Assembly: GCF_013403245.1 (NCBI RefSeq)
Contig: NZ_JACBNQ010000020.1
Span: 1-64,000 of the forward strand
From: Sedimentibacter hydroxybenzoicus DSM 7310
Lineage (GTDB): Bacteria > Bacillota > Clostridia > Tissierellales > Sedimentibacteraceae
Reading direction: 5' to 3'
Length of the DNA: 64,000 nt
Numbering within the stretch: the stretch's first letter is position 1; each line of letters begins with the position of its first letter. This document shows, piece after piece, positions 1-64,000 of this stretch. Made by a program: the position numbers and the translations under genes. The notes under the pieces were generated by a model. The model saw only the letters and a list, made by a program, of their open reading frames with translations. It searched no databases and was not told the origin of the DNA.

Positions 1-78
1 TCAATCCTCACGTATGTCTAATACGCTGCGGTTGCCCGTCTTCCGGCGCCTTGCAGGATGAACTTTTTCAACAGCCTG
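1..78 (-). repeat. Repeat A, copy 1 (cut by window edge)
   Basis: The reverse complement of these bases matches 33924-34003 almost base for base; I see one substitution and one single-base indel. The right end is CAGCCTG at 72-78, the same terminal motif as in copy 2. The left part lies outside the window. It has no coding potential and looks like a miniature inverted-repeat element. The ftsH ribosome binding site starts only about ten bases beyond its end, so the ftsH promoter must lie in the element or beyond it. Confidence 0.85.
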
Positions 79-98
79 CCAGATTATCGGGAGGAATT

Positions 99-1946
99 AT
101 GAAAGAGACACAGAATACAAGAAAACCATTTATTTATTATTACGGAATAGTTTTAATAGTCATATTGCTATTAAATTCATTGGTTATGCCATATATTAAT
201 AAAATGAATCCGGAGGTTCAAGAGGTGGACTACGGTACATTTTTATCCATGATACAATCGGGAGATGTTACTACCGTGGAGGTTGAAGAAAAGCAAATTG
301 CATTTTTGACAAAATCTAATTCTGAAAAGATTTATTTAACCAACAAGATGGAGGATCCGTACCTGGTGGACAGACTCCTTGCTGCCGGGCAAAATATAGC
401 ATTTGACAGAGTATACCCAAAGGAAAATTCCATGTTTGTGAATGCTCTCATATCGTGGGTTCTGCCGCTTATATTTTTTATAGCGATAGGTCAGCTTATG
501 TCAAGGCAGATGCAGAAAAGGATGGGCTCGGGAGCAATGCAGTTCGGTAAAAGCAATGCAAAAATTTATGTGGAGGCACAGACCGGCAAAAGATTTGAGG
601 ATGTTGCGGGACAGGATGAGGCCAAGGAGGCTCTGACCGAAATAGTTGATTTTCTTCATAACCCGCAAAAATATGAAGCAATCGGTGCCGCGATGCCAAA
701 GGGCGCACTGCTGGTGGGACCTCCGGGAACCGGCAAGACACTGTTGGCTAAGGCCGTTGCGGGCGAAGCAAAGGTACCGTTCTTTTCGATTTCCGGATCT
801 GAATTTGTTGAAATGTTTGTTGGTATGGGTGCAGCCAAGGTCAGAGATTTGTTCAAGCAGGCGCAGGAAAAAGCACCGTGCATAATATTTATAGATGAAA
901 TAGATACCATAGGTAAAAAAAGAGATTCGGTAAGCGGCATGGGCGGCAATGATGAAAGAGAGCAGACCTTGAATCAGCTTTTAACTGAAATGGACGGCTT
1001 TGACGGACAGAAGGGAGTTGTGATTCTAGCCGCTACCAACAGACCCGAATCGCTGGACAGAGCACTTCTGAGACCCGGCCGCTTTGACAGAAGAATACCT
1101 GTTGAGCTTCCTGATCTGGCAGGACGTGAAGCTATTTTAAATGTCCATGCTAAAAATGTAAAAATGGATGAAAGCATAGATTATAATGCAATAGCAAGAG
1201 CAACAGCCGGCGCCAGCGGTGCAGAGCTTGCAAACATAATTAACGAGGGTGCACTGAGAGCAGTTAAAAGCGGAAGAAATGTTACTACTCAGGAGGATTT
1301 GGAGGAGGCAGTTGAAGTTGTCATTGCCGGATATCAAAGAAAAAATGCGGTGATATCTCCCAAGGAAAAGAAAATTGTCGCATATCATGAGATTGGGCAT
1401 GCCTTGGTAGCTGCAAAGCAAACGGAATCTGCTCCTGTTCATAAAATCACCATAATACCGCGTACCTCCGGAGCGCTGGGCTATACTATGCAGGTGGCCG
1501 AAGAAGAGCAATTTTTGTTGAGCAAGGAAGAGGCATTCAATAAAATTGTTACATTTACGGGCGGACGCGCTGCCGAGGAGGTAGTGTTCAATACATTTAC
1601 GACAGGTGCTTCAAATGATATTGAACAGGCAACTAAATTGGCAAGGGCAATGGTAACCCGCTACGGAATGAGTGAAGAATTTGACATGATGGCATTGGAA
1701 AGCGTGGCTAATCCTTATTTGGGAGGAGACTCATCTCTTGCCTGCTCATCCGTTACTTCAAGCAAAATAGATGATGAGGTGCTGAAAATAATTAAAAATG
1801 CTCATGAAAAGGCAATAAATATTTTGAAGGAAAATGAAAACAAGCTTCATGAGCTGGCAAGCTATTTATTGGAAAAGGAAACAATTACGGGGGATGAATT
1901 TATGGAAATTCTCAATAAGGAGCAGATGGGGAGTGAAGCATTATGA
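99..1946 (+). CDS. ftsH: ATP-dependent zinc metalloprotease FtsH
   Basis: Membrane-anchored AAA+ protease that degrades misfolded membrane proteins and short-lived regulators. The 615-aa protein has an N-terminal membrane segment, a short extracytoplasmic domain, a second membrane segment near residues 120-140, a Walker A GPPGTGKT at 207-214, a Walker B IIFIDEID, the second region of homology ([17 protein letters not shown]) and the zinc site HEIGH at 430-434. The ATG at 99 is chosen because GGGAGG lies just upstream; an in-frame ATG at 51 falls inside the repeat and has no such site. The stop overlaps the next start as ATGA, so it is translationally coupled to a MarR regulator. The C-terminus is typical in length. 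Confidence 0.96.
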
Positions 1947-2401
1947 AAGATGAAATATTAAAAAGAGAATTGTGGGATATGACAAGAAATGTTACGACAG
2001 CGCTTCAGGCGATCCTCGGTCCTGTAATGGAAGCTCATGGACTTACAGCCATGCAGGGAAGGGTGTTGTCTGCCGTCAAGGAATGCGATGATGTAAATGT
2101 AGGCACCATATCAAAAATACTGGATGTTTGCGGCAGCAATGCTTCCAACATGTGCAAGAAGCTGGAAAAGGACGGTTTTATTATAAGGAAAAGAAGCAAG
2201 GAAGATGAAAGAGTTGTGGAGCTTTTGCTGACCGAAAAGGGTGAGAGCGTATTGGGGAGAATCAATAATGAATTGAAAGAAAGATATGGAGCGGTTCTAA
2301 AAGATATGGACGATGAGAAATTCGATTCAATAATCAAAGGAATAACCGCCCTCAATGAATTGTTGGAGGATTTTGAAAAAAGTATAAGTAATCAGGAGTG
2401 A
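1943..2401 (+). CDS. MarR-family transcriptional regulator
   Basis: A 152-aa winged-helix DNA-binding protein. The central helix-turn-helix and wing are visible as VNVGTISKILDVCGSNASN followed by KKLEKDGFIIRKRSKEDERV, with flanking helices for dimerisation. Its start overlaps the ftsH stop by four bases, so both are probably made from one transcript. MarR proteins usually repress nearby genes and are released by small phenolic or oxidising ligands; the ligand and targets cannot be told from the sequence. The next gene begins 7 bases after its stop, which suggests a three-gene unit. Confidence 0.88.
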   Translation: MKDEILKRELWDMTRNVTTALQAILGPVMEAHGLTAMQGRVLSAVKECDDVNVGTISKILDVCGSNASNMCKKLEKDGFIIRKRSKEDERVVELLLTEKGESVLGRINNELKERYGAVLKDMDDEKFDSIIKGITALNELLEDFEKSISNQE

Positions 2402-2408
2402 TTTGTAA

Positions 2409-3242
2409 ATGAATATTTTAGTAACCCTTAATTCGAATTATATTGAACAATTGATAGTTATGCTTACTTCTCTTATTAAATCTGACGATAATGAGAAATT
2501 TGAGGTATATATTGTTCATTCATCCTTAGACGAAGATGATCTGATTTTAATAGTCAACAGTGTATGTATAGACAGGTGTAAAATTACAGATGTAAAAATA
2601 CCTGAGGGTATGTTCGATGAAGCGCCTGTAACGTACAGATATCCGAAAGAAATGTATTACCGCATTTTTGCAGCTCAATATCTCCCGGAATCCGTGGACA
2701 GAATTTTATATCTTGATCCGGACATAGTGATTATTAACAGGATAAGCGGCTTATACAACATGGATATGGGCGACAATTTTTTTGCTGCGGCATCCCATGT
2801 GAGTAAAAGTCTTAAAAAAATTAATGAATTAAGGCTTGACATGCCTGAGGACAGCACATATATTAACTCAGGCGTCATGCTTTTGAATTTACAGGAATTA
2901 AGGAAAAGCCAGAATATCCGGGAGGTTTATGACTATATCGAAAATAAAAAAGCTTTTTTCCTGTTGCCGGATCAGGATGTAATCAATGGTGTGTATGCCG
3001 ACAGGACAGTCCATGTTGATGCGATGATATATAATTTAAGTGACAGATATTTATACCTGTATAATGCGAATCCGAAGAACATAAGCACGAAAAGGGATAT
3101 GAGATGGATAGCGAACAATACGTCAATCATACATTACTGCGGAAGAAATAAGCCCTGGAAAAACAACTATAAAGGAGAGCTGGGAGTTTTTTATTACTAT
3201 TTTGAAAATTTAGTAAACAGGAAAATTTGCGCAATGGAATGA
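2409..3242 (+). CDS. Glycosyltransferase family 8 protein
   Basis: A 277-aa retaining glycosyltransferase of the GT8 (GT-A fold) class. The N-terminus begins with the nucleotide-binding strand NILVTLNSNYIEQLIVML. The metal-binding DxD is D103-P-D105 in YLDPDIVI. The later YINSGVMLLNL, LLPDQDVIN and the C-terminal IIHYCGRNKPWK are typical GT8 blocks. The sugar donor is probably a UDP-sugar and the acceptor may be a cell-surface glycan; neither is determined by sequence. It follows the MarR gene closely (7 bases), and a terminator is seen about 100 bases further on. Confidence 0.87.
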   Translation: MNILVTLNSNYIEQLIVMLTSLIKSDDNEKFEVYIVHSSLDEDDLILIVNSVCIDRCKITDVKIPEGMFDEAPVTYRYPKEMYYRIFAAQYLPESVDRILYLDPDIVIINRISGLYNMDMGDNFFAAASHVSKSLKKINELRLDMPEDSTYINSGVMLLNLQELRKSQNIREVYDYIENKKAFFLLPDQDVINGVYADRTVHVDAMIYNLSDRYLYLYNANPKNISTKRDMRWIANNTSIIHYCGRNKPWKNNYKGELGVFYYYFENLVNRKICAME

Positions 3243-3345
3243 AATGGAAACCCCGTATTGACTAATAGCGCATATAATTATATAATTATATGATATTAAT
3301 TAAGCCCCCCTTGTAAAGAGTATTTACATACACTTTACTTTTTAT

Positions 3346-3380
3346 AAAGATGATTTCATTTGAAGTCATCTTTATTTATT
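3346..3380 (+). terminator. Intrinsic terminator after the ftsH-GT8 unit
   Basis: AAAGATGATTTC and GAAGTCATCTTT form a 12-bp stem with one G-T pair around a four-base loop, followed by ATTTATTT. It separates the upstream genes from the TetR operon promoter. Confidence 0.7.
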
Positions 3381-3387
3381 TAAAAGC

Positions 3388-3433
3388 TTGACATAATGAC
3401 TATACAGTCATACAATATGACTGTATAGTCATT
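3388..3433 (+). promoter_or_regulatory. Promoter with perfect 39-bp palindromic operator
   Basis: A -35 TTGACA (3388-3393) and a -10 TACAAT (3411-3416) are separated by 17 bases. Over the spacer and -10 lies a perfect inverted repeat: AATGACTATACAGTCATA (3395-3412), spacer CAA, and its exact complement (3416-3433). TetR-family genes are commonly autorepressed through such sites, so this is very probably the operator of the regulator that follows. Confidence 0.88.
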
Positions 3434-3453
3434 ATTTTATTGGAGGTATAATA

Positions 3454-4092
3454 TTGCCTAAAAAAACATTTCATCGATTGGATGAGGATAAAAAAGAAAA
3501 AATATTGCGCTCTGCAATAGATGAATTTCATCAGAAGGGTTTTGAGCGTGCAACGGTTGATGCCATAGCCGCAAATGCCGGTGTGGCAAAGGGAAGTATC
3601 TATCAGTATTTCTCCGATAAGAAAGAGCTGCTTTTGTATTCCGCAACCTGGGCTCTCGAATATTTTATGAATGAGATTGATAAACGAGAAGCTTTGTGCG
3701 ACATGGATGTATTTGAATATTTTTTGTCGGCTCAAAGAGGAAACAGAGTGGATTTATTAAAAAGGGAGCCCTTGCTTGTGGCGTTTACATCTGACGTTAT
3801 GTTCGGCAAATTCGGAGAGTTGACGAAAAACCTGAGCGACGAAATCTGGAAGACAAGTGAATCCTATATGCTGTCACTTATCCGCAACGGTAAGAAAAAA
3901 GGAACTGTCAGAAGCGATATCGACGACGAGACATTGCTCCTGTTTTTCCAAGGTGTTGTAGACAGAATGGAGATGCATATGTTTAAAGGAATACAAGATC
4001 AAAATTTTGAAATGAGTAAGGAAGCATATGATGAGAGCATAAAAATGCTTAATAACATGGTGTCGTTATTAAAAGAAGGGATGGGTTGTTAA
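3454..4092 (+). CDS. TetR-family transcriptional regulator
   Basis: A 212-aa regulator with the N-terminal TetR helix-turn-helix (EKILRSAIDEFHQKGFERATV, then IAANAGVAKGSIYQYFSDKKEL) and a divergent all-helical ligand domain. The start is TTG at 3454, set by GGAGG at 3442-3446, seven bases upstream. It is the first gene of an operon with an ABC ATPase (one base between stop and start) and an FtsX-like permease. It most likely represses all three through the palindrome over its promoter, with release by a compound the transporter handles; the ligand is unknown. Confidence 0.92.
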   Translation: MPKKTFHRLDEDKKEKILRSAIDEFHQKGFERATVDAIAANAGVAKGSIYQYFSDKKELLLYSATWALEYFMNEIDKREALCDMDVFEYFLSAQRGNRVDLLKREPLLVAFTSDVMFGKFGELTKNLSDEIWKTSESYMLSLIRNGKKKGTVRSDIDDETLLLFFQGVVDRMEMHMFKGIQDQNFEMSKEAYDESIKMLNNMVSLLKEGMGC

Positions 4093-4093
4093 A

Positions 4094-4792
4094 ATGTTTA
4101 TATCAGCAGAAAGTCTTTGTAAAAGCTACGGATCGGGAGACGGTAAAAATGATGTGCTGAAGAATGTGGATATTTCATTGGAAAAAGGTCATATCGGCGT
4201 TATCTTGGGTCCTTCCGGTTCGGGAAAATCCACACTGATGAATATGATAGGCGGAGTTGACCGTGTCGATTCGGGAAGCATCATAGTGGACAATGATAAT
4301 GTTGCCGGATTTGATGATGATGCTCTTACGGAGTATCGCCGTAAGAATGTAGGTTTTATCTTTCAGTTTTATAATCTTGTGCCTAACCTTACGGTTTCTG
4401 AAAATATTGAAGTATGTGCGAATATAAGTGATTCGCCATTAAGACTGAATGAAATTTTATCAATAGTTGGGCTTGAGGATAAAAAGAACCGCTTCCCACG
4501 GGAGCTGTCAGGCGGCGAGCAGCAGCGGGTTGCAGTTGCACGGGCAATTGTTAAAAACCCGAAGCTGCTTCTTTGCGATGAACCCACAGGTGCTTTGGAC
4601 TTCGAGACATCCAGGGATGTGCTGTCACTCCTGCAAAAAATAAACCGTGAATTTGGTACTACCATACTTATGATTACGCACAATATCGCTATCGGTGATA
4701 TGGCCCATGTGGTTTATAAGCTGCGCAGCGGTGAGATTACGGAGGTAATAAGGAATGATGAAATAATTCCGGCAGAAAGGATTGAATGGTGA
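4094..4792 (+). CDS. ABC transporter ATP-binding protein (MacB/LolD type)
   Basis: A 232-aa nucleotide-binding subunit. Walker A GPSGSGKST is at 39-47, the Q-loop FQFYNL follows, then the signature LSGGEQQRVAVARAI and Walker B LLLCDEPTGALD, with the switch histidine in MITHN. The family pairs with FtsX-like permeases that act as mechanotransmitters moving lipoproteins, peptides or antibiotics outward. The stop overlaps the start of the permease gene, which confirms the partner. Control by the upstream TetR protein is inferred. Confidence 0.94.
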   Translation: MFISAESLCKSYGSGDGKNDVLKNVDISLEKGHIGVILGPSGSGKSTLMNMIGGVDRVDSGSIIVDNDNVAGFDDDALTEYRRKNVGFIFQFYNLVPNLTVSENIEVCANISDSPLRLNEILSIVGLEDKKNRFPRELSGGEQQRVAVARAIVKNPKLLLCDEPTGALDFETSRDVLSLLQKINREFGTTILMITHNIAIGDMAHVVYKLRSGEITEVIRNDEIIPAERIEW

Positions 4793-7041
4793 TGGTACTT
4801 AACAAACGTATTTTCCGCATGATGCGGGAGAATTTTGGTCGCTATACAGGTATTATACTTCTGATTTTCTTTGCAAGCTTTACATTGGTTGTTATGGGAG
4901 GGATAGGACAGAATCTCGGCCGGTTACTGACTTCATTTGCGGAGAATAATCGTCAGGAGGATATATCTTTTACAACCGATTACCCGATATCCGATATTGG
5001 TGAAATTGAAAGGGAGCTTGGACTTTCAATGGAAGATTTCATAAGTATGGACGTGGAGCTTTCTCAGTCTCAGACCTTGAGATTAATTTCTCCTAACCAA
5101 AAAATTAATATACCTGCTTTGAACGAGGGTCAGGATCTGTCATCTTCCGGTCAGATACTGCTTGAAAATTTGTATGCGGAGGCAAACGGATATTTGCCGG
5201 GTAGCACAATAGAGATTAACGGAAAAACATTTACCGTAACCGGACTTATATCCCTGCCAAACTATATTTATCCTCTTAAAAATCCATTTGATATTCTGGT
5301 ATCATACAGCAATTTTGGTGTAGGAATTGTCGGCAGAGAAGATATGGAGGCATCAGGAGGCTATCTTCGCGGCTACACAGTTCGTTTTGATGACAGCAAT
5401 ACAAGCATTAACCAGCAGGCGGTCATACTGCGTGAAAGGTTGGAAAATGAAGGTGTTAATATATCAGATTGGATTGATAACAGAAATAACAAGCGCATGA
5501 GCGTTCCCTGGGCGTCTGTGACAGGAATGCAGAGCATGAGCATACCAATTCCCATAGCAATGTTTTTGCTTTGCTGTATTATCGTGGGTATTATGAACCG
5601 CAGAATTATCCGAGCTGAATCGGTAATCATCGGCACGTTTTATGCCCAGGGATATAGACGTCGTGAGCTGGTCAGACATTATATGGTCATTCCTGTACTT
5701 CTGCCCGCCATAGGAGGATTGTCGGGCGTACTGCTTGCATTACCCTGCCTTTCACCCGGAGTTAACGCTATGCTCATGTACTATAATGTTCCGTTTACAG
5801 GAATAGAATGGAATGTGCTTCATATTGCACTGGGAGTCTTATTACCGATAATATTGATGGGAGTCAGCAGCTACTTTATTATCCGCCGACAGCTGAGTCA
5901 AACACCCATGGAGCTTATGAAAGGAGATAAGCATAAAACAAAAGTAAATGCCCTTGAACGTGTTGTCAATCTTGAAAAATTTAAATTCAATACAAAATAT
6001 AAACTCAGGGAGCAAATGAGAAGCATTTCGCGGCTTTTATTCCTTTTGTTTGGAATTATGGGGGCATCCGCACTTATGATGCTTGGCTTCACGATTCAGA
6101 ACTCCTTGAATCATGTGTTCAGCAGCAGTACAGAAGGTACCTATGATTTTGCATATGAGTATTCCTTCAGGCAATGGCATTATGGTACTGCGCCTGAAGA
6201 TGCCGAAGTTTTTTCGGCAGAAAAATTTTACCCTGAAGGCAACGAAATTATGGAGTTTTATGTAACGGGGGTTCAGTCTGATTCGGAGATGATTTTCTTG
6301 GAAGATTTGAACGGCAATCCCCTGTCGGTTAATCAGACTATTATTACAAGACCATTGGCCGAGAGGCTGAAGGTTGGTGCCGGAGATACGGTAAGTGTAA
6401 TCGGTAAACGTGACGGCAAGACCTATGATTTCATGATTGACGCCGTATCGGGGACACAAGCCGGACAATTCATTTTCATGCCGATTGCTGAGTTAAACAT
6501 AAAATTAGGACTGCCGAAAGACGCTCATATCGGATATTGGAGCAACATAAGGCTTGATATACCAGGTGATCAGCTTTCGGGGATGAAGTCTCTTGAGGAT
6601 GTTGAAAATGCGGCATCCGAGTTTATGGGGCCCATGTTGTCAGCGATTATAGCCATGACTGCCTCTGCATGTATCATAGGGCTGATAATAATCTTTTTGG
6701 TTACATCATTAATAATAGAAGAAAGCAAAAAGACGATTTCTCTTTTTAAGATTTTCGGATATAAGAAAAAAGAAGTGCGTTCCCTTGTTTTAGGCGGGAC
6801 CGTCTATATTGTTGTTGTCGGCTTCCTGCTTGGTATTCCTTTAATGGCTTTGTCTATGGGCGGCATATATGGGTATCTGGGAGAACAGATAAATATGGTA
6901 CTGCCTGTTATAGTCAATCCTCTTTATATTATCATTTGTTTTGCGGCGATACTGCTTACTTATGAGGTAAGCAAAATGATGTGTGCTAGAAAAGTAGACA
7001 GAGTTGCAATGAGTGAGGCACTTAAATCTAATGCAGAATAA
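4786..7041 (+). CDS. FtsX-like ABC transporter permease
   Basis: A 751-aa membrane protein: one N-terminal membrane helix, a large extracytoplasmic domain (about residues 45-245), a block of three helices, a second single helix near 410-430, a second extracytoplasmic domain (about 435-610) and three C-terminal helices. This two-module FtsX layout is standard for clostridial export or resistance transporters. ATG at 4786 and ATG at 4792 are both possible starts; the second overlaps the ATPase stop (TGATG). The substrate cannot be read from the sequence. Confidence 0.9.
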   Translation: MVMVLNKRIFRMMRENFGRYTGIILLIFFASFTLVVMGGIGQNLGRLLTSFAENNRQEDISFTTDYPISDIGEIERELGLSMEDFISMDVELSQSQTLRLISPNQKINIPALNEGQDLSSSGQILLENLYAEANGYLPGSTIEINGKTFTVTGLISLPNYIYPLKNPFDILVSYSNFGVGIVGREDMEASGGYLRGYTVRFDDSNTSINQQAVILRERLENEGVNISDWIDNRNNKRMSVPWASVTGMQSMSIPIPIAMFLLCCIIVGIMNRRIIRAESVIIGTFYAQGYRRRELVRHYMVIPVLLPAIGGLSGVLLALPCLSPGVNAMLMYYNVPFTGIEWNVLHIALGVLLPIILMGVSSYFIIRRQLSQTPMELMKGDKHKTKVNALERVVNLEKFKFNTKYKLREQMRSISRLLFLLFGIMGASALMMLGFTIQNSLNHVFSSSTEGTYDFAYEYSFRQWHYGTAPEDAEVFSAEKFYPEGNEIMEFYVTGVQSDSEMIFLEDLNGNPLSVNQTIITRPLAERLKVGAGDTVSVIGKRDGKTYDFMIDAVSGTQAGQFIFMPIAELNIKLGLPKDAHIGYWSNIRLDIPGDQLSGMKSLEDVENAASEFMGPMLSAIIAMTASACIIGLIIIFLVTSLIIEESKKTISLFKIFGYKKKEVRSLVLGGTVYIVVVGFLLGIPLMALSMGGIYGYLGEQINMVLPVIVNPLYIIICFAAILLTYEVSKMMCARKVDRVAMSEALKSNAE

Positions 7042-7143
7042 AAAATAACTGACATCTGTCATTGCTGATATATATTGTTCTGTACCTTTTTAAAGATACA
7101 GATGAATTTTATAATATATATACCAATTATTTAGGAGAAAGAT

Positions 7144-8010
7144 ATGCATAACATTCCAAAGGTTGCGGCAATTCATGATATGTCAGGTATAGGAAGATGC
7201 TCGATGACGGTTATAATGCCTGTCATGTCGGCATTGGGCTGTCAAGTGTGCCCGCTTCCGACAGCATTATTAAGCAGTCATTCAGAATTTAAGGATTTTT
7301 ACTTTTTTGATTTTACCGACCATATGGAAGAGTATTTCAATATGTGGGAGAAGAACAATGCAGTCTTTGACTGTGTGTACAGTGGTTTTATCGGTTCTGA
7401 AAAGCAAATAGATATAATGAAAAGCATTATAGGCAGAGTAAAAAAAATCAATAATCCTCTGATAGTTGTTGACCCTGTAATGGGTGACCACGGCGTCATT
7501 TATCAGACCTATACAAATGCAATGGTAGAAAAAATGAATACTCTTGTGAGTGTTGCGGATATTATAACACCAAATCTTACAGAAGCGGAAATTCTTCTGA
7601 GAGAAAAATATACAAGCGAAAAGATAAATATTGAAAAGCTCAAGCAATATTTAAAACGCCTTTGCGATATGGGACCGTCAATATCTGTAATAACCGGAGT
7701 TATAACAGAGGACGGCGAACACATAAACGGATGCTATGATAAGATCAATGACAAGTTTTACAAGGTACCGTTTGATTATGTCAATAAAAGATATCCCGGA
7801 ACGGGAGATTTGTTTACTTCATTATTTTTAGGTTATCTGCTGCAGGGGAAAAGTCTTCCCGAAGCAATGGAATATGCTTCTGTCTTTGTTTCAAAAGCTG
7901 TAACGGCAACATATGAGGCTGAAACTCCCGGCTCAGAGGGTGTTTTGTTTGAAAAAATAATGAAGGAACTGTACGTAGAAAAGGAAAACTTTATTTATAC
8001 ACAAATGTGA
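7144..8010 (+). CDS. Pyridoxal/pyridoxamine kinase (ribokinase-like)
   Basis: A 288-aa PfkB/ribokinase-superfamily kinase most like the PdxK/PdxY group, which phosphorylates B6 vitamers to make pyridoxal phosphate. The N-terminal AIHDMSGIGRCSMTVIMPVM with PTALLSSH is typical, and the anion-hole/catalytic motif GTGD is at 219-222. NLTEAEILL and VVDPVMGDHG are further ribokinase-fold signatures. AGGAGA lies just before the ATG. It appears to be single-gene, with a terminator directly after it. The exact vitamer preference is not determined. Confidence 0.87.
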   Translation: MHNIPKVAAIHDMSGIGRCSMTVIMPVMSALGCQVCPLPTALLSSHSEFKDFYFFDFTDHMEEYFNMWEKNNAVFDCVYSGFIGSEKQIDIMKSIIGRVKKINNPLIVVDPVMGDHGVIYQTYTNAMVEKMNTLVSVADIITPNLTEAEILLREKYTSEKINIEKLKQYLKRLCDMGPSISVITGVITEDGEHINGCYDKINDKFYKVPFDYVNKRYPGTGDLFTSLFLGYLLQGKSLPEAMEYASVFVSKAVTATYEAETPGSEGVLFEKIMKELYVEKENFIYTQM

Positions 8011-8040
8011 TTAAATATGAGAATATGAGATTAACCCCCG

Positions 8041-8074
8041 GAGAATGTACCTGAAATGCATTCTCTTTTTTTTA
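8041..8074 (+). terminator. Intrinsic terminator after the pyridoxal kinase gene
   Basis: GAGAATG (8041-8047) pairs with CATTCTC (8059-8065) and is followed by eight Ts. Confidence 0.8.
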
Positions 8075-8210
8075 TTGCTTATTATGGTATATTTTTATAA
8101 AAATTGCTAATAATAAAAATAATTTACAGAAAAATTTACTTAAAAATCCCTTTGAAATGTACTGTGGACAAACATTTTATAAAAATAATAATATTTTCGA
8201 TAAAAAAAGC

Positions 8211-8372
8211 TTGTTTTTTTTCCGTATTAGAGTTATAATACGTCTTGTGCAAAAATTTATGGGATTTTGCATAGGGATTGCCAATAATGTGTAAGTTCAT
8301 ACTTATACAAAAAGTAAATTTTTCAAGTAAAAATTTATACCTTTAATTGACAATGCGCAGGTCAATTTTTTG
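8211..8372 (+). promoter_or_regulatory. Promoter and leader with possible attenuator
   Basis: The 387-base gap before the 3D-domain gene holds a -35 TTGTTT (8211-8216), a 17-base spacer and a -10 TATAAT (8234-8239). The roughly 150-base leader contains weak hairpins and, at 8345-8372, AATTGAC / GTCAATT with a 9-base loop followed by a T run. That looks like an intrinsic terminator placed before the gene. Genes of this type in Firmicutes are often under riboswitch control, but I cannot match a known riboswitch consensus here. The stretch 8075-8210 is AT-rich with nothing else recognised. Confidence 0.5.
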
Positions 8373-8397
8373 GATATTATTAAAGGTTGGTGGTAAT

Positions 8398-9132
8398 ATG
8401 AAGAAAATATACCCATTAATAGTTGTAACAATTTTAATAATGAGCTTTATTGTAATTAATGATAGTAATGAGGGAGACTCTAAATACAGCGCTTTTGCAA
8501 GCATATTCAAGGATGATGAAGCAGAAGCAAAATCTCCATTAAAGGAATTAAAGTATGATATTGACAGAAGTAAGGTAGAGCATAACACACAAATATTATA
8601 TAATGATCAAAAATATGTAGACTATAAACAAGTAATTCAGCAAGGTTCGGATGGTTTAAAGAAATCAGTGTATCAGGAGTGCTATGTAGATGGAATGATG
8701 GTGCTCAGAACATTAGAGGAAGAAATAATCATCAAGGATCCTGTTGATAAAATTATCGAAGTAGGTACGAAGGAAAATACAGTGGCAACCTCAAGAGGCG
8801 GGTTCAGATTTAAAGATGAACTTGATATGGTTGCGACAGCGTATGACTTATCGTTTGAAAGTACGGGTAAAAGACCCGGAGATCCCTACTACGGTATTAC
8901 GGCATCTGGCGCAAAAGCTCAGCCAGGAACAGTTGCGGTTGACCCGAAAGTAATACCTCTTGGAACGAAGCTATACGTAGCTTCCATAGATGGCAGTCCT
9001 GACTATGGGTTCGCAACGGCACTTGATACGGGTGGAGCAATCAAGGGAAACAGAATAGACTTGTTTATGGAAGACGGTACCGACGCGTACTGGTTTGGAA
9101 TAAGACAAGTAAAAGTTTATATTTTAGAGTAA
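8398..9132 (+). CDS. 3D-domain cell-wall protein (putative murein hydrolase)
   Basis: A 244-aa exported protein. Residues 5-20 form a signal or anchor helix; the C-terminal 100 residues are a 3D domain, recognised by ATAYD, GITASG, VAVDPKVIPLGTKLYV and the DTGGAIKGNRIDLF block that carries the conserved aspartates. 3D domains have an MltA/RlpA-like double-psi barrel fold and are linked to peptidoglycan cleavage, often in germination or growth. Start at ATG 8398 after GGTGG; the in-frame extension to 8347 lies within the attenuator-like hairpin. No LysM or G5 domain is present, so it is a minimal version. Confidence 0.87.
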   Translation: MKKIYPLIVVTILIMSFIVINDSNEGDSKYSAFASIFKDDEAEAKSPLKELKYDIDRSKVEHNTQILYNDQKYVDYKQVIQQGSDGLKKSVYQECYVDGMMVLRTLEEEIIIKDPVDKIIEVGTKENTVATSRGGFRFKDELDMVATAYDLSFESTGKRPGDPYYGITASGAKAQPGTVAVDPKVIPLGTKLYVASIDGSPDYGFATALDTGGAIKGNRIDLFMEDGTDAYWFGIRQVKVYILE

Positions 9133-9156
9133 AATATCATTAAGCGAGAGAAGAAA

Positions 9157-9187
9157 GGAAAAAATCATATTGATTTTTTCCTTTTTT
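9157..9187 (+). terminator. Intrinsic terminator after the 3D-domain gene
   Basis: GGAAAAAATCA (9157-9167) and TGATTTTTTCC (9171-9181) form an 11-bp stem with a three-base loop and a T6 tail. Confidence 0.85.
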
Positions 9188-9338
9188 CATACAATAGGAA
9201 AGTCTATTGTATGAAAAACGAGGATTGCAAAGGACGGTACGTCCTTGCCGTTAAGAGGAGTGCTCAGTAAAAATGTTTACATTTTTACGCCGAAGGGGGA
9301 CATAGGTCCCCCTAGCGGAATTTGCGCAGCAAATTTTC
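9183..9338. repeat. Array of five short palindromes between 3D-domain gene and udk
   Basis: Right after the terminator come five more inverted repeats: TTTTTCATACAATAG and its complement (9183-9218, 15 bp, six-base loop); AAGGACG/CGTCCTT (9230-9246); GTAAAAATG/CATTTTTAC (9267-9288); GGGGGAC/GTCCCCC (9295-9312); AATTTGC/GCAAATT (9319-9335). Arms are perfect and loops are 3-6 bases. The stretch is non-coding and would form a chain of hairpins as RNA or as extruded DNA. Function unknown; it may be the untranslated leader of udk or a degenerate repeat cluster. Confidence 0.75.
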
Positions 9339-9401
9339 TTGTATGCAAATTGCAAAAAATAGTGTATATTGTAAGTAGAAAACAATATATGAGAGGAAAT
9401 T

Positions 9402-10034
9402 ATGAGGCAACCTATTTTTATTGGAGTATGTGGCGGCAGCGGTTCAGGTAAAACAACAATCGTTAACAGAATTAATTCAGAGGTTCCGGAAAAAAGTATA
9501 TCAATAATGGAACATGATGCTTATTATAAGGACCAAAGCCATTTAACATACGAGCAAAGATGTAAAACTAATTATGACCATCCGTTTGCGTTTGACACGG
9601 ATTTGTTTGTGGAACATATAAAGGAATTAAAAAAAGGAAGTACGATACAAAAACCCATCTATGATTATGGAATACATAACAGAACAAAGGAAACAATTAT
9701 TTCAGAACCCAAGGAAATAATTATAGTTGAAGGCTTGCTGATTTTTTATGAAGAAAGAATAAGAGAGCTGTTAGACATAAAAATATTTGTGGACACTGAT
9801 GCAGATATAAGAATTTTAAGAAGAATTGTAAGAGACATGAATGAAAGAAAAAGAAGCTTGGATTCGGTTATTAATCAGTATATGAGCACTGTAAGACCGG
9901 CACATGAGCAATTTATCGAGCCAAGCAAAAAATATGCGGACATCATTGTTACGGAAGGCGGCAATAATTTGGTGGCGGTTGATCTGATGGTTACAAAAAT
10001 TAAATCATTGCTCGAACATGCTTACAGAGCTTAG
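9402..10034 (+). CDS. udk: Uridine kinase
   Basis: A 210-aa P-loop kinase that phosphorylates uridine and cytidine in pyrimidine salvage. The Walker A is GGSGSGKTT near 11-19; HDAYYKD, DHPFAFDTD, KPIYDYGIHNRT and VEGLLIFYEE follow in the usual order, with the lid RRIVRDMNERKRS. Length and layout match Udk. GAGAGG precedes the ATG. It heads a run of close genes (udk, rnmV, rsmA, pduO), with 17 bases to the next. Confidence 0.94.
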   Translation: MRQPIFIGVCGGSGSGKTTIVNRINSEVPEKSISIMEHDAYYKDQSHLTYEQRCKTNYDHPFAFDTDLFVEHIKELKKGSTIQKPIYDYGIHNRTKETIISEPKEIIIVEGLLIFYEERIRELLDIKIFVDTDADIRILRRIVRDMNERKRSLDSVINQYMSTVRPAHEQFIEPSKKYADIIVTEGGNNLVAVDLMVTKIKSLLEHAYRA

Positions 10035-10051
10035 CTTGAAGAGGTGCTAAT

Positions 10052-10597
10052 TTGATAAAGGAAATAATAGTAGTTGAAGGAAAATCTGATATATCAGCTG
10101 TAAAAAGAGCAGTGGATGCAGAAGTAATAGCGACCAGCGGTCTTGGTATAAATGAAAATATAATCAAGGTTATAAAGAAAGCTTCCAAAAACAGAGGTAT
10201 AATAATTTTGACTGATCCCGATTTTCCGGGCAAAAAGATCAGAAATATTCTTGCAGAGGAAATAGAAAACTGCAAGCACGCATATATACCCAGAGATAAG
10301 GCAAAAAAGGATGATGACATAGGTGTCGAAAATGCATCCCCCGAGGTCATCAGAGAAGCTTTAAAAAATGCAAGAGCAGAAATTTCAGACAGTGTTGCGG
10401 AATTTACAAATAAAGATATGGTTTATTACGGCCTTGTGGGTAATGACAATGCTTCAAAAATGAGAGGGCTGCTTGGTGATGAGCTTGCCATAGGCTATTG
10501 CAGCGCAAAGCAATTTTTAAAAAGATTGAATTCTTTTGGTATTACGAGAGAGGAATTGGAAGAAGCTATAATTAAAGTTGAAAATAACGAGGAATAA
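10052..10597 (+). CDS. rnmV: Ribonuclease M5
   Basis: A 181-aa TOPRIM-domain endonuclease that matures the 5S rRNA precursor in low-GC Firmicutes. The catalytic glutamate is in VVEGKSD (E9) and the metal-binding aspartates are D55 and D57 in LTDPDFPGKKIR. The start is TTG at 10052, after GAGGTG. The gene immediately upstream of rsmA (six bases away) is the classic position for rnmV, which makes the call secure. Confidence 0.94.
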   Translation: MIKEIIVVEGKSDISAVKRAVDAEVIATSGLGINENIIKVIKKASKNRGIIILTDPDFPGKKIRNILAEEIENCKHAYIPRDKAKKDDDIGVENASPEVIREALKNARAEISDSVAEFTNKDMVYYGLVGNDNASKMRGLLGDELAIGYCSAKQFLKRLNSFGITREELEEAIIKVENNEE

Positions 10598-10603
10598 AGA
10601 TTA

Positions 10604-11485
10604 ATGGATGATAAAAAGTTATATTCACCTAGAGTGATGAAATACATACTTGATAAATACGGATTTAAATTCAGCAAAAGCTTAGGTCAAAATTTTCTTA
10701 TAGATGGCAATATAATAAATAAAATAGCTGAAACCGCAGAACTGGATGAAAATTCAGGTGTCTTGGAAATAGGTCCGGGCTTCGGAACTCTTACTCAGAT
10801 TTTATGCGGCAAGGCAAAGAAGGTTGTTGCTGTTGAGGTTGACAAAAGCCTGATTGAGGTTCACAAGGAAACCTTAAATTTTGACAATCTTAAAATAATT
10901 TACGATGACTTTATGAAGGTTGATGTGAATAAGTTGATAGAAGAAGAATTTAAAGGTCTTGATGTAAAAATAGTTGCGAACCTGCCCTACTACATTACAA
11001 CACCGATTATTATGAAAATATTGGAGGAAGGTTACAAGGTATCTAAAATTGTTGTAATGGTACAGAAGGAAGTTGCACAGCGATTAAATTCAAAGCCCGG
11101 CAGCAAGGAATACGGGGCAATAACATTAGCTGTTCAATACAGGGCTGATACCAATATTGCTATTATTGTACCCAATACCGTATTTATGCCAAGACCTAAG
11201 GTAGATTCGGCGGTTATTGAATTTAATATATTAAATGCCCCCAAGATAAAGGTTAATGATGAAAAACTGATGTTTGATATAATAAAGGCATCATTCGGAC
11301 AGAGAAGAAAAACATTGTTAAACGGTTTAAGTAACAATCTTAAAATTCCTAAGGAAACAGTAAAAACTGCCTTAGAAAATTCAAATATAGATCCCGGAAT
11401 TAGAGGAGAAAATTTAGGACTTGAGGAATTTGGAAAAATTTCAGATGAAATCAGTAAAATTTTAGATAATGGGAGGAATATATGA
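10604..11485 (+). CDS. rsmA: 16S rRNA dimethyladenosine transferase RsmA (KsgA)
   Basis: A 293-aa SAM-dependent methyltransferase that dimethylates two adjacent adenosines near the 3' end of 16S rRNA. GQNFLID at the N-terminus, the SAM loop EIGPGFGTLT and the catalytic NLPYYIT motif are all present, and the C-terminal domain (FGQRRKTL) is complete. Its stop overlaps the next start by four bases (ATGA). Confidence 0.96.
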   Translation: MDDKKLYSPRVMKYILDKYGFKFSKSLGQNFLIDGNIINKIAETAELDENSGVLEIGPGFGTLTQILCGKAKKVVAVEVDKSLIEVHKETLNFDNLKIIYDDFMKVDVNKLIEEEFKGLDVKIVANLPYYITTPIIMKILEEGYKVSKIVVMVQKEVAQRLNSKPGSKEYGAITLAVQYRADTNIAIIVPNTVFMPRPKVDSAVIEFNILNAPKIKVNDEKLMFDIIKASFGQRRKTLLNGLSNNLKIPKETVKTALENSNIDPGIRGENLGLEEFGKISDEISKILDNGRNI

Positions 11486-12030
11486 AAATTTACACAAAGA
11501 CAGGCGACAAGGGACAAACATCTCTGTATGATGGTACGAGAGTATACAAGGATTCATTGAGAGTAGAATCCTATGGAACAGTTGACGAGCTTAACTCATC
11601 GATCGGTTTTGCGATGAAGTTTGTAAAAGATGAGGAAATAAAAGAAAAGCTGAAGAAAATTCAAATGAGGTTATTCTTTGTAGCAGGTGAATTGGCGACG
11701 GTGGAAGAAGGTAAATATGTCTATAAAATAAAGGAAGAGGATATTGTTGCATTAGAAAAGATAATCGATGATTATCTTCCTAAGATAAAAGGTGTTGATA
11801 AATTTATAGTTCCCGGCTCATCAGAGGCTGCAGCAGCACTTCATGTTTCAAGAACAATATGCAGAAGAGCCGAAAGAAGAATATTGACTCTCAAAAGAGA
11901 AGAATCGGTAAGTGATATTCTGTTAAAATTCGTGAACCGTTTGTCTGATGTTCTATACACCTATGCAAGATACCTGGAAAGTGATTTAACTATTATGGAT
12001 TTTGAAAAATTCTACAATGAAAAGTTGTAA
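11482..12030 (+). CDS. pduO: Cob(I)alamin adenosyltransferase, PduO type
   Basis: A 182-aa protein of the PduO/ATR family that transfers the adenosyl group of ATP to cob(I)alamin, giving coenzyme B12. The N-terminal KIYTKTGDKGQTSLYDG is the ATP-binding signature. VDELNSSIGFA and the C-terminal SRTICRRAERR and FVNRLSDVLYTYAR are the other hallmark blocks. Translationally coupled to rsmA. No cobalamin biosynthesis cluster is beside it, so corrinoid is probably salvaged. A CobS-like protein and a corrinoid-type Fe-S protein occur elsewhere in the window. Confidence 0.92.
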   Translation: MKIYTKTGDKGQTSLYDGTRVYKDSLRVESYGTVDELNSSIGFAMKFVKDEEIKEKLKKIQMRLFFVAGELATVEEGKYVYKIKEEDIVALEKIIDDYLPKIKGVDKFIVPGSSEAAAALHVSRTICRRAERRILTLKREESVSDILLKFVNRLSDVLYTYARYLESDLTIMDFEKFYNEKL

Positions 12031-12087
12031 AAATCTTCATAAATTCTTAATATTTGAATTCTTTACAAATAATATATTTATGATATC

Positions 12088-12163
12088 ATATAATGCATAT
12101 ATCATACCATCGCCTCGGCAATGCAAGCGAGCTTGCGCTGCACTCTGCTCAGATATGATATAA
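12088..12163. repeat. Repeat B, copy 1 (76 bp)
   Basis: The same 76 bases recur at 23851-23926 with about four differences. The element begins ATATAAT(G/A)CAT. Its core of 63 bases (12099-12161) has terminal inverted repeats ATATCATA / TATGATAT, and it contains a small hairpin GCAAGCGAGCTTGC. Both copies end within about 30 bases of the start codon of the gene downstream. TTGCGC (12133-12138) and TGATAT (12156-12161) with a 17-base spacer could be an outward promoter. Confidence 0.85.
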
Positions 12164-12189
12164 AAGTAATATGATTGGAGGAATTTAAA

Positions 12190-13089
12190 TTGAAGCGTTT
12201 TTTAAAAGTATTCTTTACTTCGCTCATATGCTTTTCATTGGTAGTTACCGGCGGTTTGTTTATGATGACGGGTTCAGATAATGGTTTAAGAGTGGAAGCT
12301 ACAGATATTTTCAATAATATAATAGGTAACAATAAAAATGAAAGAATTAACGTATTGTTATTAGGTCTGGAGCATGAACGTTCTGACACGATAATGATTG
12401 CAAGCTATAATACGAAGACGAAGACAGCTGATATTATATCAATCCCAAGAGATACATACATAGAAAGGGATGGATTCAGAAACAATGCAAACAATAAAAT
12501 AAATACTGTTTATACCGTAAAGGGAATAGAAGGACTTAATGAAACTATTTTAGGTATAACCGGCATGAAAATTGACAAATACGTCACTGTTGACTATGAC
12601 GGTGTAAGAGCTGCAGTTGATGCAGTTGGAGGAGTGGAGGTAAATGTACCGTTCCATATGAGATATACAGATCCTTACTCGGACCCACCGTTAGATATCA
12701 ATATACCAGAGGGAGAACAGCTGATTAAGGGTGACAGAGCAATGGAGTTTTTGAGATTCAGAAAAACTAATTATGCAGGTTACCGAGGGTATTCAGGAGG
12801 CGACTTAGGAAGAATAGAAGCTCAGCAGGGTTTCATAAAAGCAGCTATAAAAAAAGCTTTAACCTTTAGATTGCCAAAGGTAGTAAGCGAGGTATATCCC
12901 CACGTGAAAACAGATTTTGCATTAACAGAAGCAACCTCATTGGCAGTGAGTAGTGTGGGACTTTCGACTGACAATATAAACTTCCATACTTTGCCTGGAG
13001 CACCTAAAACAATAAACGATATTTCATTTTATATAATTAATCAAGAGGAAACAAAAAATTTAGTATATGGTATACTTAATATCAAATAA
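12190..13089 (+). CDS. LytR-CpsA-Psr family wall-polymer ligase
   Basis: A 299-aa extracytoplasmic enzyme anchored by one N-terminal helix. LCP proteins attach teichoic acid or other anionic polymers from undecaprenyl-phosphate carriers to peptidoglycan. Visible family blocks are LLLGLEHERSDTIMIASYN, IISIPRDTYI (conserved arginine and aspartate), NTVYTVKGIEGLNETI, VTVDYDGVRAAVDAVGGVEV and AMEFLRFRKT, with DLGRIEAQQGFIKA further on. The start is TTG at 12190, eight bases after GGAGG; an in-frame TTG at 12175 would put the Shine-Dalgarno inside the gene. Transcription probably starts in or near repeat B. Confidence 0.93.
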   Translation: MKRFLKVFFTSLICFSLVVTGGLFMMTGSDNGLRVEATDIFNNIIGNNKNERINVLLLGLEHERSDTIMIASYNTKTKTADIISIPRDTYIERDGFRNNANNKINTVYTVKGIEGLNETILGITGMKIDKYVTVDYDGVRAAVDAVGGVEVNVPFHMRYTDPYSDPPLDINIPEGEQLIKGDRAMEFLRFRKTNYAGYRGYSGGDLGRIEAQQGFIKAAIKKALTFRLPKVVSEVYPHVKTDFALTEATSLAVSSVGLSTDNINFHTLPGAPKTINDISFYIINQEETKNLVYGILNIK

Positions 13090-13112
13090 AAAACGCCGTC
13101 AGGCGTTTTTTA
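13088..13112. terminator. Terminator between LCP and SASP genes
   Basis: AAAAAACGCC and GGCGTTTTTT flank a GTCA loop. The A and T runs on both sides let it serve both converging genes. Confidence 0.9.
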
Positions 13113-13119
13113 TTTAGTG

Positions 13120-13338
13120 TTAAAATATATCTCTATCGGTAGGTGCTTGATTATTTATAAGCATTTTTTCGCCCATTCGTACCATTTCTCTTACACTTAA
13201 TCCATTAACAACAGCAGGATACATTTCTGAAGTTGCATTTCTTAAAACAGGGACACCTAAATCCTGAGCTATTTCCATTTTTAAATTGTTAACAGCTTGT
13301 TGGGCTTCAGGAACTACTAATTTATTTCTGCTACTCAT
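13120..13338 (-). CDS. Small acid-soluble spore protein, alpha/beta type
   Basis: A 72-aa spore DNA-binding protein. The first conserved block is KLVVPEAQQAVNNLKMEIAQ and the germination-protease cleavage region is EIAQDLGV; the second helix is SVREMVRMGEKML. These proteins coat and protect DNA in the dormant spore and are degraded at germination, so the organism forms endospores. AAGGAGC precedes the ATG. Expression is expected from a forespore sigma-G promoter, though I could not identify one with confidence. Confidence 0.93.
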   Translation of the reverse strand: MSSRNKLVVPEAQQAVNNLKMEIAQDLGVPVLRNATSEMYPAVVNGLSVREMVRMGEKMLINNQAPTDRDIF

Positions 13339-13469
13339 TTTTACAGCTCCTTTATGATTATTTACCTACACAAGCTCCAATTTTTATATGAAGCTATAAG
13401 ATTATTATTAACTTTAAAAAATAATATAAACTGAAAAATATTTCAAAAAATAAAAATAAAATGAAAAAA

Positions 13470-13490
13470 ATGAGCAGAAAAACTGCCCAT
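13470..13490 (-). terminator. Terminator of the Cys-rich repeat gene
   Basis: On the minus strand ATGGGCAG and CTGCTCAT pair (one G-T) around a five-base loop, followed by seven Ts. It lies about 80 bases past the stop of the cysteine-rich gene, beyond a repeat C fragment. Confidence 0.65.
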
Positions 13491-13506
13491 TTCATATAGA
13501 TTCACT

Positions 13507-13572
13507 GTCATTCTGAGGGCTTTGCCCGAAGAATCTCATCTTTTGCTCTACGAGATATTTCGCTTTCGCTTA
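13507..13572 (-). repeat. Repeat C fragment, copy 1
   Basis: GTCATTCTGAGGGCTTTGCC and the GAAGAATCTCATCTTTTG that follows match, in reverse complement, the right half of the copy at 28305-28381. Repeats of the type TCATTCTGAGC..GAAGAATCTC are common intergenic elements in many bacteria. This one sits in the 3' untranslated region of the cysteine-rich gene. Confidence 0.7.
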
Positions 13573-13962
13573 CCTTGGGACTACGGTAGGTGTTCCCAGA
13601 CACCAATCGCACACATTCCAGCATCTGTTGCTTCCGCCTGTTCCTGCAACGTTATTACATCTGCTTCTTCCGCCGGTACCCGCAACGTTATTACATCTGT
13701 TGCTTCCACCTGTACCCGCAACGTTATTACATCTGTTACTTCCGCCGGTACCCATAACATTACCGCATCCGCAACCGCCGCCTGTTCCTGCAACTTCTCC
13801 ACAACAGCAGCAGCATCGTCTTCCGCCGGTTCCTGCTACGCCGTCACAAAGTCCTGTTCCTGATATGCATCCAGGTCCTCTTAAAGCTATTCTTTGAACT
13901 CCGAATGTACCCATTACTTGGCCGCAATCTCCGGATCTATTAATAAATCTATCACAACTCAT
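13570..13962 (-). CDS. Cysteine- and glycine-rich repeat protein, unknown function
   Basis: A 130-aa protein with 17 cysteines. After a short non-repetitive N-terminus (SCDRFINRSGDCGQVMGTFG) it carries a run of five cysteines (RRCCCCCGEVAGTGG) and then a tandem repeat of about 12 residues with consensus R-C-N-N-V-A-G-T-G-G-S-N. The DNA period is 36 bases. I favour this strand because ATG 13962 has a well-placed AAGGTG and the frame ends shortly before a terminator; the plus-strand frames in the same place have no ribosome site. It lies next to the SASP gene on the same strand, so a spore coat or metal-binding role is a reasonable guess but unproven. Confidence 0.7.
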   Translation of the reverse strand: MSCDRFINRSGDCGQVMGTFGVQRIALRGPGCISGTGLCDGVAGTGGRRCCCCCGEVAGTGGGCGCGNVMGTGGSNRCNNVAGTGGSNRCNNVAGTGGRSRCNNVAGTGGSNRCWNVCDWCLGTPTVVPR

Positions 13963-14211
13963 AATTAACACCTTTTTCTCTTAATATTTGAGTCAAGCTC
14001 AATATTATCATATTCGACAGCTTATAAAGTGTTACGACATACTTTTTAAATTTATTATTTATTATTTATTATGAAACAATGAACTTAAAAATTAATAAAT
14101 TGTTAATAATTAGTTTATAGTTATTCAAGAGTAATAATGTATTATATAAATATACAACTACATAAACGTTTATGATTTTATGTTGCCAAATTATATATTG
14201 GAGGCAGGAAA

Positions 14212-15477
14212 ATGAAAATTAATAAAAGATCAGCCATATTCATTGTTTTTATTCTTGGGGTATTGATTTTTGCAACATCTGCCTTTGCAGATATTATGCT
14301 TGGTTCGGGATACCACAGCCTGAAAAATTCTGCAAAGACAACAGCGGAAAAATTGACAAATGAGGTTGATAACTTTAGTATTGATGTTATAGTATCTTTA
14401 AAAGTTGACGGTGAGATTTTCTTGGAATCAACCGATAATACAAAGTTTGATTTTGTAAAACAATCACGTATAACAAATGGAACGCATTTTGAAAAAGGTG
14501 AAATGAGGAAGAATTATTCGTACAGCGATGAAAATCAGTCTATATACAAAAATTTTGAGGATGGCTCGTATAATGTAACAGAGAAACAAAAATCTAATAA
14601 TAACAGAAAATTAATTGAAAATCCATTTGAAGAAGAACGGGTTAAGGATGCAGAAAAAATTATGGATGCATTTGTAGGAAGCTTGGAGGATATTATTCAA
14701 ATCGAGGAATCAGGCGGAAAGAAAATGTATATGGGCAACATATCAGACACAGAAGTCCCTCCTCTTGTGAATGCTGTTTCATCCTTTGCATTAAAATATT
14801 CAATAATCAATGATTATACGGCGAAAAGGCTGGATGTTCCATATCCTAAATCAAATATATATGTTATAAATGCATCAGGAAAGGCAATTGAAAGCGAAGA
14901 GGGACTAATAGAAAGCGGCATTTTTACTGCAAGTATGTCTGCAGAGGACAGTAACGGTACAGAACACGTTTATACTGTGGAATTTTCAATTGACGTAAAA
15001 GATATTAACAATACGGTTGTTGTCGCTCCGGATTTAAATGGACAAAAGGTGACTTATGTCAAGGAAGGCTTTGAATTTGATACGAAATATATTGGAAAAT
15101 ATAAAAATGATATTGTAAAAGAAGAAAACAATTCCTTTGTGAAACAAGGTGAAAGAATTGTAGAAATAACCTCTGCTGATAAAGGCAGCATAAAGGGTAG
15201 ATATTATGAGGTTTATAATGAGGGGTATGCCCCCGATACAGTAAGAAACTTTGAATTTAGTTCGAATTATGGTGAGTCAAGACATTACACGATACTAAAT
15301 TATACTGACAGCAACGGCGAGAAGAAAAAGGGAGTTATACGCCGCGAAGGTTTACAAAATATCAGCATATCATTTGATGTTACATTCGATGAAGATGATG
15401 ATGGCAACGTGAGTGGATATTCGTATTCAAACTATGATGGTGACTTTGATACTTACTTCTTTAGGATATTAGAATAA
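14212..15477 (+). CDS. Exported protein of unknown function
   Basis: I do not recognise this 421-aa protein. It starts with a clear signal peptide (basic KINKRS, hydrophobic core, cleavage near SAFA-D at about 26). The mature part is hydrophilic and rich in Asn, Asp, Ser and Tyr, and has an acidic C-terminal segment (FDEDDDGNVSGYSYSN). GGAGG precedes the ATG. It begins a run of six genes: an ABC-2 transporter, a sensor kinase, a response regulator and a sigma-like protein. It may be the substrate, sensor partner or surface component of that system. About 250 bases upstream are AT-rich with no clear motif. Confidence 0.7.
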   Translation: MKINKRSAIFIVFILGVLIFATSAFADIMLGSGYHSLKNSAKTTAEKLTNEVDNFSIDVIVSLKVDGEIFLESTDNTKFDFVKQSRITNGTHFEKGEMRKNYSYSDENQSIYKNFEDGSYNVTEKQKSNNNRKLIENPFEEERVKDAEKIMDAFVGSLEDIIQIEESGGKKMYMGNISDTEVPPLVNAVSSFALKYSIINDYTAKRLDVPYPKSNIYVINASGKAIESEEGLIESGIFTASMSAEDSNGTEHVYTVEFSIDVKDINNTVVVAPDLNGQKVTYVKEGFEFDTKYIGKYKNDIVKEENNSFVKQGERIVEITSADKGSIKGRYYEVYNEGYAPDTVRNFEFSSNYGESRHYTILNYTDSNGEKKKGVIRREGLQNISISFDVTFDEDDDGNVSGYSYSNYDGDFDTYFFRILE

Positions 15478-15482
15478 GAAAA

Positions 15483-15513
15483 GGGCGCAAGGGCTTTGTA
15501 CTTTGCGTCCCAA
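15483..15513 (+). other. Hairpin between exported-protein and ABC genes
   Basis: GGGCGCAA and TTTGCGTCCC pair imperfectly around an internal loop. No T run follows, so it is more likely a processing or mRNA-stability structure than a terminator. Confidence 0.35.
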
Positions 15514-15534
15514 AACTATTTTACGGAGAGGGTT

Positions 15535-16248
15535 ATGTTGGATAAAGCAATTATAATTGAAAATCTTTCAAAGATGTATAAAAATAACCGTGGAATACAT
15601 GACATTAATCTGGAAATTGACCGTGGAGAAATATTCGGATTTTTAGGACCGAATGGAGCAGGGAAGACTACTACAATGAAGATTATGGTGGGTCTTATGA
15701 AAGCTGATAAGGGTGATGTTATACTAAATGGCTATAGGATTTCAAAAGATTATGAAAAGGCAATGAAAAAGGTCGGCTGCATTGTAGAAAGTGTAAACCC
15801 ATTTTCTTATCTTACTGCATATGAAAATATGAAGCTGTGCGGACGCTTTAATAATGATGTTGATGGAGCGAGAATTGATGAATGCCTGGAGATTACAGGG
15901 CTTATTAAATATAAAAATGAAAAGATAAAGCACTATTCACTAGGTATGAAGCAAAGAATCGGTATCGCCATGGCAATTTTATCAAATCCTGAGGTTTTAA
16001 TTTTGGACGAGCCCCTAAATGGTTTGGATGTTGAAGGGATGGTGGAGATGAGGAAATTAATACTTAATCTGTCAGAACAGCACAAAACAACATTTTTTAT
16101 ATCCAGCCATTTAATACATGATATAGAGCTTACATGCAATAAAGTTGGAATTTTGTATAACGGTAAACTTTTAGGTGTAGACAGCACACATAATATTTTA
16201 AAAAATTATTCTTCTTTAGAGAATTATTATTTAAGTGAGGTAATATGA
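15535..16248 (+). CDS. ABC transporter ATP-binding protein (bacitracin/lantibiotic-export type)
   Basis: A 237-aa ATPase with Walker A GPNGAGKTT, signature YSLGMKQRIGIAMAIL, Walker B VLILDEPLNGLD and switch histidine ISSHL. It belongs to the BcrA/CcmA-like group paired with ABC-2 permeases in self-protection and peptide-resistance systems. The start is ATG 15535, behind GGAGAGG; the frame extends 39 bases upstream without a ribosome site. It abuts the permease gene, and the kinase and regulator follow, a usual layout for cell-envelope stress responses. Confidence 0.9.
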   Translation: MLDKAIIIENLSKMYKNNRGIHDINLEIDRGEIFGFLGPNGAGKTTTMKIMVGLMKADKGDVILNGYRISKDYEKAMKKVGCIVESVNPFSYLTAYENMKLCGRFNNDVDGARIDECLEITGLIKYKNEKIKHYSLGMKQRIGIAMAILSNPEVLILDEPLNGLDVEGMVEMRKLILNLSEQHKTTFFISSHLIHDIELTCNKVGILYNGKLLGVDSTHNILKNYSSLENYYLSEVI

Positions 16249-16992
16249 ATGCAGGCTCTTAATGCAGTATACATAAATGAAATATTTAAAATGTCTAAAA
16301 AGAAAAAGGTTACAGCATCATTGATATTTTCTTTTTTTTCAGTTATTGTTACAGCAATTGCAGTATATGCTTTAAATAACTTTGCGGGAATAAGCATAAC
16401 GGGAAGCTCAGAATTTTCAATTATGGTTTTGGCAGTTTTAAGCTACACATTTTTCCCTCTTTTTACCGCTTTTATTTGTATAGATATGTTTGCCGGAGAA
16501 TTTGCCGATCATACGATTAAATTTACTCTTACGGGACCGGCATCAAGATTTAAGGTGTTTTTGGGGAAAATTCTTGCTATCGCCGTATTCATAATAGCTA
16601 ACCTTGTTTTGGTAATGTTTTTGTCCCTTGTAGCTTCCATGTTTATAAACAGAGGTATGCCAAATTTTTTTAAAATATTAATTGCATATATCATGGAATT
16701 CTTTCCGATTCTTATCTTTGCATTGGCAGTTGTCTTGATTTCAAATATTACAAAGGGGACAACAAGCGCTTTTATGCTTTCTGTTTTTGTGTTTTTGGTG
16801 TTTAATGGAGTAGGCTTGGCTTTTCCGTACTTAAAAAGCCTGTTATTTACAGCCGCTTTTGATTGGTATAGATTGGCCTTGGGCAGCTATATAAATTTCG
16901 GCAAGATACTCAGGGTATTTCTAATTTTGCTCGGTTACGGTATAATGTTATTTACAGCAGGATATTATCTGTTTGAAAACAAAGATATTTAG
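16249..16992 (+). CDS. ABC-2 type permease
   Basis: A 247-aa membrane protein with six predicted helices (first around residues 20-42, last around 220-240) and a cytoplasmic basic N-terminus (MSKKKKVT). The layout GEFADHTIKFTLTGPASRFKVFLGKILA between helices two and three is typical of BcrB-like permeases. It starts directly after the ATPase stop and ends nine bases before the kinase, so the four genes form one operon. Substrate unknown. Confidence 0.87.
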   Translation: MQALNAVYINEIFKMSKKKKVTASLIFSFFSVIVTAIAVYALNNFAGISITGSSEFSIMVLAVLSYTFFPLFTAFICIDMFAGEFADHTIKFTLTGPASRFKVFLGKILAIAVFIIANLVLVMFLSLVASMFINRGMPNFFKILIAYIMEFFPILIFALAVVLISNITKGTTSAFMLSVFVFLVFNGVGLAFPYLKSLLFTAAFDWYRLALGSYINFGKILRVFLILLGYGIMLFTAGYYLFENKDI

Positions 16993-17001
16993 GATGATTT
17001 T

Positions 17002-18318
17002 ATGAATTTAAAACAAAGGTTTTTAACACAAAGTATGATGACGCTCGTAGGCACAATTATTATTACCGGTTGTGTTGGTTTTGCTTATGTCTTTTTTTAT
17101 AATTTATTGAATAAATCGCCCATTTCCGTAAGTATGGGGGAAACGGCCATAGTTGTTATGGAAGATGATAATATTATATATAATAATGAGGAATTCAGTA
17201 ACCTGCAAATTAAAGAAATGCTGATGAATATAAGTGTTAAAAATAATTATTATGACAATGGTGATACAAATTACAGCATAAATGCGGAAAACTTTACAAC
17301 ATCAAATGGTGATAAATATATGATAATAACCCTTAATCCTGTTATAAATACAGATGATAATTACAGGTCTCTTATTGCATTTGTTTTTATAACTTTTCTG
17401 ATAGTCTTTGTTGTAGCAAGTACAGTTGTTCAAAAGCAAAATATGAAAAATATTATAATACCTATTACAAATTTAACAAAGGAAACGGAGAAGTTAAGAA
17501 CCGGTGAGCTTGAAACAGCAATTACAGATCATGGCTACGGTGAAGTCAGAGAGCTTGGAAGAGCTGTGGAACAACTGCGTCTGCAGCTTAAAAACTCTAT
17601 ATACTATCAGCAAAAATATGATGAAAACAGAAAATTTTTAATATCAAGCATATCACATGATCTAAAAACCCCCGTTACATCCATAAGAGGATATATAGAT
17701 GGAGTTCTGGACGGTGTTGCTGACACCGACGAAAAGAAGAAGTACTATTTATCAAAAGCCGTCAAAAAAACAAAGCTGATAGACACCATGATAGAGGATT
17801 TGTTGTTGTACTCCAAACTTGATTTAAATCAAATGCCCTTTGAAAAAGAAAAGGTTAATATTGTTAAATATATGGAAAGTTGCATTGAGGATAGTTCAGC
17901 GGAATTTGAACGTGAGAATAAAAATATAATCTTAGAGAATGAACTTTCAGATGTATATTTCGTAATAATAGACAGTGAAAAATTTAAACGAGTGATACAA
18001 AATATATTAGATAATGCTAAGAGGAACATCGAAAAGGGATTCGGTCAACTAAAAATTATATTAAGAGAAACAAATTCATCGGTTATATTAGAGTTTAAGG
18101 ATAATGGTGCAGGAATCAGTAAGGATGATTTGCCTTATGTTTTTGATAGGTTTTATAAGGCAGATACTGCAAGAGCGGTTGAGGGTTCAAGCGGCTTGGG
18201 ACTTGCAATTGCAAAGCAGATAGTAGAGGTCCTAGGAGGAAGAATTTGGGCAATTTCTGAAATTGGCACAGGTGCTTCCATCATTATTTCTTTAAAAAAG
18301 TTAAATGAGAGGAAATGA
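17002..18318 (+). CDS. Sensor histidine kinase
   Basis: A 438-aa two-helix kinase: membrane segments near 15-37 and 130-150 bound a sensor domain of about 90 residues; a HAMP linker follows. The phospho-accepting histidine lies in SSISHDLKTPVTSIRGY. The ATPase motifs are N-box NILDNAKRN, G1 DNGAGIS, F-box FDRFYKAD and G2 SSGLGLAIAKQI. It is closely similar in layout to kinases that control resistance ABC transporters. The partner regulator starts within the next five bases. Confidence 0.93.
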   Translation: MNLKQRFLTQSMMTLVGTIIITGCVGFAYVFFYNLLNKSPISVSMGETAIVVMEDDNIIYNNEEFSNLQIKEMLMNISVKNNYYDNGDTNYSINAENFTTSNGDKYMIITLNPVINTDDNYRSLIAFVFITFLIVFVVASTVVQKQNMKNIIIPITNLTKETEKLRTGELETAITDHGYGEVRELGRAVEQLRLQLKNSIYYQQKYDENRKFLISSISHDLKTPVTSIRGYIDGVLDGVADTDEKKKYYLSKAVKKTKLIDTMIEDLLLYSKLDLNQMPFEKEKVNIVKYMESCIEDSSAEFERENKNIILENELSDVYFVIIDSEKFKRVIQNILDNAKRNIEKGFGQLKIILRETNSSVILEFKDNGAGISKDDLPYVFDRFYKADTARAVEGSSGLGLAIAKQIVEVLGGRIWAISEIGTGASIIISLKKLNERK

Positions 18319-18322
18319 AAGA

Positions 18323-19006
18323 ATGAAAAGGATATTAATTATTGAAGATGATAAAAGCATATCGGAGCTGCAAAAGGATTATTTGGAAATGAGCGGCTAT
18401 GAGGTCGTTTGTGTTTTCGATGGTGATGCCGGTCTTGAGCATATAAAAACTGATAAATTTGATCTGGTTATTTTGGATTTGATGCTTCCTCAAAAGGGTG
18501 GATTTGATATATTAAAAGATATAGCCGATTCAAAACAAATACCCGTACTTATTGTGTCTGCGAAATCCGATGAAACGTATAAAATTAAAGGATTAAACTT
18601 AGGTGCTGATGATTACATAACTAAGCCTTTCAGCATGGGTGAATTGGTTGCAAGGGTAAACAGTCACCTGAAAACATATGAAAGATTTAACAGCAACTTA
18701 AAGAAAAAACTGATAAGAACAGGAGCGTTATCTATTGATAAAGAAGACCGCAGAGTTTTTATAGAAGATAATGAAATTCTTTTACCTCAAAAGGAATTTG
18801 ACTTACTTTTATTTTTAGCTGAAAACCCAAATAGAGTTTTTAGTAAGGAAGAGTTGTTTGAAAAAGTTTGGGGGTATGATGCTTTGTCAGATACAACAAC
18901 AATAACTGTACATATAGCAAGAATAAGAGAAAAGATTGAAACGAACTGCGAAGGACGTCAATATATTGAAACGGTATGGGGAACAGGATACAGATTTAAA
19001 ATTTAG
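18323..19006 (+). CDS. OmpR-family response regulator
   Basis: A 227-aa regulator. The receiver has the acidic pair EDD, the phospho-site aspartate in LVILDLMLP, and the switch residues in VSAKSD and ITKPFS. The winged-helix output domain ends in TVHIARIREKI and ETVWGTGYRF. ATG 18323 (KRILIIEDD) is preferred over an in-frame ATG at 18305 that lies in the kinase gene. It probably controls the adjacent transporter and perhaps the exported-protein gene at the head of the module. Confidence 0.94.
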   Translation: MKRILIIEDDKSISELQKDYLEMSGYEVVCVFDGDAGLEHIKTDKFDLVILDLMLPQKGGFDILKDIADSKQIPVLIVSAKSDETYKIKGLNLGADDYITKPFSMGELVARVNSHLKTYERFNSNLKKKLIRTGALSIDKEDRRVFIEDNEILLPQKEFDLLLFLAENPNRVFSKEELFEKVWGYDALSDTTTITVHIARIREKIETNCEGRQYIETVWGTGYRFKI

Positions 19007-19027
19007 TAATATATAGGTGGAAGTATT

Positions 19028-19426
19028 ATGGATATGGAAGTGTTTTTTAAAAGAGTATATACAGTTGCTTTTAGACTTACCGGGGATAAAGAGATTGCAG
19101 CAGAAATGGCTGCTCATGCAATCACACATACTGTTAATGAATTGGATGAAGATTATAAGATAACAGAGGATTTGCTTCAACTAACAATTATAGAACTGGT
19201 AAAAATATTCCTGAATGTACCGAAGTCACATCGCGATCATAATTTAAAAGGAATTCAAAAGGCTTTATTAGAACTTAAACCTATAAACAGAGCAGTACTA
19301 ATCTGGAAGGATGTGCTAGGGTATCGGATATATGATAACATACCTGTATCGGATTGCACTCATGAAGAATTATTTAAAGAACTTGTTCATGGGAGAAAAA
19401 TGCTTAAAGAATATATTAGCATGTAG
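19028..19426 (+). CDS. ECF-sigma-like protein, degenerate
   Basis: A 132-aa protein of no assigned name. The first 45 residues (VYTVAFRLTGDKEIAAEMA) resemble ECF sigma region 2, and residues about 75-130 (IQKALLELKPINRAVLIWKDVLGYRIYDN, then a GRKMLKEYI end) resemble region 4. The region 4 recognition helix looks eroded, and the protein is shorter than normal (usually 160-190 aa). It may be a sigma-like adaptor, an anti-regulator or a decaying sigma factor. It follows the response regulator by 21 bases with GGTGG upstream, so it belongs to the same module. Confidence 0.55.
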   Translation: MDMEVFFKRVYTVAFRLTGDKEIAAEMAAHAITHTVNELDEDYKITEDLLQLTIIELVKIFLNVPKSHRDHNLKGIQKALLELKPINRAVLIWKDVLGYRIYDNIPVSDCTHEELFKELVHGRKMLKEYISM

Positions 19427-19535
19427 GGAAATTACAAGATATAGATTCCATTGCAATAACTGCTAATTTTTTTCACTAGCGTATAGATTATCAGTTGTAC
19501 AATAATTGAATTTAATTTTTGATTTTTGTATAAGT

Positions 19536-19680
19536 TTAATTATCATACGCTTCAATGTGCATCCATGTTTTACCATAATCGTCACTTGATAAATAAATTG
19601 TTTCTAAGACATTACTTGCACCGTTTTTACTTAACAGTATGGGTAAAAGCCCTCGCGTTTTTATTATAATGTATTTTACT
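19536..19680 (-). pseudogene. Remnant of a BNR/Asp-box repeat protein
   Basis: In the 490-base gap 19427-19916 one minus-strand frame reads LSSDDYGKTWMHIEAYDN before a stop. S-x-D-x-G-x-T-W is the Asp-box signature of sialidase-like and photosystem-stability-type beta propellers. There is no start codon or ribosome site, and the open stretch is only about 46 codons, so it looks like the tail of a lost gene. The rest of the gap is AT-rich with no other recognisable content. Confidence 0.4.
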
Positions 19681-19916
19681 TATTATACATTTACAAATTT
19701 ATAGGTGTCAATATTCGGATGAAAAGTTATATTATATATCGATTTTGTAGATATAATTTTACATTTTACATGGGAGGTATATTTAAAAGTACGATGGATA
19801 GGAAGCGTATAAGAAATATTTATAAAAACATATAATTTCATGGTAATTAGTGGTATAATATTATATATAAGTCAGTTGGTTCATTTGTAGAATTATTGGT
19901 TATGAGGTGATAAAAA

Positions 19917-20126
19917 TTGATAAAGCAAGCATTAAAAAGTGCTTTAGGCATAAGTTTAGGTGTAACAATAGGAATGGTAATGATTCCAAGAATTATGGAT
20001 CCAAATTTAAACAAAATATATCCACCCATTTTTGTGCAGGCTGTTGTGCAATTTGTTGCATCATATATTGTGGCTTTCTTAATTTTCTTGATATTAGACT
20101 ATTTTAAATTAAAAAAACAAAAGTAA
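19917..20126 (+). CDS. Small membrane protein
   Basis: A 69-aa protein with two predicted membrane helices (about 8-27 and 38-60) and a basic C-terminal tail (DYFKLKKQK). The start is TTG at 19917, eight bases after GAGGTG. An overlapping frame starting at 19907 has no such signal. I do not recognise a family. Confidence 0.6.
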   Translation: MIKQALKSALGISLGVTIGMVMIPRIMDPNLNKIYPPIFVQAVVQFVASYIVAFLIFLILDYFKLKKQK

Positions 20127-20185
20127 TATCAGGATAATTTTAATCGCAATGAAAATATTAATAAATAAAAGCTTTGGAGAAGATT

Positions 20186-20659
20186 ATGAGAGATAATATT
20201 TTAATCGTTAATGAAGAAGATATCGTACAAAAACATAAAAATGAACATGATACTTATGCTTATTCAAAACGTGAAGTTACAAGCAGAAAAGATTTTGCTC
20301 AATGTTATGTTGCTGTTTATGAAATACCACCTCAAAAAGCTAACTATCCGTTACATTATCATGCTGCAAATACAGAGGTGTTTTATATAATTCAAGGAAA
20401 TGGTATATTAATTACCGAGGATGGTAAGAAAGAAATAAAGCAAGGGGATTTCATAGTGTGCCCGCCTACTGAAAAGTCAGCACACAAAATAATTAATACA
20501 TCAGAAAATAATATACTGAAGTATATTGATTTTGATACAACAAATTCACCTGATGTAATACATTATCCTGATTCCGGCAAGGTGGGGATTGTTATTCATA
20601 ATAAATCAAGTGATTTTTTTAGAATTAAAGATAAAGTAGATTATTACGACGGAGAATGA
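20186..20659 (+). CDS. Cupin-domain protein
   Basis: A 157-aa protein with one cupin beta barrel. The metal-binding motif 1 is HYHAANTEVFYIIQGNG and motif 2 is GDFIVCPPTEKSAHKI, giving His, His, Glu and His ligands. Cupins of this size may be isomerases, dioxygenases or sugar-binding proteins; nothing here tells which. ATG 20186 is preferred, with GGAGA a few bases upstream, over TTG 20174. It is followed 24 bases later by the first chimeric gene. Confidence 0.8.
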   Translation: MRDNILIVNEEDIVQKHKNEHDTYAYSKREVTSRKDFAQCYVAVYEIPPQKANYPLHYHAANTEVFYIIQGNGILITEDGKKEIKQGDFIVCPPTEKSAHKIINTSENNILKYIDFDTTNSPDVIHYPDSGKVGIVIHNKSSDFFRIKDKVDYYDGE

Positions 20660-20683
20660 AGTATAAATCTGGAGGGGATTAAA

Positions 20684-21001
20684 TTGAGACCAGCATTAGT
20701 AATTATTGATATGCAACATTATTTTTTTAGAAGTGAGGAAAGAAGAGTTAAATTACCGGAACTTATTTTATCAATAAATGCACTAATAGATATTGCATAT
20801 GAAAGCATTCCGTTTGAAGTGAAACTCAACGAGTCTAATTATACTGAGGATGAAGCAATAGCTGAGATAAATGCAACTTTAGCAATGGAAAACATGAATT
20901 TAACGAAAGAAGATATATTATTATTAAAAGAATATAGAATTAATAAAAGTTCAGTTGAAAATGTTCGGAAAAAAATAGTTTCTGAATATACTAAGGAGTA
21001 A
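20684..21001 (+). pseudogene. Chimera: isochorismatase N-terminus fused to Fic antitoxin
   Basis: A 105-aa frame with GGAGGGG before a TTG start. Residues 1-40 (RPALVIIDMQHYFFR, then LPELILSINALIDIA) are the beginning of a cysteine-hydrolase/isochorismatase; its catalytic Lys and Cys are absent. From about residue 45 it changes into a short helical segment typical of VbhA-type Fic antitoxins. TLAMEN fits the inhibitory (S/T)xxxE(G/N) motif. The next gene, five bases on, is a Fic fragment, which supports the reading. I infer that a deletion joined two genes. Confidence 0.6.
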
Positions 21002-21006
21002 TAGGA

Positions 21007-21402
21007 ATGAGCGATCAAATATATTGCTATCCTAATTCTGGTGCATTGATTAATAAATTAAATATTCGAGATTGTGATATATTGTCTGAAGCTGAAAGAA
21101 AACTTACAATGCTACGTATTTCCGATTTGATTGATAATCCAATTAAAGGTGAGTTTGATTTGAAACATTTGCAGACAATTCATAAATATATATTTCAGGA
21201 TATTTATGATTGGGCTGGTGAAATTCGCACTGTTGATATTGCTAAGCAAAACATGTTTTTAGAAATATTGGATTATGTTATGAAGAGGACAGGTAAAGTG
21301 GCTGTTTTATCGGAATATGGTGATAAACCACCATATAACTGTGAACCAGAATATAGTATTAACACAAGCAAGGCAGTACAAAATTTAAAATATAATGTAT
21401 AA
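21007..21402 (+). pseudogene. Truncated Fic toxin with foreign C-terminal tail
   Basis: A 131-aa frame. Residues 1-80 match the start of a Fic AMP-transferase: YPNSGALINKLNI, then FDLKHLQTIHKYIFQDIYDWAGEIRTVDIAK. The catalytic HPFxxGNGR motif is missing. After residue about 83 the sequence turns into LDYVMKRTGKVAVLSEYGDKPPY and EPEYSINTSKA, which resembles the end of an NAD-dependent sugar epimerase or reductase. The protein therefore cannot be an active Fic enzyme. Likely a deletion fusion; translation is still possible. Confidence 0.65.
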
Positions 21403-21426
21403 AAAATCTTAAAATATGAGGCAAGT

Positions 21427-21867
21427 ATGAAGTTAGAGGTTAAGTTTTATGATGAAATTAACGATGAAGATTTAAGGTTTGCTGTAATTATGGCGAAATA
21501 TGATAGTAAATGGATTTTTTGCAAACATAGAGAAAGAGAAACATATGAAATTCCCGGTGGTCATAGAGAAGAGAATGAAATAATATTAGACACTGCAAAA
21601 CGTGAATTACAAGAAGAGACAGGAGCAATTGAGTTTAAAATTGAACCTATTTCAATATATTCAGTTATAAGGAAGAATAGCATTAATAATAAAGAAAATG
21701 AGTCGTTTGGAATGTTATTTTATGCTGAGATATATACTATCAAAAAATCATTAGAAAATGAGATTGAGAAAATTGAATTGTTTGAAAAAATTCCGGTTAA
21801 TCTGACTTATCCGGAAATTCAACCTTATTTGTATAACAAAGTGATTGAAAGTAAGGGAATAAAATAA
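21427..21867 (+). CDS. Nudix hydrolase
   Basis: A 146-aa protein of the Nudix superfamily, which cleaves nucleoside diphosphates linked to another moiety. The Nudix box G-x5-E-x7-RE-x2-EE-x-G is complete in GGHREENEIILDTAKRELQE followed by ETGA. The substrate is unknown (8-oxo-dGTP, ADP-ribose and others are possible). Preceded by a GAGGC site. It is intact, unlike the two genes upstream. Confidence 0.88.
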   Translation: MKLEVKFYDEINDEDLRFAVIMAKYDSKWIFCKHRERETYEIPGGHREENEIILDTAKRELQEETGAIEFKIEPISIYSVIRKNSINNKENESFGMLFYAEIYTIKKSLENEIEKIELFEKIPVNLTYPEIQPYLYNKVIESKGIK

Positions 21868-21903
21868 GTTCAATGAAGTTTCCAAGTCAACAAAATAGAT
21901 ATC

Positions 21904-22383
21904 TTATTTATGATAAGCTTCACCTGCATTTATTTTGAATGCGCGGTATATTTGTTCCAATAATATGATTTTAAAAAGCTGATGAGGAAATGTCATTTTA
22001 GAAAATGACAGCTTAAAGTCAGCTTTTTTTATTACATCCTCTGACAGACCGTTGCTGCCTCCGATGATAAAAGACATATCAGAAATACCGTTGATACCTA
22101 AATTGTTTATTTTATCGGCTAATTCTTCGGAGCTGAGTTGTTTTCCCCTTATATCCATAACGACAACAAATGAATTTTTAGGTATGCTGTTAATTATTTT
22201 TATACCTTCCTTGATTTTTACTTGTTCTATTTCTGCCAGAGAATAGGTGTCATCCGCTCTTTCGTCAGGTATTATTTCTTCTGTCAACTTACAGAACTTT
22301 GACAATCGTTTTGTGTATTCACTGATGGCATCAATAAAAAACTTTTCTTTTATTTTTCCTACGGATATAATTGTTATTTTCAT
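21904..22383 (-). CDS. rlmH: 23S rRNA pseudouridine-1915 N3-methyltransferase
   Basis: A 159-aa SPOUT methyltransferase that methylates pseudouridine in helix 69 of 23S rRNA. KITIISVGKIKEKFF at the N-terminus, the trefoil-knot SAM site FIIGGSNGLSEDVIKKA and the C-terminal KMTFPHQLFKIILLEQIYRA with NAGEAYHK are characteristic and complete. The gene stands alone on the minus strand, diverging from the SLH-type gene. Confidence 0.95.
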   Translation of the reverse strand: MKITIISVGKIKEKFFIDAISEYTKRLSKFCKLTEEIIPDERADDTYSLAEIEQVKIKEGIKIINSIPKNSFVVVMDIRGKQLSSEELADKINNLGINGISDMSFIIGGSNGLSEDVIKKADFKLSFSKMTFPHQLFKIILLEQIYRAFKINAGEAYHK

Positions 22384-22554
22384 AATTCACCTTATTTGAA
22401 ACATTATTATTTGCTTTATTAATTATAGTATATCATAAAAAAACAATTATCTACATATTTTTTGAATTTAAGAGGAAACGTTTACAAGTTTTTTGTTGAT
22501 TAAATTTTAACTGTGTGTTATAATTTTTTAATATAACGACAATTGAGGTATATT

Positions 22555-23811
22555 ATGATGAAGATAAAAATAGTATTGATTATTTCATTATTGATTTGTT
22601 TTTTTAGTATACAAGCTTACGGAGCAACCGAAGAACCTGTTAATGCAGATAAATTGATTGACGATTTAAAGAGTACATATGGCATTAAAGTAATAATACA
22701 GGATAAGGATGATAACATAAATTATAATGATTGTTTGATAGTGCTGGACAAAGGTCTAAGCAGATTCCCTGACGGCTTAATTAAAGAAATAACAGATTAT
22801 TATGCTAAAAAAGAAATCAGCACCAATATTATTGTTAATAAAACAGAAAAAATCAGCGACTTATTTTCAGAATATGTAATGAGTGACTCGTCTGCAAATA
22901 TTTATATAAATACATTGCTATACAGAAATTCATGCGTTGCTTCTGAAGAAGGGTTTATTTATGAAACAGGTCATTTTATAAGAGATTACATATTTGAAAT
23001 ATATGGATACGATAAATTAAAAAGTGAATTTGAAAAATTAAATTCAGGATATAATTACGGTACTTGGGCAGAAGGATATGAAAATATATTTTTAAATAAA
23101 CATGCAGCGGCCTCATTTAAGGAGGAGGTTGCTAATTTAATTTGGTATACCGAAATTCATCCCGATAAACTTAGAAATATTAGTGATGGGAACTTTACGA
23201 TTATACATAAGAAAATAGAGATATTATCTAATGCAGCAGAACAGAGTTTTTCGTCCGTAACAAAAGAAACGAATCTTTGGAATGAAGCATTACCTCAAAA
23301 ACCGGATGAATGGGCGAGAGAAACGATTGAAAAAATGGAGACAGCTTCCTTAATACCAGAGGAATATGAAGGAATATACAGAGCATATATAACAAAAAAA
23401 GATTTTTATAATTTGACATTTAGTATTATTGAGAAAAAAATAGGCAAGGAAAGCTTTTCAAATACATTCGGTATAGTAGAAAAGGAAGAATATACGAGTC
23501 TGGACCCATTAAAGGGAGAAGCATATGTTAATATAGATGTGTATGATTCCGATGAAGATAACTACATAACAAGATTAGAAATAGCTAAGTTTTTTGGTTA
23601 TGTCAGCAATAAATTAAATAAGGATATTTCTGATTATAAAATAGTTGAATTTGATGATATTTCCAGTGTAAGCGAATCAGAAAAATTATTTATTTATTAT
23701 GTTTCAAGCAACGGATTATTAAATGGAAACGGCACCAGCTTTAAACCCTTTAAGAATTGCACCTATCAGGAGTCATATTTAATGTTGATGAGATTATACA
23801 ATTTCTTGTAA
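22555..23811 (+). CDS. Exported protein with C-terminal SLH-like repeats
   Basis: A 418-aa protein with a signal peptide (cleavage near QAYG-A). Residues 50-230 are of unknown type; YETGHFIRDYIF sits where a gluzincin protease would have HExxH but lacks the glutamate-histidine pair, so any protease ancestry is degenerate. The C-terminal half carries SLH-like motifs: DEWARETIEKMETASLIPEEY, then NYITRLEIAKFFGYV and FDDISSVSESEKLFIYYVSS with NGLLNGNGTSFKP. SLH repeats bind pyruvylated wall polymers, so it is probably surface-attached. ATG 22555 lies six bases after GAGG. Confidence 0.7.
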   Translation: MMKIKIVLIISLLICFFSIQAYGATEEPVNADKLIDDLKSTYGIKVIIQDKDDNINYNDCLIVLDKGLSRFPDGLIKEITDYYAKKEISTNIIVNKTEKISDLFSEYVMSDSSANIYINTLLYRNSCVASEEGFIYETGHFIRDYIFEIYGYDKLKSEFEKLNSGYNYGTWAEGYENIFLNKHAAASFKEEVANLIWYTEIHPDKLRNISDGNFTIIHKKIEILSNAAEQSFSSVTKETNLWNEALPQKPDEWARETIEKMETASLIPEEYEGIYRAYITKKDFYNLTFSIIEKKIGKESFSNTFGIVEKEEYTSLDPLKGEAYVNIDVYDSDEDNYITRLEIAKFFGYVSNKLNKDISDYKIVEFDDISSVSESEKLFIYYVSSNGLLNGNGTSFKPFKNCTYQESYLMLMRLYNFL

Positions 23812-23850
23812 CATGTAATAATTTATATTTTAATAATAACTCTTTTTGTG

Positions 23851-23926
23851 ATATAATACATATATCATACCATCGCCTCGGCAATGCAAGAGAGCTTGCG
23901 CTGCACTCGGCTCAGATATGATATAA
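23851..23926. repeat. Repeat B, copy 2 (76 bp)
   Basis: Matches 12088-12163 at nearly every base, with the same ATATCATA / TATGATAT inner ends (23862-23869 and 23917-23924). TATAAT occurs at both edges (23852-23857 and 23922-23927), the second 23 bases before the start of the next gene. As in copy 1, it lies directly upstream of a plus-strand gene in the same orientation. Confidence 0.85.
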
Positions 23927-23949
23927 TGGTAAAACAATGAGGGCGGACT

Positions 23950-24651
23950 ATGTTTGACTTAAGAAGTATTGTTGTCGGCATTATACTAATGCTTAAAAAA
24001 TATACTTGCATCAATATTACCATATATGCAGATACAACTGATGAGGATTACAAAAGCGGCATTCTTGTTTTACCACTAATAGGATTTGTCATTGGTTTTG
24101 TTGCGTTTTTTATAGCTGGTCTAAAGTTTTTTTATGACAGCTTTTTTATTGGCGCATTAATTTTAATTTATTTGAATATAATTACAAAATCAGTTAATAT
24201 AAAAGGTACATATGTCTCATTAAACTCTCTTTTAAAGACCAAGGACAACAATGAGCAAGTAACCGGTATGATCGGTATAATATTAATAAATTTATTGTAT
24301 TTTTCATTAATTGGAATTATTCCTGCAACCGGCTTGATAATTATGCCTCTTGCGGGATATTCGAACCTTATTATATTGAGCTTTATTATTAAAAGCAATA
24401 AAGAAGATACATCTGTTATGAAACACTGTGAAAAATATCATATTATTTTTGCATTTGTAATTTCATTTTTATTGACTGTAATTTTTAACTATCGTTTAAT
24501 TATTTCCTTATCATTGACATATATGTTTACAGGAATAATAATAAGCTTATTTGATGAAAAAATCGGCAAAATAACAGAATCCTTTGAGGGCTTCATAATA
24601 GAAATAACGCAAGCTCTGTTTTTGATAATAACGTATATGATGTATTTATAA
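23950..24651 (+). CDS. CobS-like integral membrane protein
   Basis: A 233-aa protein with about seven membrane helices. Its length, the start (LRSIVVGIILMLKKYTCI), and the block GILVLPLIGFVIGFVAF followed by an ITKSVNIKGTYVSLNSLLK segment recall CobS, the cobalamin-5'-phosphate synthase. The acidic DGLADT-type motif needed for catalysis is not there. Either a diverged relative with another substrate or a decaying cobS. Transcription probably depends on repeat B. GAGGGCGG precedes the ATG. Confidence 0.5.
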   Translation: MFDLRSIVVGIILMLKKYTCINITIYADTTDEDYKSGILVLPLIGFVIGFVAFFIAGLKFFYDSFFIGALILIYLNIITKSVNIKGTYVSLNSLLKTKDNNEQVTGMIGIILINLLYFSLIGIIPATGLIIMPLAGYSNLIILSFIIKSNKEDTSVMKHCEKYHIIFAFVISFLLTVIFNYRLIISLSLTYMFTGIIISLFDEKIGKITESFEGFIIEITQALFLIITYMMYL

Positions 24652-24686
24652 TATTAATTTTATTGATAATTTTGAAAGGTGAGATT

Positions 24687-25928
24687 ATGCATACCGGCAA
24701 AAAGATACTGTTAGTAGAAGATAGTCGTTTTATAACAGCAGTAGTAGGAGATTATTTAAAAAAGAACGGTTTTGAAATAGATAGCGTTGCAACCGGTGAA
24801 GATGCAGTAGAAATAGTATGCGGTCATTCAGCTTGGGATTTGATACTTATGGATATAGAATTAGCAGGCGAGATGAATGGCATAGAAGCGGCTAAAATCA
24901 TAAATAATCATAAAGAGCTGCCTATAATATTTCTTACGGCTAATGCTTCTGATACAATAATTAACCAAATAAGAAATATCAGTGCTTACGGTTTTATAGA
25001 AAAGGGAATGGATAACACCGCCTTACTTGCGACAATTGAAATGGCTTTAAAGCTTCATGATGTTAAATCTGAAATTAAGCAGAAGGAATCTATTTTAAAT
25101 GCTGTAATTAATTCTGTTCAGGACGGTATGATTATGACGGATGACAAAGGTTATGTGTCTCTTTGGAATCCTGCTGCAGTTCAGTTGTTTGGCTATACAA
25201 AGGATGAGATGCTGGGCAAAGAGCTTCATGAGCTTACAGCAGCCGAAAGCATGAATAAGAATGATATTATTAATAGCTTATTTGCAGATAAAAAAGTAAA
25301 AGAATTAAAAATCAAGCATAAAAACGGACAAGTTTTTGATGCTGAGATTTCTACTTCAACGCTAAAAATTAATGATAAGGATTATTTTGTAGGAATTTTC
25401 CGTGACATAAGCGATAGGATCAAAGCAAGAGAAGAATTAGAAAAATTATCTGTAACAGACTATTTAACCAATACTTATAACAGAAGATTTTTTGTAACCA
25501 GATTGGAAGAAGAAATTGAACGCTCAAAAAGAACCGGAAGAGTTTTTTCGATTGCAATGTTAGATATCGATAGATTTAAAACAATAAATGACAAATATGG
25601 TCATAGCATAGGTGATTTGGTTTTGCAAAGTATAACCGGTTATATAAAGAAAAGGATACGTAAAGTTGATTGTCTTGCACGCTGGGGTGGTGAGGAATTT
25701 ATGATATTACTGGCTGATACACCTATAATTAATTCCGGTGTACTGTTGGAAGATTTGAGATTAGGTATCAGTAAAATTGAAATTCCAAATGTTGACAGAT
25801 TTACAGGAAGCTTTGGAGTAGTAGAATATGCTCCGGGAGATACAGCAGATATGATGATACAAAAAGCAGACAGCATGATGTATGAAGCAAAGAAATGCGG
25901 AAGAAATTGTATAAAATATATGATGTAG
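24687..25928 (+). CDS. Response regulator-PAS-GGDEF diguanylate cyclase
   Basis: A 413-aa signalling protein. A receiver domain (KKILLVEDSRF; phospho-site in LILMDIEL) comes first, then a PAS domain (about 130-245; ILNAVINSVQDGMIMTDD), then a GGDEF domain. The active-site motif is GGEEF in ARWGGEEFMILL, an accepted active form, and RKVD exactly five residues before it is a product-inhibition I-site. It should make cyclic di-GMP in response to phosphorylation and a PAS signal. ATG 24687 follows AAAGGTGAG. No partner kinase is adjacent. Confidence 0.92.
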   Translation: MHTGKKILLVEDSRFITAVVGDYLKKNGFEIDSVATGEDAVEIVCGHSAWDLILMDIELAGEMNGIEAAKIINNHKELPIIFLTANASDTIINQIRNISAYGFIEKGMDNTALLATIEMALKLHDVKSEIKQKESILNAVINSVQDGMIMTDDKGYVSLWNPAAVQLFGYTKDEMLGKELHELTAAESMNKNDIINSLFADKKVKELKIKHKNGQVFDAEISTSTLKINDKDYFVGIFRDISDRIKAREELEKLSVTDYLTNTYNRRFFVTRLEEEIERSKRTGRVFSIAMLDIDRFKTINDKYGHSIGDLVLQSITGYIKKRIRKVDCLARWGGEEFMILLADTPIINSGVLLEDLRLGISKIEIPNVDRFTGSFGVVEYAPGDTADMMIQKADSMMYEAKKCGRNCIKYMM

Positions 25929-25943
25929 CTGTTTAAAGTATTT

Positions 25944-25972
25944 TTGACAAATAAAAAACGCTGTAGTATAAT
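25944..25972 (+). promoter_or_regulatory. Consensus sigma-A promoter of trpS
   Basis: TTGACA (25944-25949), a 17-base spacer and TATAAT (25967-25972) make a perfect vegetative promoter. It begins about 16 bases after the diguanylate cyclase stop. Confidence 0.9.
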
Positions 25973-25989
25973 CAAAAAAGTACTTTTGA

Positions 25990-26029
25990 GAGCTTTCTGC
26001 TCCATTGTGGAAGAAAGTTCTTTTTATAT
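25990..26029 (+). terminator. Hairpin in the trpS leader (possible attenuator)
   Basis: GAGCTTTCT and AGAAAGTTC pair with one G-T around a loop of about 11 bases, followed by TTTTTAT. It lies between the promoter and the trpS start. The leader is too short for a classical T-box and no T-box core sequence is seen. Confidence 0.5.
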
Positions 26030-26061
26030 ACAGGATAACAATTTATATACGGAGGATAGCA

Positions 26062-27060
26062 ATGGAAAATAAAAAGGTAATATTCAGCGGTATGCAGCCA
26101 TCAGGTTCACTTACTCTCGGAAACTATTTAGGAGCATTGAAAAACTGGGTTAAGCTTCAAAGCGAATATGACAGCTACTATTGTGTGGTAGATATGCATG
26201 CTATAACAGTTCCGAAGGAACCAAAGGATTTAAGAAAAAATACATTTGAAGTACTTGCAAATTATATAGCAGCGGGCATTGACCCCGAACAAGTAACATT
26301 ATTTATACAATCACACGTTTCGGCACACGCAGAGCTAAGCTGGATTTTAAATTGCTTTTCATACTACGGTGAATTAGGAAGAATGACTCAATTTAAGGAT
26401 AAATCTAAGAAGCTTGATCACAATGCCATTACTGCAGGTCTGTTTACGTACCCTGTTTTAATGGCATCAGATATTCTTCTTTATCAAGCAGATTTAGTGC
26501 CTGTAGGGGAGGACCAGAGACAGCATCTGGAAATTACAAGAGATATTGCTACACGATTTAATAACAGATTCAGTGAAACCTTTAAAATTCCCGAACCATT
26601 CATAGAAAAGGAAGGCGCTAAAATAATGAATCTGCAGGAACCGTTAAGTAAAATGTCTAAATCAGATTCTAATGAGAATGCATACATATTGCTTTCTGAT
26701 GATGTTGATTTAATAAGAAGAAAGTTCAAAAGGTCGGTAACAGATTCTATTGGAGTAGTTAAATATACTGATGAACAACCGGGAATCAAAAACTTATTAA
26801 ATATTTATTCTAAAATAACACATAAACCATATGACGAAATTGTAGCTGACTATGAAGGTAAAGGTTACGCTCAATTTAAGGATGATGTGGCAGAGGTTGT
26901 TATCAATGAGTTGAAACCTATACAGGAAAAAATTGATTATTTATTGAAAAATAAAGATTACTTAGAGAAAATCTATCAAAGTGGTGCAGAAAAAGCAGAT
27001 GCAACAGCAAGGAAAACACTTAGAAAAGTATCTAAAAAGGTAGGCTTTTTACCTAAATAA
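26062..27060 (+). CDS. trpS: Tryptophanyl-tRNA synthetase
   Basis: A 332-aa class I aminoacyl-tRNA synthetase that charges tRNA-Trp. The HIGH-like motif is GSLTLGNYLGAL, preceded by FSGMQPSG; the KMSKS motif is present in full as LSKMSKSD. PVGEDQRQHLEITRDIA is another hallmark. The start is ATG 26062, after GGAGGAT; the frame runs upstream into the leader. The next gene is 18 bases downstream. Confidence 0.96.
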   Translation: MENKKVIFSGMQPSGSLTLGNYLGALKNWVKLQSEYDSYYCVVDMHAITVPKEPKDLRKNTFEVLANYIAAGIDPEQVTLFIQSHVSAHAELSWILNCFSYYGELGRMTQFKDKSKKLDHNAITAGLFTYPVLMASDILLYQADLVPVGEDQRQHLEITRDIATRFNNRFSETFKIPEPFIEKEGAKIMNLQEPLSKMSKSDSNENAYILLSDDVDLIRRKFKRSVTDSIGVVKYTDEQPGIKNLLNIYSKITHKPYDEIVADYEGKGYAQFKDDVAEVVINELKPIQEKIDYLLKNKDYLEKIYQSGAEKADATARKTLRKVSKKVGFLPK

Positions 27061-27078
27061 TATGTATTTGGAGGAAGT

Positions 27079-28248
27079 ATGTTAGTAATTAAAAATGGTT
27101 GCATAAAGACAATGGCAGGAGAAGACATCCCTAACGGACAAATAATTATTGAAGAAGGTAAAATAAAAGCCGTGGGAACCGGCTTGGAAATACCAAAGGA
27201 TGCAGAGATAATAGACGCAAATGGTATGTTGGTTACGCCGGGATTTGTGGACGGACATTGTCATATAGGCTTATTTGAAGAGGGCATCGGCTTTGAAGGT
27301 GAGGACGGTAATGAAGCAGTTGAACCGATTACACCTCAGCTAAGAGCAATTGATGCCATTAATCCATTAGACCAAGGTTTCATAGATGCAATTGAAGGCG
27401 GAGTAACCTGCGCAGTAACGGGACCCGGCAGTGCCAATGTTATAGGCGGATCATTTCTTGCCATGAAGACATACGGCAAGAGAGTTGACGACATGGTTAT
27501 AAAGGACCCTGTTGCAATGAAAATTGCATTTGGCGAAAATCCAAAGAGAGTTTATGACGAACAGCATAAATCGCCTGTTACAAGGATGGCTATTGCAGCG
27601 CTTTTAAGAGAAACATTATATGAAGCAAAACAATATAAAGAGGATTTAGAGGCCTCAGTGGAAGATCCCGATAAAAAACCTGACTTTGACCTGAAGCTTG
27701 AAGCACTGATGCCTGTTATGAGAAAGGAAATACCGTTAAAAGCTCATGCTCACAGAACTGATGATATATTTACGGCTCTAAGAATAGCCAAGGAATTTGA
27801 TTTAGATATAACATTAGACCACTGTACAGAAGGACATTTAATAGCTGATGAATTAAAATCAGCAGGGAAACCATGCTTTATAGGACCAACCTTCGGTTCA
27901 AGGGTAAAATACGAGCTTAAAAATAAAAGCTTCGAAACACCAAAAATATTGCATGAAGCAGGTATAAAAATAGCAATAATAACTGATTCTAATGTTATAC
28001 CGATCCAACATATAAATATGTGTGCCGGTATGGCAGTTAAAGCGGGATTACCTGAGAAAGAAGCATGGAAGGCAATAACTATCAACCCTGCACAAATAAC
28101 CGGAATTGCCGACAGAGTAGGAAGCATAGAGGTCGGAAAAGATGCAGATATAGCTATATTCAAAGGAAATCCGTTGTTAGATATTGACTATGAAACAGTA
28201 ATGACCATTATAGATGGGAAAGTAGTTTATAAAAATAATAAATTTTAA
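27079..28248 (+). CDS. Amidohydrolase-family metal-dependent hydrolase
   Basis: A 389-aa enzyme of the imidazolonepropionase-like amidohydrolase group. Metal-binding HCH is in GFVDGHCHIGL; LKAHAHRTDDIF, LDHCTEGH and AIITDSN carry the other metal ligands. The C-terminal NPAQITGIADRVGSIEVGKDADIAIF and the N-terminal beta-sandwich are typical. Such proteins hydrolyse cyclic amides or peptides; substrate not known. It is cotranscribed with trpS by position. Confidence 0.88.
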   Translation: MLVIKNGCIKTMAGEDIPNGQIIIEEGKIKAVGTGLEIPKDAEIIDANGMLVTPGFVDGHCHIGLFEEGIGFEGEDGNEAVEPITPQLRAIDAINPLDQGFIDAIEGGVTCAVTGPGSANVIGGSFLAMKTYGKRVDDMVIKDPVAMKIAFGENPKRVYDEQHKSPVTRMAIAALLRETLYEAKQYKEDLEASVEDPDKKPDFDLKLEALMPVMRKEIPLKAHAHRTDDIFTALRIAKEFDLDITLDHCTEGHLIADELKSAGKPCFIGPTFGSRVKYELKNKSFETPKILHEAGIKIAIITDSNVIPIQHINMCAGMAVKAGLPEKEAWKAITINPAQITGIADRVGSIEVGKDADIAIFKGNPLLDIDYETVMTIIDGKVVYKNNKF

Positions 28249-28257
28249 TGACTTGAT

Positions 28258-28279
28258 AAAGACACTATGTGGTGTCTTT
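28258..28279 (+). terminator. Hairpin after amidohydrolase gene
   Basis: AAAGACAC and GTGTCTTT form an 8-bp stem with a six-base loop. No T tract follows, so termination is uncertain. Confidence 0.35.
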
Positions 28280-28304
28280 CGGATTATTGATAAACTTTGT
28301 TTTC

Positions 28305-28381
28305 GTCATCCTGAGCGGCAGCGAAGGATCTCAGAACTTCAAAAGATGAGATTCTTCGGGCTAAAGACCTCTGAATGACAG
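28305..28381. repeat. Repeat C, copy 2 (both halves)
   Basis: GTCATCCTGAGC..GAAGGATCTCA on the left and TGAGATTCTTCGG..CTGAATGACAG on the right are inverted copies of one sequence, giving a long imperfect hairpin. The right half matches 13507-13572 in reverse. It is intergenic, between the amidohydrolase and typA. Confidence 0.75.
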
Positions 28382-28446
28382 TAACATACGATACGTTTCT
28401 TCATAGCAATGACAAATCCGAAAATACACTTTGCTATCAATTTTGG

Positions 28447-28470
28447 GGGACACTTAACGTGTCCCTTTTA
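28447..28470 (+). terminator. Terminator upstream of typA
   Basis: GGGACAC (28447-28453) pairs with GTGTCCC (28459-28465) around a five-base loop and is followed by TTTT. It would end transcripts from trpS and the amidohydrolase. Confidence 0.7.
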
Positions 28471-28544
28471 AAGTATGAAAAAAAAGCTTGCATATTGCCT
28501 TTAAAAAGAATAAAATAATCCGTGGTTAAAAAAGGATGGTATGT

Positions 28545-30368
28545 ATGAAAAATAAAATTATAAATATAGCAGTAATAGCTCACGTTGATGCAGGAAAATC
28601 CACATTAGTAGATGCTTTTTTGCAACAAAGCGGAGTTTTTAGAGAAAATCAGGAGTTAGTGGATCAGGTAATGGACTCCAATGCTATTGAACGTGAAAGG
28701 GGAATTACTATTTATTCCAAGAACTGTTCGGTAATGCATAATGACTATAAAATAAATATAGTCGATACACCAGGTCATGCCGATTTTTCATCTGAAGTTG
28801 AAAGAATCATGAAGACCGTCGATACGGTAATTCTTTTGGTTGATTCAATAGAAGGTCCTATGCCTCAGACAAGGTTTGTTTTACAAAAATCCTTGGAGGT
28901 CGGCTTAAGACCGATTTTATTAATAAATAAAATAGACAAAAAAAATCACAGAGCTGAAGAAGTCGTAGACATGGTATTTGATTTATTTGTTGAATTAAAT
29001 GCAACAGATGAACAATTAGATTTCCCGATACTTTACGGTATAGCTAAGCAAGGTATAGTTCAATATGAGTTGGATCAGCCCAATGACAGTATAACACCTT
29101 TATTTGATACGATAATAAAGCACGTGGAAGCATACTCGGACAAAGACAATGATGATTTGCAGATGCAGATATCATCACTTGCTTACGATGATTATATAGG
29201 AAGATTAGGTATAGGCAGAGTTACAGAAGGTACAATCAAAGAAGGGCAGACGGTTTCTGTCGCTAAGCATGACGGAACGGTGGAAAAGCAAAAGATATCA
29301 AGCATATATGTATATCAGGGACTTAGCAGAATCAGTGTAAGTGAGGCATACAGTGGAGATATAGTTGTTGTATCCGGAATTTCCAATATTTCCATAGGTG
29401 ACACCATATGCAATGAAAATAAAGTGATTCCGATGGAAACAATAAAAATAGAAGAACCGACACTGTCAATGAATTTCCTGATCAATACTTCGCCATTCGT
29501 CGGATTATCAGGTAAATATGTAACCACAAGGCATTTGAAGGCAAGATTGGAAAAAGAGCTTGAGATAAATGTAGGTTTAAGAGTAGAGCCATTAGAAGGA
29601 GCAGTTGACGGCTACAAGGTTTCAGGCAGAGGAGAGCTTCATTTGTCAATATTACTTGAAAATATGCGAAGAGAAGGATATGAGGTTTCAGTTTCAAGAC
29701 CTGAAGTAATATTAAAGAAAATTGACGGCGTAGTAATGGAGCCTATTGAAAGAGTCTTTGTAAATACACCGGAAGTATATTCAGGCTCGGTTATATCAAA
29801 GCTCAATGTAAGAAAAGGAATGATGGTTTCAATGGTTCCTGACGGAAACTATGTAAGAATTGAATACATGGTACCTACAAGAGGACTTCTCGGTTATCGA
29901 ACAGAGCTGATTAATGATACAAGGGGCGAAGGGACAATAGTCAGAAGCTTTGATCATTACGAAAAATACAAGGGTGAAATACCTCAAAGAATAAACGGAG
30001 TTTTAATATCCACAGAGCAAGGGGAGGCAATTGCTTATTCGTTGGCAAACCTTGAAAGCAGGGGGTCATTATTTATTAATCCCGGCGAAAAGGTGTACGA
30101 AGGAATGATTATAGGAATGTGTGCACGAGGTGAGGATATAACCGTTAATCCTTGCAAAGCAAAGAAACAATCCAATACTCGTTCTTCATCGGCAGATGAC
30201 TCAATAAAATTAACACCCCCAAGAGTTATGACATTAGAATCGGCACTTGAATTTATCAATGATGATGAATTGGTTGAAGTAACTCCCGACAACATCAGAT
30301 TAAGAAAAAGATACTTAACTGAAATAGAAAGAAGAAAACAAGCAAACAGATTGAAAACAGAACAATAA
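28545..30368 (+). CDS. typA: Translational GTPase TypA (BipA)
   Basis: A 607-aa ribosome-associated GTPase involved in stress and low-temperature ribosome assembly. G1 AHVDAGKST, switch I RERGITI, G3 DTPGHADFSSEVER and G4 NKIDKK are complete, and the BipA-specific C-terminal block GRGELHLSILLENMRREGYE is clear. ATG 28545 is chosen: AAAGG lies nine bases upstream, too close to the alternative ATG at 28536. Monocistronic by position. Confidence 0.95.
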   Translation: MKNKIINIAVIAHVDAGKSTLVDAFLQQSGVFRENQELVDQVMDSNAIERERGITIYSKNCSVMHNDYKINIVDTPGHADFSSEVERIMKTVDTVILLVDSIEGPMPQTRFVLQKSLEVGLRPILLINKIDKKNHRAEEVVDMVFDLFVELNATDEQLDFPILYGIAKQGIVQYELDQPNDSITPLFDTIIKHVEAYSDKDNDDLQMQISSLAYDDYIGRLGIGRVTEGTIKEGQTVSVAKHDGTVEKQKISSIYVYQGLSRISVSEAYSGDIVVVSGISNISIGDTICNENKVIPMETIKIEEPTLSMNFLINTSPFVGLSGKYVTTRHLKARLEKELEINVGLRVEPLEGAVDGYKVSGRGELHLSILLENMRREGYEVSVSRPEVILKKIDGVVMEPIERVFVNTPEVYSGSVISKLNVRKGMMVSMVPDGNYVRIEYMVPTRGLLGYRTELINDTRGEGTIVRSFDHYEKYKGEIPQRINGVLISTEQGEAIAYSLANLESRGSLFINPGEKVYEGMIIGMCARGEDITVNPCKAKKQSNTRSSSADDSIKLTPPRVMTLESALEFINDDELVEVTPDNIRLRKRYLTEIERRKQANRLKTEQ

Positions 30369-30392
30369 TTGAACGATTGGTGAACAATAGAT

Positions 30393-30418
30393 AAAGGGCG
30401 CGCAGCGCCCTTTATTAA
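30393..30418. terminator. Terminator between typA and luxS
   Basis: AAAGGGCGC and GCGCCCTTT make a perfect 9-bp stem with a GCA loop and TATTAATA tail. It lies between converging genes. Confidence 0.85.
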
Positions 30419-30478
30419 TATCCAATATCCATAGCCAATCAATAGCTTATTAATTGCCAATCTATTGCAAATCCATAG

Positions 30479-30958
30479 CTATTCCGGGTAATTTAAATTT
30501 TCTTCTTTTAAATTACATAAAACCTCATTATAAAATTTAGCTGCTTCATATTTTGCCATATCTAAATTCATATCCTGATAATTTCCGCAGGATATTGCGT
30601 CAGCTCCCGGAACTTCACCTTCATAATTAATAATAAATTCAAACATTTCCTTAATTATGTCAATGACATCGGATGAACTTAAATCACCCTTAAATATAAC
30701 GTAAAGTCCTGTCCGGCATCCCATCGGCCCAAAATACACTGTCAGAGAATCATATTCATTGTGATTTCTTAGAAAAGTGGCACCTAAATGTTCAATTGTA
30801 TGGAGCTCAGCCGTATTTATAACCGGTTCATTATTCGGCTCCTTCATTCTTATGTCAAAGGTAGTCAGTGTATGATTACCTACAACATCCTTTCTGGATA
30901 CATAAATGCCTCTCTTCAATTTCAGGTGATTAACCTGAAAGCTCTCTATTTTTTTCAT
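30479..30958 (-). CDS. luxS: S-ribosylhomocysteine lyase LuxS
   Basis: A 159-aa metalloenzyme that cleaves S-ribosylhomocysteine to homocysteine and DPD, the precursor of autoinducer-2; part of the activated methyl cycle. Zinc ligands are H53 and H57 (HTIEH) and C124 (SCGNYQD); the catalytic cysteine is C81 in GPMGCRTGLY. The start at 30958 lies six to seven bases after GAGGGGG; two in-frame upstream codons are too close to that site. It lies just downstream of an unknown 115-aa gene on the same strand, overlapping its ribosome site. Confidence 0.96.
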   Translation of the reverse strand: MKKIESFQVNHLKLKRGIYVSRKDVVGNHTLTTFDIRMKEPNNEPVINTAELHTIEHLGATFLRNHNEYDSLTVYFGPMGCRTGLYVIFKGDLSSSDVIDIIKEMFEFIINYEGEVPGADAISCGNYQDMNLDMAKYEAAKFYNEVLCNLKEENLNYPE

Positions 30959-30969
30959 TTTCATCCCCC

Positions 30970-31317
30970 TCAAATTATCTCGGCCAATTCGTTATAGTCA
31001 ATTATATTAGATTCCTTATATTTTGCTCTCAGAGCTGAAAAAATTTTTTTACCTTTTACATCAGTGATTCCGTTTCTTTGTAAATTTATATCGACGATTT
31101 CACTGATTTTGCTTGTTTTATTTTGCAGAACAACACTTACATTCCAGGCTGTTTCCAAAATAATCCTTCTGTCGTATTCAAATTTTTCTGCGCTTTTATA
31201 CTTTGTATCATTAAATTCTAATTCTTCAATGTCCTTTATTATCAGAGCAACCTCTTTTTCATCAAGAACCACCTGTACTAATTTTTTCTGCTTTTCCGAA
31301 CCGTTAATTTCTTTCAT
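30970..31317 (-). CDS. Hypothetical protein upstream of luxS
   Basis: I do not recognise this 115-aa soluble protein. It is rich in charged residues and predicted mixed alpha/beta: an N-terminal strand (KLVQVVLDEKEVALIIKDIE), a central helical part (DRRIILETAWNVSVVLQ) and a C-terminal helix with GKKIFSALRAKYKES. No cysteine, signal peptide or membrane segment. Its stop lies 11 bases before the luxS start, so the two are almost certainly co-transcribed, which hints at a role linked to methyl-cycle or signalling functions (inference only). Confidence 0.65.
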   Translation of the reverse strand: MKEINGSEKQKKLVQVVLDEKEVALIIKDIEELEFNDTKYKSAEKFEYDRRIILETAWNVSVVLQNKTSKISEIVDINLQRNGITDVKGKKIFSALRAKYKESNIIDYNELAEII

Positions 31318-31439
31318 TAGTTAAAAATCTCCTATTATGTTGTAATATATATATTATACTATTTCAATCTGGAAATGTAAATTTATTATTCCGTTTTTGT
31401 TAACTTTGTAGTAAGATATGGGAAAAGCATGGAGGGATA

Positions 31440-31838
31440 ATGATGGAAAGAACTTTAGTACTCATAAAACCGGATGTTCTGGAAAGAAAATTAATGGGGG
31501 AGATAATTTCAGTTTATGAAAAAACTAATCTTCACATAGCGGCGATAAAAATAATTAAGCCAACTGAACAAATAGCAGAAAAACATTATATAGAGCATAA
31601 AGAAAAACCATTTTATGTAGAATTAATACGTTATATAACAAGAGGAGAAGTTTGTGCTTTAATAATTGAAGGAGAAAATGCTATCACGGAAGTAAGAAAA
31701 ATTAACGGCGATACTGATCCGGAAAAAGCAGAACCCGCATCAATACGAGGCAAATACGGTATATCCAAGACAGAAAACAGTGTACATTCTTCAGATTCCA
31801 AAGAAAGTTCAGAACGTGAAATAAGTATCTGGTTTTAA
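31440..31838 (+). CDS. ndk: Nucleoside diphosphate kinase
   Basis: A 132-aa enzyme that balances nucleoside triphosphate pools by phosphate transfer through a histidine. ERTLVLIKPDVLERKLMG is the typical start and the active site is H116 in NSVHSSDS, with GKYG shortly before it. It is slightly short of the usual 140-150 aa but carries all key residues. GGAGGG precedes two consecutive ATG codons; either may be used. Confidence 0.94.
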   Translation: MMERTLVLIKPDVLERKLMGEIISVYEKTNLHIAAIKIIKPTEQIAEKHYIEHKEKPFYVELIRYITRGEVCALIIEGENAITEVRKINGDTDPEKAEPASIRGKYGISKTENSVHSSDSKESSEREISIWF

Positions 31839-31931
31839 AATGACAGTACAAATCGATAAAATTATTTCCTTTGACAAAATTTGATAAAATGGTATAATCA
31901 TAGTACAAATTACATAATGAGGTATAGGCAA

Positions 31932-32660
31932 GTGAAGAAAATAATGACGGTTATACTTTTAATTGCATTAGTATTTGCTTTGACAGCTTGTGATATAGTA
32001 TCCGGAATGGAAACAAAAAAAGAAACACCAAGCCAGGCATTAACAAATATTATGACAGCAATAAAAGAGGTTAATAAAGAAGTACTGACAAATTACAATG
32101 CAATAAAATTAATAGGCAGCATAGATGAATCGAGCATTGCAAGAAACAAAAAAATATTTGAAAATTTAGAATATAATATTTTATCTGTTGAGGAAACTGA
32201 GGACGATTCCAAAGTCAAAATAGAAATTAAAACTAAGGATTTAACTGCTGTTTCTCAAGATTATGTGAATAAATCAGTAGCTTTGACTAATCAAAACAAT
32301 AATCTTGGAGATAACAAGCTTGATGATACGGCTATGAAACAAAAATACAATGATTTGTTTGTAACAATAGTTGATGAATGTGAATACACAGAATTTAAAG
32401 AAGTAGTGGATGTTCACTTAACGAAGGAAGGCAACAGCTGGAAAATAAATTTAGATGGTAAATTTCATAATGCAATATACGGTAATTTAGTAACGGCACA
32501 AGAACAAGTTGTTTGGCCCGGTGCTAATAGTACGATTACTGTACAGGAAAAACAACAAGAAGAATCAGCGGAAATTGATAACAAGTCAAATGTTCAAAAT
32601 AATTCTGATAATATTGCCGGTAAAAGCATAACTCCAAGAAAAGTCAGAACAATAAAATAA
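31932..32660 (+). CDS. Lipoprotein of unknown function
   Basis: A 242-aa protein with a lipoprotein signal: basic KKIM, hydrophobic core and lipobox ALTAC, modified cysteine about residue 19. The mature part has a cystatin-like or NTF2-like feel: helical region IMTAIKEVNKEVLTNYNAI, then strands ending in EVVDVHLTKEGNSWKI. The last 40 residues are Gln/Asn/Ser-rich and probably disordered. The GTG at 31932 is eight bases after GAGGT and gives a sensible signal peptide, unlike the longer frame from 31881. Confidence 0.75.
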   Translation: MKKIMTVILLIALVFALTACDIVSGMETKKETPSQALTNIMTAIKEVNKEVLTNYNAIKLIGSIDESSIARNKKIFENLEYNILSVEETEDDSKVKIEIKTKDLTAVSQDYVNKSVALTNQNNNLGDNKLDDTAMKQKYNDLFVTIVDECEYTEFKEVVDVHLTKEGNSWKINLDGKFHNAIYGNLVTAQEQVVWPGANSTITVQEKQQEESAEIDNKSNVQNNSDNIAGKSITPRKVRTIK

Positions 32661-32684
32661 ATAAACCAACAAAGTAAATTGATG

Positions 32685-32706
32685 GGAGCTAAAACTTTAG
32701 CTCCTA
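32685..32706. terminator. Bidirectional terminator
   Basis: GGAGCTAAA and TTTAGCTCC form a 9-bp stem with a two-base loop, followed by TATTTT on the plus side. It serves the lipoprotein gene and the converging small gene. Confidence 0.7.
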
Positions 32707-32708
32707 TT

Positions 32709-32879
32709 TTAATCTCTTTTATTTTTAATATCTGTCCTCATTTTTTCATGACCACCGTCATGTATACCCGATATTTTTCCATCAATTATTCCAACATCAG
32801 CATTATCCTTTGGTTCCATTTTTCTTAACTCAGCATTGCTTTTTTCTCGGTCTCTCATTCTGTTTTTATTATTTTTCAT
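32709..32879 (-). CDS. Small hydrophilic protein
   Basis: A 56-aa, highly charged protein (NNKNRMRDREKSNAELRKME at the start, HDGGHEKMRTDIKNKRD at the end) with no membrane segment. AGGAAGG lies four to five bases before the ATG at 32879, a strong signal, so I take it as real; the upstream in-frame codons are ignored. Family unknown. Clostridia encode many such small basic or acidic proteins that are made in sporulation, but nothing here proves it. Confidence 0.5.
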   Translation of the reverse strand: MKNNKNRMRDREKSNAELRKMEPKDNADVGIIDGKISGIHDGGHEKMRTDIKNKRD

Positions 32880-32990
32880 AGCATCCTTCCTGTAAATAGT
32901 TTTATTTTTAGTATTCATTAACCTTAGAAATTTATACAAAAAATTCTAACATTCTATTCGGATTTGCATAAAATGAATGGAGGTGATTTT

Positions 32991-33890
32991 ATGTCCGGGA
33001 TAGGATTGGTATTAGGTGGCGGAGGGGCTAAAGGAGCTTATCAAATAGGAGCATGGAAGGCCCTTTGTGAATTTGGATATAATAATTATATAGATGTTTA
33101 TTCCGGTTCCTCCATTGGAGCTATAAATAACTTTCTGATTCAGACAATGGATTGGAAAGATGCAACAAATATATGGCTGAATTATAATTTGTCCAAGGTA
33201 TTTTTTGCAGATGGTACGGATTTAGACAGCTTAGTAAAAGCAATCAGGATGACTTTATTCGGTAAAAAGGCTCAGTTTGACAGCTTGTTTACAAGAGACG
33301 GATTTGTTAATTTATTTAATACTATAGGACTTGAAAATTTAGAAGGAACAGCTTTGGATACTTATGTAACGGTAGCGAACGTAACGGAAATTCCGGATGA
33401 AGAAAGGGTACTTAAAACAGCGATGGATTGGTATAAAGGCAGAAAATCAGGTTTCACACAATACATACATATAAAGAAGCCGGAAGCAGACTTCATTAAA
33501 GATATATTATTGGCAACCTCAGCCATACCAATCGTATATCCTCCCGAAAAAATTGGTGATCAGTATTATGTGGATGGTGCGATCAATGATGTATTACCTG
33601 TTTATCCGCTTAATAAAAGAGGGATAAATTCAATAATTGCTATATCCTGCGACAGGATAAACTATCAGGCTTTAAAAAGAAAATATCCATATGCAGATAT
33701 TTTATTAATACAGCCATCAAGATATTTAGGTAATTTGTTTAACGGAACATTAAACTTTGACAACAGAAAGCTTAGAGAAACATACTACTTAGGTTACAGC
33801 GATGCTAAAAAAGCAATTAGAGGGATTGATATAGTATTGTCATCCGGATATCAACGAGATGAGGTTCTATCAGCACAACACTCAATGTGA
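32991..33890 (+). CDS. Patatin-like phospholipase
   Basis: A 299-aa serine acyl hydrolase. The oxyanion loop is GGGGAKGAYQIGAW, the nucleophile serine is in SGSSIGAINN (GxSxG), and the catalytic aspartate is in VDGAIND (DGA/G motif). It has no signal peptide and is expected in the cytoplasm, acting on lipid acyl esters. The start is ATG 32991, behind GGAGGTGAT; the frame extends upstream without a ribosome site. Its terminator has been split by repeat A. Confidence 0.9.
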   Translation: MSGIGLVLGGGGAKGAYQIGAWKALCEFGYNNYIDVYSGSSIGAINNFLIQTMDWKDATNIWLNYNLSKVFFADGTDLDSLVKAIRMTLFGKKAQFDSLFTRDGFVNLFNTIGLENLEGTALDTYVTVANVTEIPDEERVLKTAMDWYKGRKSGFTQYIHIKKPEADFIKDILLATSAIPIVYPPEKIGDQYYVDGAINDVLPVYPLNKRGINSIIAISCDRINYQALKRKYPYADILLIQPSRYLGNLFNGTLNFDNRKLRETYYLGYSDAKKAIRGIDIVLSSGYQRDEVLSAQHSM

Positions 33891-34075
33891 GTGTTCAGAT
33901 TGATGACAAAGTCATCAAGATGACAGGCTGTTAAAAAAGTTCATCCTGCAAGGCGCCGGAAAGACGGGCAACCGCAGCGTATTAGACATACGTGAGGATT
34001 GACCGGATGAACGGCAACGATACAGGGGGACTTTTTTAGCAGCCTGAACACTCAATGTGAGTGTTGTGCTTTTTT
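33874..34075 (+). terminator. Patatin terminator, duplicated by an insertion
   Basis: The right-hand hairpin (34047-34075) is a good terminator stem, TGAGTGTTGTGC pairing with CACTCA-containing sequence, followed by TTTTTTG. The bases AACACTCAATGTGAGTGTT occur twice, at 33877-33895 and 34047-34065, on either side of 151 bases. GCACAACACTCA at 33874-33884 and TGAGTGTTGTGC on the far side would join into one long hairpin if the insert were removed. The stop codon of the patatin gene overlaps the first copy. Confidence 0.75.
33896..34046 (+). mobile_element. Repeat A, copy 2: miniature inverted-repeat element
   Basis: The segment lies between two 19-base direct repeats. An inner unit of 123 bases (33924-34046) has terminal inverted repeats CAGGCTGTTAAAAAAGT and ACTTTTTTAGCAGCCTG (one mismatch), and inside these GTTCATCC / GGATGAAC. 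About 80 bases match window positions 1-78 in reverse. The outer 28 bases (33896-33923) contain a second small hairpin GATGAC-AAA-GTCATC. No ORF. It is presumably moved by a transposase encoded elsewhere. Confidence 0.8.
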
Positions 34076-34166
34076 GAAAAATATAATACCTTTTATATTT
34101 TCAATAAGTTTGGTAAAATGTAATTAATTAAATATTAAAATAACTGATGATAAAAGAGGTGGTCAG

Positions 34167-35345
34167 ATGAATAATGGAAATAAAAGAGTCACAAGGCTGA
34201 TAGGTTATGTAAAGGGTCTTAAAGACGGATTGGACGGAGTAAAATTGTATGCAAAGTATAAGGAAGATATAGAAAGCGTTAAGCCTCAGGAAGCCTTTGA
34301 AATATTTTATTCGCTTATTGAAGAGGAAATTCAGCCTAAAGAAATTTTAGTGTTTTTAGATAAGGTTATCAATGTGTTTTATAAAAGCTTACTTAATCAT
34401 AGATGGGAAAAGCCTGATAATGATAATTTCCTCATGGACTTAATAAATGAAAATGAAGCACTTGTTAAGAAAACCGATGAAATCAAAGCGTTGATGAAGG
34501 AACCGGATTTGAGCATCAGAAAGCAAAAGCTTCTCTCGCGTGTAAAAGAGCTGGAAGAATTTAATGACCACTATTTAAAAAAAGAAAATATATTGTTCCC
34601 TTATATGGAGAAAACGATGGACAAATTTCATGGATTGTCTATAATGTGGGAGCTTCATGATGTTGTCAGGAATCAAATTAAAGAAGCGGTAAATGTAATA
34701 AAGGATGACGACAGCTCTGAGCAGCAGGTTAACAAAGCAATTGCCAATTTATTTTTTGGCATATTAGGTGTAAAGAAAAAGGAAGAGCTTATTTTGTTTC
34801 CGGCTGCCAGCGAAGTGTTAAGTGATGATGATTGGTACCAGATGCATAAGCAAAGCATGGAATACGGATTTCCTTTCATTGAAAAATCAAGTTCGGAAAC
34901 GATAAATGAGGAAGAAAAACAGATAATTAATAACGGTTTTATTAAGACAGAAACAGGAATTTTAAATTTCGAAGAAGTTCTTATGATTTTTAACACTCTT
35001 CCGGTTGACATGACCTTTGTTGACGAAAATAACAGGGTAAAATATTTTACAAGACCTAAGGACAGAATTTTCCCGCGATCTCCTGCGGTAATAGGTCGTA
35101 ATGTAAACAATTGTCATCCGCCGGCCAGTGTACATATAGTTGAAGAAATTGTGGAAAGCTTCAGATCCGGAAAAGAAGACACGGCAAAATTCTGGCTCAA
35201 TTTAAAAGGAAAAGATATACTGATTCAATACTTTGCGCTAAGGGATGAGAGCGGCAATTATAAAGGAGTACTGGAAGTCAGTCAGGATATAACAGAAATA
35301 AAAAGCCTGGAAGGGGAAAGACGACTTCTTAAATGGGGACAATAA
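34167..35345 (+). CDS. DUF438-hemerythrin-PAS sensor protein
   Basis: A 392-aa soluble protein. An N-terminal DUF438-type helical region (about 1-85) comes before a hemerythrin-like four-helix bundle (about 90-230) with candidate di-iron ligands in EFNDHYLKKENILFPYME and MWELHDVV, and a C-terminal PAS-like domain (about 280-385; PVDMTFVDENNRVKYFT, then VLEVSQDITEIK). Proteins of this architecture are thought to sense oxygen, NO or redox state. RPKDRIFPRSP and GRNVNNCHPP are characteristic. No kinase or output domain is fused; it may act with the SanA-like protein 24 bases downstream. Confidence 0.85.
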   Translation: MNNGNKRVTRLIGYVKGLKDGLDGVKLYAKYKEDIESVKPQEAFEIFYSLIEEEIQPKEILVFLDKVINVFYKSLLNHRWEKPDNDNFLMDLINENEALVKKTDEIKALMKEPDLSIRKQKLLSRVKELEEFNDHYLKKENILFPYMEKTMDKFHGLSIMWELHDVVRNQIKEAVNVIKDDDSSEQQVNKAIANLFFGILGVKKKEELILFPAASEVLSDDDWYQMHKQSMEYGFPFIEKSSSETINEEEKQIINNGFIKTETGILNFEEVLMIFNTLPVDMTFVDENNRVKYFTRPKDRIFPRSPAVIGRNVNNCHPPASVHIVEEIVESFRSGKEDTAKFWLNLKGKDILIQYFALRDESGNYKGVLEVSQDITEIKSLEGERRLLKWGQ

Positions 35346-35369
35346 CGTATTTTAACAACGGGAGAAATT

Positions 35370-36047
35370 ATGAAAAAATCACTTAAATCAGCAAAATATA
35401 TGTCCATAGCCTTTGTAATATTATTTACAGTTGCTTTTCTGTCATCCATATTTATAAATGCTTACGTCAAATCATCTACTGAGGAATTAATTATTGCATT
35501 AGATGAAGCATTAAGTATTAAACCGGACTGTATTATAGTTCTCGGTGCGGGTGTCAGAAGCGACGGCTCTCCAAGTCCGATGCTGCAGGATAGATTAATA
35601 ACCGGAATTGAGTTGTATGAAAAAGGTGTTTCGGACAGGCTGCTTATGAGCGGCGATCATACCAAAAAGGGATACGATGAAGTAAATATTATGAAGGGAT
35701 ATGCCATAGATAAAGGAATACCATCTGAGCATATATTCATGGACCATGCAGGCATATCCACCTATGACAGCATTTATCGTGCAAAGGAAATATTTCAGGC
35801 AGATAAAATAGTAATCGTAACACAGAAATATCATCTTTACAGAGCGCTCCATATTGCCGAAAGGCTTGGAGTAGAAGCATACGGAATTTCGGCAGATGTC
35901 AGGACTTATGCAGGTCAGGATTTAAGGGAATTAAGAGAAAAAGCGGCGAGAGTAAAAGATTTTATAAAGGCGACAGTAAAACCAAGTTCGAAAATTGGTG
36001 GAGAGACAATACCAGTGAACGGTAACGGAGATGTAACAAATGATTAA
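35370..36047 (+). CDS. SanA/YdcF-like (DUF218) membrane-anchored protein
   Basis: A 225-aa protein with one N-terminal helix (about 10-30) and an extracytoplasmic DUF218 domain. Characteristic blocks are CIIVLGAGVRSDGSPSPML, RLLMSGDH, EHIFMDHAGISTYDSIYRA and KIVIVTQKYHLYRALHIA. Family members such as SanA and ElyC affect envelope integrity and vancomycin tolerance. The tail after about 195 is low complexity. Likely co-transcribed with the gene before it. Confidence 0.88.
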   Translation: MKKSLKSAKYMSIAFVILFTVAFLSSIFINAYVKSSTEELIIALDEALSIKPDCIIVLGAGVRSDGSPSPMLQDRLITGIELYEKGVSDRLLMSGDHTKKGYDEVNIMKGYAIDKGIPSEHIFMDHAGISTYDSIYRAKEIFQADKIVIVTQKYHLYRALHIAERLGVEAYGISADVRTYAGQDLRELREKAARVKDFIKATVKPSSKIGGETIPVNGNGDVTND

Positions 36048-36048
36048 A

Positions 36049-36077
36049 TTGAAAACATTTTCATTTTGTGTTATAAT
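36049..36077 (+). promoter_or_regulatory. Sigma-A promoter of acoR
   Basis: TTGAAA (36049-36054), a 17-base spacer and TATAAT (36072-36077). The acoR start is 70 bases further on. Confidence 0.85.
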
Positions 36078-36146
36078 CCAAAATAACATAGTTCATTAAC
36101 TGCAAAAACATATTATATACCTGTTGTTAAAAAGGGAGGGATAGAA

Positions 36147-38075
36147 TTGTTTAATAAACTAAAAGAAAATTGGGAAAAGTTTGTTAGAGGTCATGAGGTA
36201 TCTAAAGACATAAGACCTGAAATTTTATCGTCCTGGTATAGATGCGAAAAAATGAAAGTAGATTTCGAATTTGGAAAAGGAACTAAGGTAACAGATAAGG
36301 TTTTGGCTGAAAGCTTAAATAAAAGGAAGGACCTTATAGAAGTAGCCAGACCCATTATGGAGAATGTATTTGAAATAGTAAAGGATACAAGCTACAGCGT
36401 TGTCCTGACTGATGAAAAGGGTATAATAATTGATTTGATTATTAACCAAGTCTTAGAAGAAAATCACAAGAAATTAAATTTTGTGCTGGGCTCACTATGG
36501 GATGAAAAAAGCGTCGGGAATAATGCAATAGGCTCTTGTCTTGCAATGAATAAGCCTATACAGGTAATAGGAGCCGAGCATTATTGCGAATATCATCATA
36601 GATGGACCTGTTCCGCCGCACCCATACATAACAGTAAGGGTGAATTAATCGGATGCTTTGATTTATCGGGAAGAGCTGAAGATGTACAGGCACATACATA
36701 CGGCATAGCAGTATCAAGTGCCAACAGCATAGAAAAACAATTTACTATACTTGAATCATACAAGCTTATGGATACTACCTTTGATTCAATTCTTGATGGT
36801 TTAATGATTATGAACAGTGAAATGAAAATTTATAAATTTAACCATCAAATACCGGAAATATTTAAATTGGGTGAAACTGAAATATACAATATAAACATTA
36901 TGGAGGTATTTAAAGATTTCAATATTGTCAGTAACATATTCAATAATAAACAAAAAATTAAATACTCAGATATAACACTTGTAATAAACGATAAAAAAAT
37001 TGAATGTTCTTTGACCATATCTCCAATTATTTTGGGTGATGATGTTATCGGTGCAGTTTTTTTAGTCAGAGAAGCTAAACAAATAAGAAAAGAAATAAGC
37101 AAATTAGCCGGTTTTAAGGCAAACTATACATTTGACAGCATTGTTACGGTTAGCAGCAAAATGGAAGAATTAATAAAAACAGCAAAGAAGATTTCTAAAA
37201 CAAACTGTTCCGTTTTGATTGAAGGTGAAAGCGGAGTGGGAAAGGAATTGTATGCTCAATCAATACATAATGAAAGCTTCAGAAGGAACGGGCCTTTCAT
37301 AGCAATAAATTGCTCTGCAATTCCAAAGGAGTTATTTGAAAGCGAGCTTTTTGGTTATGAAAGCGGGTCCTTTACAGGTGCAATGAAGGGTGGCAGACCC
37401 GGAAAATTTGAGCTGGCAAGAGGCGGCACTATATTTTTGGATGAAATCGGAGAAATACCATTAGATATACAGCCTAAGCTTTTAAGAGTATTAGATGATA
37501 ATAAAATTGTAAGAATTGGCGGTACATTTGAAAGAGATTTAGATGTGAGAGTAATAGCAGCGACTAATAGAAACTTACTCGATGAAATAAGAGACGGCTC
37601 TTTCAGGCAGGATTTATACTATAGATTAAATGTTATTAATTTAAGAATTCCTCCGATAAGGGATAGAAAAGAAGATATATTAGAACTTGCAAAATACTTT
37701 TTAAATGAACTTAATAAAGAAAATGAAGAAATCAATAAAACATTCGGCCATTCTTTTGAAGATAAGCTGACGCGTCATGAATGGGTAGGAAATGTCAGAG
37801 AACTGAAAAATATTATTCAAAGAGCTTATTACATGTCAGAAGGAGAAGTTATTAATAATATTGTATTGTCAAAGCAAAGCGGGTATGTTAACAAGGAATT
37901 AACGTCTTTTAATCTAAAGGAAATTGAAAAAGACCGAATTATCCAAGCTTTATCTGTAAACAACAGAAATGCTGCAAAAGCAGCACAGGATTTAAATATA
38001 AGCAAGGCAACAATATATAGAAAAATAAAATTGTATTCAATAGATTTGGATAAAATAGAAAAATTAGCACAATAA
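36147..38075 (+). CDS. acoR: Sigma-54-dependent activator AcoR
   Basis: A 642-aa enhancer-binding protein. The N-terminal GAF-like sensory domain (about 60-200) is followed by a PAS-like region, an AAA+ domain (Walker A EGESGVGKE, Walker B FLDEIGEIP, arginine finger region FRQDLYYRLNV) and a Fis-type helix-turn-helix (NRNAAKAAQDLNISKATIYRKI). The sigma-54 contact loop reads GSFTGA instead of GAFTGA, a tolerated variant. TTG 36147 follows GGGAGGG. It lies directly upstream of the acetoin genes and a -24/-12 promoter, so it should activate them when acetoin is present. Confidence 0.93.
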   Translation: MFNKLKENWEKFVRGHEVSKDIRPEILSSWYRCEKMKVDFEFGKGTKVTDKVLAESLNKRKDLIEVARPIMENVFEIVKDTSYSVVLTDEKGIIIDLIINQVLEENHKKLNFVLGSLWDEKSVGNNAIGSCLAMNKPIQVIGAEHYCEYHHRWTCSAAPIHNSKGELIGCFDLSGRAEDVQAHTYGIAVSSANSIEKQFTILESYKLMDTTFDSILDGLMIMNSEMKIYKFNHQIPEIFKLGETEIYNINIMEVFKDFNIVSNIFNNKQKIKYSDITLVINDKKIECSLTISPIILGDDVIGAVFLVREAKQIRKEISKLAGFKANYTFDSIVTVSSKMEELIKTAKKISKTNCSVLIEGESGVGKELYAQSIHNESFRRNGPFIAINCSAIPKELFESELFGYESGSFTGAMKGGRPGKFELARGGTIFLDEIGEIPLDIQPKLLRVLDDNKIVRIGGTFERDLDVRVIAATNRNLLDEIRDGSFRQDLYYRLNVINLRIPPIRDRKEDILELAKYFLNELNKENEEINKTFGHSFEDKLTRHEWVGNVRELKNIIQRAYYMSEGEVINNIVLSKQSGYVNKELTSFNLKEIEKDRIIQALSVNNRNAAKAAQDLNISKATIYRKIKLYSIDLDKIEKLAQ

Positions 38076-38130
38076 TTAGGCAGATGACCCAAATCTTCGA
38101 TTTTGTGCAGACATTATAAGTGCAATAAAA

Positions 38131-38166
38131 CTGTCTCAAATTAATTCTCAATTTGAGACAGTTTCT
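38131..38166 (+). promoter_or_regulatory. Inverted repeat 1: acoR terminator and/or AcoR enhancer site
   Basis: CTGTCTCAAATT and AATTTGAGACAG are a perfect 12-bp inverted repeat with a seven-base spacer, followed by TTTCTTTAT. As RNA it can end acoR transcripts. As DNA it shares the TTTGAGA half-site with the next repeat 40 bases on, so it may also bind AcoR. Confidence 0.65.
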
Positions 38167-38198
38167 TTATCGTATTAGCTGTTTATTTTTGTCATGGT

Positions 38199-38228
38199 AT
38201 CAATTTGAGAAAATAGTCTCATATTGAT
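38199..38228 (+). promoter_or_regulatory. Inverted repeat 2: probable AcoR upstream activating site
   Basis: ATCAATTTGAGA and TCTCATATTGAT form a 12-bp inverted repeat (one mismatch) with a six-base spacer. It is centred about 145 bases before the -12 element, a usual distance for enhancers of sigma-54 promoters. Confidence 0.65.
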
Positions 38229-38347
38229 ATTTTTTTATATACTAATTCCTAAAACAATTATCGAGATATTTTTTAAAGGAGTTAAAATTATGCTTAAATT
38301 TCAACTAAAGTTAAGTTATTTTGCACAATTATATTAATCTTATATCA

Positions 38348-38364
38348 TTGGCATATATATTGCT
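38348..38364 (+). promoter_or_regulatory. Sigma-54 (-24/-12) promoter of the aco operon
   Basis: TTGGCATATATATTGCT fits the TGGCAY-N5-TTGC consensus. GG (38350-38351) and GC (38362-38363) are separated by exactly 10 bases as required. It lies between AcoR and the acoA gene. The rest of 38076-38516 is AT-rich. Confidence 0.85.
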
Positions 38365-38397
38365 ATTCATAAATACAAACAAGCAGGGGGTGATAAT

Positions 38398-38511
38398 ACG
38401 AAAAGATACATAATAGAATTTGGCATGGGACTTTCATGGACAGGACGTGATGGTTTTATAGGGATCGCAGCAGCAAGTGTAAAAGTAGAAATAAAAAATG
38501 ATGGGAGGTAA
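38398..38511 (+). pseudogene. Remnant of a small gene before acoA, ATG lost (ACG)
   Basis: A good ribosome site (AGGGGGTGAT) is followed at normal spacing by ACG and then an open frame of 37 codons reading KRYIIEFGMGLSWTGRDGF. This looks like the beginning of a Lin0512-type small protein (typically KRYIIE.GMG..), which is normally about three times longer. Both the start codon and the rest of the gene appear lost. It overlaps the 5' leader of acoA. Family assignment is from memory and tentative. Confidence 0.4.
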
Positions 38512-38516
38512 TAATT

Positions 38517-39503
38517 TTGAACATTACAAACGAACAAATCAAAAATATGTATGAAACAATGCTGAAGATTCGTAAATTTGAATCAAGGGCAAAGGACTTA
38601 TTTGCAGAAGGTAAAATTCCCGGATTCGTTCATCTATATATAGGTGAAGAAGCTGTCGCAACAGGTGCGTGCGCCAATTTGAACAATGATGACTACATAA
38701 CAAGTACACACAGAGGTCATGGTCATATTATTGCTAAAGGCGGAAATTTAGACAATATGATGGCTGAGTTGTTTGGAAAAGAAACAGGCTATTGTAAAGG
38801 TAAAGGCGGATCAATGCACATTGCTGATGCAACAAAAGGTATACTCGGAGCTAACGGTATTGTCGGTGCAGGTCACAACATAGCTGTCGGTGCAGGACTG
38901 GCTGCACAATACAAAAAAACAGGTCAGGTATGTGTTTGCTTCTTTGGTGATGCTTCAACAAATCAAAGTACATTCCATGAGGCCTTGAATTTAGCAAGTG
39001 TCTGGAAACTGCCGGTAGTGTTTGTCTGTGAAAATAACGGATACGGTATTTCAGTAAGCCAGGAAAGACATCAAGCTATAACAGATGTATCTGTGAGAGC
39101 TACGGCATATAATATACCGGGTATAACTGTTGACGGTAATGATGTGTTTGCAGTTTATGAGGCTGTAGGTGAGGCTGTTGCAAGAGCAAGAAAAGGACAG
39201 GGACCCACACTGATTGAATGTAAGACATACAGACACAGGGGACATTTTGAAGGTGATATGACTGTTTACAGGACTAAAGAAGAGTTGGAAGCATGGTTGA
39301 AAAAGGATCCAATACCAAGAATCGAAAAATATATTTTAGAAAATAACATTATGACTGAGGAAGAAATAAAAGAAGAAAATGCCAAGGTTGAAAATATGGT
39401 AAAGGAAGCAGAAAAATTTGCGGATGAAAGCAATGTGCCGACGTTGGAATCAGCTCTTGAAGATGTATATACCGATATAGTTGAGGAGGGCAGAGTGAGA
39501 TGA
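38517..39503 (+). CDS. acoA: Acetoin dehydrogenase E1 alpha subunit
   Basis: A 328-aa TPP-dependent subunit that, with AcoB, cleaves acetoin. GKGGSMHIAD, GANGIVGAGHNIAVGAGLAA and the thiamine-diphosphate motif GDASTNQSTFHEALNLAS with ENNGYGIS are all in place, and YRHRGHFEGD is the phosphorylation-loop region. The start is TTG 38517, behind GGGAGG. The stop overlaps the acoB start (ATGA), so both subunits are made in balance. Layout and neighbours favour acetoin rather than pyruvate as substrate. Confidence 0.93.
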   Translation: MNITNEQIKNMYETMLKIRKFESRAKDLFAEGKIPGFVHLYIGEEAVATGACANLNNDDYITSTHRGHGHIIAKGGNLDNMMAELFGKETGYCKGKGGSMHIADATKGILGANGIVGAGHNIAVGAGLAAQYKKTGQVCVCFFGDASTNQSTFHEALNLASVWKLPVVFVCENNGYGISVSQERHQAITDVSVRATAYNIPGITVDGNDVFAVYEAVGEAVARARKGQGPTLIECKTYRHRGHFEGDMTVYRTKEELEAWLKKDPIPRIEKYILENNIMTEEEIKEENAKVENMVKEAEKFADESNVPTLESALEDVYTDIVEEGRVR

Positions 39504-40471
39504 AAAAAATGACATATGCAGAAGGTATAAGAGAAGGTATGAGCCAAAGAATGAGAGAAAATTCTGATGTTCTTCTTTTTGGCGAAGATGTAGGAAAATT
39601 TGGCGGATGCTTTGGAGTATCAGCAGGAATGTGGGAAGAATTCGGCGATATGAGAGTAAGAGACACTCCGATTTCCGAAGGAGTTATAATAGGAGCAGCT
39701 GTTGGCTCGGCGGCATGCGGATTAAGACCCATAGCTGAATTGATGTTTGTTGACTTTCTGACAGTGGGAATGGATCAGTTAGTAAATCAGGCAGCTAAAA
39801 TGAGATATATGTTCGGCGGAAAAATTGCCCTTCCGATGGTGGTGAGATTGCCTGCAGGAGGCGGTATCAGCGCTGCCGCACAGCACTCTCAATCTCTTGA
39901 GTCATGGGTAACACATGTGCCGGGGTTAAAGGTTGTATATCCGTCAAATGCTCAGGATGCATATGGATTGATGCTTACAGCTATAGATGATGATAATCCT
40001 GTTGTTTTTCTGGAAAACAAAGTATTATACTCTGTTAAAAGTGAAGTTGAGGATAAGGTTGAACCTATTCCGTTTGGCAAAGCTTCTGTTACAAAAGAAG
40101 GTACAGATGTAACTATCATAACCTATGGACGACAGGTACTTGATTCATTGAAAGCCGCAGAAGCATTGGCTAAGGATGGAATAAATGCAGAGATTGTAGA
40201 TTTAAGGAGCCTTTTCCCTCTTGATAAAGAAACAATTTTCAAATCGCTGGAAAAGACTCACAAGGTGGTACTGGTAAACGAAGAGGCTAAAAGAGGTGCA
40301 TTTACCGGAGAAATCGCATCGATAATAGCTGAAGAATATTTCTATGAATTAGATGCCCCTATTAAACGGGTGGGAGCATTAAACACACCTGTTCCTTTCG
40401 CACTGAACTTAGAAAATTATGTATTGCCAAATAATCAGGATATTGTAGCTGCGGTTAAATCATTATTTTAA
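39500..40471 (+). CDS. acoB: Acetoin dehydrogenase E1 beta subunit
   Basis: A 323-aa transketolase-like subunit. GEDVGKFGGCFGVS, DTPISEGVIIGAAVGSA, AELMFVDFLTVGMDQL and VRLPAGGGISAAAQHSQSLE are characteristic; the glutamate that activates TPP is in FGEDVG. The C-terminal transketolase domain (DVTIITYGRQV, EIVDLRSLFPLDKETI) is complete. It forms the E1 heterotetramer with AcoA. Confidence 0.93.
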   Translation: MKKMTYAEGIREGMSQRMRENSDVLLFGEDVGKFGGCFGVSAGMWEEFGDMRVRDTPISEGVIIGAAVGSAACGLRPIAELMFVDFLTVGMDQLVNQAAKMRYMFGGKIALPMVVRLPAGGGISAAAQHSQSLESWVTHVPGLKVVYPSNAQDAYGLMLTAIDDDNPVVFLENKVLYSVKSEVEDKVEPIPFGKASVTKEGTDVTIITYGRQVLDSLKAAEALAKDGINAEIVDLRSLFPLDKETIFKSLEKTHKVVLVNEEAKRGAFTGEIASIIAEEYFYELDAPIKRVGALNTPVPFALNLENYVLPNNQDIVAAVKSLF

Positions 40472-40485
40472 ATAATAGAAATTTC

Positions 40486-40528
40486 GTAGCTTTAATAATA
40501 TTGATATTATTAAAGCTACTTGTTTCTT
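40486..40528 (+). terminator. Strong hairpin between acoB and acoX
   Basis: GTAGCTTTAATAATA and its exact complement form a 15-bp stem with a TTGA loop, followed by TTGTTTCTTTTTT. It would end or reduce transcription after acoB, so the E2/E3 half may be made at lower level or need read-through. Confidence 0.7.
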
Positions 40529-40552
40529 TTTTATATAATAGGAGGTTGGCAC

Positions 40553-41566
40553 ATGATTTCCATAGGAATAATAGCAAATCCTGCTTCCGGAAAAGATATC
40601 AGAAGACTGGTGTCCCATGCCACGGTTATAGATAATAATGAAAAAATAAATATTGTGGAGAGAATTATTTTAGGAGCTCAGGCACTGGGTGTTGGCAGGG
40701 TATACATGATGCCGGACTCCTTCAACATGGGATACAGAGTTGAAGAAAAATTAAACACCTGCGACGAATTAAGGTGTGAAATAAACGTAATAGACATGTA
40801 CAGATACGATGGTATAGAAGATACACTTGCGGCTGCAGAGCAGATGGAAAAACTAAATGTGGGCTGCATAGTTGTGCTTGGAGGTGACGGTACAAACAGA
40901 GCGGTAGCAAAGGTTGTTAAAAACACACCGCTGATTTCTATTTCCACAGGCACAAACAATGCGTATCCCGTCATGATGGAGGGTACAATTGCGGGAATGG
41001 CCGCTGCTGCGACTGCCAACGGCAGTTTCGACGAAAGCTTTTACATTGAACGTGATAAGCGGATAGAAATATATAAGAATGGTGTTCTTGAGGACATAGC
41101 TCTTATTGATGCGGTCATATCTAAAGAAACCTTTGTCGGTTCAAAGGCAATATGGGATATGGACAGCATCGATAAAATTTTTGTTTCAAGATGTCATCCT
41201 GCATCAATAGGATTTTCCGCAATTGTAGGGAGTAGAAAAATTATTTTACCAAAAGATGATTATGGCGCATGTGTAGATATAAATAATAATAACTCTAAAG
41301 TATTTGCAGCCGTAGCAGCAGGAGTTGTTGCACCTGTGTCTGTTTCAGAACCGATAATTTTAAATTTGGACGATGAATATAAATATACTACGAGCTTCAG
41401 AGGAACTATAGCTCTTGATGGAGAAAGAGAAATACAATTTTCTGAAAAGCAAGAATTTGTTTTTAAGGTAACACGTCACGGTCCAAGGCGCATAAATGTT
41501 AAAAGAGCTTTGGAAACAGCACAGAACAACGGTTTTTTTAAGACAAAAAACGATAGTTTGATATAA
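40553..41566 (+). CDS. acoX: AcoX, ATP-NAD kinase-like acetoin protein
   Basis: A 337-aa protein with an NAD-kinase-like fold. ISIGIIANPASGKD at the start and VVLGGDGTNRAVAKV (the GGDGT ATP-binding motif) are clear, with ISTGTNNAYPVMMEGTIAGM following. AcoX occurs in many acetoin operons, but its enzymatic role is unknown. ATG 40553 follows GGAGG; the frame extends upstream into the hairpin. Together with acoAB and acoC it confirms an acetoin rather than pyruvate dehydrogenase. Confidence 0.88.
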   Translation: MISIGIIANPASGKDIRRLVSHATVIDNNEKINIVERIILGAQALGVGRVYMMPDSFNMGYRVEEKLNTCDELRCEINVIDMYRYDGIEDTLAAAEQMEKLNVGCIVVLGGDGTNRAVAKVVKNTPLISISTGTNNAYPVMMEGTIAGMAAAATANGSFDESFYIERDKRIEIYKNGVLEDIALIDAVISKETFVGSKAIWDMDSIDKIFVSRCHPASIGFSAIVGSRKIILPKDDYGACVDINNNNSKVFAAVAAGVVAPVSVSEPIILNLDDEYKYTTSFRGTIALDGEREIQFSEKQEFVFKVTRHGPRRINVKRALETAQNNGFFKTKNDSLI

Positions 41567-41593
41567 TTTGTAACTTTTAATAAGGAGGACAAT

Positions 41594-42895
41594 ATGGCAA
41601 ATATCTTAGTAATGCCTAAATTAGGTCTCACTATGAGTGAAGGCGTTATCTCAAATTGGAGGAAGCAAGAAGGAGATATAATAAAGAAAGGTGAAATTCT
41701 TTTCGACATTGAAACAGATAAATTAACAAATGAATATGAAGCGATAAATGAAGGCGTATTAAGAAAAATTTTAGTAAGCAGCGGAACAGTTCCTGTTTTA
41801 GCTCCGGTTGCAATTATAGGAGATGAGGATGAAGATATAACAGAATTATTAAATCAGACAGGTGCTGAAGAAGTTGAAAAAACAGAGTTAAAAAAAGATA
41901 ATAACGCTAAGCCGTCAACTGCGGCTGCAGTCACCGGAGGAAGAGTTAAAGCTTCCCCAAGAGCTAAGAAAATAGCTACAGAATTAGGTGTGGACATAAA
42001 TTTAATTAAAGGTACGGGACCGGATGGCTCTATAACTGAAAATGACATTAAAAATTATTCAGAGCAAGAAAAAGAAAATAAGAAAAAGGCATCACCTACA
42101 GCATTATTGGTAGCATATAACCTTGGAGTCGATATATCTAAAATTGATAAAGATGCTCGTATAATGAAGGATGATGTTATTAAATTTAAACTGAGTGAAG
42201 AACTTCAAAGGTTTGCGGATCCTCAGGAATTCAGAAAGCCGATGAGTGCAATGAGAAGGATTATCGCAAAAAGGATGCTTGAAAGCATGCAGATATCACC
42301 AACCGTTACCTTTAATATAAAGGTTGATATAACGGCAATGAAACAATTCAGGGAAGAAATAAAAGAAACAGCTAAAATATCATATAATGACATATTGGTA
42401 AAGGTTTTATCCAGAATTTTATTAGAATTTCCGCTATTAAACAGTTCGGTTGAAGAAAACGATATAATAATCAGAAATTACGTAAATATCGGGGTTGCCG
42501 TAGCACTTCCCGAAGGTCTTTTAGTACCTGTAGTTAAGTACGCCAACGTTAAAGGATTAAAAGAAATTTCCGAAGAAATAAAAACAATGGCTGAAAAAGC
42601 CAGGAATAACGAATTATCACCGGACGAGCTTACCGGCGGAACATTTACAATAAGCAATTTGGGTATGTATGGAATTGAATCATTCGCACCTATTGTAAAT
42701 CAGCCGGAAGTAGCTATACTCGGAGTAAATTCAATAAAGGAAGAAGCGGTAGTCGTTAATGGAGAATTAAAAATCAAGCCTATGATGAATTTAAGCCTAA
42801 CAGCAGATCATAGGGTGGTGGACGGAGCAGTAGCGGCAGAATTTTTAGCAAAATTAAAAGATTATGTCGAGAAGCCAGGACTTCTTTTGTTATAG
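41594..42895 (+). CDS. acoC: Acetoin dehydrogenase E2, dihydrolipoamide acetyltransferase
   Basis: A 433-aa core subunit. The lipoyl domain is at 1-80 with the lipoylated lysine K43 (ETDKLTNE). Two subunit-binding segments follow: VKASPRAKKIATELGVDINL at about 115-150 and KKASPTALLVAYNLGVDISK at about 160-195; the second is more diverged. The catalytic domain ends in SLTADHRVVDGAVAAEFL with the active-site histidine and aspartate. It transfers acetyl to CoA. Confidence 0.93.
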   Translation: MANILVMPKLGLTMSEGVISNWRKQEGDIIKKGEILFDIETDKLTNEYEAINEGVLRKILVSSGTVPVLAPVAIIGDEDEDITELLNQTGAEEVEKTELKKDNNAKPSTAAAVTGGRVKASPRAKKIATELGVDINLIKGTGPDGSITENDIKNYSEQEKENKKKASPTALLVAYNLGVDISKIDKDARIMKDDVIKFKLSEELQRFADPQEFRKPMSAMRRIIAKRMLESMQISPTVTFNIKVDITAMKQFREEIKETAKISYNDILVKVLSRILLEFPLLNSSVEENDIIIRNYVNIGVAVALPEGLLVPVVKYANVKGLKEISEEIKTMAEKARNNELSPDELTGGTFTISNLGMYGIESFAPIVNQPEVAILGVNSIKEEAVVVNGELKIKPMMNLSLTADHRVVDGAVAAEFLAKLKDYVEKPGLLLL

Positions 42896-42907
42896 GGAGG
42901 TGCTGCG

Positions 42908-44296
42908 ATGAAAATAGTAATTTTAGGAGGAGGTCCCGGTGGTTATGTTGCGGCTATACGTGCTGCACAATTGGGGGCTGAGGTAACTGTTGTTGAGAAG
43001 GATAAGGTAGGCGGAACTTGTTTAAACAGAGGCTGTATTCCGACAAAGGTTCTGCTGCATACCTCTGTTGAAATGGAAAATGTCAATAAAGAGTTTAAAG
43101 AAATAGGAATTGACATAAAAGGAGCCGAAATAAATTGGGAGCAGCTGCAAAGAAGAAAAGAAACAATTGTAAACAGATTAGTAGGAGGGGTAGAAACGTT
43201 ATTAAGAAGCAATAAGGTAACAAAAATAGCAGGCGAAGGAAGCTTTGTTAACAGCCGCCAGATAAAAATAAAAAGCGATGACGGTGAAATTATTTTAGAT
43301 TTTGACTACGCTATCATAGCAACCGGTTCAGCCCCTGTTATAATTCCGTTACCCGGGATAAATTTACCGGGGGTTATAACCAGTGATGAGGTTCTGTCTT
43401 TAAAAGAAATCCCCAAAAGTATGGTAATAATAGGGGGAGGAGTAATAGGGACAGAAATAGCCAGCATTTATTCTTCATTAGGCTGCAAGGTTTCCATAGT
43501 TGAAATGCTCCCCGACATAGTTTCAAATATGGATCAGGACATAGTAAAGCCGCTAAAGGATAAGCTGTTAAAAAATGGAGTTGAAATTTACAATAACACA
43601 AAGCTTGAATCAATTAATAATTCAAGCAATGGATTACAGCTAAATGTTTCTTCGTCTTCAGGAAAAATAACAATACAGGCAGAAAAGGTTCTTTTGTCTA
43701 TAGGCAGAAGACCGGTTACTGAAAACCTATCCTTAGAAAAAGCAGGAGTAACAACTGAAAAAGGAAGAGTAAAAGTTAATAAAAATATGAAAACTAATGC
43801 AGATAACATTTATGCTGTGGGAGACTGTACAGGAGGGGCAATGCTGGCTCATATATCATCAGCGCAAGGTATCGTAGCCGCAGAGCACATAATGAATAGA
43901 AAACCTCAAATTGATTTTAAAACAATACCATATTGTGTTTACACAAAGCCTGAGCTTGCAGGAGTAGGACTAACAGAAAAACAAGCAAAAGAAAGAGGTT
44001 ATGCTATAAAGGTTGGTATTGCTCCAATGTATATAAATGGGAAATCAATAATAGAAGGTGATACTGACGGTATAGCAAAGTACATTGCGGATGCTGACAC
44101 CGGAGAAATATTAGGTCTCCATATATCGGGACCGAGAGCAACCGATTTAATAGTTGAGGGAGCACTTGCCATCAGACTGGAAGCTACAATCGATGAAATT
44201 ACTTCTACGATACATGCCCATCCCACAGTAGGAGAAATTCTCCATGAAGCGGCTCATTCAACTTATGGAAATGCCATTCATATTCCTAAGAAATAA
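42908..44296 (+). CDS. acoL: Dihydrolipoamide dehydrogenase (E3)
   Basis: A 462-aa FAD enzyme that reoxidises the lipoyl group using NAD. FAD-binding GGGPGGYVAAIRAAQLG, redox disulfide C38-x4-C43 (GGTCLNRGCIPTK), NAD-binding GGGVIGTEIASIYSSLG and the C-terminal HAHPTVGEILHEA base region are all present. No N-terminal lipoyl domain is fused, unlike some clostridial versions. It closes the operon and has a terminator right after it. Confidence 0.94.
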   Translation: MKIVILGGGPGGYVAAIRAAQLGAEVTVVEKDKVGGTCLNRGCIPTKVLLHTSVEMENVNKEFKEIGIDIKGAEINWEQLQRRKETIVNRLVGGVETLLRSNKVTKIAGEGSFVNSRQIKIKSDDGEIILDFDYAIIATGSAPVIIPLPGINLPGVITSDEVLSLKEIPKSMVIIGGGVIGTEIASIYSSLGCKVSIVEMLPDIVSNMDQDIVKPLKDKLLKNGVEIYNNTKLESINNSSNGLQLNVSSSSGKITIQAEKVLLSIGRRPVTENLSLEKAGVTTEKGRVKVNKNMKTNADNIYAVGDCTGGAMLAHISSAQGIVAAEHIMNRKPQIDFKTIPYCVYTKPELAGVGLTEKQAKERGYAIKVGIAPMYINGKSIIEGDTDGIAKYIADADTGEILGLHISGPRATDLIVEGALAIRLEATIDEITSTIHAHPTVGEILHEAAHSTYGNAIHIPKK

Positions 44297-44302
44297 CTTA
44301 TT

Positions 44303-44334
44303 GTGACAGTTACAAAACACTGTCACTTTTTTTA
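44303..44334 (+). terminator. Terminator of the aco operon
   Basis: GTGACAGT (44303-44310) and ACTGTCAC (44319-44326) with an eight-base loop and seven Ts. Confidence 0.85.
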
Positions 44335-44426
44335 TTGTTGTAAGAATAATAATACTATAGTAAAATATAACAAATGATTAAGAAACTTAGATTTTCAGTA
44401 TTGAACAAGAAAGGGAAGTACAAAAG

Positions 44427-44969
44427 ATGCATAAAGAAAACACTTTGTTTTACAATAAACCTGATGACAGCGGCAGGCTGCAGAAGGAAATTTATACATA
44501 TGATTTATTAAATAAATTGAATATACGATTCGCAGGAATTGATCATCCTGAAGCAAAGACAATACAAGATTTGGGTAATACGGAATCTTTATTGGGAGTC
44601 AGTATAGCAAAGAATTTGTTTTTATGCAATTCCTCCAAGAAGGACTTCTATCTTTTGGTTATGCCGGGAGACAAAAAATTTCTGACTAAAGATTTGTCTA
44701 AGCAGATAGGAAGCTCAAGATTATCTTTTGCGGACGGTACATACATGGAGGTATTTTTAAATATTGCGCCGGGCTCTCTCAGTGTAATGGGTCTTATGTT
44801 TGATGAGAAACATAAAGTTAAATTGGTTATCGATAAAGATGTTTTAGAAAGCGAATATTTTGGATGTCACCCATGCGTAAATACTACAAGCTTAAAAATT
44901 AAAACATCAGACATTATAAATGTTTTTTTACCGTATACAGGTCATGAACCTGTTATAGTAGAGCTATAA
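44427..44969 (+). CDS. YbaK/ProX-type aminoacyl-tRNA deacylase
   Basis: A 180-aa stand-alone editing-domain protein. YDLLNKLNIRFAGIDHPEA, the strand AKNLFLCNSSKKDFYLLVMP with the conserved lysine, and GCHPCVNTTSLKIKTSDI are characteristic of the prolyl-tRNA synthetase-associated domain family. Members hydrolyse mischarged Ala-tRNA-Pro or related errors. The exact tRNA is not known. GAAAGGGAAG lies before the ATG. Confidence 0.88.
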   Translation: MHKENTLFYNKPDDSGRLQKEIYTYDLLNKLNIRFAGIDHPEAKTIQDLGNTESLLGVSIAKNLFLCNSSKKDFYLLVMPGDKKFLTKDLSKQIGSSRLSFADGTYMEVFLNIAPGSLSVMGLMFDEKHKVKLVIDKDVLESEYFGCHPCVNTTSLKIKTSDIINVFLPYTGHEPVIVEL

Positions 44970-44987
44970 TAAACACAGGGGGCTAAT

Positions 44988-45566
44988 ATGAAGCATTTAG
45001 GTACAAAGACAATTGAAACGGAAAGATTGATTTTAAGAAAATTTGAATTAACAGATATTGAAGATATGTATAACAATTTTGCTAATGATGATGATGTTAC
45101 GAGATATATAACCTGGCCTGCACATAAGAGTATCGAGGAAACAAAGAAGGTTGTACAAGGATACGTTAATGATTCCGAAAGAGATAATTACTATCATTGG
45201 TGTATTGTGCTCAAGGAAACAAATGAAGTAATCGGAAGTATAGGTGCGCCCAGAATGTTTGATGATTTGAAATTATTTGAGGTTGGATACGTTATAGGAA
45301 AAAGATTCTGGAACAAAGGAATTATGACTGAAGCAATGAAACCATTATTGAAGTTTTTCTTTGAAGAGGTTGGAGTAAATAGAATAGAAGCAAGACATGA
45401 CACTAAAAATCCCGGCTCCGGCAAGGTAATGGTAAAATCAGGAATGCAAATTGAGGGTATTTTACGGCAAGCTGGTAAAAATAATACAGGGATTTGCGAT
45501 TCGGCAATTTATTCAATATTAAAAGAAGATTACGAAAGAATGAACAAGAAAATTTTTAAAGCATGA
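44988..45566 (+). CDS. GNAT acetyltransferase (RimJ/RimL-like)
   Basis: A 192-aa N-acetyltransferase. [22 protein letters not shown] at the start, [27 protein letters not shown] (acetyl-CoA loop) and [22 protein letters not shown] are RimJ-type motifs. Such enzymes acetylate ribosomal proteins or small amines. It is the intact relative of the damaged copy at 55639. Preceded by GGGGG; 18 bases after the deacylase gene, so likely co-transcribed. Confidence 0.9.
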
Positions 45567-45579
45567 AAAAAGGAGTACT

Positions 45580-46047
45580 ATGGATAAGAAAAAAATAGAA
45601 ATTGAAAAATACAATAAGCCTGTTGATGAGGAAATCAAGAAGAAGCTTACGAAAGAGCAATACAACGTAACACAACACAGTTATACGGAGCCGCCCTTTG
45701 ACAATGAATACTGGAGTAATAAAGAGAAGGGAATTTATGTAGATATAGTTACAGGCATGCCTCTTTTCGTATCTGCGGACAAATACGATTCCGGCTGCGG
45801 ATGGCCGAGTTTTACTAAGCCTATAGACAAAGATTTAATTGTATACAAAAGAGACAAATCCTTTGGCATGGAAAGAACAGAAGTAAGAAGCAGGAACAGC
45901 GATTCCCACTTAGGTCACGTTTTTAATGACGGCCCTGCTGAGGAAGGTGGATTAAGATACTGCATAAACAGTGCTTCCTTGAAATTCATACCGCTGTCGG
46001 AGATGGAGAAGGAAGGCTACGGAGAATTTGTTGAATTGATAAATTAA
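45580..46047 (+). CDS. msrB: Peptide-methionine (R)-S-oxide reductase
   Basis: A 155-aa enzyme that repairs methionine-R-sulfoxide. [33 protein letters not shown] and [11 protein letters not shown] are hallmark blocks; the catalytic cysteine is C128. The two CxxC zinc pairs of other MsrB types are absent, and the cysteine in SGCGWP is a likely resolving residue. An oxidative-stress gene in an anaerobe's accessory region. Confidence 0.94.
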
Positions 46048-46058
46048 AGGAGCAACCT

Positions 46059-47120
46059 ATGAATAAATACGATGAAAGAAACATCATGTTTTCAAGAATG
46101 AATTATGAAGAGGGAAGCGAAATATATAACGATTATTACGGCAGAAACCCTCACATGAAGGAAATAGATGATTCATTAAGATTACTGCCTCAAATGGGAC
46201 AAGAAGGTTCTGTTATGCATGACATGATTAATTCACCGATAGTTGATTCAGCATTTAAATATTTGGGGGATATCAGGAAATTAAGTGAAGGAAAGCCTGC
46301 AGAAGACAAGGTAGAAGTTAATCCTGTATCTATGACTGAAAAATTAAAAGGTCTCGCTACGTTTTACAATGCTGCATTAGTGGGTATAACAGAGATGAAG
46401 GATTACCACTATTATTCCCACAGAGGCAGACATACGGAAAATTACGGTGAAGAAGTGACAAATAAACACAAATACGGAATAGTTTTTGCATATGCTATGG
46501 ACAATGAAATGATAATGAGGGCACCAAAGTTATCAGAGGCAATAGGAGTGGTAAAGGGATATGTGGAGGCAGCCACTATAGGTATGGTTCTTTCATACTA
46601 TATAAGAGAACTTGGATACGATGCAATGAATCATATGGACGGGAATTACCTGGTTGTTGCTCCTTTGGTAGCTATGGATGCAGGCATAGGTGAGTTTGGA
46701 AGAAACGGACTTATTGTAACTAAGGAATACGGACCATGCATCAGATTAGGTGTGGTAACTACGGATATTCCTTTGATACCTGACGAAAAACAGTGTTTTG
46801 GTGTGAAAGAATTTTGTACAGACTGCGGAAGATGTGCGAGGACATGCCCCGGTAAAGCAATTTCTAAAACAGATAGAGAGGAAAAGGACGGAGTTTTAAG
46901 GTGGAAAATAAATGCTGAGGAATGCTACAGGCGGTGGAGATGCTTAGGTACGGATTGTGCCATATGCATAGCTAACTGTCCGTTCACGTATGGTATATCG
47001 GAAGAATTAATATCTGAAATCAAAACATCAGGTGAGGTTCGGAGAAAGATATTAAAAGAATTCGACGAAAAGTATGGCGTGCGTCCTATAATCAGAGAAG
47101 ATGCACCGTGGTTAAGATAA
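46059..47120 (+). CDS. Reductive-dehalogenase-like Fe-S protein
   Basis: A 353-aa soluble protein with two Fe-S sites: C253-x2-C256-x2-C259-x3-C263-P and C289, C295/C300, C303, C307-P. Its core (FYNAALVGITEMKDYHYYSHRG, then YYIRELGYDAMNHMDGNYLV and GEFGRNGLIVTKEYGP) resembles the corrinoid-binding nitroreductase-fold domain of RdhA and epoxyqueuosine-reductase relatives. There is no Tat signal and no rdhB anchor, so it is not a respiratory enzyme. Substrate unknown. Follows msrB by 11 bases. Confidence 0.8.
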   Translation: MNKYDERNIMFSRMNYEEGSEIYNDYYGRNPHMKEIDDSLRLLPQMGQEGSVMHDMINSPIVDSAFKYLGDIRKLSEGKPAEDKVEVNPVSMTEKLKGLATFYNAALVGITEMKDYHYYSHRGRHTENYGEEVTNKHKYGIVFAYAMDNEMIMRAPKLSEAIGVVKGYVEAATIGMVLSYYIRELGYDAMNHMDGNYLVVAPLVAMDAGIGEFGRNGLIVTKEYGPCIRLGVVTTDIPLIPDEKQCFGVKEFCTDCGRCARTCPGKAISKTDREEKDGVLRWKINAEECYRRWRCLGTDCAICIANCPFTYGISEELISEIKTSGEVRRKILKEFDEKYGVRPIIREDAPWLR

Positions 47121-47165
47121 AGAAGTCAAAATTAATTAAATTAACTGACTGAAGAGGAAAATGGC

Positions 47166-47543
47166 ATGTTATTTATTGCAGGTATATATCAAAAAAGAGA
47201 AGAATTAGATTATTATGAACCAATAATGTGCAGCTGCTGTACCCAATACGGCAGATATGAAAGTTACATGGAATACAGTGTTTTTAGTTTTTTCTTCATA
47301 CCGCTATTTAAGTTTAACAAAAAGTTTTATGCAAGAACAACCTGCTGCAACAGCTTGTACCTGATAAAAAACAAAGAGAAAGGGCTGATGATGGAAAGAG
47401 GACAAGGACATAACGTCTTTCTGAAGGATAGTGACCTTGAACTGATGCATAAAGGAATTTGCAATTGTGATATGTGTCCAAATTGCGGCAGCCAAGTAAG
47501 CAAGGAACACAATTATTGCCCGAATTGCGGGAAAAGTCTATGA
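47166..47543 (+). CDS. Zinc-ribbon protein
   Basis: A 125-aa protein. A C-terminal zinc ribbon CPNCGSQVSKEHNYCPNCGK carries two CxxC knuckles; additional cysteines (CSCC near 22, CC near 59, CNCDMC near 99) suggest further metal binding. A central aromatic stretch FSFFFIPLFKFNKKFY may touch the membrane. Clostridial proteins of this type are common but unstudied. Its stop overlaps the start of the next small frame (ATGA). Confidence 0.75.
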   Translation: MLFIAGIYQKREELDYYEPIMCSCCTQYGRYESYMEYSVFSFFFIPLFKFNKKFYARTTCCNSLYLIKNKEKGLMMERGQGHNVFLKDSDLELMHKGICNCDMCPNCGSQVSKEHNYCPNCGKSL

Positions 47544-47668
47544 GTGAGGAAGATATGAAAAGAGATAAAAAACCGTGGTATAAAATTTGCCCGCCTTGAG
47601 TAATGATGTATATTCTGCTGTTTGCAGGATTTGGCATAGCATATTTAGTAAAATATCTATTTCAGTAG
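47540..47668 (+). pseudogene. Small membrane protein interrupted by in-frame TGA
   Basis: The frame begins at ATG 47540, overlapping the zinc-ribbon stop, and reads SEEDMKRDKKPWYKICPP, then TGA at 47597-47599, then in the same frame VMMYILLFAGFGIAYLVKYL before a TAG at 47666. A tryptophan codon (TGG) in place of TGA would give a natural 42-aa protein with a cytoplasmic head and one membrane helix. Most likely a fresh nonsense mutation; recoding is unlikely but not excluded. The next gene starts 11 bases after TAG. Confidence 0.6.
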
Positions 47669-47679
47669 GGAGTATAAAT

Positions 47680-48228
47680 ATGATTTTTGAGAAAAAAGAG
47701 GTAGTCTTGAAAAACGGTGCAAGCTGTATTTTACGGAGTCCGCTGATTGAAGATGCAGAAAGTATGATAGACTATTTAAAAACTACATCTGCAGAAACAG
47801 AATTCATGGTTCGCTATTCGGAAGAAGTCACTATGACTATTGAGGAAGAAGGAAGCATACTAAAAAGAATGATTGACAGTGAAAACAGCATCATGATCGC
47901 AGCATTTGTAGAGAATGAATTGGCAGGAAATGCAAGTATTAGCTGTGTGGGCGAAAGGATAAAATTATCTCATCGTGCAACATTCGGAATTGCTGTTAAG
48001 CAAAAGTTTTGGGGTATGGGAATAGGTGATATCCTGTTGTCCGAAATAATCGGTAAGGCCAAAGAAATTGGTTTTGAGCAAGTAGAACTTACAGTTGTAG
48101 AAAATAATAATAAGGCAATTAACCTTTATGAAAAGTTTGGATTCGTAAAATGCGGAGTTATACATAAAGCTTTTAAATTAAAGGATGGACGCTATTATGG
48201 AGAAATAATTATGATTAAATCACTGTGA
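47680..48228 (+). CDS. GNAT acetyltransferase
   Basis: A 182-aa N-acetyltransferase. FGIAVKQKFWGMGIGDILLSEIIGKA is the acetyl-CoA pyrophosphate loop, and EQVELTVVENNNKAINLYEKFGFVKCG is the classic C-terminal strand-helix. The start is ATG 47680 with GGGAG upstream; the longer frame from 47587 runs through the interrupted small gene. Substrate unknown. Confidence 0.9.
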   Translation: MIFEKKEVVLKNGASCILRSPLIEDAESMIDYLKTTSAETEFMVRYSEEVTMTIEEEGSILKRMIDSENSIMIAAFVENELAGNASISCVGERIKLSHRATFGIAVKQKFWGMGIGDILLSEIIGKAKEIGFEQVELTVVENNNKAINLYEKFGFVKCGVIHKAFKLKDGRYYGEIIMIKSL

Positions 48229-48267
48229 CAGTTGATATGTATTTCATTTCAACTGTCACGTTTTTAA

Positions 48268-48762
48268 CTAAATTTCATCTCTTGGATGAGGCGGTAAATT
48301 GACTACATTCTCGGGAAGAGGGTATTGTTGTGGAACTAATCTAAGCATATCAACATTAAATTTTGTTGTAATCCCTTCAAAAAGACGAATGTTGTTACAT
48401 CTGTACGGTGCAAAATTGGCAGCATTCACAGTGATATCATATGTTGTGAAATAATATTCCGGTCCTCTGATTAAACTTCCTAAAGGATGAGCAACCGGCA
48501 AATTTACTATAATAGGAGAATTACCGGTAGGTGTATTAAAAACAGGTATATCATTGTTTTCTTGTCTCGCATATATTGTTATTAATGCTCCGGGCACAGC
48601 AAATTCTCCACGGTCCGTAAATACAAAAACCTCCATAAAGCCTGTATTGCGATTAACCGGAACCTGAAATTCGTTCATAAAAACCTTGTCATCGAGATAT
48701 TTATTGGCACTATATATATTGTTTTGATAAACTTGCGGCATTTTATTAAATATATTATTCAT
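48268..48762 (-). CDS. Hypothetical protein, PPHPRD family (paralog 1)
   Basis: A 164-aa protein with no signal peptide. The central part (FMEVFVFTDRGEFAVPGALI, then YARQENNDIPVF) looks like a carboxypeptidase-regulatory or Cna-B-type beta sandwich, and YEFT-type strand YYFTTYDITVNAANFAPY follows. The last residues are PPHPRDEI. A second copy runs off the right window edge. AGGAGA precedes the ATG. Function unknown; such spore-former proteins are sometimes in coats, but this is a guess. Confidence 0.7.
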   Translation of the reverse strand: MNNIFNKMPQVYQNNIYSANKYLDDKVFMNEFQVPVNRNTGFMEVFVFTDRGEFAVPGALITIYARQENNDIPVFNTPTGNSPIIVNLPVAHPLGSLIRGPEYYFTTYDITVNAANFAPYRCNNIRLFEGITTKFNVDMLRLVPQQYPLPENVVNLPPHPRDEI

Positions 48763-48959
48763 TTCACTCTCCTGTTTCGATTATGTTCTCCCCAGCCGAT
48801 GGGCGGAGGAAATCTTAATTTATCTATATTTTATGTAAGAAAATTATAAAAGACACAATATGTTTTTTCTTAAAACAGCTTATACAATAATGTTTTGCTG
48901 TTTAATTCAATTATGTGGTATAATAAGGTAATTAATTTTATAGGTATTGGAGGAGAGCA

Positions 48960-49448
48960 ATGAAAAATTTAGTTGTGTATTATTCAAGAAGCAAAAACAC
49001 AGAAACGGCAGCTCAAGAAATATTAAAAGCAGTAGGTGGGGATGCTAAAAAAATTGAACTTATCAAGGATTGCAGCTTTGCAGGTGCAGCATTCAAAGCA
49101 TTGTTTGGATTGAAAGGTAAAGTTAAATCTATTGATTTTAATGTAAAAGACTATGACAATATATTTATCGGTTCTCCCGTATGGGCAGGTAAAAGCTCAA
49201 CACCGATCAATACATTTCTCAGCGATGTTGACCTTGCGGGCAAGAATGTATTTGTTTTCATCACACAAGCCGACGGCAAAACTCCATATCCTGTATACAA
49301 ATCAATTGCAGAACGTGTAGAATCAAAAGGAGGCAAGGTAATTGACAGCTTTTTTATAAAAACAGACATGAAAAATCCATTGACACCAGCACAGGCAGCA
49401 GAACCTGTTTCAGAGTGGATTAATAAGAATAGTGTTTACCTACAATAA
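48960..49448 (+). CDS. Flavodoxin-family protein
   Basis: A 162-aa protein with the FMN phosphate loop VVYYSRSKNTETAA, an aromatic-free FIGSPVWAGKSSTPINTFL block that binds the isoalloxazine, and VFVFITQADGKT. It is likely an electron carrier or NAD(P)H-dependent quinone-type reductase. TATAAT lies upstream (48924 region). GGAGGAG directly precedes the ATG. Confidence 0.88.
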   Translation: MKNLVVYYSRSKNTETAAQEILKAVGGDAKKIELIKDCSFAGAAFKALFGLKGKVKSIDFNVKDYDNIFIGSPVWAGKSSTPINTFLSDVDLAGKNVFVFITQADGKTPYPVYKSIAERVESKGGKVIDSFFIKTDMKNPLTPAQAAEPVSEWINKNSVYLQ

Positions 49449-49492
49449 TATATTGCTGAAATAGGGATAATTTAAATCATATAAATGAATTC

Positions 49493-50173
49493 ATGCTTTA
49501 TGACGGAAATATGCTTGCAGGATATGCGGGAATCGGCAGCTTTGGTGGAGAAGCATTAGAAGTTAACGGTATGGTGCATCCTGATTACAGAAAAAAAGGA
49601 ATTTTTACAAGGTTGTTTTCTTTGGTAAAGGATGAATTTTATAAGAGGAAATCCAATGAAATGCTTTTGCTAAGCGACAATAATTCTGCTGCAGGTATTG
49701 AATTTATTAAAAAGGCAGGCGGTGAATACCATCATTCAGAATACGATATGAATCTGGATATGGATGTAATAAATGAATTAAGGTTTGATGATTTAACTTT
49801 TAGAAAAATAATTTATAGCGATATAAGAAAAATTTCTGAGGCTGATTTTGAATTCCTTAATGAAAGTGATATTGAAGAATTATTATTATCACCTACTTAT
49901 ATTGTCGAAAAAGATGATGCTTTAATTGGAAAGACAAGATTAGAAATTAATGATAATATAGGAGGCATATACGGTCTCGAAGTTTTGCCTGAATATCGCG
50001 GTAAAGGTTACGGCAGAGAATTATTACTGCTGTCAATTATTGGATTAAAGGAAGGTAATGCTGAAGCAATTACCTTACAGGTCGAAACAAACAATAAAAA
50101 TGCTTTAAATCTGTATAAATCATGCGGTTTCAAAGAAAATTACACTATGGATTACTATAGCATTACTAAATAA
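49493..50173 (+). pseudogene. GNAT acetyltransferase, 5'-truncated
   Basis: A 226-aa frame with two GNAT halves: GMVHPDYRKKGIFTRLFSLV in the first and GLEVLPEYRGKGYGRELLLLS with TNNKNALNLYKSCGF in the second. There is no ribosome site at ATG 49493, and coding-like sequence (NLNHINEF) continues upstream only to a stop 36 bases earlier. About 50 N-terminal residues seem missing, so the first domain is incomplete. The second domain could still fold if expressed. Confidence 0.6.
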
Positions 50174-50187
50174 AGGATTATCAGGTA

Positions 50188-51024
50188 ATGAACATGAGCA
50201 AATTAGAATGCAATGTATGTCATCATCATTGTAAATTAAGTGAAAATCAAACAGGCTTATGCAATGCAAGAAGCAATATAAACGGAAAGATTGCTGCTGT
50301 TAATTATGGGGAAATCACATGCTTAGCCTTGGATCCGATAGAAAAGAAACCCCTCAGACACTTTTATCCCGGAAGCATGATTTTATCGGTGGGAAGCTTT
50401 GGCTGTAATCTGAAATGTGCATTCTGTCAGAACTATGAAATTTCCATGGCAAAAAAGAATGATATAAAAACCCAACATGTTGAACCGGAAAAATTGGTAC
50501 AAATCGCATTGGACTTTGAAACTCGGAAAAATATCGGTATCGCATATACATACAATGAACCATTAATCGGCTATGAATATGTAAGAGATTGTGCTGTTTT
50601 AGCACAAAAGAACAAATTAAAAAATGTGGTGGTGACTAATGGCTGCGTTAATGAAGAAATATTAAAGGAACTACTTCCATATATTGACGCTTTTAATATT
50701 GATCTGAAGGGTTTTAGTGAAAAATTTTATAAAAATATTGGAGGGGATTTTGAAACCGTTAAAAAATTTATTAAAACAGCTCATACCCGGTCCCATATAG
50801 AAATAACCACACTTATAATTCCGGGCGAAAATGACAGTGAACAGGAAATTATAAATTTATCTGAATTTATAGCATCCTTAGATAATGAAATACCCTTGCA
50901 TATATCAAGGTTTTTCCCTTGTCATAAAATGAAGGATAAAAATCCCACGGACGTAAAAAAGGTATATGAGCTTGCTAAAACAGCCGGAGAGAAACTCAAA
51001 TATGTTTATGAGGGAAATTGTTAA
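50188..51024 (+). CDS. amrS: AmrS-type radical SAM enzyme
   Basis: A 278-aa radical SAM protein of the AmmeMemoRadiSam system. The 4Fe-4S cluster ligands are C73-x3-C77-x2-C80 in GCNLKCAFCQNYEIS. An N-terminal motif CNVCHHHCKLSENQTGLC probably binds a second metal. YTYNEPLIGYEY and ITTLIIPGENDSE are typical of this family, related to pyruvate formate-lyase activators. Usual partners AmrA and AmrB are not in the window. ATG 50188 or 50194. Confidence 0.87.
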   Translation: MNMSKLECNVCHHHCKLSENQTGLCNARSNINGKIAAVNYGEITCLALDPIEKKPLRHFYPGSMILSVGSFGCNLKCAFCQNYEISMAKKNDIKTQHVEPEKLVQIALDFETRKNIGIAYTYNEPLIGYEYVRDCAVLAQKNKLKNVVVTNGCVNEEILKELLPYIDAFNIDLKGFSEKFYKNIGGDFETVKKFIKTAHTRSHIEITTLIIPGENDSEQEIINLSEFIASLDNEIPLHISRFFPCHKMKDKNPTDVKKVYELAKTAGEKLKYVYEGNC

Positions 51025-51055
51025 TTGAAAGAAAAAATTTAGTTGCGATACATTG

Positions 51056-51096
51056 CCTCTGATTTCCGAAGAAATACGAAATCAGAGGTATTTGAT
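51056..51096 (+). terminator. Terminator after amrS
   Basis: CCTCTGATTTC and GAAATCAGAGG form an 11-bp stem around an 11-base loop, followed by TATTTGATTTTT. Confidence 0.75.
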
Positions 51097-51219
51097 TTTT
51101 CTCTGTTATAGCTTAATTTTATAATTGGACGTTTAAGTATAAAATACACGAATTTGACTTGAATTCAATTAATATGATATTCTGAGCATGATATTTAATT
51201 GACAAGCGAGGAGGCAGTC

Positions 51220-51777
51220 ATGAATAGAAATAACTCTAATTTTAAATTGGTTTTTTCAGCAGTAGCAATAGCAATTAATATTGTATTAGGAACTGTAGTC
51301 GGATTATTGAATATACCTTTGCTGTTTTTAGATACAGTTGGTACAATTTTCTCTGCTGCATTGTTCGGACCTTGGTACGGAGCAGCAGTAGGAGGATTGA
51401 CAAATGTAATTCAGGGTATATTGACAAACCCGAAAAATATTCCATTTGCATTGGTTAATATTGCAGTAGGTATTATAGTAGGGTTAATAGCAAGAAAGTG
51501 GAAATTCAACATTGTAACGTCAATTGTTACAGGGTTAATTTTATCGGTTGTTGCACCTCTTATAGGAACACCGATTGCAACATACGTTTATGGAGGGATT
51601 ACAGGTGACTTTAACGATGTATTTTTTACATGGTTGGTTAAATCCGGACAGTCCGTTTTTACTGCAGCTTTCATACCAAGAATTACAAGCAATATTGTTG
51701 ATAAAATTGCAAGCTGTATAATAGTATCACTGTTAATAAACAAGATACCACAAAAATTTACTCAGGGCTCCAATTAA
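51220..51777 (+). CDS. ECF transporter S component (CD3073-like)
   Basis: A 185-aa membrane protein with six helices, the substrate-binding subunit of an energy-coupling-factor vitamin or nucleobase transporter. IPLLFLDTVGTIFSAALFGPW and AAVGGLTNVIQGI are typical; the first is the helix that meets the EcfT partner. The shared EcfAAT module must be encoded elsewhere. ATG 51220 lies after GAGGAGG. It touches the next gene (zero gap), a TudS-like desulfidase, a pairing I recall from C. difficile CD3073-CD3072. Confidence 0.82.
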   Translation: MNRNNSNFKLVFSAVAIAINIVLGTVVGLLNIPLLFLDTVGTIFSAALFGPWYGAAVGGLTNVIQGILTNPKNIPFALVNIAVGIIVGLIARKWKFNIVTSIVTGLILSVVAPLIGTPIATYVYGGITGDFNDVFFTWLVKSGQSVFTAAFIPRITSNIVDKIASCIIVSLLINKIPQKFTQGSN

Positions 51778-52263
51778 ATGGAAAGAAACAAACGAATTGT
51801 ATTGGTGTCTCATTGTATATTAAATCAAAACTCAGTGGTGTATCCTTTGGCAAGAGCTAAGGGTGCATACAAAGATATAATTATCGAATTGATTAACAAT
51901 GATATAGGCATACATCAGCTTCCATGTCCTGAATACAGGTATTTAGGATTAAAAAGAGAGCCGATGACAAAAGAACAATATGACAATGAAAATTTCAGAA
52001 ATATTAATAAAAGAATTGCAGATGATACTGTTATTGTTGTAAAAGAATATTTAAACAATGGTTATGAAGTTTTGGGAATCATAGGAATAAATGAAAGTCC
52101 TACGTGCAGTATAAACGGCAATAAAGGAATCTTGATGGAAGAGCTTATGAACATATTAAATAAAGAAAATATCCGGCTTGAATATATAGATGTATTTACA
52201 GACTACCATGACGGTGAAAGAAGCAATGAGTTCATTGTTGAATTACATAAATTGATAAAATAA
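51778..52263 (+). CDS. TudS-related desulfidase (CD3072-like, DUF523 group)
   Basis: A 161-aa protein with three cysteines placed as in thiouracil desulfidase TudS: C13 (VSHCILNQN), C50 (QLPCPEY) and C110 (NESPTC). These bind a 4Fe-4S cluster with one open iron that removes sulfur. It starts on the base after the ECF S-component stop. This suggests uptake of a thiolated base and its desulfuration by this enzyme (inference). Function of this subfamily is not proven. Confidence 0.8.
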   Translation: MERNKRIVLVSHCILNQNSVVYPLARAKGAYKDIIIELINNDIGIHQLPCPEYRYLGLKREPMTKEQYDNENFRNINKRIADDTVIVVKEYLNNGYEVLGIIGINESPTCSINGNKGILMEELMNILNKENIRLEYIDVFTDYHDGERSNEFIVELHKLIK

Positions 52264-52302
52264 AGCTCATGCTGTCTCGTTGAGGCAGCATGAGCTTTAT
52301 TG
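52262..52302 (+). terminator. Terminator of the ECF-S/desulfidase operon
   Basis: AAAGCTCATGCTG and CAGCATGAGCTTT form a 13-bp stem around an 11-base loop, followed by ATTGAAAA. Overlaps the stop of the preceding gene. Confidence 0.7.
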
Positions 52303-52317
52303 AAAATTTCGGTTGTT

Positions 52318-52350
52318 GTTATCCTGTCGGTAGTAAAGAATCTCATTTTT
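52318..52350. repeat. Repeat C fragment, copy 3 (weak)
   Basis: GTTATCCTGTCGGTAGTAAA followed by GAATCTCATTTTTTG is a diverged half of the repeat at 28305-28381. It lies at the 3' end of the threonine-dehydrogenase-type gene. Confidence 0.45.
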
Positions 52351-52355
52351 TGTTC

Positions 52356-53312
52356 TTAAATATTTAATTTTGTTTTCAATTTCTCAAGCATGTCTTTCGT
52401 CATTGCATCTAAATCATATTTCGGGTTCCAGCCCCATTCTTCTCTGGCTGCCGAATCATCTAATGAATCGGGCCACGAGTTTGCTATTTCCTGCCTTATC
52501 GGGTCAACGTCGTAATTCAGTTCAAAATCCGGTATGAATTTTCTTATGGATGCAGCTATCATTTCGGGCTCAAAGCTCATAGCGGTAACATTAAAAGCGT
52601 TGCGATGTTTTAATTTGCTTGAATCTGCCTCAATTAAATCAATAATAGCATTTATGGCATCAGGCATGTACATCATATCCATATATGTTCCTTTTTGGAT
52701 AAAGCTAACGTATTTTTGTTTCTGCAAAGCTTCATAATAAATATGTACAGCATAATCCGTCGTTCCTCCTCCGGGCAGCGTCTTGTACGAAATAAGTCCC
52801 GGGAAGCGGACGCCCCTTGTATCAACTCCAAATTTTTTAAAATAATAGTCACATAATAATTCGCCGGCTGCTTTTGTTACTCCGTACATAGTGGTGGGTC
52901 TTTGTATTGTGTCCTGGGGAGTTTTGTCCTTTGGAGTAGAAGGACCGAAAGCAGCAATGGATGAAGGGGTGAATAACATACAGTTTTTTTCTCTGGCTAT
53001 TTCTAAAACATTGTATAACCCGTTCATATTTATATTCCAGCATTGATTCGGATCCTTTTCTCCTGTAGCCGATAGAATTGCCGCTAGATTTACAATTGTA
53101 TTTATTTTATGTTTATCTACAGCTGCTGCCAATGTAACAGGATCATTGATATCTATGACTTCAAATGGTCCTGATTCGATTAACTGTTCATGCTCTTTCT
53201 TTATTCTTCTGTTACTTGCCACAACATTGTTCAAACCATAAACTTTACGCATTTCCGTTGTTAATTCAGTGCCTATTTGCCCCAATGCTCCCGTAATTAA
53301 TATTTTCCTCAC
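52356..53312 (-). CDS. L-threonine 3-dehydrogenase, SDR type
   Basis: A 318-aa extended short-chain dehydrogenase. Rossmann motif TGALGQIGTEL, the active-site pair in YGVTKAAGE, and RGVRFPGLISYKTLPGGGTTDYAV (characteristic of SDR threonine dehydrogenases) are present. The enzyme oxidises threonine to 2-amino-3-ketobutyrate. GGAGGTATG with spacing just before the ATG. A kbl partner is not next to it. Confidence 0.88.
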   Translation of the reverse strand: MRKILITGALGQIGTELTTEMRKVYGLNNVVASNRRIKKEHEQLIESGPFEVIDINDPVTLAAAVDKHKINTIVNLAAILSATGEKDPNQCWNINMNGLYNVLEIAREKNCMLFTPSSIAAFGPSTPKDKTPQDTIQRPTTMYGVTKAAGELLCDYYFKKFGVDTRGVRFPGLISYKTLPGGGTTDYAVHIYYEALQKQKYVSFIQKGTYMDMMYMPDAINAIIDLIEADSSKLKHRNAFNVTAMSFEPEMIAASIRKFIPDFELNYDVDPIRQEIANSWPDSLDDSAAREEWGWNPKYDLDAMTKDMLEKLKTKLNI

Positions 53313-53423
53313 AACATACCTCCCATATTTTAATATAAGATATTTTGTTAATATATATATGATAACAAAAAAAACATGAAATATAAATAGTAATCTGTCT
53401 AATAAATAAAATAAAAAAAGTAC

Positions 53424-53477
53424 TTGACCTGTCGTAGTAAATATAATATAATTACTTTATCAGATGAAGTACGACAG
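53424..53477 (+). promoter_or_regulatory. PadR promoter and operator
   Basis: TTGACC (53424-53429), 17-base spacer, TATAAT (53447-53452). The 8-base arms CTGTCGTA (53429-53436) and TACGACAG (53470-53477) are an inverted repeat framing the -10, and TGTCGTAGTAAA is partly repeated as GATGTAGTAAAA further on. A likely PadR autoregulatory site. Confidence 0.7.
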
Positions 53478-53509
53478 ATGTAGTAAAATTATCAGGAAGG
53501 GGTATATTT

Positions 53510-53854
53510 ATGATTAGCAGTGATGTTATTCGAGGATATAACGATACTATGATATTGTATCTTTTGCTGAACGAACCATCTTATGGATATGAAATTTCCA
53601 AAAGAATTCGGGAATTAACAGATGAAAAATACATTATGAAGGAAACAACCCTTTATTCTGCATTTAAGAGAATGGAATCCAATGGTTTTATTGAAGCATT
53701 CTCAGGCAGCGAAACGAACGGGAAACCGAGAACATATTACAAAATAACAGATGCAGGAAGAAGCTACTATAAGGAAAAGTGTGAAGAGTGGGAAATTACC
53801 CGGGAAGTTATTGAGAAATTTATAGTAAAGGAGAATTTTCATGAATACAATTAG
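53510..53854 (+). CDS. PadR-family transcriptional regulator
   Basis: A 114-aa winged-helix regulator. MILYLLLNEPSYGYEISKRI, TLYSAFKRMESNGFIEAF and GKPRTYYKITDAGRSYYKEK are standard PadR blocks; a single C-terminal helix serves dimerisation. GGAAGGGG lies before the ATG. The downstream gene overlaps its last 14 bases, a common PadR-plus-HAAS membrane protein arrangement. Confidence 0.93.
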   Translation: MISSDVIRGYNDTMILYLLLNEPSYGYEISKRIRELTDEKYIMKETTLYSAFKRMESNGFIEAFSGSETNGKPRTYYKITDAGRSYYKEKCEEWEITREVIEKFIVKENFHEYN

Positions 53855-54800
53855 GAATTATCTTGACAATATGTTTTTAGGATTACCACAGACAGAAGAA
53901 GTAACAAAAGCAAAAATGGAACTGTTAGCAATGATGGAAGACAAATATAATGAGTTAAAAGATAGTGGAAAAACTGAAAATGAAGCTATTGGAATTGTTA
54001 TATCAGAATTTGGAAATTTAGATGAGTTAGGGGAAACCTTAGGAATTAAGCATGCACTGGAGAACAAATCTGATATACCTATGATTACCTATGAAGATGC
54101 ACGAAAATATATAGAAATTACTAAAGAAGCAACACCAAAAATCAGCTTGGGAATATTGTTATGCATAATATCCCCCGTAGTATTGCTTTTATTGCTTGGA
54201 CTAAGTGAATTAAATATGGTTCGTGTAAAGGAAGAGGCGTTAATTGCTATCGGACTGGTCGCATTAATTGCTTCGGTAGCCGCAGGAGTATCATATATAA
54301 TAAGATTTTCAGGAAAACTTGAAAAATATGATTACCTTAAGTATGATTTATTTGAAACAGACTATAAAACAGAGCAAATGGTACGTGGCATATTGGAAGA
54401 GGATGAACCTATATACAGGTCAGCAGTAAGTACGTCCGTTATATTGTACATTTTAAGTGCATTGCCGGTTATTGTCATACCGCTTGTATTTGAGACCGAA
54501 GGATTGAGTGTGTTATCCGTAGTTATTACCTTATTTATAGTTGCATTTTCCACATACAATCTAATCAGTAAAAGTGCCGTTAACGGTACATGCAACATAC
54601 TGTTGCAGCAGGGAGATTACTCTTTAAAAAGGAAATCCAACAAAATATCAAGAATCGTTTCAAGCGTGTATTGGTGCGTAATTGTTGCGGCTTATCTTGG
54701 ATATAGCTTCACAACATACAATTGGGCAATGTCATGGATTATATGGCCGGTAGCAGGTATTTTATATGGAGCAATCAGTGCAATTGTAGATGAAAGATAA
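53841..54800 (+). CDS. HAAS-domain membrane protein
   Basis: A 319-aa protein. The first 75 residues form the HAAS (permease prefix) domain: LDNMFLGLPQTEEVTKAKME, then EAIGIVISEFGNLDELGETLG. Five or six membrane helices follow (about 98-120, 130-152, 195-215, 222-240, 270-290, 295-312). HAAS proteins work with PadR regulators, which they may inhibit. Overlap with the PadR gene supports a coupled pair. Confidence 0.85.
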   Translation: MNTIRNYLDNMFLGLPQTEEVTKAKMELLAMMEDKYNELKDSGKTENEAIGIVISEFGNLDELGETLGIKHALENKSDIPMITYEDARKYIEITKEATPKISLGILLCIISPVVLLLLLGLSELNMVRVKEEALIAIGLVALIASVAAGVSYIIRFSGKLEKYDYLKYDLFETDYKTEQMVRGILEEDEPIYRSAVSTSVILYILSALPVIVIPLVFETEGLSVLSVVITLFIVAFSTYNLISKSAVNGTCNILLQQGDYSLKRKSNKISRIVSSVYWCVIVAAYLGYSFTTYNWAMSWIIWPVAGILYGAISAIVDER

Positions 54801-54821
54801 AAATGTCTTGTAAAATAAACG

Positions 54822-54853
54822 AAATGCCGATACTCGGGTATCGGCATTTTTCT
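54822..54853. terminator. Bidirectional terminator
   Basis: AAATGCCGATAC and GTATCGGCATTT make a 12-bp stem with a TCGG loop and T tail; lies between converging genes. Confidence 0.9.
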
Positions 54854-54866
54854 GCATCTGATCAGG

Positions 54867-55409
54867 CTATTTTAAAAAGTCAGGAAATGTCCCCTGTCTA
54901 TATCCTGCAATTTTCCAATTATCATCGGTTTTGCTGAGTAATAATTTTCCCTTGGCTGTGCCTTCAGTTTCTGTGCTATCATCCGAAATTAGCTTTAAAT
55001 TAACTTCAAAGCTGTAATCGGCTTCATTATTATCAATATCAGCGTAGTTTTCTGATAATTGGATTCCGGTAACTTGCATTGTAAAATTTTCTCTGTAGCA
55101 TATTTCGGTAAATTTTAAATTTTGTCTGTTTTTCAATAATACCTCATATCCATCCTCTGTCATTAATGATTTTAAAATATCATCATTAACATGTACCGCA
55201 GTATTCAAATCCAATTCCATTGCTTCCGAAGGAGATGCATTCTTTAAGGAGCTATAATTTCCAACTTCTTCGCTGCTTACCGTATATAAATCTGAAATAA
55301 AATCCTTTGCAACCTGCTGCGCATTTTCTTCTTCATTTTTACTGCACCCGGCAAAAATTAATATAATTAAACATAGAATAATAAAAACGAAATTATTTGT
55401 TCTTTTCAT
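54867..55409 (-). CDS. Lipoprotein of unknown function
   Basis: A 180-aa protein with a lipoprotein signal ending in the lipobox FAGC (cysteine near 22). The mature domain has an N-terminal helix (AQQVAKDFISDLYTV) and a run of strands ending in DDNWKIAGYRQG, which suggests an NTF2/cystatin-like fold as in the lipoprotein at 31932. GGAGG precedes the ATG. No family name recognised. Confidence 0.75.
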   Translation of the reverse strand: MKRTNNFVFIILCLIILIFAGCSKNEEENAQQVAKDFISDLYTVSSEEVGNYSSLKNASPSEAMELDLNTAVHVNDDILKSLMTEDGYEVLLKNRQNLKFTEICYRENFTMQVTGIQLSENYADIDNNEADYSFEVNLKLISDDSTETEGTAKGKLLLSKTDDNWKIAGYRQGTFPDFLK

Positions 55410-55638
55410 TAATCAACCTCCAAGCATACATGTCTTTTTTATCTGTATTATCTATATTATATCATTATTTGTAAGGATTTCCCACAGTTAATTCCGATAA
55501 ATTATATGAAACAATAATCGCTGTAAATAAAGGAATAAAGATAAAATTGCTATTGTTATTTACAAACATAATAGCATAGTATATTATGGTAAAATAAGTA
55601 TAAATAAATGTTAGATACTATAAAATTGAGGTGATTAT

Positions 55639-56061
55639 ATGAATCATGCAGGAACCATAACTCTTACAACAGACAGGTTAATTTTGAGACGGTTTACTGT
55701 TGATGATACGGAAGCTGTATATAACAATTGGACAAGCGACAGCGATGAACCAATAGGGGCTATTGGTTTATTTGTAGTTAATGAAGGTGATATGCGGGGA
55801 GATTTTGCATACAGTATAAGCAGAAGATATTGGGGGATGGGTATCGCTTCGGAGGCATTTAAGGAAGTATTAAAATTTGCTTTTGAAATTGTAGGATTTA
55901 ACAGAATAGAATCCTATCATTCAATAAACAATCTCGCTTCGGGAAAAGTGATGCAAAAGGCCGGAATGAAATTAGAAGGATTAGCAAGGCAGAAATATAA
56001 AAGCAACGTAGGTTTTGAAGACAGCTATATGTATTCAATTTTAAAGAACGAATTCAAATAA
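55639..56061 (+). pseudogene. GNAT acetyltransferase with internal deletion
   Basis: A 140-aa RimJ-like frame. The start (TLTTDRLILRRFTVDDTEAV) and the acetyl-CoA loop (ISRRYWGMGIASEAFKEVLKF) are intact, but compared with the 192-aa paralog at 44988 about 45 residues are missing between YNNWTSDSD and EPIGAIGLF, where the first strands of the fold should be. The reading frame is kept. It has GAGGTG before the ATG and may be expressed, but is probably inactive. Confidence 0.65.
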
Positions 56062-56128
56062 ATCGCCTAAAACGTTAAGTTTTGTGATATAATAGGACAA
56101 ATTATATTAGGAAGTAAGGGGAGACGAT

Positions 56129-56671
56129 ATGAAAATTCTAGTGCTAACGGGTAGTCCGCACAAAAATGGAACAACTTCATTTCTAGCAGATGAATTTTGT
56201 GAAGGAGCAGAACAATCAGGTCATGAGGTTATACGTATTGACACTGCTAAATTGAAAATCAATCCGTGCCTCGGTTGTAATCACTGCCGCAGAAATGAAG
56301 GAAAATGTATCCATGAATACGATGATATGATTGAAATTATTTTACATTTATTAACTGCTGATGCAGTTGTACTGGTATCACCGCTGTATTATTTTGGTTT
56401 GACAGCACAGTTGAAAACAGTAATAGACAGGTTCTATTCCGTTAATTCACTGCTCAGAGAAAGTCCGAAAAAACTATATTTAATCTCTGCGGGAGCGGAT
56501 AAAGATGAATGGGCAATGGACGGAGTAAGAGCACATTATGAAACCCTGTGCAAGTATCTGAACTGGAAGGAAGGCGGAACATTATTGGCTTATGGATTAG
56601 CTACCCGAGAGGATGCCGAAAACAGTGAATACAAAGTTTGGGCTAACAGGCTTGGAATGGGGGTATCATGA
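56129..56671 (+). CDS. NADPH-dependent FMN reductase-like flavoprotein
   Basis: A 180-aa flavodoxin-fold protein. KILVLTGSPHKNGTTSFLAD binds the FMN phosphate; CLGCNHCRRNEGKCIHEYDDM has the cysteine cluster seen in iron-sulfur flavoproteins, though one or two ligands may vary. SPLYYFGLTAQLKTVIDRF contacts the flavin. Its stop overlaps the nitroreductase start (ATGA), so the two flavoproteins probably act together. Confidence 0.88.
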   Translation: MKILVLTGSPHKNGTTSFLADEFCEGAEQSGHEVIRIDTAKLKINPCLGCNHCRRNEGKCIHEYDDMIEIILHLLTADAVVLVSPLYYFGLTAQLKTVIDRFYSVNSLLRESPKKLYLISAGADKDEWAMDGVRAHYETLCKYLNWKEGGTLLAYGLATREDAENSEYKVWANRLGMGVS

Positions 56672-57393
56672 ACGACGTAATAGAATTATTAAAATCACAC
56701 ACATCTATCAGAAAGTTTAACGAAACAAAAATAGCAGATGAACAGGCACAGTATATTATTGATTCAGCAATGCGTGGAGCGACTGCCGGCAATATGATGG
56801 CTTACAGTATTATAAAAATACGATCAAAAGAAACCTTATCAAAGCTTGCAAAGAGCTGTGACAATCAACCGTTTATAGAAAGTGCGGATTTGGCATTATT
56901 GTTTGTAGCCGACAGCTATAAATGGCACAGATTTTTTTGGCAACGAAACATTAATGAAGCATTTCCCGATTATAAAGGACCTTGCATAAGTGATTTTATG
57001 CTTGGAGTTCAGGATGGGATGATTGCGGCACAAAATGCGGTAATAGCAGCGGAAAGCTTAGGAATCGGAACCTGTTATATCGGTGATATAATGGAAAACT
57101 ACGAATATCACAGGGAACTTTTCAATCTGCCCGAATATACGATGCCAATAACATTAGTTGTAATGGGAAATTACGATACCAAGCCGCAGATAAGAGACCG
57201 GTTTGACAAATCATGTGTTGTATTTGATGAGGTATATCCAACAATATCAGAAGAATTCATTAACAACATGTTCCTTAAAAATGAATCTAAGGATTCGGAT
57301 TTTGCTGTAAAATTTTATAAAAGAAAAATAGACGCACCATTTTTCAAAGAAATGATCAGATCAATAAAGAAATACATTAATGAATGGAATTGA
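56668..57393 (+). CDS. Nitroreductase-family protein
   Basis: A 241-aa FMN oxidoreductase. SHTSIRKFNETKI and MRGATAGNMMAYSIIKI give the FMN-binding N-terminus; AAQNAVIAAESLGIGTCYIGDI is the family signature. The last 40 residues are an added helical tail. Such enzymes reduce nitroaromatics, quinones or flavins. No terminator is clear afterward, although the next gene converges. Confidence 0.9.
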   Translation: MNDVIELLKSHTSIRKFNETKIADEQAQYIIDSAMRGATAGNMMAYSIIKIRSKETLSKLAKSCDNQPFIESADLALLFVADSYKWHRFFWQRNINEAFPDYKGPCISDFMLGVQDGMIAAQNAVIAAESLGIGTCYIGDIMENYEYHRELFNLPEYTMPITLVVMGNYDTKPQIRDRFDKSCVVFDEVYPTISEEFINNMFLKNESKDSDFAVKFYKRKIDAPFFKEMIRSIKKYINEWN

Positions 57394-57430
57394 TTAAATT
57401 GCCCGAGAGAGACCTCGGGCAAAACTTCAA

Positions 57431-58300
57431 TTATTTCTTTCTCCAATATGTCCAGGTAATCATTGGCTCATATCCGATTGAGCTATAGAACTGGCTTCCT
57501 CCACCGGTCATATGTGTTGCACCGAGTGTCTTCATTCTTCTGTACATTTCAGACAATGCTGCAGCCGCAAGACCTTTGCCTCGATATTCTGGTACAGTGC
57601 ATAAAGGCTCCATATATGCAAGCTTATTTTCAGGCGTCCACCACATACCTGCCCAGCATACGTAATCACCTGCTTTATTCTGTATTGCCACAGGGTACTT
57701 TGGCGTAGCATGGGGTGAAGTATATAGATGATATCCATCATCAACGTAACCGTCCCATGGTCCTTCTTTTTCGTGGTCAAAACCCTTCCAGCAGCATATC
57801 AGCATTTTTGCCATGTCAAATTTACCTGGTTCCACAAAGCTTAGGCCGTCCGGCAGCTTATAATCTAATTGTTTACTGAAGTCAAAAATCATATCAACAT
57901 GTTCACCGCCTTGCTCAAAACCTGCATCTGCAGCAGCTTTGGTTACTGCATTTTGTCCCTTGAAAATATTGAGTTTAAGATTGCCGTCTTTATCAATCAA
58001 ATATTTCTGTGCATGAATAACCATTTCAGACGAGATTTCTTCATACCCCGGTCTTAAGCTGAAAAATGCTTCTCCAATGTGACTTTCATAGAAACAGAAT
58101 CCAACAATTCTGCCATCATTTTCCCAGATCATGTTCCGATGGCTCATCGTCTTATCTGCCCATCCCGATGAAAGTGCATATTCCAGAAAGGGGGCCGGAA
58201 CGCCATTCCTCCAGTCTTTTTCGTAAATATCAATCATAAACTTATATACTGCTAAAAAATCCGAAAGAATCATAAATGGTCTTTTGGTTATATTTTTCAT
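57431..58300 (-). CDS. GNAT acetyltransferase, two-domain
   Basis: A 289-aa protein with tandem GNAT-like domains. The C-terminal one is complete: AYMEPLCTVPEYRGKGLAAAALSEMYRRM is the acetyl-CoA loop and FYSSIGYEP the final strand. The N-terminal one lacks an obvious pyrophosphate loop. ATG 58300 lies 8-9 bases after AAGGAG, better than the TTG at 58321. Possibly a mycothiol-synthase-like or Eis-like enzyme; substrate unknown. The 280 bases upstream (58301-58583) are AT-rich with no recognised element. Confidence 0.85.
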   Translation of the reverse strand: MKNITKRPFMILSDFLAVYKFMIDIYEKDWRNGVPAPFLEYALSSGWADKTMSHRNMIWENDGRIVGFCFYESHIGEAFFSLRPGYEEISSEMVIHAQKYLIDKDGNLKLNIFKGQNAVTKAAADAGFEQGGEHVDMIFDFSKQLDYKLPDGLSFVEPGKFDMAKMLICCWKGFDHEKEGPWDGYVDDGYHLYTSPHATPKYPVAIQNKAGDYVCWAGMWWTPENKLAYMEPLCTVPEYRGKGLAAAALSEMYRRMKTLGATHMTGGGSQFYSSIGYEPMITWTYWRKK

Positions 58301-58583
58301 ATTGTTAAACTCCTTAAACAACGGTTGAGTTTTTTATGTATTAACTAAATTATAACCCATATCTGAAAACATTTCCACTATTTATGCCTTCTTTATATGT
58401 GAGATGTATAATTAAGTAATTAAGAATTTTATTAATTCCAATAATTCTCAATAATTCTTTATAATCTCGCTATGATAGAGTATAATCAAAGTATAGAATT
58501 ACAGTTAATATATATGCTTAATGAAAGAGGGCAAATTCAGGATATCTTTTATTAAGAAATAATTGATTTAATTGGGAGGAAAA

Positions 58584-59156
58584 ATGAACTATCGTAGTGC
58601 TGAGATAAAGGACATTCCGGGTATTTTGTTATTGGAGAAAAAATATCATAAGAATTCAATCAGTAAAGAAGATAAGCCGGGTGGATGTATCGGAACCTTT
58701 TTTTCCGAGAAAAAGTTAAAAAGATTAATAGAAGAAGAAAAAGGTTTAGCGGTAGCTTATGATGGAGATAGAATGATTGGTTTTGCTAACTCTGCATCAT
58801 GGAGGTTCTGGCAGGAATGGCCGGTATTTCATCCCATGATTGATGATTTGCCCAACATTAAGTATAAGGATAGAGTATTATCGGCAGATAATTCATACCA
58901 GTACGGACCTGCCTGTATAGACAAGGATTACAGAGGAACCGGAGTATTATTTAATTTGTTCGAATGCTCGAGACTTTTGATGAAGGACAGATACCCTGTT
59001 TTGGTGACTTATGTGGATCAATCCAATCAAAGGTCATTTCAAGCTCATTCAAGAAAATTAGGGTGTGACGTTGTAAAGGAGTTCGAATTTCACGGCGATA
59101 AGCTTTTCGTCCTTTGCTATGATACATCAAAGAAAACACGGAGAACTATTAAATAA
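58584..59156 (+). CDS. GNAT-like acetyltransferase
   Basis: A 190-aa protein. NYRSAEIKDIPGILLLEKKYH, LAVAYDGDRMIGFANSASWRF and CIDKDYRGTGVLFNLFECSRLL (diverged acetyl-CoA loop) place it in the GNAT superfamily. ATG 58584 follows GGGAGGA. It is the last of six GNAT frames in the 45-59 kb zone. Confidence 0.8.
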   Translation: MNYRSAEIKDIPGILLLEKKYHKNSISKEDKPGGCIGTFFSEKKLKRLIEEEKGLAVAYDGDRMIGFANSASWRFWQEWPVFHPMIDDLPNIKYKDRVLSADNSYQYGPACIDKDYRGTGVLFNLFECSRLLMKDRYPVLVTYVDQSNQRSFQAHSRKLGCDVVKEFEFHGDKLFVLCYDTSKKTRRTIK

Positions 59157-59175
59157 GCGGGGGACGAGCGCCCAC

Positions 59176-61341
59176 TTATTTAGCAATCTGTGTTTTGCAT
59201 AATGCAAATTTTATTTCTGTATATGTTATTTCAGGGGGCAATGATTCTTTAATTGGCTTTAACTTGTCTGTATTCAGTTCAATATACTTTTGTATTATCA
59301 AATCTTCATGTTCTTTTGATATAAAGTCATAAAAATTAATTTCATATCCAAGCTTTGCACAATCAATTAAGTGTCCTTCAATTGTTTGAGAGTTAAGCTT
59401 TCTTATATTTGATATTTCAGAAATTGATTTCCCTTCTTTATAAAGCTTATAACTTATAGTCCTTGTATCTTCTTTACTCTTACTAATATTATTATTTGTT
59501 GCTGTCGCTGAATCTATGGTAGAGATAGCTGATTCAGCTTTGTTTTTTTGAATATTATTTTGTTCCGCATAGCTTTTTATAATTTCGGTAAACTCTGCAC
59601 CGTATTTTTCTGCCTTTGTTTCACCGACTCCGATTATGCTTAAAAATTCCTGCTTGTTTACAGGATATTTAAGACACATATCTTTTAATGAAGCATCGGA
59701 AAACACAATAAACGGAGGAATTTTTAAAGAATCGGCAATTTCTTTTCTTTTGAACCTTAATTTTTCAAACAATGATTTGTCATATGCCGATTTATCATGG
59801 TTTTTATCCGTTTTCTTGCTGATTACTTTCTTTATGATAACTTTTTGTTTTCCCTTTAGTGTAAAAAAACCCGAAGGTAAAATATTTAATGTTGGATACT
59901 TATCTCCTGTAATATTAATATATCCGTCAGAAACCAAGTAAGAAATCAGTTCATTAAGAGTTTCGCGGCTGTATTCTTTCATAATTCCGTAAGTGCTTAA
60001 TGTATTAAAGTTAAGTGACTTAATCTTTGCATTGTTACTGCCTTTCAATACATCTATAACTAAATTCATGCCAAATCTTTGTCCGGTTCTATAAATGCAG
60101 GAAAGTATTTTTTGTGCTTCTACGGTAATATCAGTACTTTCTATATCACTTAAACAATTGCTGCAATTATTACAATTTTCTTTATCATAGCTTTTGTCAA
60201 AATAACTGATTACAAATTTCCTTAAACATTTATCGGTATTGCAATAATTTATCATTTCCCTTAATTTTTCATATTCTTTTGATTTGTCTAAGCTTTCACC
60301 GCTGTTTTCTATAAGAAAATTATTCATTACTATGTCGGAAGGGCTAAATAAAAGAATGCAATCTGCCGGCTCACCGTCACGTCCTGCTCTGCCTGCTTCC
60401 TGATAATAGCTTTCTATATTTTTAGGCATATTGTAATGTATTACATATCTGATATCTGATTTATCTATTCCCATGCCGAAAGCATTTGTTGCAACTATAA
60501 TATTAGCGTTATCATATAAAAACTCATCTTGATTTTTGTTTCTTTCCATATCACTGAGACCCGCATGATATTTCACTGCATTAAAACCGGAGCTTACAAG
60601 CTTATTACAAACTTCTTCAGTAGCTTTTCTTGTAAGGCAATAGATGATGCCCTGTTTATTTTTGTTTTCTTCCACATATTTTAAAATATAAGATAATTTT
60701 TTATCAGCCCGTAAAACATTAAAAGTTAGATTTTCTCTGTCAAAGCCTGTTGTGATTTCAAAATGATTTTTCAAGCCAATTAAATTTATTATATCTTCTT
60801 TAACGGAAGGGGTTGCAGTAGCAGTAAATGATGATATGATAAGGTTTTGACCTGAGCCTCTCAAATTTTTAATTTTCAGGTAGCTTGGTCTGAAGTCATG
60901 ACCCCATTGTGAGACACAATGTGCTTCATCAACAGCAATCATGGATATTTTAATATTCTTGATTAATTCTATAAAATTTTCGTTTTCCAACCTCTCAGGA
61001 GCTACATAAATAAGTTTGTACTTATTATTTTCAGCTTCATGTATGATCCTTCTCAATTCACTTAATGACAAGGAGCTGTTAATAAATGCCGAAGGTATAT
61101 TTAATTGTTTCAATGTATCAACCTGATCTTTCATTAATGAAATAAGAGGTGATATAACTATGGTGGTACCCTCCATCATCATAGCAGGTATTTGATAGCA
61201 AATGGATTTTCCGCCGCCTGTAGGCATTATGGCAAGTACATCTTTATGCGTTAGGATATTATGAATAACTTCTTCTTGTCCATTTCTGAATGATTCAAAC
61301 CCATAATATTTTTTTAGTAATTCTAAAGCATTATTTATCAT
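59176..61341 (-). CDS. recQ: ATP-dependent DNA helicase RecQ
   Basis: A 721-aa superfamily 2 helicase. Walker A MPTGGGKSICYQ is near 39, DEAH box VDEAHCVSQWGHDFRPSY, motif VI QEAGRAGRDGE. The zinc-binding RecQ-C region has C..CNNCSNC, then a winged helix, an HRDC domain (about 520-600) and a C-terminal helix-turn-helix (KEGKSISEISNIRKLNSQTI) as in many Firmicute RecQ proteins. It unwinds recombination intermediates. GGAGGTAC precedes the ATG. Confidence 0.95.
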   Translation of the reverse strand: MINNALELLKKYYGFESFRNGQEEVIHNILTHKDVLAIMPTGGGKSICYQIPAMMMEGTTIVISPLISLMKDQVDTLKQLNIPSAFINSSLSLSELRRIIHEAENNKYKLIYVAPERLENENFIELIKNIKISMIAVDEAHCVSQWGHDFRPSYLKIKNLRGSGQNLIISSFTATATPSVKEDIINLIGLKNHFEITTGFDRENLTFNVLRADKKLSYILKYVEENKNKQGIIYCLTRKATEEVCNKLVSSGFNAVKYHAGLSDMERNKNQDEFLYDNANIIVATNAFGMGIDKSDIRYVIHYNMPKNIESYYQEAGRAGRDGEPADCILLFSPSDIVMNNFLIENSGESLDKSKEYEKLREMINYCNTDKCLRKFVISYFDKSYDKENCNNCSNCLSDIESTDITVEAQKILSCIYRTGQRFGMNLVIDVLKGSNNAKIKSLNFNTLSTYGIMKEYSRETLNELISYLVSDGYINITGDKYPTLNILPSGFFTLKGKQKVIIKKVISKKTDKNHDKSAYDKSLFEKLRFKRKEIADSLKIPPFIVFSDASLKDMCLKYPVNKQEFLSIIGVGETKAEKYGAEFTEIIKSYAEQNNIQKNKAESAISTIDSATATNNNISKSKEDTRTISYKLYKEGKSISEISNIRKLNSQTIEGHLIDCAKLGYEINFYDFISKEHEDLIIQKYIELNTDKLKPIKESLPPEITYTEIKFALCKTQIAK

Positions 61342-61640
61342 TTGTACCTCCGGATTTAACTAATTCTTAACTAAAATAGCTGTATATTATTTGTATATAG
61401 TATAACAATTTTGACCGTATATTGCAATAAAGTAAATTGAATGCTAATATCAATTTTCTGTATTGATGTTATACAAAATTTGTCAGTATAAATTGTAAAA
61501 AAGGATTTATTGTATTATAATATAAAGACAATATTAAGCATTACACAATTCGTTGTCAGTTTTATGGTACATCCCATACGTCATGAACCAAGCTGTTTAT
61601 GCATAAGCTTTAGTATACATGAAATGAGGGGGGTGATTTT

Positions 61641-62489
61641 ATTCTGCTGTTTATAAAAAAGTCAACATTAAAAACTATAATAATTATAATTACTATTGTT
61701 GTTTCAATTTCATTTTTTAAAGGACATGATGCTATACAGGTATTGACAAAACCATCCTTAGAGCTTCCGATTATAATGTATCATAATGTTAGTAAAAACT
61801 CTAAACTGTTAGGCAAGTATACAATATCACAAAAAGAACTTGAGGAAGATATAATTTATTTAAAAAATCAAGGTTATACTACTGTAGTGGTTGAAGATTT
61901 AATAGCATTTGAATACAATGGCATAGATTTACCGGAAAAGCCCATTATGCTGACATTTGATGACGGTTATTCCAATATCATCAGGTATGCGCTTCCGATA
62001 TTGGAAAAATACGACTGTAAGGCTGTAGTTTCAATAGTGGGCGAATATGTTGAAAAAAGCTCGGAAAATAATTATCCGGATCCATATTTGAACTGGACTC
62101 AGATTAATGAACTTATTGATTCCGGATACGTTGAAATACAAAACCATACTTATTCAATGCATACCTTGGACAATCGACAAGGATGCAGGATAATGAAGGG
62201 TGAATCATATGAAAGATACAAAGAAGCTATTTTAAGAGATGTAGGAAAGCTTCAGCAATTAATTAAAGAAAAAACCGGTTATTCCCCAAAGGCATTTACG
62301 TATCCTTACGGTTTTTCATGTAAAGAATGTAATGAAATACTTAGAGATATGGGCTTCATATCTACAATAACATGCAACATAGGCGTAAATTCTCTGCGTG
62401 GCAATGAGGATGAATTGTATGAATTAAAAAGAATTAACAGGCCGACCGGTATTAACCAGGTAAGTTTTTTTGCTCAATTCAATAATTAA
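61641..62489 (+). CDS. Polysaccharide deacetylase with apparent non-AUG start
   Basis: The catalytic domain reads LPIIMYHNVS, PIMLTFDDGYSN (metal-binding DD) and IQNHTYSMHTL (HxxxH), a carbohydrate esterase 4 fold that removes acetyl groups from wall glycans. The obvious start, TTG 61743, has no ribosome site and no signal peptide. In the same frame the sequence continues upstream as LLFIKKSTLKTIIIIITIVV, an ideal signal/anchor, back to ATT 61641 (or CTG 61644), which lies at correct spacing after AGGGGGGTGAT. So translation probably starts at ATT or CTG, giving about 282 aa. The 300 bases upstream (61342-61640) show no other feature. Confidence 0.8.
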   Translation: MLLFIKKSTLKTIIIIITIVVSISFFKGHDAIQVLTKPSLELPIIMYHNVSKNSKLLGKYTISQKELEEDIIYLKNQGYTTVVVEDLIAFEYNGIDLPEKPIMLTFDDGYSNIIRYALPILEKYDCKAVVSIVGEYVEKSSENNYPDPYLNWTQINELIDSGYVEIQNHTYSMHTLDNRQGCRIMKGESYERYKEAILRDVGKLQQLIKEKTGYSPKAFTYPYGFSCKECNEILRDMGFISTITCNIGVNSLRGNEDELYELKRINRPTGINQVSFFAQFNN

Positions 62490-62546
62490 AATTACTGGCT
62501 TAAGGAGCTTTAAGTTCCGTACAAATGATGCCCTAAAGGAGTTGCT

Positions 62547-62909
62547 ATGACTGATTATTTAAAATCAAATTTTATTGTTGAAGAAAAGATAAGGATACAG
62601 GAAATACCTGCAATAATTTTCAGACCAATAGAAGTGAAAGGACCAATACCTACGGTAGTATTTTATCATGGATGGAGTTCAAATAAGGAATTTCAGCGTT
62701 TAAGAGGATTTATATTATCCTCCGTCGGATACCAGGTGGTAATTCCGGATGCAATTTATCATGGCGAAAGGAACCGCCTGAATGATTATGGCTGGGATAT
62801 GGCTAAACAATACTTTTGGGATGTAATATTCAGAAATTTAGAGGAATTTAATTTTGTTACTACAAATATGATGGAAGAAAGCATAAACTGGCTCGGAAGG
62901 TATTTGTAA
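62547..62909 (+). pseudogene. Alpha/beta hydrolase, C-terminally truncated
   Basis: A 120-aa N-terminal piece of an alpha/beta hydrolase of the prolyl-oligopeptidase or dienelactone type. IPTVVFYHGWSSNKEF (oxyanion-hole HGW) and GYQVVIPDAIYHGER are conserved. The frame stops before the nucleophile elbow GxSxG and has none of the catalytic triad, so about half of a normal 250-aa enzyme is missing. AAGGAG precedes the ATG. Confidence 0.65.
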
Positions 62910-62955
62910 TATTGTGAATATTGACTGAACTATAATTTAAAACATAAGAGGAATT

Positions 62956-63663
62956 ATGAAATTGAACTTATTTATTACCGCAATTACACCGGGTATAGCC
63001 CTGGGATTGATTTTTTATTTATTTGACAGACACGACAGAGAGCCTATTGGGATGCTGTTAAAAGTATTTTTTATGGGTATGATTTCTGTTGTTCCAACAA
63101 TAATAGTGGAGAACTTTTTATTAAGCTTTAATTTTTTTGGCGGCATATTGGGAATTTTCTATATATCCTTTATTGTTGCAGGATTTACGGAAGAATATTT
63201 TAAAAGACGGGTTGTATTGAAATACGTATATTTCAACCCTGTTTATAATGAAAAGCTTGACGGTATTGTTTATTGTGTAATGTCGGCACTTGGATTTGCA
63301 ACAATTGAAAATATAATGTACGTTGTGTTCAGATTTTCGGACGTTGAATCAATAGGATTATATAGGGCAGTTTTATCTGTTCCCGCACACATGCTGTTTG
63401 CTGTGACAATGGGTTATTATCTTTCTCTTGCAAAATTTTCAGCGACCCCGGAGCATAACCGTCATTTCTTAAGTAAATCATTGACGGTACCTGTTATATT
63501 GCATGGAATATTTGATTTTATTTTAATGTCAAACTTAGAACTATTAATGTTGCTATTCGTTCCCTTTGTAATTTATTTGTGGATTGCAAATTTAAAGAAA
63601 TTAAATTTATATTATAAGGATTCTAAAAATGATGTAAATAGTGATAATGATGATATGCTTTAA
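62956..63663 (+). CDS. PrsW-like intramembrane metalloprotease
   Basis: A 235-aa membrane protein with about seven helices. GFTEEYFKRR contains the EExxK/R-type catalytic motif; SALGFATIENIMYV, PAHMLFAVTMGYY and ILHGIFDF supply the further conserved Glu, His and His. PrsW cleaves anti-sigma factors in B. subtilis. Here the target is unknown. The C-terminal 20 residues are acidic. GAGGA precedes the ATG. Confidence 0.88.
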   Translation: MKLNLFITAITPGIALGLIFYLFDRHDREPIGMLLKVFFMGMISVVPTIIVENFLLSFNFFGGILGIFYISFIVAGFTEEYFKRRVVLKYVYFNPVYNEKLDGIVYCVMSALGFATIENIMYVVFRFSDVESIGLYRAVLSVPAHMLFAVTMGYYLSLAKFSATPEHNRHFLSKSLTVPVILHGIFDFILMSNLELLMLLFVPFVIYLWIANLKKLNLYYKDSKNDVNSDNDDML

Positions 63664-63705
63664 ACAGATCCGACAATCGCTTAAAGATTTAAACTGCTTG
63701 CCTGA

Positions 63706-63734
63706 TTTAAGCGGGGTTCGATTCCCCGCTTAAA
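63706..63734 (+). other. Hairpin with a perfect tRNA T-loop sequence
   Basis: TTTAAGCGGGG and CCCCGCTTAAA are an 11-bp perfect inverted repeat around TTCGATT, the exact loop of a tRNA T-arm. No D-arm or anticodon arm is found near. TTAAACTGCT occurs twice (63689 and 63730 regions). It may be a tRNA 3'-end remnant, an attachment-site relic, or just a hairpin between converging genes. Confidence 0.5.
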
Positions 63735-63747
63735 CTGCTGAAAAACG

Positions 63748-64000
63748 CTATGTCTGATCCCTTGGGTGAGGAGGAATAATAGTAATTTCTTCGTGATTAA
63801 GTTCACCGGGTATTATCCTATTGAAGTTATAAAAGAACATAGCTGCTATATTTGGAAAAAGCCGAATATTATGTGTTGCTATATTATAGTAGCCTTCGTT
63901 CTCAATAGTTAAATTATATGGAGTGAAATAGTATTCAGCTCCTCTGACCAATGTACCTGAAGGATGTGCAATCGGAAGTCTGATTAATGTCGGATTTTGA
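63748..64000 (-). CDS. Hypothetical protein, PPHPRD family (paralog 2, partial)
   Basis: This frame is open to the right window edge; the 5' part lies outside. It matches the C-terminal half of the protein at 48268: PTLIRLPIAHPSGTLVRGAEYYF aligns with PIIVNLPVAHPLGSLIRGPEYYF, both then have NIRLF and end in PPHPRD. The copies have diverged clearly but share fold and strand. Confidence 0.75.
   Translation of the reverse strand, partial: QNPTLIRLPIAHPSGTLVRGAEYYFTPYNLTIENEGYYNIATHNIRLFPNIAAMFFYNFNRIIPGELNHEEITIIPPHPRDQT

Follow-up and report, generated by a model that had tools for sequence, protein, structure and literature searches.

Family A, a Sedimentibacter-specific family of cysteine-rich repeat proteins sharing its leader with a second cysteine-rich family, as a candidate component of the outer spore layers

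The window, i.e., the whole stretch of 64,000 nucleotides analysed here (positions 1 to 64,000 of contig NZ_JACBNQ010000020.1 of Sedimentibacter hydroxybenzoicus DSM 7310), contains a short cysteine-rich gene on its minus strand. We refer to this gene and its relatives as family A. The gene and its surroundings comprise the following features:

13120..13338, minus: neighbouring alpha/beta-type SASP gene with its own start region (PF00269, E 3e-10)
13467..13493, minus: intrinsic terminator-like hairpin (terminator scan and folding)
13570..13962, minus: family A gene, 130 aa, ATG to TAA
13573..13593, minus: conserved C-terminal tail TPTVVPR, with P129 and R130 invariant in the 20-member alignment
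13622..13753, minus: 36-bp tandem repeat, 3.7 copies, 87% matches (TRF)
13846..13890, minus: conserved head motif IALRGPGCISGTGLC, residues 25-39 (invariant or nearly invariant alignment columns)
13969..13974, minus: ribosome-binding site AAGGTG, with GGTG invariant in 35 leaders
13990..14000, minus: conserved short dyad GAG-CTTGA-CTC, immediately following the -10 box (leader alignment; start site inferred)
14006..14035, minus: promoter GTAAC-N15-GAATATGATA, or AC-N16-AATATGATA, with sigma-K-type geometry (leader alignment)

The 130 residues translated from minus-strand 13570-13962 include 17 Cys, five of them in a CCCCC run, and GGSNRCNNVAGT-type 12-residue units (G-G-S-N-R-C-N-N-V-A-G-T). 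A first-pass annotation of this DNA had reported the same cysteine count, the five-Cys run and the tandem 12-residue units, and both the translation and TRF agree with it. The family A ORF, in a 133-aa version, had the top Cys fraction (0.128) of the 153 window ORFs of at least 60 aa; the mean Cys fraction across the 58 window ORFs of at least 150 aa was 0.012. GC3 of the frame was 0.336, against a window GC of 0.347, and GC2 was 0.68, values that fit a coding frame rich in Gly, Cys and Arg. The ribosome site and the terminator ascribed to the gene by the annotation were both located: the former is AAGGTG at 13974-13969, and the latter is a terminator-like hairpin at 13493-13467 (minus strand) that folds at -13.4 kcal/mol (z -5.2), the scan finding one hairpin in the stretch that holds it when 0.6 were expected by chance. 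A dispersed repeat at 13500-13571, which contains GAGATTCTTCGGGCAAAGCCCTCAGAATGACA (minus strand), starts right after the family A stop codon; it has 30 matches in the S. hydroxybenzoicus genome, this copy included, and a second copy in the window at 28314-28382. Two further Cys-rich window ORFs, at 18887-19180 (minus strand, 97 aa, 11.3% Cys) and 19907-20107 (plus strand, 66 aa, 12.1% Cys), may be chance frames.

Judged by its SASP-adjacent relatives, by dN/dS and by the finding that no other frame is open throughout the orthologs, minus-strand 13570-13962 is a real gene. The dN/dS ratio was 0.06-0.41 for the 13 of 190 family A pairs with >72% DNA identity, a rough range, as several dS values were >1. 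Third-position change was in excess for 12 of these 13 pairs, and the closest pair tied positions two and three with six changes each. Three of the five alternative frames (two sense, one antisense) contained stops in every one of 20 orthologs; the other two, both antisense, were stop-free in only three and two orthologs. Because of these stops, the plus-strand frames are regarded as artefacts of composition and repetition, in line with the earlier warning about extra open frames: they are present in the window and not conserved among the orthologs. Homologs were not confined to plus-strand frames, which upholds the minus-strand gene as first annotated.

Relatives of family A were recovered from a single genus. 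Matches at E <= 1 were found in 23 of the 61 genomes searched, all Sedimentibacter. Sixteen named family A loci came from the alignment query, including those of Sedimentibacter saalensis DSM 13558 and S. acidaminivorans DSM 24004; single-sequence scans of genome contigs and viral contigs yielded no family A relative. Of the 249 genomes in the order set, 22 matched the family A profile at E <= 0.01, all belonging to the genus, and there were no matches among the 224 order genomes outside it. One of these matches (G002, E 0.004) was to a protein of the second family described below, leaving family A detected by profile in 21 of 25 genus genomes. Searching with the leader added a diverged ortholog in G017, which has kept IALRGPGC and TPTTVPR and lost the remainder of the head motif, and a contig-cut copy of ten residues in G002, and thereby brought the count to 23 of 25. 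The two genus genomes without family A, G001 (88% complete) and G004 (62% complete), both carry SigK. None of the 390 other genomes of a class-wide sample (391 including S. hydroxybenzoicus, and overlapping the order set) gave a family A match.

The 20 complete members ranged from 95 to 209 aa in length. Invariant or nearly invariant columns run through the head motif, with the consensus I-A-L-R-G-P-G-C-I-[SDN]-G-T-G-[RLT]-C, and the proteins ended in VPR (16 of 20) or CPR (four of 20), the last two residues being invariant. The number of repeat units per member varied from three to nine by the unit pattern, which in some rows also counts the head motif. In the close relatives L021, L023 and L027, which are 89-94% identical where aligned, there were six, six and four units, meaning that copy number differs between close species. 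The total of Cys per member varied from 8 to 19, with two invariant Cys columns (C32 and C39 in window numbering) and one nearly invariant column (C114). By these comparisons, family A is a genus-specific family under purifying selection, with a fixed head and tail and a Cys-rich repeat region of variable length. The annotation had known of no named family with this pattern, and indeed none of the 20 members had a Pfam or NCBIfam match at E <= 0.01; a PDB profile search gave no match either. AlphaFold2 returned no fold for family A (pLDDT 37.6, pTM 0.11), and hence no assembly surface is visible.

The spore DNA-binding protein gene that had been noted next to family A is the alpha/beta-type SASP gene (PF00269). 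An ortholog of it adjoins family A in 21 of the 23 loci from the genus; the two loci without it are contig ends. The family A protein itself, unlike this neighbour, has no PF00269 match. An LCP/LytR gene was present in 19 of the 23 loci, and four flanking genes, presumably encoding a cobalamin adenosyltransferase, KsgA, RNase M5 and TatD, were common to most loci. The other flank was variable: an Asn synthase gene was found in six of 23 loci and a NuoF-like gene in eight, neither was seen in 12, and six loci span <2 kb there. No conserved coat gene was found beside family A in the 23 loci; SASP, which binds DNA in the spore core, does not count as one. The SASP start region has conserved blocks that differ from those of the family A leader. 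As family A has its own terminator-like hairpin and SASP a separate start region, the family A gene is probably monocistronic.

A second family, B, was found via weak matches of the family A profile. Its members carry N-N-V-A-G-x-x-G-R-R and, after it, a C-x-C-x-x-V-[FY]-E-C-L-x-E-L-L-E-D-A-L-like stretch that occurs one to three times. Family B or B-like genes, some of them cut by contig ends, were read in 20 of the 25 genus genomes. In G010, the gene immediately upstream of family A is B-like. The member in S. hydroxybenzoicus is located outside the window:

L149:7023-7385, contig C45: family B gene, 120 aa, same leader

No family B was found in the other 390 genomes of the class sample. Weak profile matches outside the genus but within the order (seven genomes, E 0.02-0.06) were not accepted; five of the seven had internal stops. 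A PDB profile search with family B gave no match, and AlphaFold2 (pLDDT 45.8) predicted three helices, of which two coincide with the ECLxELLEDAL repeats and the third is short. When the profiles of the two families were compared, 19 columns were matched with a probability of 75, covering only the shared repeat motif; common ancestry of families A and B is thus possible.

The two families are preceded by a leader with the consensus GTAACACTTT...GAATAnnATA...TAATGRGCTTGnCYCAAA...AAAAGGTGTTATT-ATG. We aligned 35 leaders, drawn from 34 of the 37 loci that were scanned; the selection pattern required an ATA-type -10, a CA-type -35 upstream, RRGCTTG and CY and left the spacing of -35 and -10 free. 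The arrangement AC-N16-nATAnnnT[AG] was present in all 35 aligned leaders and in 14 of 15 further leaders. At its first position the -10 has A in 33 of 35 leaders; the C expected for sigma-K is present in two. Within the window, the only match of GTnAC-N17-ATAnnATA was the family A promoter (0.17 expected); across the S. hydroxybenzoicus genome a promoter pattern had two matches, the same as its reversed control (one plus one). Searched with strict filters and with part of the candidates scored, a leader model matched 53 times at E <= 0.01 within the genus, in 23 of its 25 genomes; in 36 other genomes it gave two weak matches. Of the 53, 23 precede family A, 29 precede family B (26 read as sequence and three, in G006, known from adjoining profile matches alone) and one, the third match in the S. 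hydroxybenzoicus genome (C23, E 0.009), lies before an unrelated short ORF and was counted as chance.

In C. difficile, the promoters recognised by sigma-K and by sigma-E have a common -10 and are told apart by the -35 (AC with sigma-K, ATA with sigma-E); the cotJB2-cotD and cotF-cotCB operons are down in a sigK mutant, and cotJB2-cotD belongs to the sigma-K regulon (from the part of PMC3789822 consulted). SigK scored above its curated cut-off in 15 of the 17 genus genomes searched, S. hydroxybenzoicus included. From the geometry of the promoter, family A would be transcribed late in the mother cell by sigma-K RNA polymerase.

The cotJ loci of the genus provided a comparison. Upstream of CotJB, 11 of the 14 loci in the genus carried the pattern GTnAC-N15-nnATAnn[AGT]T[AG]. 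Shuffling gave an expectation of 0.12, a flattering figure because the pattern was written after inspecting those regions. Eight of the 11 promoters have the GAATA -10 of family A, and that of S. hydroxybenzoicus (GTAAC-N15-CCATATTATA) lies before a 78-aa ORF upstream of CotJB. Family B adjoins cotJ in three species: in G018 a B gene lies immediately before cotJA-cotJB and a Mn-catalase gene, another directly precedes the cotJ operon in G003 (CotJB and Mn-catalase by Pfam), and a B-like gene lies ~0.5 kb upstream of CotJB in G005. We take the Mn-catalase-family gene (PF05067) of this operon to be cotJC. The CotJA-CotJB-CotJC operon resembles families A and B in its promoter and is a neighbour of B, but the CotJ proteins differ from A and B and the cotJ promoters, inspected by eye, are without the A/B dyad. 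As read from these alignments, the promoter geometry is common to families A and B and the cotJ operon, and cotJ is without the rest of the leader. The link to spores made in the annotation gains from both the SASP neighbour (21 of 23 loci) and this geometry.

The three-pair dyad, with a loop of five to six bases starting with CTTG, was present in all 35 aligned leaders. Its arms were GAG/CTC in 26, GGG/CCC in five, AGG/CCT in three and GGG/CTC in one; it should be borne in mind that the RRGCTTG and CY elements of the selection pattern favour, and do not force, pairing. Of the 15 further leaders, 11 pair, L104 pairs only via two G-U, and L159, L161 and L158 are unpaired. The dyad is lost from the two B leaders that adjoin cotJ (G018 and G003). 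On a fixed alignment, we counted nine double-change cells compared to 3.2 when shuffled, and none of 500 shuffles was as high; two pairs had a double change, a number equalled in 152 of 500 shuffles. The double changes are limited to family B leaders, and all 21 family A leaders keep GAG/CTC; being so confined, the changes may amount to just three or four events. A stable RNA hairpin was not borne out by folding of five leaders (z -0.54 to +1.67): the stem was part of the minimum-energy structure in two of them (L024 and L085) and absent from three, including that of the window. Rfam gave only chance-level matches on the leader, below gathering scores. From its conservation across the aligned leaders, the dyad is a conserved element at or near the inferred transcription start.

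Taking these results together, we consider it likely that family A has a structural role in the outer layers of the spore, either coat or exosporium, and that it is produced late in the mother cell and cross-linked by disulfides. Late in the mother cell, sigma-K RNA polymerase would transcribe the gene. The protein, in which no export signal was seen by eye, would stay in the mother-cell cytoplasm and dock on the forming spore via its head and tail motifs. Every 12-13 residues, its disordered repeats would present one Cys or a few, and oxidation of these Cys would create intermolecular disulfides that harden the spore layer. Family B probably acts in the same layer, where its short helices (ECLxELLEDAL) could serve as assembly units. 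It is possible, though we find it rather doubtful, that the two families are invented, fast-evolving builders of the spore surface and that, with the sigma-K leader, the covarying CUU-loop dyad is a dedicated control element (a 5'-terminal RNA stem-loop or an operator) setting the timing or stability of coat mRNAs, with repeat expansion tuning the stiffness of the coat.

The annotation had offered either cross-linking in the spore coat or metal binding, and our results favour the former. A metal-binding sporulation protein, acting as a metallothionein-like store or scavenger for spore maturation, would account for the Cys-rich composition, for the CxCxC stretches that several members have close to their N-terminus and for a promoter geometry common to the cotJ operon, which has a Mn-catalase-family protein. 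Metal-cluster proteins usually keep their Cys spacing, however, and in family A neither the number nor the spacing of Cys is conserved (two invariant columns and one nearly so among 20 members, with a total of 8-19), which makes this role improbable. Since repeat number and Cys count vary and few Cys are invariant, fixed ends with an elastic, Cys-bearing middle fit better than a metal site. A vegetative or stationary-phase protein unrelated to the coat, transcribed from a sigma-A promoter, is suggested by the sigma-70-type reading of the promoter (GTAACA/TATGAT), which scores 9 of 12 in a scan that yields seven sites compared to 5.0 expected by chance. This is, in our view, quite improbable, given that the leader is almost wholly limited to two Cys-rich families, that its geometry is shared with cotJ and that two leaders, both from G010, have a perfect CATAnnnTA.

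The conserved head, the repeated units and the hypervariable Cys-rich middle would also suit a RiPP precursor with the head motif as leader and the repeats as cores, as would the Asn synthase gene upstream in some genomes. That gene is present in just six of 23 loci, though, both copies checked carry a complete glutaminase-domain match, and none lies within 50 kb upstream of the window family A gene; no modifying enzyme was recognised among the conserved adjacent flanks, which in most loci are SASP, LCP/LytR and the four genes named above. The C-terminus of family A is its conserved tail, and in RiPPs the core is usually at the C-terminus. We therefore give a RiPP precursor very little credence, and return to the structural role in the outer spore layers.

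Such a role has counterparts in other spore formers. CdeC and CdeM of the C. difficile exosporium are described in the consulted part of PMC6101409 as monocistronic, sigma-K-controlled, Cys-rich and repetitive, and they resemble family A in their high Cys content, short repeats and lack of a known domain. CdeM is limited to one species (same source), and families A and B to one genus in the genomes searched. Compared by description, the repeats differ (NPC, CCRQGKGK and CNCCNCCRK in CdeC/CdeM, N-N-V-A-G-T-G-G-S-N-R-C in family A), and a RIALRGPGCI-like motif, present in family A, is unmentioned for CdeC/CdeM in the excerpted account (PMC6101409). CsxA of Clostridium sporogenes is likewise a Cys-rich spore-surface protein, as proposed for family A, but it forms a hexagonal lattice and is often encoded near collagen-like repeat genes, whereas family A is low-complexity with no predicted fold, a separation made by description (excerpt of PMC7333573). 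Unrelated Cys-rich proteins have been proposed to build disulfide-linked layers in many spore formers (excerpt of PMC7333573), and the Bacillus proteins CotY, CotZ and ExsY are cross-linking Cys-rich proteins of the outer layers (excerpts of PMC6101409 and PMC7333573). Family A is set apart from the latter in that none of its 20 members matches any Pfam family at E <= 0.01. Pfam contains a CotY/CotZ model. With 8-19 Cys in 95-209 aa, short repeats and no known domain, family A has the sequence characteristics of the Cys-rich spore-surface class, and by a likeness drawn from descriptions it most likely works like CdeC/CdeM or CsxA.

The strings IALRGPGC, VAGTGGSNR, FECLLELLEDA and VYECLLELLEDA were absent from the literature searched, in which Sedimentibacter and the exosporium were not mentioned together and no paper had the Sedimentibacter spore surface in its title; a co-mention with the spore coat occurred in a review on insect larvae. 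Cys-rich spore-surface proteins are already known as a kind, and families A and B with their shared leader appear to be new. Sedimentibacter would represent an apparently independent case of Cys-rich spore-layer building, by two families with a common leader. The repeat-length variants in 20 genomes and a leader that predicts a regulon make the idea of convergence testable beyond Clostridium and Bacillus.

Some minor observations concern family B. In S. saalensis and a relative (L159:5449-7105 and L161:4810-6910), B lies directly upstream of cotJ, with the promoter kept and the dyad unpaired. A conserved ORF of 86-96 aa is divergent from B at these loci (L159:4824-5084 and L161:4142-4432); the L159 copy has no Pfam or NCBIfam match, and the ORF is possibly a further coat gene. 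Two IMG/VR contigs filed as viral (L165 and L166) encode family B relatives, and are perhaps misfiled chromosome pieces or prophage flanks.
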